Origin: a virus | Direction: 5' to 3' (one strand) | Length of the DNA stretch: 21,790 nt | Virus record (IMG/VR): IMGVR_UViG_3300009788_000327 | Coordinates: 1 to 21,790 of that record | Shown: positions 1 to 21,790 of the stretch, in pieces | Position numbering within the stretch: position 1 is the first letter of the stretch | Layout: each line of letters opens with the position of its first letter | Notes under the pieces: model-generated | Databases searched by the model: none | What the model was told of the DNA's origin: nothing | What the model saw: the letters and a program-made list of their open reading frames with translations, nothing else | Translations under genes and position numbers: made by a program

Positions 1-46
1 TAACATATCAACCGTGGCATTCTAGCCCTGGTAGGAAAATAAAATA

Positions 47-199
47 ATGGCAGAAGGAGAACATCAAATCTGCCAACATTGTGGAGAAAGAGGAATAAAT
101 TTTGACTGGGTAAAAGTAGAAGGAAAGGAAGACAGGATTCCAATTTGGAAATGCAAATGCGGAGCTAAATGGAAAGATACAAGATGGAAAAAAAAGTAA
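47..199 (+). CDS. Small zinc-ribbon protein (50 aa)
   Basis: A 50-residue ORF too short for most gene callers. Cysteines C9/C12 (CQHC) and C36/C38 (CKC) form two knuckles separated by a hydrophobic, Trp-containing stretch, which is the layout of a minimal zinc ribbon. The C-terminus is basic and Trp-rich (KWKDTRWKKK), consistent with nucleic-acid binding. The ATG follows a purine-rich GGTAGGA about 8 nt upstream. The next gene starts inside its 3' end. No specific family is recognised; the zinc-binding role is inferred from cysteine spacing. Confidence 0.6.
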   Translation: MAEGEHQICQHCGERGINFDWVKVEGKEDRIPIWKCKCGAKWKDTRWKKK

Positions 200-351
200 T
201 TATTCCATTGATAGAAAAATGCAAGTGCGGTAAGAAAGTTACGGATCATCATTTCAAATGCAATGAATGTTGGGGAAATACTGCAAGACTCAAACACAGA
301 AAGAAAATGAGAAAATTAATGGAACCAGTAAGAAGGAGGTTTAGAGAATAA
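184..351 (+). CDS. Small basic zinc-ribbon protein (55 aa)
   Basis: C13/C15 (CKCG) and C26/C29 (CNEC) make a compact zinc-knuckle pair, followed by a strongly basic tail (RKKMRKLMEPVRRR). The ATG at 184 is chosen over the in-frame ATG at 169 because it overlaps the previous gene less; 169 would add MERYK. Its stop TAA shares its last A with the ATG of the next gene (TAATG), implying translational coupling. The function is unknown; nucleic-acid binding is inferred from charge and cysteines. Confidence 0.6.
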   Translation: MEKKVIIPLIEKCKCGKKVTDHHFKCNECWGNTARLKHRKKMRKLMEPVRRRFRE

Positions 352-512
352 TGGTAGAATATGAAATCAAATTAACAAATTCAGCAGGAATTGAGATTAT
401 ATTTGATGAGACTTGGGGTTCATGTTGGAGATGTTGTGAGACAGGATTTCTTCTTGAACATAAATGTAGGGCTTGTAGACAGGAGTTAGGAGAACTCGAA
501 GTAATAATATAA
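351..512 (+). CDS. Small Cys-rich protein (53 aa)
   Basis: A 53-residue ORF beginning at the TAATG overlap with the preceding gene and preceded by a strong Shine-Dalgarno AAGGAGGT at 333-340. It has a beta-rich N-terminal half, then C25, C28, C29, C39 and C42 (CWRCC ... CRAC), again a zinc-ribbon-like layout. It is the third zinc-type small protein in a row, so the cluster probably acts together as regulators or nucleic-acid-binding accessory factors. No family recognised. Confidence 0.6.
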   Translation: MVEYEIKLTNSAGIEIIFDETWGSCWRCCETGFLLEHKCRACRQELGELEVII

Positions 513-514
513 TA

Positions 515-706
515 ATGACATCTGAAACAATAGATAGACTAAAGCAAACTATGAAGTTGATATTAGATGGAGCGGTTATTAAACTAAGTGATTTTGATGA
601 GATTGGAAAACACTTTGATACTGCAGTTCAACAAATCGAACGATTAGAAAAATCAAGGGATTCGTGGAAAAAAAAATATACAGATTTGAAAAATAGAAAG
701 CTTTAA
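515..706 (+). CDS. Short helical/coiled-coil protein (63 aa)
   Basis: A highly charged 63-residue protein with heptad-like Leu/Ile spacing, especially in the C-terminal half (AVQQIERLEKSRDSWKKKYTDL), so it should be an alpha-helical coiled coil. It starts 3 nt after the previous stop and has no membrane segment or cysteine. Its 3' end contains the TATA box of the next transcript. Function unknown; small coiled coils of this sort are common in viral early regions. Confidence 0.55.
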   Translation: MTSETIDRLKQTMKLILDGAVIKLSDFDEIGKHFDTAVQQIERLEKSRDSWKKKYTDLKNRKL

Positions 707-709
707 ATA
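702..709 (+). promoter_or_regulatory. Archaeal TATA box, leaderless promoter
   Basis: TTTAAATA is centred about 27 nt upstream of the ATG at 733, with purines (AAAG) just upstream as a BRE-like element. That spacing puts the predicted transcription start on or next to the start codon, so the mRNA for the 733 gene would be leaderless. No Shine-Dalgarno precedes 733, which agrees. Confidence 0.6.
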
Positions 710-732
710 ACAAATATACATATATAATTATA

Positions 733-930
733 ATGGTGATATCTAAGAGAAAAAATATTCATGTAAAAACTCTCAAAAAAGTTGAGGATTTTTTGAAGCA
801 GCAAACAAAACCAATTTTCAAATCTGATATTGTAAAGCAAATTGGAGTCGATTATGATTCTTTGGGAGTTGCTTTGGATATGTTAGAAATTACTCATTAC
901 AAAGATGGGAGGGTTGAGCTTAAATGTTAG
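733..930 (+). CDS. Small winged-helix/HTH DNA-binding protein (65 aa)
   Basis: A basic N-terminus leads into a helix-turn-helix pattern (VEDFLKQQ, then FKSDIVKQIGVDYDSLGVALDML), then a short wing (THYKDGRVELKC). This is the minimal winged-helix layout common in archaeal and viral regulators. It is the first gene after a leaderless promoter and overlaps the next gene, also a predicted winged-helix protein, by 7 nt, so the two may work as a pair. The exact family and target are unknown. Confidence 0.6.
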   Translation: MVISKRKNIHVKTLKKVEDFLKQQTKPIFKSDIVKQIGVDYDSLGVALDMLEITHYKDGRVELKC

Positions 931-1259
931 AAATAATCAATCAGCGCTACATGAAGTTCTTGTTTAAGATTTCAAATAAACCGAGAAACATTTCCGAGTT
1001 AGCAAAGATTGGTGATTTGACAATAAGTGTTGCTTCGACTTTGATTTCAAGATGGGCAAGAGAAGGCGTAATAATAAAACAAAAAACAGAAGGAGCAAAA
1101 GAAATCATAATTGTTTTAACTGAATATGGAAAATCACAAGTAGCATTATTGAAATCATTGAATAAAAATCACATTAATAAACAGGAGCAATTAAGTAAAG
1201 AGGAAGAAGCGGCCGTTTCTCTAGTTGATAATAGTATTGGAAAAGGAGGTGAAAAATGA
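924..1259 (+). CDS. MarR-like winged-helix transcription regulator (111 aa)
   Basis: Residues about 8-75 show a winged-helix fold: a helix (RYMKFLFKI), a helix-turn-helix with ISELAKIGDLTISVASTLISRWAREGVI, then a beta wing (KEIIIVLTEYGKSQVALL), as in MarR/ArsR-type archaeal regulators. The C-terminal 35 residues are polar and charged. It overlaps the preceding HTH gene, so both are probably co-transcribed from the TATA box near 702. Its 3' end carries a strong ribosome site (GGAGGTG) for the ORF at 1256. Likely a viral gene-expression regulator; target unknown. Confidence 0.65.
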   Translation: MLEIINQRYMKFLFKISNKPRNISELAKIGDLTISVASTLISRWAREGVIIKQKTEGAKEIIIVLTEYGKSQVALLKSLNKNHINKQEQLSKEEEAAVSLVDNSIGKGGEK

Positions 1260-1297
1260 CATCAAACACAAAAGACGAAGAAACTAAGTTGACTTGA
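1256..1297 (+). other. 13-codon ORF behind a strong SD; possible 5' end of next gene
   Basis: ATG 1256 overlaps the upstream TGA (ATGA) and has one of the best Shine-Dalgarno sequences in the window, AAAGGAGGTG at about 1241-1250, yet translation ends after MTSNTKDEETKLT. The +1 frame is open from 1293 and runs directly into the 1314 gene with similar acidic/lysine composition. A one-base frameshift, biological or a sequence error, would join the two. This is inference from frame layout only. Confidence 0.35.
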
Positions 1298-1313
1298 CGA
1301 ACGAAGAAAAATC

Positions 1314-1703
1314 TTGAATCAAAAGAAATCTCAAACTACTGAAAACATGACGGAAGAAGTAAAGGACGACGAAGGAAACGTTACCGAAGAACCAAAGTTA
1401 ATCTCAACTGTGAAGCAAAGCATGGAAGTTGAATATACTGAGGATGGAATAAGACTCGCGCATGATAATCTTTCAAAGGAAAAATCATTTATGGATAAAA
1501 GGTTAATTGATTTAGAAGAACAATTTGAAGGTGAAATGCCAGAAGATTTAAAGAAGCTAAAGGATCAGTTACAAGCAATCGGTAAATATGATGCTTCTGA
1601 AAAAGCAAGGACAGAACACAAGGCTATCCAGGAGAGATTGAAGATTGTAAATGCAGAGATTAAGTCGCTTACAGATGAGATTGGAACTAGGTTGAAGTTC
1701 TAA
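1314..1703 (+). CDS. Acidic coiled-coil protein (up to 129 aa)
   Basis: A charged protein with a disordered Glu-rich N-terminus and a long amphipathic helical region (KEKSFMDKRLIDLEEQFEGE and AIQERLKIVNAEIKSLTDEI), predicted to form a coiled coil. The long form begins with TTG at 1314; the first in-frame ATG is 1347 (MTEEVKDD), giving 118 aa. Neither start has a good ribosome site, whereas ATG 1256 in another frame does, so the true N-terminus may be joined by a frameshift near 1289-1295. No enzymatic motif is seen. Function unknown. Confidence 0.6.
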   Translation: MNQKKSQTTENMTEEVKDDEGNVTEEPKLISTVKQSMEVEYTEDGIRLAHDNLSKEKSFMDKRLIDLEEQFEGEMPEDLKKLKDQLQAIGKYDASEKARTEHKAIQERLKIVNAEIKSLTDEIGTRLKF

Positions 1704-1751
1704 TTTTGAAATTATTATTTTATTATTTTATATTTTCAACCAGGAAATACT

Positions 1752-1904
1752 ATGACAAAAGAAAAAGAAACACAGCAGGGAATTACACGAACAGAAACCA
1801 AGAAGAGTGCTAACGGTATGATATTAGAAGAAAAGCATTTGGCTGTTTATGGTAGTGACTTGAAAGAAATTAAAGAGGTTTTTGGCGAGGAGTGGAAAAA
1901 ATGA
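1752..1904 (+). CDS. Small hypothetical protein (50 aa)
   Basis: A 50-residue ORF after a 48-nt T-rich gap; AGGAAAT lies about 6 nt upstream of the ATG. The protein is polar and charged, with a probable C-terminal helix (LAVYGSDLKEIKEVFGEEWKK) and no cysteines or membrane segments. It ends in an ATGA overlap with the next gene. Not recognised; kept because of ribosome site, overlap and composition consistent with neighbours. Confidence 0.5.
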   Translation: MTKEKETQQGITRTETKKSANGMILEEKHLAVYGSDLKEIKEVFGEEWKK

Positions 1905-2023
1905 ATAGATGGATGTGCTGGTTAGGTTTGCATAAGATGAAGATAATTCTTGGTGATGATGGATTTTCTGAGAAGAAAGTTTGTTTGAGATGTGGTAAGC
2001 CCAGGAGGTTTTTGATATGGTGA
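1901..2023 (+). CDS. Tiny phage-type zinc-finger protein (40 aa)
   Basis: The layout MCWLGLHK ... KKVCLRCGKPRR (C6, H11, C28, C31) matches a common class of very small phage proteins (DUF1660-like) in which an N-terminal Cys/His pair and a C-terminal CxRC pair bind zinc. It starts at an ATGA overlap and its 3' end contains a perfect AGGAGGT ribosome site for the next gene, which overlaps it by 7 nt. The family assignment is from pattern memory; biochemical function is unknown. Confidence 0.55.
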   Translation: MNRWMCWLGLHKMKIILGDDGFSEKKVCLRCGKPRRFLIW

Positions 2024-2988
2024 AAGCAAATGTAATTATAAAATTACCAATATCAGATTCAGAGAAAGTTATGGGACTGTGTGATAGAATTAAGGATTCA
2101 GAAATAGTAATTTTACCAAGGGATGTAAAGGTTTTGATTAAGGATTCTAATGGTCTTTGGAGTGAGGCGTTTCAGGATTATGAAGTTGAAGAAGTTTTTG
2201 AAGAAGATCCTCTTCACAATGTGGCCGAAGAGGAGATTAAGGAATATATTTCTGGTGAAGAAGCGATTGAAGCTAAGATGGAAGAACTTGCAAAGAAAGC
2301 AGAAGATGGGGGAGAGGAAGAAATATTGGTTAAGAGAAGAAGACCTAAAATTTTATCTGATAATGCCGATGAATTTCTCAAAGAACATTATAAAGAGAAT
2401 ATTGATAGGGAGCTTGCAGAAACAATAAAGAAAGTTTTTGGAGAACAATATACAAATGACCAAATCAAAGAGGCCAGAAAACGATTGGGCCTAAAAAAAG
2501 AAAAAAATAGAAAAAACGAAAAACGTGATGGTAAGCCAAGAACCAAATGGACTGAAGAGCATTTTGAATGGCTGAGGGAAAATATTGAGGATTATGGAAA
2601 TGCAGAGTTACATAAAAAACTTGTGGAGAAATTTGATTTAGATGTTACTTTAAACGCAATGCAGGCCAGAATGTGCATAGTTGGAATCACAAGAAAAAAC
2701 AGAACTGCAATGCCAAAAACAAAAAATCCTGCTCGACCTTTTAATCCAAAATTATTAAAAAGTGAAGCTACAAAAATTGGCAAGAGAAAAGGAATGTCCA
2801 AAGGAGCAATCGAATTAATCGAAGAAAACTACATGGAAAAGACTGATGATGAGTTACGAGAATTAATTGCAGACAAAACTGGAAACTTTCATACTTCAGA
2901 TAAAATTCAAAACTATAGAGAATCAAACGGAATGGCGCGCCCAAAAGGATGGAATCCAGATGAGTTTGTATCAGAGGAGGGAGATTAA
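2017..2988 (+). CDS. Triple helix-turn-helix (SANT/Myb-like repeat) DNA-binding protein (323 aa)
   Basis: The N-terminal 60 residues are beta-rich, followed by an acidic helix (about 60-105) and then three related helical repeats at about 116-160, 178-226 and 262-308. Each reads roughly 'F/W-hydrophobic-x-E-N/H-Y ... D-x-E-L ... T-x-x-x-I-x-x-x-R-x-x-x-G-hydrophobic', the tri-helical HTH repeat often attached to phage HNH nucleases or used alone for DNA binding. Basic linkers (KRRRPK, KKEKNRKNEKR) support DNA contact. No HNH or catalytic motif is present. A perfect SD (AGGAGGT, 2003-2009) precedes the ATG. The stop overlaps the next ATG (TAATG), coupling it to the membrane protein and the HerA-like ATPase. 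Confidence 0.6.
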   Translation: MVKANVIIKLPISDSEKVMGLCDRIKDSEIVILPRDVKVLIKDSNGLWSEAFQDYEVEEVFEEDPLHNVAEEEIKEYISGEEAIEAKMEELAKKAEDGGEEEILVKRRRPKILSDNADEFLKEHYKENIDRELAETIKKVFGEQYTNDQIKEARKRLGLKKEKNRKNEKRDGKPRTKWTEEHFEWLRENIEDYGNAELHKKLVEKFDLDVTLNAMQARMCIVGITRKNRTAMPKTKNPARPFNPKLLKSEATKIGKRKGMSKGAIELIEENYMEKTDDELRELIADKTGNFHTSDKIQNYRESNGMARPKGWNPDEFVSEEGD

Positions 2989-3248
2989 TGGCTGAACCTC
3001 AAAACCTAGCAAATGCAGCAGTTATAATCGCAGCAGTTTATTTTATGTTCCAATCAGGATTTAATTGGTGGATGGCTGCACTTATTTTGTGGGGACTTGC
3101 AACATGGGCGCATTGGCATCAAACAGAAGACCAAAAGAAACTAGTAAGATTAGGAATCGAAGAAGTAGAGGTAAGAACACAAAACATGAAGATGGCAACA
3201 GCGGTTGCAACAGCAAATCTAAAAGTAATCATGAGGAACTTGCAATGA
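2988..3248 (+). CDS. Two-TM small membrane protein coupled to HerA-like ATPase (86 aa)
   Basis: Two closely spaced hydrophobic segments (about 8-25 and 27-45, rich in Trp near the interface: FNWWMAALILWGLATW) form a hairpin, followed by a charged amphipathic C-terminal helix that should lie in the cytoplasm. GAGGAGGG precedes the ATG. It overlaps the ATPase gene by ATGA, so the products are made together and the protein is a candidate membrane anchor for the ATPase. A holin-like role is an alternative, but nothing nearby looks lytic. Function is inferred from context. Confidence 0.55.
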   Translation: MAEPQNLANAAVIIAAVYFMFQSGFNWWMAALILWGLATWAHWHQTEDQKKLVRLGIEEVEVRTQNMKMATAVATANLKVIMRNLQ

Positions 3249-4969
3249 TATTAGGAAAAAATGTTGAAACAGGCGAGAACGTAGAATTAGATCTTAAAAA
3301 ATTAATAAGAACTAGACTTCTGATCCAAGCAAATAGTGGCGGCGGCAAGTCCTGGTGTGCTAGAAGAATTATGGAACAAACAAGCAAAGATGTTCAACAT
3401 ATAATAATTGATACTGAGGGAGAGTTTTCAACACTTAGGGAAAAATATGATTATTTACTGATTGGATCTGATGGAGAGATTCCGGCCACAATCAAAACAG
3501 CAGGACTTTTGCCAAAGAAGATAATGCAGATGAAGTTGTCTGTGATTATTGATTTATCTGAGATGAGTAAAACAGAAAAATGTAATTATGTGAAGAAATT
3601 CCTTGAAGAATTAATAATATTGCCAAGAGAATTATGGACGCCTGTTTTGGTATTTATTGATGAGGCCCATGATTTTGCACCGGAGAGCGGAAAGGGAAAG
3701 TCAGAGGCAAGACCTGCAGTAATAGGTTTATGCTCAAAAGGAAGAAAGAGAAGATATGGATCAGTTCTAATGACACAAAGGGGTGCAAAATTAAACAAAG
3801 ATGCAACTGCGGAGTGCAATAACAAATTAACAGGCCTTGCAAATATACCAACTGACAGAAAGGTTGCTGCAGCCGATTTGGGATTCACAACAAAAGAACA
3901 GGAAATAAGACTTAGACAATTAGAACCAGGAGAAATGTATGGTTATGGTTCTGCAGTTTCAAAAGAGGTTATTAAAATTAAGATAGGACCAGTGTTTACA
4001 ACTCATGAGGAAGACGAAGATGGAGAAGTTGCAAAGCCAGCAAAGACACCAGATAATATCAAAAAGCTAATGAATAAATTTATTGACTTGCCAAAGGAAG
4101 CAGAAAAAGAACTTAGGGATATAACTGATTGCAAGAATAAAATAGTAGAGTTGAAACTAGACTTGAGAAAGGCTTTGAACTCCCAACCCAAACCGGAAGC
4201 AGATGAACGAGCACTACAAAGAGCAAGAGATGAAGGATCCAGAGAGATGCAAAAAGTTCTTTCAGATAGGGAAAGGGAATACAATCAAACATGCAAGGCG
4301 TTCCAAAGAGAGATTAAGTACCTTGAAAGAATAATTGAAAATGTTGGAAAGGTTATTGGAGTGAAAGTTAATCCTGTTGAGATACCAGAGATGAAACCCC
4401 TTCCCCCCCGGACCCCCCCTACCCAAGAAGTGGCTTGTAATGTCCCGCAAGTGTCCCGCAAAATACCAGTATTTATTGGTAATAGAGAATTTTCAGATGA
4501 AGAACCTAAAACTGCACCGCTTGGATTATGTGGAAGAAATATTTATTCAGTGCTTTATGCTAATTCAACAAGAGAACTTACAAAAGTTCAATTAGGATTA
4601 TTATCAGGTTATTCAGTAAAGTCTAGTGGATTCAATAATGCCTTATCACAATTAAACACAATGGGATTATTAGAAAGAATAAATGGAAAACTGAAAATAA
4701 AAGAAGTCAATGCAGAATTCATAAAGGAAGGGTTCGGAGAAATATCAAAAGAGTTGTGGTCCAAAAGTTTGGGAAAATGCCCCAGAAAGATATTTGAGTT
4801 TTTACTAGAGAATGAAATAGAGTTCGAAAAAGAAGAGGTTGCGGAGAGGGTTGGTTATTCAGTAACTTCAAGCGGATTCAATAATGCACTATCACAACTG
4901 AATTCTCTTGGCTTAATCAAAAGGGATAATGGTTTGATTAAAATAAATCCTGAGATTTTGGAGTTGTAA
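3245..4969 (+). CDS. HerA/FtsK-like ATPase with two C-terminal winged helices (574 aa)
   Basis: Start 3245 is chosen because it overlaps the preceding stop (ATGA) and the Walker domain begins soon after; an upstream in-frame extension to 3065 only shadows the previous gene. Walker A is NSGGGKSW (about 30-37) and Walker B is VLVFIDEAHDFAPE (about 134-147); RKRRYGSVLMTQR resembles the HerA sensor/arginine segment. Then come an acidic linker, a coiled coil (about 282-375), a Pro-rich linker (about 385-395) encoded by two C7 runs, and two near-identical winged-helix modules around 440-480 and 530-562, each with SSGFNNALSQL. Family knowledge: hexameric HerA-type motors pump or remodel DNA. Because a standard TerL exists, packaging is unlikely; genome segregation, repair or host takeover are possible. 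Confidence 0.75.
   Translation: MILGKNVETGENVELDLKKLIRTRLLIQANSGGGKSWCARRIMEQTSKDVQHIIIDTEGEFSTLREKYDYLLIGSDGEIPATIKTAGLLPKKIMQMKLSVIIDLSEMSKTEKCNYVKKFLEELIILPRELWTPVLVFIDEAHDFAPESGKGKSEARPAVIGLCSKGRKRRYGSVLMTQRGAKLNKDATAECNNKLTGLANIPTDRKVAAADLGFTTKEQEIRLRQLEPGEMYGYGSAVSKEVIKIKIGPVFTTHEEDEDGEVAKPAKTPDNIKKLMNKFIDLPKEAEKELRDITDCKNKIVELKLDLRKALNSQPKPEADERALQRARDEGSREMQKVLSDREREYNQTCKAFQREIKYLERIIENVGKVIGVKVNPVEIPEMKPLPPRTPPTQEVACNVPQVSRKIPVFIGNREFSDEEPKTAPLGLCGRNIYSVLYANSTRELTKVQLGLLSGYSVKSSGFNNALSQLNTMGLLERINGKLKIKEVNAEFIKEGFGEISKELWSKSLGKCPRKIFEFLLENEIEFEKEEVAERVGYSVTSSGFNNALSQLNSLGLIKRDNGLIKINPEILEL
4607..4656 (+). repeat. Intragenic repeat unit 1 (winged-helix module)
   Basis: This about 50-nt segment of the ATPase gene recurs at 4853-4902 with scattered, mostly synonymous differences; both encode GYSV-(K/T)-SSGFNNALSQLN. 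It reflects a tandem duplication of the winged-helix module. Retained near-identity suggests either a recent duplication or selection for two equivalent DNA-reading heads. Confidence 0.7.
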
Positions 4970-5079
4970 TGGCAAGACCAAACGGAGTATCTCAAAAAGC
5001 AAAGGGCGAAACTGAAACTAAGCGTCATCAGGAAATAATCGAAAAACAAAGGAAAGAAAAACTGGAGAAGAAAAAATGA
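4969..5079 (+). CDS. Tiny basic helical protein (36 aa)
   Basis: A 36-residue Lys/Glu-rich ORF (starts MARPNGVSQKAKGE, ends EKQRKEKLEKKK) fitted exactly between its neighbours: TAATG overlap with the ATPase stop and ATGA overlap with the following gene. It would be a single charged helix. Coding status is supported mainly by the perfect overlap chain; function unknown. Confidence 0.45.
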   Translation: MARPNGVSQKAKGETETKRHQEIIEKQRKEKLEKKK

Positions 5080-5255
5080 TAGATAAAAGAATGTTATCAA
5101 TATTTTGGGTATGTCTTGCTGTAGTATTAGTTGCATCTCTTCCGAGTATGGTTGAAATTGCGAAGATGGGAATGTTAGGAATAGCTTTATCTGGAGTAAT
5201 ATTTCTAGGACTATTGATTTTTATGATGCATATAACGGATGGTATATTCCAATGA
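5076..5255 (+). CDS. Small two-TM membrane protein (59 aa)
   Basis: Two hydrophobic segments (about 6-23 and 31-51) joined by a short polar turn (SMVEIAKMG) form a helical hairpin with short termini. It is coupled on both sides by ATGA overlaps. Size and topology would fit a holin-like or membrane-accessory protein, but no endolysin is in the window, so the role is open. Confidence 0.55.
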   Translation: MIDKRMLSIFWVCLAVVLVASLPSMVEIAKMGMLGIALSGVIFLGLLIFMMHITDGIFQ

Positions 5256-5623
5256 TAAGTAAAATAATCCAAAGAGAGAAAGAGCGCCAGGAAGAGTATT
5301 TCAACGGATGCGGTAGGAGTACTGGTTATCCGTATGACGAAGATTGCGGAAAAGGAAGATTTTGTGAGTTATGTGGAGGGAGGGTTCAATCCCACAAACA
5401 AAGCCTAATTAACTTGAAGGAGTATATGGAAGGGGAATTAGCTTTCTTTGAAAATCATGTTTATCAAGATGATGATCCTTGCTCTTTTGACCATCACGGA
5501 TATTGCCAAACTCATGGAACTGTTGGAGAAGATAATTGTTCTAACGTAGTGATTAAAGAAAAGCAAGACCAACTCAAAGAAGACATTCAAGAACTAAACA
5601 AAATGATTGAGAGATACGAATGA
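5252..5623 (+). CDS. Cys/His-rich phage-type protein (123 aa)
   Basis: An N-terminal charged helix is followed by a cysteine cluster (FNGCG ... EDCGKG ... FCELCGGRVQSH, about 20-48), a helix, a second cluster with DPCSFDHHGYCQTHG and a further Cys, and a C-terminal coiled coil. The CxxDxHGxCxxHG signature recalls short zinc-binding proteins seen in many phages without assigned function. The ATGA overlaps on both ends place it in the coupled operon. Likely metal-binding; function unknown. Confidence 0.6.
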   Translation: MISKIIQREKERQEEYFNGCGRSTGYPYDEDCGKGRFCELCGGRVQSHKQSLINLKEYMEGELAFFENHVYQDDDPCSFDHHGYCQTHGTVGEDNCSNVVIKEKQDQLKEDIQELNKMIERYE

Positions 5624-5751
5624 AATGCGAAAAATGCGGTCAAGAAGTGCAAAGTTCATTAACTCATGTTTGCAATCCTACGGCCATAGATATGTTTCAG
5701 AATCCCTGGAAATATTCTTCTACTAGTAATGGAACTGGAGGAAAAGAATAA
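5620..5751 (+). CDS. Tiny zinc-finger protein (43 aa)
   Basis: Begins MKCEKCGQEV and has C3, C6, H16 and C18, a compact C2HC finger, followed by a polar Ser/Gly tail. ATGA overlap upstream and TAATG overlap downstream, with a GGAGG ribosome site for the next gene inside its 3' end. No family recognised; zinc binding inferred from ligand spacing. Confidence 0.5.
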   Translation: MKCEKCGQEVQSSLTHVCNPTAIDMFQNPWKYSSTSNGTGGKE

Positions 5752-6107
5752 TGAAACAATATTTAGAATTTGATGAGATAGAAGTTCCAAGTAGAAAAAC
5801 CAAAGTATTCGAAGTTAGAAACAAGGAAACCGATTGGTTTTTAGGAACTGTTCAGTGGGCGAATAATTGGAGGCAATATACTTTTGTTCAGAGATTAGAT
5901 TTGCAAATTCAGATGTCTAGTGGTTGTATGAAAGAACTTTGTGTTTTCATTGATGAGTTGATGAATGAAAGAAAGCATCCAAAAGTAAAACATTGTAAGG
6001 TAAAATTAAAATGCTTTTGGTGCAGTAAGAGATATGTGGATTTGGAATCCCATACTAAAAAGATGCATCTAGGATTAACAGCGAGGTCTTATGATTATAA
6101 TGGATGA
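5751..6107 (+). CDS. Phage-type protein with C-terminal C2H2 finger (118 aa)
   Basis: The N-terminal part (about 18-75: FEVRNKETDWFLGTVQW, NNWRQYTF, GCMKELCVFIDELM) matches a small domain widespread in phage and archaeal-virus genomes, with a beta sheet followed by a helix. A classical C2H2 finger follows (C88, C91, H101, H106). The fusion suggests a nucleic-acid-binding accessory protein. A GGAGG site lies about 10 nt before the ATG. Biochemical role unknown. Confidence 0.6.
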   Translation: MKQYLEFDEIEVPSRKTKVFEVRNKETDWFLGTVQWANNWRQYTFVQRLDLQIQMSSGCMKELCVFIDELMNERKHPKVKHCKVKLKCFWCSKRYVDLESHTKKMHLGLTARSYDYNG

Positions 6108-6300
6108 AAGAAGATTAGAAGAAGTATGCGAAGAAGAGAACTTCTCACAAATACTATTAGGAAATGTTTATTGCTCACTTGCAAAAGGGCGACAAGTAGA
6201 ATGCAAATATCTAAACAAACAAAAGGACAAAAACGGATTATACCCATGTATGAATCTAATTTACCAGGAGAATGATCCTAACCAGGAGTTTGATTCATGA
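6100..6300 (+). CDS. Small Cys-containing protein (66 aa)
   Basis: An acidic N-terminus, then VYCSLAKGRQVECKYLN and LYPCMNL supply Cys residues spaced like a loose metal site or disulfide-type module. Two starts are possible: ATG 6091 (MIIMDERR) and ATG 6100. The latter gives the short overlap typical of this operon and a better distance to GAGGT at 6083-6087. The stop overlaps the next ATG by 4 nt. Not recognised. Confidence 0.5.
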   Translation: MDERRLEEVCEEENFSQILLGNVYCSLAKGRQVECKYLNKQKDKNGLYPCMNLIYQENDPNQEFDS

Positions 6301-6626
6301 TAACTGAATTTATTTGTGATAGGTGTGGACAAAAAATAACATTACCAAAAGGAGGCCGCCCAATGATATATCCAAAGCTGGAAGTTCCAAGGGATGTTTG
6401 TTATGCATGCAAAGATGATATTACAGGACTAGATATCAAATTGAATCAGAAGTTTGCAAAAATCATAAGAGATATTGACAAAGAGATGTTCCCGGCGGCG
6501 AATAATATTTTAGAATTTGGGAATAATGAAAATATTTCTCAACAATCGGATGTTGCAAAATCTATTTATTCAGCATTAATTTATCCGAAACCTATTTATA
6601 AAATTGGAGATGTTGCAACATCATGA
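6297..6626 (+). CDS. Zinc-ribbon protein (109 aa)
   Basis: C7/C10 (CDRCGQ) and C35/C38 (CYACKD), separated by a beta-type segment, make a classic zinc ribbon. A helical region with Ile/Phe follows (LDIKLNQKFAKIIRDI), then a polar tail. The tail may be a separate interaction segment. It is coupled by ATGA overlaps to both neighbours. Likely nucleic-acid or protein binding; no enzyme motif. Confidence 0.55.
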   Translation: MITEFICDRCGQKITLPKGGRPMIYPKLEVPRDVCYACKDDITGLDIKLNQKFAKIIRDIDKEMFPAANNILEFGNNENISQQSDVAKSIYSALIYPKPIYKIGDVATS

Positions 6627-6772
6627 GCGGAGTAAAAATAATCGCAGTTCAGGTAGTAGGGCTTTGTAGCAAATGTCGTAAAAATTCAAAAGATCATGCT
6701 TGGCCACTGTATGATAAAAATGGTAGGAAGTATGAGGATAAAGAAATTTCTTGTGTGGGATGTGCATTATGA
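6623..6772 (+). CDS. Small four-Cys zinc-ribbon protein (49 aa)
   Basis: C15/C18 (CSKC) and C44/C47 (CVGC) with a beta-rich centre give a complete zinc ribbon in 49 residues. ATGA overlaps on both sides link it to the gene before and to the ParB-like gene after it. Function unknown. Confidence 0.55.
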   Translation: MSGVKIIAVQVVGLCSKCRKNSKDHAWPLYDKNGRKYEDKEISCVGCAL

Positions 6773-7344
6773 AGAATGAAGTAAAAACCCCAAACACACA
6801 CAAAGAAATTGGAAAATCCATGAAAAAACAGGAAGGAAAATTAATTCGATTAAAACTAAAGCAAATCAAACCCTACAAACGAAACGCCAAAATCCACACA
6901 GAGAAACAAGTCGGCGACATCAGGGATTCAATCATAACTTTCGGGTACAACGATTTAATTGCAGTAGACGAAAAGAACTTAATTCTTGAAGGACACGGAA
7001 GACTAAGAGCCCTATACATGATCGACACAACCGGAACAAAAGAAATCCCTGTGTGGCAATTAAAAGGACTGACAGAGAGCGAAAAGAAAGCTTACCGAAT
7101 CGCGCATAATAAACTGAACCTAGACACAGGGTTCGATGTAGAAATCCTAAGTGAAGGATTCCATGAGTTAGAAGAGAGCGATAATTTTACTGATACTGGT
7201 TTCGAAGTTGAACAAATAACTACAATATGGGATAAAAAACAACCAAACACGCAAAAAACAGACGTGTCCGCACACGAACGAGAAATAAACAAAAAGAATA
7301 AATGCCCTAATTGTGGGTATGACTTAGCGGAGTCTAAGAACTAA
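6769..7344 (+). CDS. ParB/sulfiredoxin-fold nuclease-like protein (191 aa)
   Basis: Residues about 25-130 match the ParB N-terminal fold: KLIRLKLKQIKPYKRNAKIH, then a helix (VGDIRDSIITFG), NDLIAVDE, and the diagnostic box LEGHGRLRAL (about 73-82). Family knowledge: phage ParB-like domains are CTP-binding or nuclease-like proteins often found near terminase genes or fused to DNA methylases. There is no methylase here. The C-terminus ends with a CPNC knuckle (C179/C182), half a zinc ribbon. Start 6769 gives an ATGA overlap; an upstream ATG at 6751 is in frame but less likely. It could assist genome partition or packaging-site handling. Confidence 0.7.
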   Translation: MKNEVKTPNTHKEIGKSMKKQEGKLIRLKLKQIKPYKRNAKIHTEKQVGDIRDSIITFGYNDLIAVDEKNLILEGHGRLRALYMIDTTGTKEIPVWQLKGLTESEKKAYRIAHNKLNLDTGFDVEILSEGFHELEESDNFTDTGFEVEQITTIWDKKQPNTQKTDVSAHEREINKKNKCPNCGYDLAESKN

Positions 7345-7490
7345 TGGCAGATGAATGTCCGAACTGCGGAGAAATGAAATTAATATTCATAGATTCTAAT
7401 AGTATACTTGATGATTGGGAATGTTCAGGCTGTAAAACTAACTTCAAATTTAAGACAAATATGAGATATAACCTAAAGGTGAAGAACTAA
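7344..7490 (+). CDS. Small zinc-ribbon protein (48 aa)
   Basis: C5/C8 (CPNCGE) and C27/C30 (CSGC) with an aromatic-rich tail (KTNFKFKTNMRYNL) form a minimal zinc ribbon. TAATG overlaps occur at both ends, coupling it to the ParB-like gene and the next gene. It could partner the ParB-like protein, whose C-terminus has a related CPNC knuckle. Function unknown. Confidence 0.55.
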   Translation: MADECPNCGEMKLIFIDSNSILDDWECSGCKTNFKFKTNMRYNLKVKN

Positions 7491-7741
7491 TGACAGAAGT
7501 AAAACCAATGAAAATAAGCGAGTGGATTAAGGACTTGCAGTGGCAACTCGACACTTACGGAGATGCAGATGTTAGAGTTTGTTGGGAGAGACATGATCAA
7601 CTAGATGCAAATAATGTATTCTTCAGTAGAGTTATCGGAAATTATGAGTGCTCAAACACAAAAACTGATAAAGAAATCAAAGAATTAAAAGATAAACCAA
7701 CAGATAACGATGGTTTATGGATCCAAAACTTTCCATATTAA
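7490..7741 (+). CDS. Phage-type hypothetical protein (83 aa)
   Basis: The motif MKISEWIKDLQWQLDTYGDADVRV (helix, then a strand with 'GDADV') matches a very common small phage protein family usually reading 'KVSELIEKLQKLPPDAEV', of unknown function. No cysteine cluster or membrane segment. TAATG overlap upstream. The 3' end overlaps the longest form of the terminase small subunit ORF. Confidence 0.55.
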   Translation: MTEVKPMKISEWIKDLQWQLDTYGDADVRVCWERHDQLDANNVFFSRVIGNYECSNTKTDKEIKELKDKPTDNDGLWIQNFPY

Positions 7742-7767
7742 GGAATAAATTACAACAAACGCAACAA

Positions 7768-8124
7768 ATGACATCACTAACAGTATCAAAATTTAAGAAA
7801 GCACTAGAAGGAACAGGCGGAGTTCAAGCAGTTATCGCTAAGGCATGTGGAGTTGATAGGTCAACTGTTACAAGGTTCATTCAAAAATATCCAAAGATGA
7901 GATTATTGCTTGATGCTGAAGCTGAAAGAATAATCGACATAGCCGAAAACAAACTCCATGCGCTTGTTAACGACAAGGACATCCGGGCCATAAAGTTCTT
8001 CCTAGAGACAAAAGGCAAGTCCCGAGGTTACGTTTCAAAGCAAGAGTTAGAAATTGCAGGTAACATTTCAACACTAACGAAAGAAGAGCGCGCTGAAGAA
8101 ATAAAGAGGTTGTTGGGGAAATGA
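7768..8124 (+). CDS. terS: Probable terminase small subunit (118 aa)
   Basis: The N-terminal HTH (FKKALEGTGGVQAVIAKACG, then VDRSTVTRFIQKYP) and the following helical segment with DIRAIKFFLETKGKSRGY are typical of phage small terminases, which recognise the packaging site and form a ring that hands DNA to TerL. The gene sits one short ORF upstream of TerL. Start 7768 (MTSLTVSK) matches the family's usual N-terminus; an in-frame ATG at 7717 adds 17 residues but overlaps the previous gene by 25 nt. Neither has a clear ribosome site. It ends in an ATGA overlap. Confidence 0.7.
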   Translation: MTSLTVSKFKKALEGTGGVQAVIAKACGVDRSTVTRFIQKYPKMRLLLDAEAERIIDIAENKLHALVNDKDIRAIKFFLETKGKSRGYVSKQELEIAGNISTLTKEERAEEIKRLLGK

Positions 8125-8312
8125 AGGTAAAAATTAGGATGACAAAAGCTTGTAGAAATTGTATTAACTGTCATGGTCATATGAATATACATGAGACAGG
8201 AGAAAAACCATGTTGCCGTTTAGATATATTGCAAAATGAAGTAAAGCACGTAAGAGAAAAAAGATGTCCAAACTTCGAAAATACGATGTCTACTAATAGG
8301 AGTAGGAAATGA
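8121..8312 (+). CDS. Small Cys-rich protein between terminase genes (63 aa)
   Basis: Cysteines C11, C14, C17, C31, C32 and C49 (CRNCINCH ... KPCC ... KRCPNF) make a dense metal-binding or disulfide pattern, as in many small phage Cys proteins. It lies between the small and large terminase genes, with an ATGA overlap upstream and an abutting TGA/ATG junction downstream. Its role in packaging is possible from position only. Confidence 0.55.
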   Translation: MKVKIRMTKACRNCINCHGHMNIHETGEKPCCRLDILQNEVKHVREKRCPNFENTMSTNRSRK

Positions 8313-9833
8313 ATGAAAGTAACAAAACAACAAGTAGGTGAACTCTTCGAAAAAGTAAAGGATGAACAAAAGCTTAAAGAACTTCTCCAAGAAATCTTCT
8401 CCCACAAAGAAAACATCCAAACGTTCGGAGAAGTAGTATTTCCCAAAACCGTAATCAACAAAACTCCCAATTTCCACTCCGAAATCTACGAATTACTATT
8501 TAAGCCAGGAAATGATGCACTGGCCGCACCAAGAGGACATGCTAAAACGTCCGTTACAGGTATAATTTTCTTGATTTATTGCATAGTTAATGAATTGGAG
8601 GAATATATTGTTTACATCTCTCAGAATCATTCTAAAACAGTCCAGTTCATTGACCCTATTAGGTTTGAGTTTAAGAACAATAAAATGCTACGATTCATTT
8701 ACGGAGACTTAACGCCGCGCCCAGGCAGAGGTGATGATGGAAAGGATCGTGAGGATTGTTTCGATGTTGGAGGATGCAGAGTTGAAGCGGTGTCGTTCGA
8801 AAAGAATCTGCGAGGTTTCAAATTCCGAAATATACGTCCAACCCTCATAATTGGTGATGATATTGAATCTGATGATAGGGTCCTTAATCCAGAGCTTCGA
8901 GAGAAAGACCGAAACAAACTAAACAAAGTAATCATCCCCAGCCTGGATATTAACGGCCGCTTTAAGATGATTGGAACATTGCTTCACTTGGATTCTCTAC
9001 TCAACAACAAAATTAAACTATACAAAGGAAAGGTGTTTGCAGCATGCAATTCGGAGTTTAAGGATCTATTATGGCCCGAACGGTTTACTGAGGAAAAATT
9101 AAGGAAAACTAAACACGACATTGGATCTGTGGCATTTCAACAAGAATATTTGAATAACCCAGTTGACAACTCGAGCTCACTAATCAAACGAGAATGGATA
9201 GAACAATGTTTCAGAAAAGACCTCTCATCTGAAGATGTGTTCAATATGGAATTTAGTGTGAAGACGATGGGTGCGGACTTTGCCTTTTCTGATAGAGTGT
9301 CTGCGGATGAGAGCGCTTACGCCGGGCTAGGCAAGAAGGATGAATTTTATTATTTGCTGAATTGTCAAAAGGACAAAGGTCTCTCAGTTAATGAACAAAT
9401 GGATATCATCAAATCGCAACTATTCGAGAAATACCGATATGACAAAATAGGCTTAGAGGAAAACTCCATCAAGGCCATAAGCAAAGACATTGACCAATGG
9501 AAGTTGCCTATCACATTATTTTGGACATCCGCAAACGACCCCGCCGCCCGAAAGAAAGAAGATTACGACTGGACAAACAAACGTCACACAGTTGGAAAGA
9601 TTAATCTGATTATGAGGCTCGGAACTGCATTCGAAAATAAAGAGTTCATAATCCCATACAAAACAGAAGCCGACAAACAAATTGCGGACCGTATTTTAGC
9701 AGAGTGCACGTCCTTTGCTTTGTCTGATGGGAAACTTGTTGAAGCCGGAGTTCATCCAGATATTCCAATAGCACTTGGTTATGCACTTGAATTAATGAAC
9801 ATGGGCGGCGAATCCTCGTGGGCTTTTGTTTAG
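8313..9833 (+). CDS. terL: Terminase large subunit (506 aa)
   Basis: This is the DNA-packaging motor and headful nuclease. The ATPase domain shows Walker A APRGHAKT (72-79), Walker B LIIGDDIES (178-186) and coupling motif GTLLH (221-225). The C-terminal RNase H-like nuclease shows GADFAFSD (D322), a Glu pair in LEEN (about 382-383) and HPDIPIA (D483), the expected acidic triad. Length is normal for the family. It acts at the portal vertex with the portal and small subunit. It is directly preceded by a small Cys-rich gene and followed by an 87-nt gap with a promoter. The Walker A resembles the 'RGxxKT/S' class of TerL seen in archaeal and bacterial tailed viruses. Confidence 0.92.
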   Translation: MKVTKQQVGELFEKVKDEQKLKELLQEIFSHKENIQTFGEVVFPKTVINKTPNFHSEIYELLFKPGNDALAAPRGHAKTSVTGIIFLIYCIVNELEEYIVYISQNHSKTVQFIDPIRFEFKNNKMLRFIYGDLTPRPGRGDDGKDREDCFDVGGCRVEAVSFEKNLRGFKFRNIRPTLIIGDDIESDDRVLNPELREKDRNKLNKVIIPSLDINGRFKMIGTLLHLDSLLNNKIKLYKGKVFAACNSEFKDLLWPERFTEEKLRKTKHDIGSVAFQQEYLNNPVDNSSSLIKREWIEQCFRKDLSSEDVFNMEFSVKTMGADFAFSDRVSADESAYAGLGKKDEFYYLLNCQKDKGLSVNEQMDIIKSQLFEKYRYDKIGLEENSIKAISKDIDQWKLPITLFWTSANDPAARKKEDYDWTNKRHTVGKINLIMRLGTAFENKEFIIPYKTEADKQIADRILAECTSFALSDGKLVEAGVHPDIPIALGYALELMNMGGESSWAFV

Positions 9834-9849
9834 AAATTCAACAATTAAC

Positions 9850-9858
9850 TTTATAAAA
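9850..9858 (+). promoter_or_regulatory. Probable TATA box for portal transcript
   Basis: TTTATAAAA in the TerL-portal gap. The expected start (about +26) falls near 9880, leaving a short 5' leader of about 40 nt before the portal ATG at 9921. This would begin a new transcript for the head genes. Moderate evidence: consensus and position only. Confidence 0.4.
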
Positions 9859-9894
9859 TTAAAAATCATTGAATAACTATCACTAGAACATATC

Positions 9895-9909
9895 AAGGTT
9901 GCCCACCTT
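9895..9909 (+). promoter_or_regulatory. Hairpin in portal 5' leader
   Basis: AAGGT-TGCCC-ACCTT is a perfect 5-bp inverted repeat 11 nt before the portal start codon. It could shape ribosome access or bind a protein. No separate Shine-Dalgarno is visible before this ATG. Confidence 0.35.
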
Positions 9910-9920
9910 AAATCACATTC

Positions 9921-12173
9921 ATGGAAAAGACTTTTAAGAATTTCTTTGGTTTGCTTGGACAGAAGGTCGAAGCAAAGGCCGGAGATGGTGCTGTAACTGC
10001 ATTTGAGGAATCAAGAGACGGACAACCAAAAGCATACATTCCAAACTTTTTTTATAGGCCGCCTTTTGGATATCCAAGATATGAGGATCTTAATTACCAA
10101 AGGCAGTTGGCTGAATCTGTTTATGTTGATATGGTAGAAACGGCCATAATTGATCAGGTTACTTCTTTTGATTTTACGATTGTTGCTGAGGATAGAGATG
10201 GAAATGAAGTTCCAGGGAAAGATAAGGAAGTTGAAGAGGTTAAGGAGTTTTTTTATAATCCAAATACTAATCCAGGAGAAAGTTGGGAGAAGATAGTTGC
10301 TGCAATGTTACCTGATTTGTTGGAAATTAATTCTGGGATAATGGTTAAGGTTTTCAATTCGTTCGGAAAGATGGTAGAAATTGTTGCGCGGGATGGGGCC
10401 GCATTTACAAAGAATCCAGACGTATATGGAATGTTCACTAATCGAGCAGATTTGATTTTGATGAAGAACATTTATGATCCGGACCCTCAGGCAGAACAAA
10501 TAGAAAATCCGTTTCCTGCAATTAATGGTTATTTGACAAGTGGTGAAGCTCGGGAAGAGGGAGCATATTTTCAATATGGATTTAATACAGGGGCTAGACC
10601 TGTTCCGTTCGGAAAGAGAGAAATTATTTGGTTTGAGAAGAAGGTGCGAACTAATAAAATCTATGGCCGAAGCGCAATGGCGGTTTTGGCAAAGACAGTT
10701 CAAACTCTTATTTATGCAGTTGAGCATAATCTTGAATACTTTTCTGATAATTCTATTCCCCCAGGGATTTTAGGTTTGGAGGGAATGGCTACTGGTGATA
10801 TGAAAGCATTTGGTCAGCAATGGGCTGAATCTCAAAAGAAGAAGGATGATTTAGGCAATTGGAAAAAGGCTTTTCACAAACTTGCAATAGTCAACAAGAA
10901 AGCAACTTTTGAAAGATTAGGATTTACTAATCAGGAATTAGAATTAATCGAATCTCAAAAGTGGTGGGCAAAAATGGTTTGGGGAGCATTTGGTTTGACT
11001 GCAACTGACCTTGGATTTACTGAGGATGCAAAGGGAAGTGCAAATCAGATTGTTCAGACTGCTGTTGCTAGAAAGAGAATTATTTATCCATTGTTAAGGT
11101 TGATTGAGTATTATGTAAACACCCAGATTATTCCGGAGTTCGGGTATGAGGGGATTCGTTACAAGTATAAGATTTTTGATGTTGATGAGGAAACAAAGAA
11201 ATGGACCCTTTACAAATTACAAACAGAATCAGGATTAAAAACTGTAAACGAAATCAGGAACTCGGAAGGACTTGATCCGGTTGAGTGGGGCGAGGAATCT
11301 CCAAAGCAATGGACACCAACCGACAGCACAAATATTAATGTGAATGATTCAAGACAAACTGATGCAAATAAGATTAATAATGATTCTCGAGCTGCGAGGG
11401 CGGCCTTAAATAAGAACCCAAAAAAAAACATAAAAGCACAAACTACTGATTCGCCGCTTATTTTGGATCCAAATGAAGAACTAGATGAGAATGATTTGGA
11501 GAAGGTGATTGTTGAATTTTTGGATGAGAATGAAGATAAGGTTATGGAGATTTTAGATTCTATAAATACTAAGAATCCATTGGCCGAGATTAAAGGGATA
11601 GACGATTTGCCAAAGATAATAAAAAACCTATTCCAAATTTTCAATATTAAGAAGATTGTTAATTTAGTGATTGGTAATGAGTATGATAATGGTTGGGAGA
11701 AATCCGAAAAAGAATTAGACAGAAATGTTCAAATGAACAAGGGTGCTTTGGAGTTCTTGCAAGATTATACCTTTGATAATATTAAGAGCATGACTGAAGA
11801 GATTGCAAATGATTTGAAAGCAGAATTAAGCCGGGGAATTATCAATGGTGAGAGTATTACTAAGTTAAAGAAGCGAGTAACAAAGGTTTTCAATGTCGGA
11901 ACTAATAGGGCCACAATGATTGCCAGGACTGAATCTAATCGAGCAGAGAATAATGGAAAGCTTTTGGCAATGAAAGGTTCAGGCGTAGAGAAGCAAAAGA
12001 AATGGATAACGCATGAGGATGATAGGACTTCTGATATTTGTACAAGGTTAGATGACCAAGTGGTTGATCTTGATGCGGATTTTGTTGATTCTAAAACAGG
12101 ATGGACTGGCCAGGCGCCGCCAAGCCATGTGAATTGTAGATCCACAATTGTTTTTATGCAGAAGGAAGAATAG
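9921..12173 (+). CDS. Portal protein fused to MuF-like domain (750 aa)
   Basis: The first about 470 residues look like an HK97/SPP1-type portal: a conserved early helix/strand region, FGKREIIWFEKKVRTNKIYGRS (232-251 in part), the long helix VLAKTVQTLIYAVEHNLEYF, and a C-terminal helical segment with TVNEIRNSEGLDP typical of portal clips. After a Lys/Asn-rich linker and an acidic helix (about 515-590), a MuF-type head domain follows at about 610-745, with ARTESNRAENNG, KKWITHEDDRTSD and PPSHVNCRS, the standard end motifs. The portal is the dodecameric DNA gate; MuF proteins assist head assembly or are injected. Most viruses encode these separately, so the fusion is notable. Confidence 0.88.
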   Translation: MEKTFKNFFGLLGQKVEAKAGDGAVTAFEESRDGQPKAYIPNFFYRPPFGYPRYEDLNYQRQLAESVYVDMVETAIIDQVTSFDFTIVAEDRDGNEVPGKDKEVEEVKEFFYNPNTNPGESWEKIVAAMLPDLLEINSGIMVKVFNSFGKMVEIVARDGAAFTKNPDVYGMFTNRADLILMKNIYDPDPQAEQIENPFPAINGYLTSGEAREEGAYFQYGFNTGARPVPFGKREIIWFEKKVRTNKIYGRSAMAVLAKTVQTLIYAVEHNLEYFSDNSIPPGILGLEGMATGDMKAFGQQWAESQKKKDDLGNWKKAFHKLAIVNKKATFERLGFTNQELELIESQKWWAKMVWGAFGLTATDLGFTEDAKGSANQIVQTAVARKRIIYPLLRLIEYYVNTQIIPEFGYEGIRYKYKIFDVDEETKKWTLYKLQTESGLKTVNEIRNSEGLDPVEWGEESPKQWTPTDSTNINVNDSRQTDANKINNDSRAARAALNKNPKKNIKAQTTDSPLILDPNEELDENDLEKVIVEFLDENEDKVMEILDSINTKNPLAEIKGIDDLPKIIKNLFQIFNIKKIVNLVIGNEYDNGWEKSEKELDRNVQMNKGALEFLQDYTFDNIKSMTEEIANDLKAELSRGIINGESITKLKKRVTKVFNVGTNRATMIARTESNRAENNGKLLAMKGSGVEKQKKWITHEDDRTSDICTRLDDQVVDLDADFVDSKTGWTGQAPPSHVNCRSTIVFMQKEE

Positions 12174-12216
12174 TTACTAATACTAATCTTTATTATAATA
12201 ACATAGTAATACTTTT
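12174..12216 (+). terminator. Possible transcription terminator after portal
   Basis: An inverted repeat (TTACTA at 12174-12179, TAGTAA at 12204-12209) is followed by a T5 run at about 12212-12216, immediately after the portal stop. The stem is AT-only and weak, so this is tentative. Archaeal termination mainly needs the T-run. Confidence 0.3.
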
Positions 12217-12272
12217 TCACAACGAAGCCAAATAGAAGGTTGTAAATATCAATTATACGTTTATATTCTGTT

Positions 12273-12350
12273 ATCATAACATGAACAAATCCCAAGAGTA
12301 GTATTCCTTGTCCGTATGAAAGCCTTGGGGTTGTTATGATTTATTCATAC
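12273..12350 (+). ncRNA. Structured non-coding segment with competing inverted repeats
   Basis: Arms ATCATAACA (12273-12281) and TGTTATGAT (12332-12340) are perfectly complementary, with an inner pair CCCAAG (12291-12296)/CTTGGG (12324-12329). A second perfect pair, GTATGAA (12314-12320)/TTCATAC (12344-12350), crosses the first, so they would form a pseudoknot or alternate structures. No convincing ORF occupies the segment. It may be an RNA leader, a DNA-binding site or part of a larger ncRNA. Confidence 0.4.
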
Positions 12351-12391
12351 TCCCTTAAGGGGATGCGTACGGGGTGTTGCTCCGTACGTAC
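12351..12391 (+). repeat. Palindrome and strong GC-rich hairpin
   Basis: A 10-bp palindrome CCCTTAAGGG (12352-12361) is followed by a hairpin with stem CGTACGG (12366-12372)/CCGTACG (12382-12388) and loop GGTGTTGCT. TCATACTC just upstream (12345-12352) recurs before the two hairpins at 12392 and 12766, suggesting a repeated element of 'TCATACTC plus hairpin'. The GC richness contrasts sharply with the AT-rich surroundings. Confidence 0.55.
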
Positions 12392-12459
12392 TCATACTCA
12401 CGGGGGGCATGGGCGACTCAGGTATATTCCCGCCCCGTGTCTTATAATCATGGAAGAAG
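12392..12459 (+). repeat. Direct repeat copy A: hairpin element plus TATAAT-CATGG
   Basis: A 5' block TCATACTCACGGGGG (12392-12406), a variable loop, and a 3' block at 12433-12459 (CCCCGTGTCTTATAATCATGG then AAGAAG) are shared with copy B at 12766-12831. CACGGGG pairs with CCCCGTG to make a hairpin; the loop (26 nt) differs in sequence and length from copy B. After the repeat the ATG-led frame closes after 10 codons, unlike copy B. CTTATAAT could be a TATA box for a transcript starting near 12470. Confidence 0.65.
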
Positions 12460-12494
12460 GAATTAAAAAAACAATTTGGTAGATAATCCAAATC

Positions 12495-12526
12495 TTTAAA
12501 TTAATAGTCCCCATTTTTTGAAGGGG
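12495..12526 (+). promoter_or_regulatory. TATA box and CCCC/GGGG inverted repeat before tRNA-like gene
   Basis: A TTTAAATT box (12495-12502) sits about 32 nt before the tRNA-like 5' end, predicting a transcript that starts a few bases upstream of it. Between them lies CCCC (12509-12512) ... GGGG (12523-12526) around a T6 run, which could be an operator. Confidence 0.45.
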
Positions 12527-12530
12527 TAAT

Positions 12531-12609
12531 GCAAGCGTAGTATATTGGTAATGCACCAGCCTAGGTTAAAACAGTACTGGATACGCAGGTTCGAATCCTG
12601 CCGCTTGCT
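12531..12609 (+). tRNA. tRNA-like gene, Gly-type body with abnormal anticodon arm
   Basis: The acceptor stem GCAAGCG (12531-12537)/CGCTTGC (12602-12608) is perfect. The D-arm is GTAT-ATTGGTA-ATGC (12540-12554) with the invariant GG. The T-arm is GCAGG-TTCGAAT-CCTGC (12585-12601). The body (GTAGTATATTGGTAATGC, CCAGCCT, CTGGATACGC) resembles archaeal tRNA-Gly. However, the anticodon arm between CCAG (12556) and CTGG (12580) is 25 nt instead of 17, and no Gly anticodon (NCC) can be placed. Possible readings are a tiny intron, an ochre-like or UAA-type loop (GTTAAAA), or a non-decoding tRNA mimic. CCA is not encoded, as expected for archaea. Confidence 0.6.
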
Positions 12610-12610
12610 T

Positions 12611-12636
12611 TGGGTATCGTGGTTCGAGGCGACCCA
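12611..12636 (+). ncRNA. Hairpin with T-loop-like sequence just after tRNA-like gene
   Basis: TGGGT (12611-12615) pairs with ACCCA (12632-12636), with an inner CG/CG step and the loop TGGTTCGAGG, which contains a GGTTCGA T-loop signature. GGTTCG (12621-12626) can alternatively pair with CGAACC at 12649-12654. It may be a remnant of a second tRNA or part of the processed transcript. Confidence 0.35.
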
Positions 12637-12705
12637 GCTATAAGAGGCCGAACCTATAACTTTAAGTTTGACACTGGGAAAGACTAGAACTGGTCTTCGG
12701 ACTGG

Positions 12706-12764
12706 GATGTGGGTAAGAGGATGTAGCTTCCTAGAAATAGGGCATTCGAGCCTAAACCCACATC
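12706..12764 (+). ncRNA. 59-nt mini-cloverleaf, tRNA-like RNA
   Basis: A perfect 9-bp terminal stem GATGTGGGT/ACCCACATC encloses three small elements: AAG...CTT (D-arm-like, with GG in the loop), CCTA-GAAA-TAGG (tetraloop where an anticodon arm would be) and a GC-ATTCGA-GC loop resembling a T-loop. The upstream 12680-12705 region has a UUCG-tetraloop hairpin. The overall shape is a tRNA lacking a decoding arm. Interpretation is by hand folding only. Confidence 0.4.
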
Positions 12765-12765
12765 T

Positions 12766-12831
12766 TCATACTCACGGGGGTTCAAGGCTTCATCTCCTCT
12801 CCTCCCCCGTGTCTTATAATCATGGAAGAAG
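12766..12831 (+). repeat. Direct repeat copy B: hairpin element plus TATAAT-CATGG
   Basis: Shares both blocks with copy A (12392-12459). Here the stem is 8 bp, CACGGGGG (12773-12780)/CCCCCGTG (12804-12811), with a pyrimidine-rich loop. The arms stay complementary while loop length differs by 2 nt, which changes any reading frame, so selection seems to act on structure rather than protein. The 3' block provides the ATG of the small Cys protein at 12822. Confidence 0.65.
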
Positions 12832-12920
12832 AAATAAACATAGACTTCAATAAGGATAAGAAATGCACAGATGGACTCTGTGGAAAATGTTGGATTTGTA
12901 ATTGGTTAGATAAACAATGA
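12822..12920 (+). CDS. Tiny four-Cys protein (32 aa)
   Basis: The ORF MEEEINIDFNKDKKC... has C15, C20, C23 and C26 (CTDGLCGKCWIC), a plausible single-zinc module in 32 residues, then an ATGA overlap with the next ORF. Its start codon lies in the repeated hairpin element, of which copy A has a truncated version of the same beginning (MEEGIKKTIW). Coding potential is moderate; overlap and cysteine pattern match the other small proteins here. Confidence 0.45.
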   Translation: MEEEINIDFNKDKKCTDGLCGKCWICNWLDKQ

Positions 12921-13172
12921 AATGTCCAATATGTGAAGAGGATGAGGATTGTGCTTTGAATGAGGGTAAACTGGATTTCTCACCCAAGGAAATAAGAGGT
13001 TATAATAATCGGAAAGAAACTAGACCTATACACAAGGGGATGCTCAAAGTGTAAGAAATTCTTTAAGACACCATTAAGGACTAGAGGAAAGAGAGTATGC
13101 CCTGACTGTAATAGAAAGAAAACCAAAATCCCGCAGTTTTACATTTCTAAAATCTCGCAATTATCTTTATAA
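12917..13172 (+). pseudogene. Zinc-ribbon gene apparently split by a frameshift
   Basis: ATG 12917 opens MKCPICEEDEDC and runs to a TAA at 13052. The +1 frame, open from 12996 but lacking a start codon, encodes GCSKCKKFFKTPLRTRGKRV then CPDC and ends at 13172. Joining the frames near 13003-13010 (in TATAATAATCGG) would give one about 84-residue protein with three Cys pairs, of which the last two form a good ribbon. Either a real frameshift, a recent mutation or a sequence error. No ribosome site for the downstream part alone. Confidence 0.4.
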
Positions 13173-13173
13173 C
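13166..13173 (+). promoter_or_regulatory. TATA box, leaderless promoter of protease gene
   Basis: TTTATAAC is centred about 26 nt upstream of the ATG at 13195, so transcription should start on the start codon. No Shine-Dalgarno precedes the ATG, consistent with a leaderless mRNA for the capsid assembly operon. Confidence 0.6.
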
Positions 13174-13194
13174 AGATTAATCCTTATTCAAATT

Positions 13195-14643
13195 ATGAGG
13201 CAAGAAGCAAGTTTCACATTTACTACTCCTTTGAACGTTAACATAGTTAATATTAAGGGTGTTGAGCAGACGTTTGTCGAGGGTGATATTTCTACAAATG
13301 ATATTGATTTCGTTAATGACATCATGTCTAAAAAGTGTCAAGAGAGCATGCAGAAACAAATTTTAGAACGTAATATGAAATTGGATATTGAGCATGAGGC
13401 ATTCAAGGGAAACACTTCTGAGGAAAAAGAGATCGCCAAAACCAAAATTCCTGCGGGAAAATTAGTTGATGCGGTTGTGAAAGAGTTAAGTAAATTGAGA
13501 TGGTCCACAAGAGTCAAAGGCCAGATAAACAGAAACCGGGAAGACTACAAAACTATTCAGGGTAATTTGACTGAGGGTTATTTGGATGCATTTTCTGTTG
13601 CATTTTTACCGACTGAGGTTAAGTACGAAACTATCGAAGGAAAATCAATTACAATTTCTGAATATAAAAATTTGCCACATGAAGAGAGGCGAAGGATTCT
13701 TGATGATTGTATTTTGTTGAATGTTGCCTTGACTGGAAATCCTTGTAATACAAAGGCCCAAGTTGCTAGTGTTGTTTCAAAGTCGATGGATGCACTTGAA
13801 GATTATCAAAAGAGAAAAGAATTAGATCCAAGTATTGAGGATGCGTTAATTGTTAAGGCTTTAAGCAAACAAGAAAAAGAAAAGTTAGATGATGTTATAA
13901 AATATATGGAGAGAAAACTTGGAAGAAAGTTAACACAAAAAGAGGCCAATATTATGATTAAGGATGGAAAGGATCTAAAGACACAGGCACTTTATCATGT
14001 TACAAGCAAACTTTATAGGTATGAGAAGTTGAATCCAAAAGAATTGAAACTATTGAAGGCCGCTTTGGAAGTCGCGGAGAATACTGGTGCGCAAAAGGAA
14101 TTAGCTAAGGAAATATTTGAAAAGGTTTCCAGTGGGGATAAGTTGAATTACAAAGAGATAATGTTATTGGACAGTTTAATTTATGTAGAACAAAATTCGG
14201 AAACTATGGCAACAGAGCTACGAAACAAATCACAGTCTATCGGAAGTAAAACCCCCGGAGATAATTCGAAACTAAATATACAAAAAAATTCTAATAAGAT
14301 GACAGAAGATAATCCAAACACTGATGCTGATGAAGGAACTGATGCTGGTAACGGTAACGGTTCAGAATCCGGTGATGGTGAAGGCGAGCAAACAAAGATG
14401 CTAAAATCTGTATCAGAAAATTTGAAAACACTATCTGACAAGTATGTTGGTTTGAAAGAAGAGAATGCAACAATCAAAGAGGACATGAAAGAAATTTCAG
14501 AAAATCTATTGAAAGTTGTTAAGGCTTTGGAACAACCAGTACACAAGTCTCCAGGTGTTGAGAAAACTGATGCTGAGAAAGAAGCAGCTTTGAAAGCTAG
14601 TGCTGAGGGTAAATCTGTTGATCCTTTAGGTCTTTGCAATTAA
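13195..14643 (+). CDS. Prohead protease-scaffold fusion (482 aa)
   Basis: Residues about 15-200 resemble HK97-type prohead serine proteases: KLDIEHEAF supplies the likely catalytic His (H67) and GYLDAFSVAFLP the likely Ser (S134), followed by the ALTGNPCN stretch usual near the domain end. The remainder is a helical region (about 200-345), a Gly/Asp/Glu-rich disordered linker (about 368-400) and a C-terminal coiled coil (LKTLSDKYVGLKEENATIKE). This is the usual make-up of a scaffold, fused in cis. It sits directly before the MCP. An internal ATG at 14299 (MTEDNPNT) could allow separate scaffold production, as in lambda C/Nu3, but has no clear ribosome site. Confidence 0.78.
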   Translation: MRQEASFTFTTPLNVNIVNIKGVEQTFVEGDISTNDIDFVNDIMSKKCQESMQKQILERNMKLDIEHEAFKGNTSEEKEIAKTKIPAGKLVDAVVKELSKLRWSTRVKGQINRNREDYKTIQGNLTEGYLDAFSVAFLPTEVKYETIEGKSITISEYKNLPHEERRRILDDCILLNVALTGNPCNTKAQVASVVSKSMDALEDYQKRKELDPSIEDALIVKALSKQEKEKLDDVIKYMERKLGRKLTQKEANIMIKDGKDLKTQALYHVTSKLYRYEKLNPKELKLLKAALEVAENTGAQKELAKEIFEKVSSGDKLNYKEIMLLDSLIYVEQNSETMATELRNKSQSIGSKTPGDNSKLNIQKNSNKMTEDNPNTDADEGTDAGNGNGSESGDGEGEQTKMLKSVSENLKTLSDKYVGLKEENATIKEDMKEISENLLKVVKALEQPVHKSPGVEKTDAEKEAALKASAEGKSVDPLGLCN

Positions 14644-14644
14644 G

Positions 14645-15748
14645 ATGAAATCTGCATTTACTGGTGCGATTGGCGAAGATTTTGATGAGCAAGCTGCTTA
14701 TTCAACTACATTCGGTAATCTAAAAAGTAAGACTAGGTATTGGGACCCATCAAGTGGAATGGATTTGCGACAGCATGCAGGGTTAAAAGCTCTGAATACT
14801 GAAACAGGTGGCGCGGGAACTGCTGGCTTTGCCATGATTCCTGTTTACCTAAGTCCATTGGTAGTTGATGAATCTCGGAAAAGAACTCCATTAGTGGAGT
14901 TGCTTCCAAGAGTAACCAATCTTGGTATGTTTGCTGATTGGAATAACATTGAAGAAAAGGGAGCTGGTTTTACGGCTGCTGAAGATGCTGCGTTCGGGGA
15001 ATCCGACGACACTATCGACAGGCATTCTATACCTATCAAATTCCTTTATTCAGTTGGAAGAGTAACAGGTCCGTCCCAAGCGGCGCAACCTGCATTCGTT
15101 CTACAAGGTTTCCAGGGAACTGGAAGCGGGTTAGGCGGAAGTGCTTTTTCAGATGTTAATGCTCCAAACGCACAGCAATTTAGAGTCTTAACTGCTGCAA
15201 GGGCTATAAAGGAATTGGAAGAAAGTTTGATTGTTAATGGTGATGCATCTACGGATGCAACTGAATTCTCAGGAATTGTAAAACTCCAGGGAACTGAAAA
15301 CGTTACAGATAAGTCTGCGACGGCATTGGTACTAAGAGATATCGATGACACAGTTCAGAAAGCATTTGATGATGGTGGTAACGTTAAGTTGGCCATTGGA
15401 TCTAGTGCTGCCGTTACAGACCTAAGAGCGATTACAATTGATACATATCGTTATAATCCAGGTGATATCCCTAATGGTATTCTACCATTTGGTGTCCCAG
15501 CTGCAATTGTTTTACATACAATGTCAGGACCAATACCATTGATCCCGTCTATGTATTTGAGCAATACTTCAGGTGCGAAACAAATTTACTTCCTTGATAC
15601 AGATTACATCGAGATGCGAGTTCTACAAGATATGACTTACGAAAGATTGGGTAAAGCCAACGATTCGGACAAGTTCTTCTTGAAGATATACGAGTGTCTA
15701 GTGATGAAGAATCCTAAGTTCAACGCGTTCATTGACAACATATTGTAA
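14645..15748 (+). CDS. Major capsid protein, HK97-fold (367 aa)
   Basis: It immediately follows the protease-scaffold gene and is followed by a strong T-tract terminator, the classic position of the MCP. The N-terminal about 45 residues look like a delta/arm region; the rest mixes beta strands and helices with a P-domain/A-domain-like pattern (RTPLVELLPRVTNLG, IPIKFLYSVGRVTGPSQAA, ARAIKELEESLIVNGD, DYIEMRVLQDMTYERLGKAN, LKIYECLVMKNPKFNAFI). 'Gly-Asp plus helix plus invariably hydrophobic C-terminal strand' is typical of HK97-fold MCPs. No catalytic motif. Length is within the family range. Assignment relies on order and overall pattern, not a single motif. Confidence 0.82.
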   Translation: MKSAFTGAIGEDFDEQAAYSTTFGNLKSKTRYWDPSSGMDLRQHAGLKALNTETGGAGTAGFAMIPVYLSPLVVDESRKRTPLVELLPRVTNLGMFADWNNIEEKGAGFTAAEDAAFGESDDTIDRHSIPIKFLYSVGRVTGPSQAAQPAFVLQGFQGTGSGLGGSAFSDVNAPNAQQFRVLTAARAIKELEESLIVNGDASTDATEFSGIVKLQGTENVTDKSATALVLRDIDDTVQKAFDDGGNVKLAIGSSAAVTDLRAITIDTYRYNPGDIPNGILPFGVPAAIVLHTMSGPIPLIPSMYLSNTSGAKQIYFLDTDYIEMRVLQDMTYERLGKANDSDKFFLKIYECLVMKNPKFNAFIDNIL

Positions 15749-15756
15749 ATCAATAA

Positions 15757-15777
15757 TTTTTATTTTTTTTATTTTTT
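15757..15777 (+). terminator. T-tract terminator after MCP
   Basis: Runs of 5, 8 and 6 Ts separated by single As directly follow the MCP stop. Archaeal RNA polymerase terminates on such T-rich stretches without needing a hairpin. It separates the protease-MCP transcript from the next virion genes. Confidence 0.65.
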
Positions 15778-15781
15778 AAAC

Positions 15782-15854
15782 ATTCTCGGCCGGAGAATCA
15801 AATAAACGGCACATGCCCGAAGGGGTAATCCAAAACTAAATGAAAAAATGGAGG
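15782..15854 (+). promoter_or_regulatory. Structured 5' leader before putative decoration gene
   Basis: Hairpin ATTCTC-GGCCG-GAGAAT (15782-15798) is followed by GGC-ACAT-GCC, CCC-GAA-GGG, then CCAAAACTAAAT and the ribosome site GGAGG (15850-15854) seven bases before the ATG. A very similar order (hairpin, short hairpin, GGG, CCAA..CTAAAT..TGGAG) occurs at 17456-17507. This looks like a shared leader for highly expressed virion proteins. Confidence 0.5.
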
Positions 15855-15861
15855 AAAAAAT

Positions 15862-16155
15862 ATGACAGCATTAGGAGAAGTTGGAACAGTTACACAGGAA
15901 TCACCAAACGCAGGAGTAAAGGTACTTATGTGGGAATTGCCAGATACTGTAATCGGTGGAACTGATACAGTTCAAATCGACTTGAATGACCATGGAGCTA
16001 CACAATTATTGAGTATTGATGTTTATGATCAAACTACAACGGGAAGCGTAGTTGTTTCACAAGCACCAACTACAGTAGTAACAGCAGGAGTTCTTGTAGT
16101 TACATTAGGCGGCGGAGATACTGGAGCTAAGACGATAGTAATTCGTTGTAAATAG
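15862..16155 (+). CDS. Probable small virion (decoration/cement) protein (97 aa)
   Basis: A beta-rich, Thr/Val/Gly-rich 97-residue protein with no cysteine cluster (one Cys at the end), led by a strong SD. Position right after the MCP and the separate structured leader suggest an abundant capsid accessory protein such as a decoration or cement protein. Not recognised by motif, so the role is contextual. Confidence 0.55.
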   Translation: MTALGEVGTVTQESPNAGVKVLMWELPDTVIGGTDTVQIDLNDHGATQLLSIDVYDQTTTGSVVVSQAPTTVVTAGVLVVTLGGGDTGAKTIVIRCK

Positions 16156-16172
16156 TTGTCTTTTAATATAAA

Positions 16173-16835
16173 ATGACAAAATTTGGAGAAGCATCCGGTA
16201 AGATCAATCAGAGTGGAGCTAATAATCTTTCACTTGCAGAGCCTATGAATTTAGCAGGGACAAGTTCATCACGAGTTGTGTCAGATGTTGCAGGTCTTAA
16301 GTTCATGCAATATTATCTTGAATGTACTGCGACAAGCGGAGACAATCGAGGGATGTATCTTAGGTTTTATTTGAGTGGTGCCGGAGCCGGAGGAGAAGCA
16401 GCACGTTTATTTACAACAATAAATGACGTAGCATGCGGAACTGCACATGGGGCACACATTTCATTAGACTTTGCATCTAGCGGAGAACTAAGTGGTCTAG
16501 GAATCGCAGGTAGAAATACATTGCATATTCCAGATGACGCAGGTTGGACTGGCGGAACATTGTCACCTTTACAGGCAGAGATATATTCTGATGGCGACGC
16601 AAGTGATCCAGACGGAGTTACAGAGTTGAGCTTTATTAGAATTCTGAATGACGGTAATGCAAATGGGAAAGCAGATGTAGATACTGACGCATTCTTATTC
16701 AGCATACAAGGAATGACTTCCGGAACAGGAAAGATTGTAGAGATCGGAACTGGAATGGGAACAGTTACTGGAACTTTGAAGGTTAAGATTGGCGCAGATA
16801 CTAGGTATCTTCCTTTCTATTCGGCTGCAGGCTAA
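16173..16835 (+). CDS. Virion-associated beta-rich protein (220 aa)
   Basis: A Gly/Ala/Ser-rich, probably beta-sandwich protein with conserved-looking segments GDNRGMYLRFYLSGAGAGGE, CGTAHGAHISLDF and DGVTELSFIRILNDGNANGK. This type recurs next to MCP genes in many uncultivated viruses and is generally annotated as hypothetical or structural. Its start is 17 nt after the previous stop. Likely a capsid or head-surface component; exact function unknown. Confidence 0.6.
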   Translation: MTKFGEASGKINQSGANNLSLAEPMNLAGTSSSRVVSDVAGLKFMQYYLECTATSGDNRGMYLRFYLSGAGAGGEAARLFTTINDVACGTAHGAHISLDFASSGELSGLGIAGRNTLHIPDDAGWTGGTLSPLQAEIYSDGDASDPDGVTELSFIRILNDGNANGKADVDTDAFLFSIQGMTSGTGKIVEIGTGMGTVTGTLKVKIGADTRYLPFYSAAG

Positions 16836-16861
16836 TGACTTTACATATTGCATAAATCAAG

Positions 16862-17182
16862 ATGAAATTTAAATTGAAATTAGCTGAGAGAATTAACACA
16901 ATGGAGATTCTCCCAGCAGAAGGAAGTTTTGTTACTTTGAAAGTTTTGAGAGAGCTAAAACTTAACTTAGGAGTTAAGGACGAGGAATTCAAAATGTTTG
17001 ATATCAAACAAAAAGATAACCAAGTGACTTGGAACAACAAAGGTAATGAAGAGCTTGAATTTGAGATTGGTGAAAAAGCAGTTGAAATCATCGTTGAGCA
17101 ATTAGAAAAACTTGACAATGATAAAAAACTTGAGGATAAACATTTTAGTTTATTTGAAAAGTTTGTAAAGGATAAGTATTAA
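16862..17182 (+). CDS. Phage-type hypothetical protein (106 aa)
   Basis: The sequence (KLAERINTMEILPAEGSF, TLKVLRELKLNLGVKDEEF, and ELEFEIGEKAVEIIVEQLEK) matches a widespread small phage protein of the capsid gene neighbourhood. It contains a helix, a strand pair ending in 'W-N', and two long helices. No enzymatic motif; function unknown in all relatives I recall. No SD is visible. Confidence 0.6.
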   Translation: MKFKLKLAERINTMEILPAEGSFVTLKVLRELKLNLGVKDEEFKMFDIKQKDNQVTWNNKGNEELEFEIGEKAVEIIVEQLEKLDNDKKLEDKHFSLFEKFVKDKY

Positions 17183-17189
17183 AAATAAT

Positions 17190-17423
17190 ATGACAAAACC
17201 AAACCAAACCGTACCAACACCAGAAACACCAGAAACACCAGAAGCTGCAAAGGTTCAAGTAGTGGACCAAAAGGCAGAATCTGAATTTAAGAATAACGGA
17301 AAAGACGTTAAGATTAGATTGGGTGATAAAGATTCTGGAAAATGGATTACTGTGAAAAAAGGCAAAACTGTAACTATTCCAAGAAAGATTGCATTAGCAA
17401 ACGGACTTGAAGAAGTTGAATAA
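17190..17423 (+). CDS. Small protein with duplicated 45-aa module (77 aa)
   Basis: A Pro/Thr-rich N-terminal segment (TVPTPETPETPEAAK) leads to a module at residues 33-77 (FKNNGKDVKIRLGD, W-I-T-V-K, GLEEVE) that aligns without gaps to residues 3-47 of the 17883 gene product, with 16 identical positions of 45. The module is a small beta-rich fold, SH3-barrel-like by strand pattern. Expected to be a virion or assembly component from location. Followed by a T-tract terminator. Confidence 0.6.
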   Translation: MTKPNQTVPTPETPETPEAAKVQVVDQKAESEFKNNGKDVKIRLGDKDSGKWITVKKGKTVTIPRKIALANGLEEVE

Positions 17424-17427
17424 AATA

Positions 17428-17455
17428 TTTTATTTTTTTTATTTTTTTTATTTTT
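17428..17455 (+). terminator. T-tract terminator
   Basis: Runs of 3, 8, 7 and 5 Ts interrupted by single As, immediately after the 77-aa gene. Same architecture as the terminator after the MCP. Confidence 0.6.
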
Positions 17456-17507
17456 CTTGTTTAGAAAAACAAGAGGTCGAGGGACCATAACCCAACTAAA
17501 TTGGAGA
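17456..17507 (+). promoter_or_regulatory. Structured 5' leader before 17516 gene
   Basis: Perfect hairpin CTTGTTT-AGAA-AAACAAG (17456-17473), then GGTC-GAGG-GACC (17475-17486), then CCAA-CTAAA-TTGG (17492-17504), whose 3' arm overlaps the GGAGA ribosome site (17503-17507). The last hairpin could hide the ribosome site. Order and partial sequence match the leader at 15782-15854. Confidence 0.5.
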
Positions 17508-17515
17508 AAACAAAA

Positions 17516-17881
17516 ATGATTACACAACACACAATCACAGCAACGGTAGCTGCAGGAGAAACAACAGCATCTGCAGATAGTGGAACTATACATGGAGAAA
17601 TCTTAAAGGTAGCTATGGATGTTACTGGAGATTCTATGGATATTAATCTTGATAGTCTTGGTGAGCAAAAAGCACAAGCAATTTTGGATATCACAGGAAA
17701 CACAGATACAACATATTATCCGAGGACACCAACAGTTGATTATCAAGGCGCGGCAAACAGTTTATACGCGGCAACATTCCCAGTACAGACACCATTCGTT
17801 GTTTATGGAAAATTGAGATTAGCACTTGCAAGCGCAGCCCCTGCAGAGACAGTCACAATGACCATAACCGTTAGACAATAA
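17516..17881 (+). CDS. Probable virion structural protein (121 aa)
   Basis: A Thr/Ala-rich, beta-strand-dominated protein. The ATG at 17516 is preferred over an in-frame TTG at 17501 because the GGAGA ribosome site lies between them. Alternating hydrophobic/Thr patterns (HTITATVAAGETTASADSGT; TVTMTITVRQ) suggest a beta-sandwich, like head decoration or tail-tube-type proteins, but no clear match is seen. It has its own terminator-proximal leader, consistent with abundant expression. Confidence 0.55.
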   Translation: MITQHTITATVAAGETTASADSGTIHGEILKVAMDVTGDSMDINLDSLGEQKAQAILDITGNTDTTYYPRTPTVDYQGAANSLYAATFPVQTPFVVYGKLRLALASAAPAETVTMTITVRQ

Positions 17882-17882
17882 A

Positions 17883-18266
17883 ATGAAATTCATCAATAAA
17901 GGTGAACCCATTAAGATTCGAATAGGAGAACCAGGAGAATGTTATTGGGCCACAATAAAAAGAAATGAAGTCGTAGAACTTTCACAGAGATATGGTTTTA
18001 GGTTGGGGCTTGAGGAAGTCAAAACAACAGAAGGTAAGTTAGGAGATTTATCTGTTCAGACAAAACAGATTGTGACAGTACGTGACAGCACTCAATCAGA
18101 TGATTTCTTCAAAGAATTATGTTCGATTAATGGTATTGGAAAAAAGACTGCCAAGGATATTATCAAATGGGGAACAAAAGAAAAGCTAAGTGAAGTAATT
18201 TCAATAGGGGGCAGTTTGCCATTTAGAGATGATGTTGAATTAATGCTGAGGAACAAATATGGGTGA
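17883..18266 (+). CDS. Module paralog with helix-hairpin-helix domain (127 aa)
   Basis: Residues 3-47 are paralogous to the 77-aa product encoded at 17190. They are followed by a linker and a helix-hairpin-helix motif (LCSINGIGKKTAKDIIKWG, about 79-98), a non-specific DNA-binding unit. The combination suggests a head protein that contacts DNA, for example a head-completion or plug role. It starts 1 nt after the previous stop and overlaps the next gene by 8 nt. The motif is visible directly; the role is inferred. Confidence 0.6.
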   Translation: MKFINKGEPIKIRIGEPGECYWATIKRNEVVELSQRYGFRLGLEEVKTTEGKLGDLSVQTKQIVTVRDSTQSDDFFKELCSINGIGKKTAKDIIKWGTKEKLSEVISIGGSLPFRDDVELMLRNKYG

Positions 18267-18480
18267 AGGATTAGTTCTGGGTATTGATGATTTTAGGTCT
18301 CTTCCAATAAAGAAGAAACTAGATTGTCTTTATGACAATCAATTACAAAGTATTCGAAACGACAGCGAGACATTAAAAAAAGTTAATGGATATAGACCTC
18401 ATCAAAAAATTCAATATCCTTGGCTGGTAGCTTTATCTGGAGCGGCAATATTCATACTTAAAATTGGAGTGGGAGTTTAA
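18259..18480 (+). CDS. Small protein with C-terminal membrane segment (73 aa)
   Basis: The N-terminal about 50 residues are polar and helical (LPIKKKLDCLYDNQLQSI), ending with one hydrophobic segment (YPWLVALSGAAIFILKIGVGV, about 53-73). The layout 'short coiled coil plus C-terminal TM' resembles small phage membrane proteins of the XhlA-like sort, found near tail or lysis genes. GAGGA precedes the ATG; the stop overlaps the next ATG. Function unknown. Confidence 0.5.
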   Translation: MGEGLVLGIDDFRSLPIKKKLDCLYDNQLQSIRNDSETLKKVNGYRPHQKIQYPWLVALSGAAIFILKIGVGV

Positions 18481-19301
18481 TGGGGACGTATGTTACGGTT
18501 GCATCGGTAAGAAGAACTGTTGGAATTCTTCAAGCAGATATTAGTGATGCGGATGTAGAATCCACAATAACAGAAGTTGAAAAGCAAGTTCCAAGAAAAT
18601 TCAATACTGTTTTTGTTCCAACAGAAAGAATCGATATTTTGGATGGGGATGGAACTAATCGATTACTTCTTGATAAGAATCCGGTGTTGGCAGTTAGGGA
18701 GCTTAGGATTGATGGGGATGTAGAGGATCCAGTGAACTTAGAAATTTACAAAGATTCTGGATATATTTTTTTGGGTGAAGATTCAAGTGCTTCAAGATTT
18801 ATTGACAAACGTAATTCTGTTGCTGTTAAGTATTTGTACGGAACGGTTGAGAATTCAGAAACTGTTTTGACAGAATCTGATGCGGCGAGTATTGCCGGAA
18901 CTTCAATTGTTTTGTCTGTTACGAGTGGCGCGGACTTTGCGGCTAATGATTGGATTGAAATTTTTGGCATGGATGGAAATAGAGAAGTTGCCAAAGTAAC
19001 GGCCCAGGATGCAAGTACAATTACAGTTGATCAACTAGTACAAACTCATGAATCGGATAGCACGGTTGTTAAAATGGAGATTAGTGATAATTTTACAAAG
19101 CTTATGAATATCATAACTTCGATTGCATTGGTTGCAAGAATTGTTGGACAATCTGCTATCGATACTGTAGGTTATGATCTTGGTGAGTTGCATGTACAAA
19201 AGGGTGAGCCATATACCCAATGGAGAGAAACTGTTACTCAATTAATTAAAGAGCGTGATGAGTTGTATGGAATGATAAGCATCCGTCCGAGGGTAATGTG
19301 A
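18480..19301 (+). CDS. Head-tail connector/adaptor-like protein (273 aa)
   Basis: The N-terminus (TYVTVASVRRTVGI, DISDADVESTITEVEKQVPR) followed by ERIDILDGDGTNRLLLDKNPV and VRELRIDG is the characteristic start of head-tail connector (gp6/gp15-type adaptor) proteins, which form the ring under the portal. A beta-rich insertion at about 128-197 (SIAGTSIVLSVTSGADFAAN, EIFGMDG) separates it from the C-terminal helices. Family proteins are usually shorter, so the insertion is unusual. GGGAG precedes the ATG. The stop overlaps the fibre gene start. Confidence 0.7.
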   Translation: MGTYVTVASVRRTVGILQADISDADVESTITEVEKQVPRKFNTVFVPTERIDILDGDGTNRLLLDKNPVLAVRELRIDGDVEDPVNLEIYKDSGYIFLGEDSSASRFIDKRNSVAVKYLYGTVENSETVLTESDAASIAGTSIVLSVTSGADFAANDWIEIFGMDGNREVAKVTAQDASTITVDQLVQTHESDSTVVKMEISDNFTKLMNIITSIALVARIVGQSAIDTVGYDLGELHVQKGEPYTQWRETVTQLIKERDELYGMISIRPRVM

Positions 19302-21790
19302 TGAAACTAGAAATATCCAGGATAGAAAGTAGAGTTTATGCTTTGTCTTTACTTTTTATATTTGGTACGGTTTTAATTTTTGGAATCTCAGTTGTTAGTG
19401 CTGCAGACTTTACGCCCCAGGGTAATATTAATTTGAGGGATGTTTACAATATCACAGGGGCTCCGTTTGTTAATGCAACTCTTTATTATGGAAATGGAAG
19501 TCAGTTGGTTGGTATTGTAGCTTCTAATGCAAATTTTTCTACGTTTGCAAACTCATCTGAATATTGGGATGATATGGACACGATCAACACAACCCAAATG
19601 GAAGATAATAGTGGAACTTTGAATATTTTGATTAGTTGGTTTACTTCAACATGGAATACTATTTTTGGAACGAAAACAACTGATGATTTGTCTGAAGGCT
19701 CAACTAATCTTTATGATAATCAATCCTGGAATGAAACGCGAGGGGATAATATTCACATAAATATCGACGGTGATACAATGACGGGTAATCTTAGTTTAGG
19801 AAATAATAATATTGTTGATACTGCAAGAATACTTTTTAATTTAACTGCTTGTGGAGATGGCGAAGTTGCAGGAACTCTTTGCCATGACGTAGAGCATGAC
19901 ACCTTAAAATATTATACAGTAGGTGGTCAAACTATACAAATAAGTCAAGAGGTTACTTCGCCAATGAAAAATAAAGAAAGTTTTATGGTTATGGATGGTA
20001 GTTATGTTTATCAAAGCGGAGCGTCAGGAGATAATCTTGAATTTAAATTGGCTAGAGCTGATAATTTTAGTACAAGTGGGCTTGTCGGTGTTTTAACTAG
20101 ACCATGTAATGCCGAAGAAATTTGTGCAGTTACATTTTTTGGTTTTGTTAATGATATTGATACTTCTAGTTTTTCATTGAATGATAAGCGTTATTTATCT
20201 TCTACTGAAGCAGGAAACGCTACAACTACAAGTCCAGGCTTTCCAAATAATATTTTATTGATGGATGATGTTGTTAGAGTAAATGCTAATACTGGAAGAG
20301 TATTCGTATTCCCTAGGTTAGATACTGCCAATGGAATGACGTTTAATACAATTGGTGTTATTGGAGATATTGTTCAAACGGATTATAAAATTAGAAGTTT
20401 ACCAGGAAATGATGCTATTGGTCAAAATGTCTTTTGTATAGAAATGAATGGCTCTAGTGGAAATACTAGTTGTCATTTGACTTTGCAGCCAGGTGGACCA
20501 GGGCAAGCAAGTTCTTGGGAAAGGAGTGGTATTGTAGTCCCGGAAGATGGAAATTGTAATAACGAGAATAGAACAGATCCAACTTGTTTTGCTAATAGTG
20601 CAGGTTATGTTTGGAAGATAAATGATTTTAATACAAGCGTTTCAGATGGAGCAGACTGGGGAATTACTGGAGAATTGGAAGTTATAAAAAGTGCATATAT
20701 TCAAGGAAATATTACTACTTCTAATTTAAATTCTACTAGTTCGATTACTCTTCAAGATGAACAAATTAGTTTCTGGGCTAACATAACTCAGTTTGTAGTA
20801 AATATGCTTTTAACAGATGGATCGAGAAGTTTGACAGCTAATTGGGACCAGGGAGCATTTAACTTGACAAATATAAATTCTTGGTTTTTAGGAAAGGTTA
20901 ATTGGTCGTCAATACAAAATAAGTTTTCAGGTTCGACAACTGATGATTTAACAGAAGGCTCAACAAATCTTTATGACAACCAATCCTGGAATGAAACTTA
21001 TGCAGATACTCTTTACTATGATTTAGGAAATTCTTTTAGTTATTACAATTCAAGTGATTTTCTTATTAATGACTATTATCTTAAAGCGAATCCATTCACA
21101 TTTTGGAATGATACCTACGCAACTTTCAATGAAACTTATGCAGATACTCTTTATTTGACCGGACAATTAAGTTTATTCTTTTTCAATAATTCAGATTCGT
21201 TTAATAGTTCCTATACTGTGATGAATACAACAATTAATCCAGACCTTCAAGTAGATACGTTCAGCGGATTAGGCGATGGTGATAACTTACTTGCTAAAAG
21301 AATTTTATCTACTCTTGATTTGTCTATTTTAGAAACTGGTGCATATAATCAACATACGACGATTGATTATACATCTGGTTCAAAGGATGTTCAACTGAGA
21401 AGTACACTTCATGTTTTATTAGTAAACGGAACAGAAATTCAAATAGGAGCAAGTCCAGTTTCTCCTGTTTTAGCAACTGGAACATATCAACAAGTTATTT
21501 GGACCGGTGTTATTGACACTGAATATACTCTTTCAACTGGGGATTATTTGACTATGTATTTGTATGCGTTTGTTTCTGGTGGAGGAGCTGCTCCTACAGT
21601 AGACTTAGTTGTTGGCGGCTCAACGAGTGCAAGATTAGACATAGGAATTAATCCAAATGATGTTTCAACAGTAGAGGTGGATCCTTTTTGGACGTCTAAC
21701 TCTTCTACAGTTGCCAGAATCGGAGATTGTCCATCTGGACAGTTCGTTCAAAATACTACGACTGGAGGAGTGGAATGCGGCGCGCCTGCA
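19301..21790 (+). CDS. Large secreted-type fibre/adhesin, partial (830+ aa)
   Basis: An open frame of 830 codons runs from ATG 19301 (TGATG overlap with the connector) to the window end without a stop. Residues about 12-34 form a signal peptide (YALSLLFIFGTVLIFGISVV, then SAA). GDTMTGNLSLGNNNIVD is a hallmark of phage tail-fibre shafts. A 62-nt repeat encodes TTDDL-x-EGSTNLYDNQSWN twice, and NETYADTLY occurs twice. I count about 32 N-x-S/T sequons, roughly one per 26 residues. No enzymatic motif. It is probably the receptor-binding or surface fibre, or a viral protein displayed on the infected cell. A signal peptide on a virion fibre is unusual. Confidence 0.7.
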   Translation, partial: MKLEISRIESRVYALSLLFIFGTVLIFGISVVSAADFTPQGNINLRDVYNITGAPFVNATLYYGNGSQLVGIVASNANFSTFANSSEYWDDMDTINTTQMEDNSGTLNILISWFTSTWNTIFGTKTTDDLSEGSTNLYDNQSWNETRGDNIHINIDGDTMTGNLSLGNNNIVDTARILFNLTACGDGEVAGTLCHDVEHDTLKYYTVGGQTIQISQEVTSPMKNKESFMVMDGSYVYQSGASGDNLEFKLARADNFSTSGLVGVLTRPCNAEEICAVTFFGFVNDIDTSSFSLNDKRYLSSTEAGNATTTSPGFPNNILLMDDVVRVNANTGRVFVFPRLDTANGMTFNTIGVIGDIVQTDYKIRSLPGNDAIGQNVFCIEMNGSSGNTSCHLTLQPGGPGQASSWERSGIVVPEDGNCNNENRTDPTCFANSAGYVWKINDFNTSVSDGADWGITGELEVIKSAYIQGNITTSNLNSTSSITLQDEQISFWANITQFVVNMLLTDGSRSLTANWDQGAFNLTNINSWFLGKVNWSSIQNKFSGSTTDDLTEGSTNLYDNQSWNETYADTLYYDLGNSFSYYNSSDFLINDYYLKANPFTFWNDTYATFNETYADTLYLTGQLSLFFFNNSDSFNSSYTVMNTTINPDLQVDTFSGLGDGDNLLAKRILSTLDLSILETGAYNQHTTIDYTSGSKDVQLRSTLHVLLVNGTEIQIGASPVSPVLATGTYQQVIWTGVIDTEYTLSTGDYLTMYLYAFVSGGGAAPTVDLVVGGSTSARLDIGINPNDVSTVEVDPFWTSNSSTVARIGDCPSGQFVQNTTTGGVECGAPA
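19676..19737 (+). repeat. Fibre-gene repeat, copy 1
   Basis: A 62-nt unit repeated at 20936-20997 with 6 differences, mostly synonymous. It encodes TTDDLSEGSTNLYDNQSWNE. It probably marks a structural repeat of the fibre. Confidence 0.8.
20936..20997 (+). repeat. Fibre-gene repeat, copy 2
   Basis: Second copy of the 62-nt unit, here continuing into NETYADTLYY; the NETYADTLY part recurs again at 21128-21153. Confidence 0.8.

What the first reader, a model, noticed from the sequence alone, without database searches (positions are those of the whole stretch)
12531..12609. Viral tRNA-Gly-like gene with a 25-nt anticodon arm and no Gly anticodon
Acceptor, D and T arms are intact and match a Gly-type archaeal tRNA, but the anticodon arm is 8 nt too long and only 4 outer base pairs form. 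Removing an 8-nt intron at canonical positions leaves A at position 34 (AGG or ACA-like), which archaea do not normally use. A symmetric alternative places GTTAAAA as the loop (anticodon UAA). It could be a minimal-intron tRNA, a recoded/suppressor tRNA or a non-decoding mimic that engages glycyl-tRNA synthetase or a tRNA nuclease.
Basis: partly seen in the sequence, partly recalled or inferred. Interest (0 to 1): 0.75.

Follow-up and report, generated by a model that had tools for sequence, protein, structure and literature searches.

The report
Viral tRNA-like fused to conserved hairpin
A virus that probably infects tiny symbiotic archaea carries a tRNA-shaped RNA that cannot read codons and sits next to a small RNA hairpin that is also found, unannotated, in many other phages, which points to a previously undescribed viral RNA rather than to an odd decoding tRNA.

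Summary
A tRNA fold lies at 12531-12609 (Rfam tRNA, 52 bits) with a 25-nt anticodon arm. No 8-nt excision leaves a 5-bp stem, none gives an anticodon usable in archaea, and the arm holds no splice motif. In a relative, genuine viral tRNAs splice in silico to valid Met(CAU) and Thr(UGU).
The tRNA is only half the story. 57 nt downstream lies TTTGACACTGGGAAAGACTAG. Pattern scans found this hairpin (UGACA, 4-5 bp stem, GAAAGA loop) in 88 distinct viral instances. A reversed control pattern hit once against 37, and the free stem pair is Watson-Crick in 55 of 55. It is not in Rfam 15. In phage tRNA arrays it often ends 1-10 nt before a tRNA. In archaeal-type viruses it follows tRNA-likes: 11 of 11 keep the T arm and most or all acceptor pairs but lack a canonical anticodon arm.
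Best reading: a non-decoding viral tRNA-like plus stem-loop RNA unit, built like the TMERs of murine gammaherpesvirus 68, its tRNA-like part serving RNase P/RNase Z processing. Minimal-intron, suppressor and glycyl-synthetase readings are not supported. Expression, processing and the hairpin's job are inferred or unknown.

The parts
12392..12466 (+). first copy of the flanking direct repeat: hairpin CACGGGG...CCCCGTG followed by TCTTATAATCATGGAAGAAG (a truncated copy of the small ORF start, MEEGIKKTIW*)
   Evidence: direct repeats 12428-12466 / 12800-12838 (39 nt, 90%) and 12392-12406 / 12766-12780 (15 nt, 100%); 27-mer exact in both copies, 0 expected
12495..12504 (+). TTTAAATTAA, TATA-box-like stretch about 30 nt before the tRNA-like (inference)
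   Evidence: sequence only
12509..12526 (+). leader hairpin CCCC-ATTTTTTGAA-GGGG directly 5' of the tRNA-like; similar leader hairpins stand before the tRNA-likes of L091 and L126
   Evidence: sequence
12531..12609 (+). tRNA-like: acceptor 12531-12537/12602-12608, D arm 12540-12554, T arm 12585-12601, base 73 = T12609
   Evidence: Rfam RF00005 52 bits; acceptor 7/7 pairs
12556..12580 (+). aberrant 25-nt anticodon arm, 4 bp (CCAG/CTGG) and a 17-nt loop
12611..12636 (+). TGGGT...ACCCA hairpin after the tRNA-like; counterparts TTGGGG... follow the tRNA-likes of L035 and L075
   Evidence: sequence
12667..12687 (+). conserved UGACA / GAAAGA-loop hairpin TTTGACACTGGGAAAGACTAG
12707..12764 (+). terminal stem GATGTGGGT...ACCCACATC; same stem after the hairpin in L075 and, in changed form, in L035
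   Evidence: sequence; fold; relatives
12766..12838 (+). second copy of the flanking direct repeat, running into ORF 12822-12920

Best explanation
The feature is the 5' half of a viral noncoding RNA unit: a tRNA-like that cannot decode, followed by a conserved hairpin (UGACA, stem, GAAAGA loop) and a terminal stem. The tRNA-like is kept for its acceptor/T half, the part that tRNA end-processing enzymes read. RNase P and RNase Z of the host would cut it out of the transcript and so define the 5' end of the downstream hairpin RNA. In tRNA arrays of other phages a neighbouring canonical tRNA would do the same for the hairpin's 3' end. Shown here: the fold, the lost anticodon arm, the recurrence of the unit, and the base-paired hairpin. 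Inferred: transcription, cleavage, and that the hairpin RNA is the product that matters. Unknown: what the hairpin does.
For: tRNA fold at 52 bits. No excision repairs the arm and no bulge-helix-bulge site is possible. 11 of 11 tRNA-likes beside the hairpin in archaeal-type viruses lack a 5-bp/7-nt anticodon arm, while all keep the T arm and 5-7 of 7 acceptor pairs. In L075 one acceptor stem and its base 73 run straight into GACACTGGGAAAGAC. The hairpin pattern hits 37 IMG/VR stretches against 1 for its reversed control. In the 5-bp variant the unconstrained pair is Watson-Crick in 55 of 55, with all four pair types. 26 of 88 instances have an ARAGORN tRNA within 300 nt, all on the same strand, against 8.7% of random positions in the same loci; 16 lie 1-10 nt upstream of the tRNA. 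A helix ending exactly at UGACA is enriched (mean score 11.3 against 8.7).
Against: No expression data. The fold energy of the whole unit is not unusual (z -1.07), and in the window the 4-bp hairpin stem competes with an alternative GACUAG/CUGGUC pairing. No close second copy of the window's unit was found. In bacterial phages the hairpin also occurs without any tRNA detected nearby, so a tRNA-like is not required for it. The 11 units were found by their T arm, so T-arm retention is partly selected for. Several of those viruses have no proven archaeal host.
Confidence: 0.55

Rival explanations
1. A decaying viral tRNA: these viruses carry real tRNAs, and this one lost its anticodon by drift and has no function of its own; its place beside the hairpin only reflects that the hairpin tends to lie in tRNA neighbourhoods.
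For: Relatives L002, L007 and L038 carry ordinary or intron-bearing tRNAs; anticodon regions of the tRNA-likes differ from virus to virus.
Against: Acceptor (7/7), D-loop GG and T arm are intact here, and the acceptor/T half is kept in 11 of 11 units while the anticodon part is always the broken one, which is not what even decay looks like.
Confidence: 0.22
2. A decoy: the tRNA-like soaks up a host enzyme (anticodon nuclease, synthetase, CCA-adding enzyme) during infection.
For: It would fold as an L-shape with acceptor, D and T arms; a decoy role of a tRNA-like has been proposed for YrlA (PMC7790460).
Against: The anticodon, the usual target of tRNA nucleases and many synthetases, is exactly what is missing or variable; the shared part is the acceptor/T half plus the hairpin.
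Confidence: 0.1
3. A real tRNA with an unusually short 8-nt intron, or a suppressor/recoded tRNA with an expanded loop.
For: Relatives have intron-bearing tRNAs; L038 has a second tRNA with an 11-nt loop.
Against: 31:39 never pairs, base 34 is always A, no bulge-helix-bulge helix is possible; the window uses TAA 17, TGA 13, TAG 4 as ordinary stops.
Confidence: 0.05

Closest known systems
TMERs (tRNA-miRNA-encoded RNAs) of murine gammaherpesvirus 68
   Same: a viral non-decoding tRNA-like followed by one or two stem-loops on one transcript; the tRNA-like is uncharged and is cut from the stem-loops by host RNase Z/ELAC2 (PMC12239594)
   Different: animal herpesvirus, RNA polymerase III and Dicer-made miRNAs; no sequence relation known; the hairpin here is a conserved UGACA/GAAAGA element; processing here is not shown
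T4 rnaC (species 1 RNA)
   Same: phage stable RNA of a tRNA cluster whose 3' end is a T-arm-like GGTTCGAATCC
   Different: does not hold the UGACA/GAAAGA hairpin; tRNA-like part is at the 3' end; phage of bacteria
GOLLD and ROOL RNAs
   Same: structured RNAs of phages, often near tRNA islands, function unknown (PMC12286853)
   Different: far longer (many GOLLD members exceed 800 nt); no Rfam hit to either in the window or in motif-bearing loci
YrlA Y RNA
   Same: small RNA with a tRNA-like domain joined to another module (PMC7790460)
   Different: bacterial, encoded with Rsr; no Rfam hit to any Y RNA family
Archaeal intron-containing tRNA
   Same: found in relatives of this virus (L002: Met CAU and Thr UGU)
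   Different: the window's arm yields no valid stem, anticodon or splice motif

Membership tests
decoding tRNA | acceptor, D and T arms | tested here: met
   RF00005 52 bits, complete model; 7/7 acceptor pairs
decoding tRNA | 5-bp anticodon stem with 7-nt loop, U33 and usable anticodon, before or after removal of an intron | tested here: not met
archaeal intron-containing tRNA | bulge-helix-bulge site (two 3-nt bulges around 4 bp; PMC4033280) | tested here: not met
   no 4-bp helix inside the loop
TMER | viral tRNA-like directly followed by stem-loops | tested here: met
   window 12531-12764; also L035, L075, L091, L126, L127, L163, L176
TMER | cleavage between tRNA-like and stem-loops by RNase Z | not testable with these tools
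   needs RNA data
TMER | RNA polymerase III transcription and miRNA products | not testable with these tools
   not expected in a prokaryotic virus
any Rfam 15 family for the downstream hairpin | match to a curated covariance model | tested here: not met
   no family hit over the hairpin reached its gathering score in the window or in motif-bearing loci
T4 rnaC/rnaD | shared conserved hairpin | tested here: not met
   motif absent from both

The most novel reading that the evidence does not exclude
The UGACA/GAAAGA hairpin is an undescribed RNA family shared by viruses of DPANN archaea and phages of diverse bacteria, with a host-independent activity (for example a small ribozyme or a packaging or protein-binding element), and archaeal viruses have turned tRNAs into processing handles that deliver it.
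Probability: 0.4. Interest if true: 0.85.

Novelty: new variant of a known kind. Interest (0 to 1): 0.68.

Why it matters
It would add a TMER-like design (tRNA-like plus stem-loop) to prokaryotic viruses, and it exposes a covariation-supported RNA hairpin that lies in unannotated gaps of isolate phages (Vibrio, Rheinheimera, Shewanella), so its expression and function can be tested in the laboratory now.

Tried and rejected
Minimal 8-nt intron. Recoding or suppressor reading: the TGA in the capsid gene of L026 and the TAG in that of L031 are isolated single stops, and the window uses all three stops. Host copy of the tRNA: only matches covering the T-arm half in 371 genomes of the Nanoarchaeota phylum. 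Host copy of the hairpin: none in the same genomes at up to 2 mismatches. Close relatives of the island by exact patterns: none. Hairpin as part of T4 rnaC/rnaD: no. Hairpin in Rfam or in papers: no. Chance-like hits of the 16-17 nt core in streptococcal and lactococcal terminase genes and in T4-like Enterobacter phages were set aside. The hit L078 lies in what looks like coding sequence and was not counted.

Full report
Observation. The window is a 21,790-base virus record of a tailed virus: terminase-like 8313-9833, portal with Mu-F domain 9921-12173, capsid 14645-15748. Between portal and the next structural gene lies a 1-kb gap with only small ORFs. In it Rfam's tRNA model matches 12531-12609 completely at 52 bits, E 9.6e-9. 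ARAGORN in bacterial mode calls nothing. Acceptor, D and T arms are intact; the anticodon arm is 25 nt with four pairs.

Is it a tRNA? Removing any one 8-nt block leaves at most four stem pairs, always with base 34 = A, and no inner helix of four pairs exists for a splice site (BHB definition from PMC4033280). The same procedure applied to two tRNAs of a related virus, L002, gives five pairs and valid loops, CUCAUGA (Met) and CUUGUAA (Thr), with introns after position 37. So the method works and the window fails it. L038 has another tRNA-like with an 11-nt loop.

Host. The portal and capsid find 31 related viral loci. A capsid alignment finds relatives in MAG contigs named Nanoarchaeota, Woesearchaeota and 'archaeon', and one in a WOR-3 bin. 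With the intron-bearing tRNAs of L002 this points to DPANN archaea; it is not proof.

Surroundings. The unit stands between direct repeats spaced 372 bp that copy a hairpin and the start of a small ORF. A related virus, G014, has a degenerate tRNA-like (20.6 bits) followed by the same downstream words, TTTGACACT(C)GGGAAAGAC and a terminal stem. This led to pattern scans.

The hairpin. TGACACTGGGAAAGACNNG has 37 hits in IMG/VR; the reversed control pattern has 1. TGACACTCNGGAAAGACNGRG has 60. After removal of duplicates, and with the isolate phage loci added, there are 88 instances. In the 5-bp variant the free N-N pair is T-A 25, C-G 14, G-C 13, A-T 3: 55 of 55 Watson-Crick, where a quarter is expected by chance. 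In the 4-bp variant the 3' strand is CTAG, CTGG, CCAG or CCGG. So it is an RNA hairpin, T-GACA-stem-GAAAGA-stem. A second helix whose 3' strand ends exactly before UGACA is enriched over a swap control, 11.3 against 8.7. No Rfam family hit over it reached gathering score and no paper of the library holds the sequence. In isolates it lies mostly in unannotated gaps: Shewanella phage 3/49 between the Mu-F-like and capsid genes, Rheinheimera Barba phages upstream of terL, Vibrio phages, and uncultured phage cr272_1.

Relation to tRNAs. 26 of the 88 have an ARAGORN tRNA within 300 nt, all on the same strand; random positions in the same loci reach 8.7%. In 16 the tRNA starts 1-10 nt after the hairpin, so RNase P cutting of that tRNA would set the hairpin RNA's 3' end (inference). 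In archaeal-type viruses (window, L035, L075 twice, L091 twice, L126, L127, L163, L176 twice) the neighbour is a tRNA-like upstream: T arm intact and 5-7 of 7 acceptor pairs, but no canonical anticodon arm in 11 of 11, with 28-54 nt between acceptor and T arm. In L075 one acceptor stem and its base 73 merge directly into GACACTGGGAAAGAC. L075, L091, L126 and L163 share terminase and portal with each other and showed no match to the window family's capsid, so the combination occurs in at least two virus groups. Their hosts are not established (distant terminase relatives in two DPANN genomes); 'archaeal-type' for them is a working label.

How it most likely works. Shown: non-decoding tRNA-like, hairpin under base-pair constraint, recurrent coupling. 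Inferred: one transcript; host RNase P and RNase Z cut at the ends of the tRNA-like, for which the acceptor/T half suffices by general knowledge of these enzymes; the hairpin RNA is released. The design matches MHV68 TMERs, in which an uncharged viral tRNA-like precedes stem-loops and RNase Z separates them (PMC12239594). It is not filed as a TMER, because processing could not be tested and miRNA steps do not apply. What the hairpin RNA does is unknown; its occurrence in viruses of both domains, if the host assignment holds, would fit a host-independent activity.

Limits. The whole-unit fold is not unusually stable. Pattern scans fix most letters, so sequence variety is understated. T-arm searches select for T arms. 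There is no RNA evidence of any kind.

Noticed in passing
L007 5990-6900 and L014 5370-6130: An HNH endonuclease gene stands at the start of the portal gene with a second copy of the portal's 5' end (partial in L014), and both viruses show the same +1 frame break CCC-TTT-CGG at the PPFGYP site.
   Followed up: partly
L026 8163 and L031 8724: Single in-frame stops (TGA at a conserved Gly, TAG) in the otherwise intact capsid gene; read as isolated, not as a code change.
   Followed up: partly
L002 1320-1400 and L007 1688-1760: A second conserved unknown RNA, AACATTGCAGGGYAGRAGTRTCCGAGTTCGTATT, directly follows viral tRNAs in two relatives.
   Followed up: no
L135 9100-8850 (-): A tmRNA-like 5' end (GGGGGTGACCTGGATTTGACAG) lies about 240 nt upstream of the hairpin.
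   Followed up: no
L075 9700-9620 (-): Between the two hairpins of L075 an even shorter acceptor-like hairpin (GCACA...TGTGC) is followed by the same TTGGGG...CCCC element.
   Followed up: no
L014 7444-8093, L019 2015-3078, L027 4186-5195: Other relatives carry further insertions inside the portal gene at different sites.
   Followed up: no
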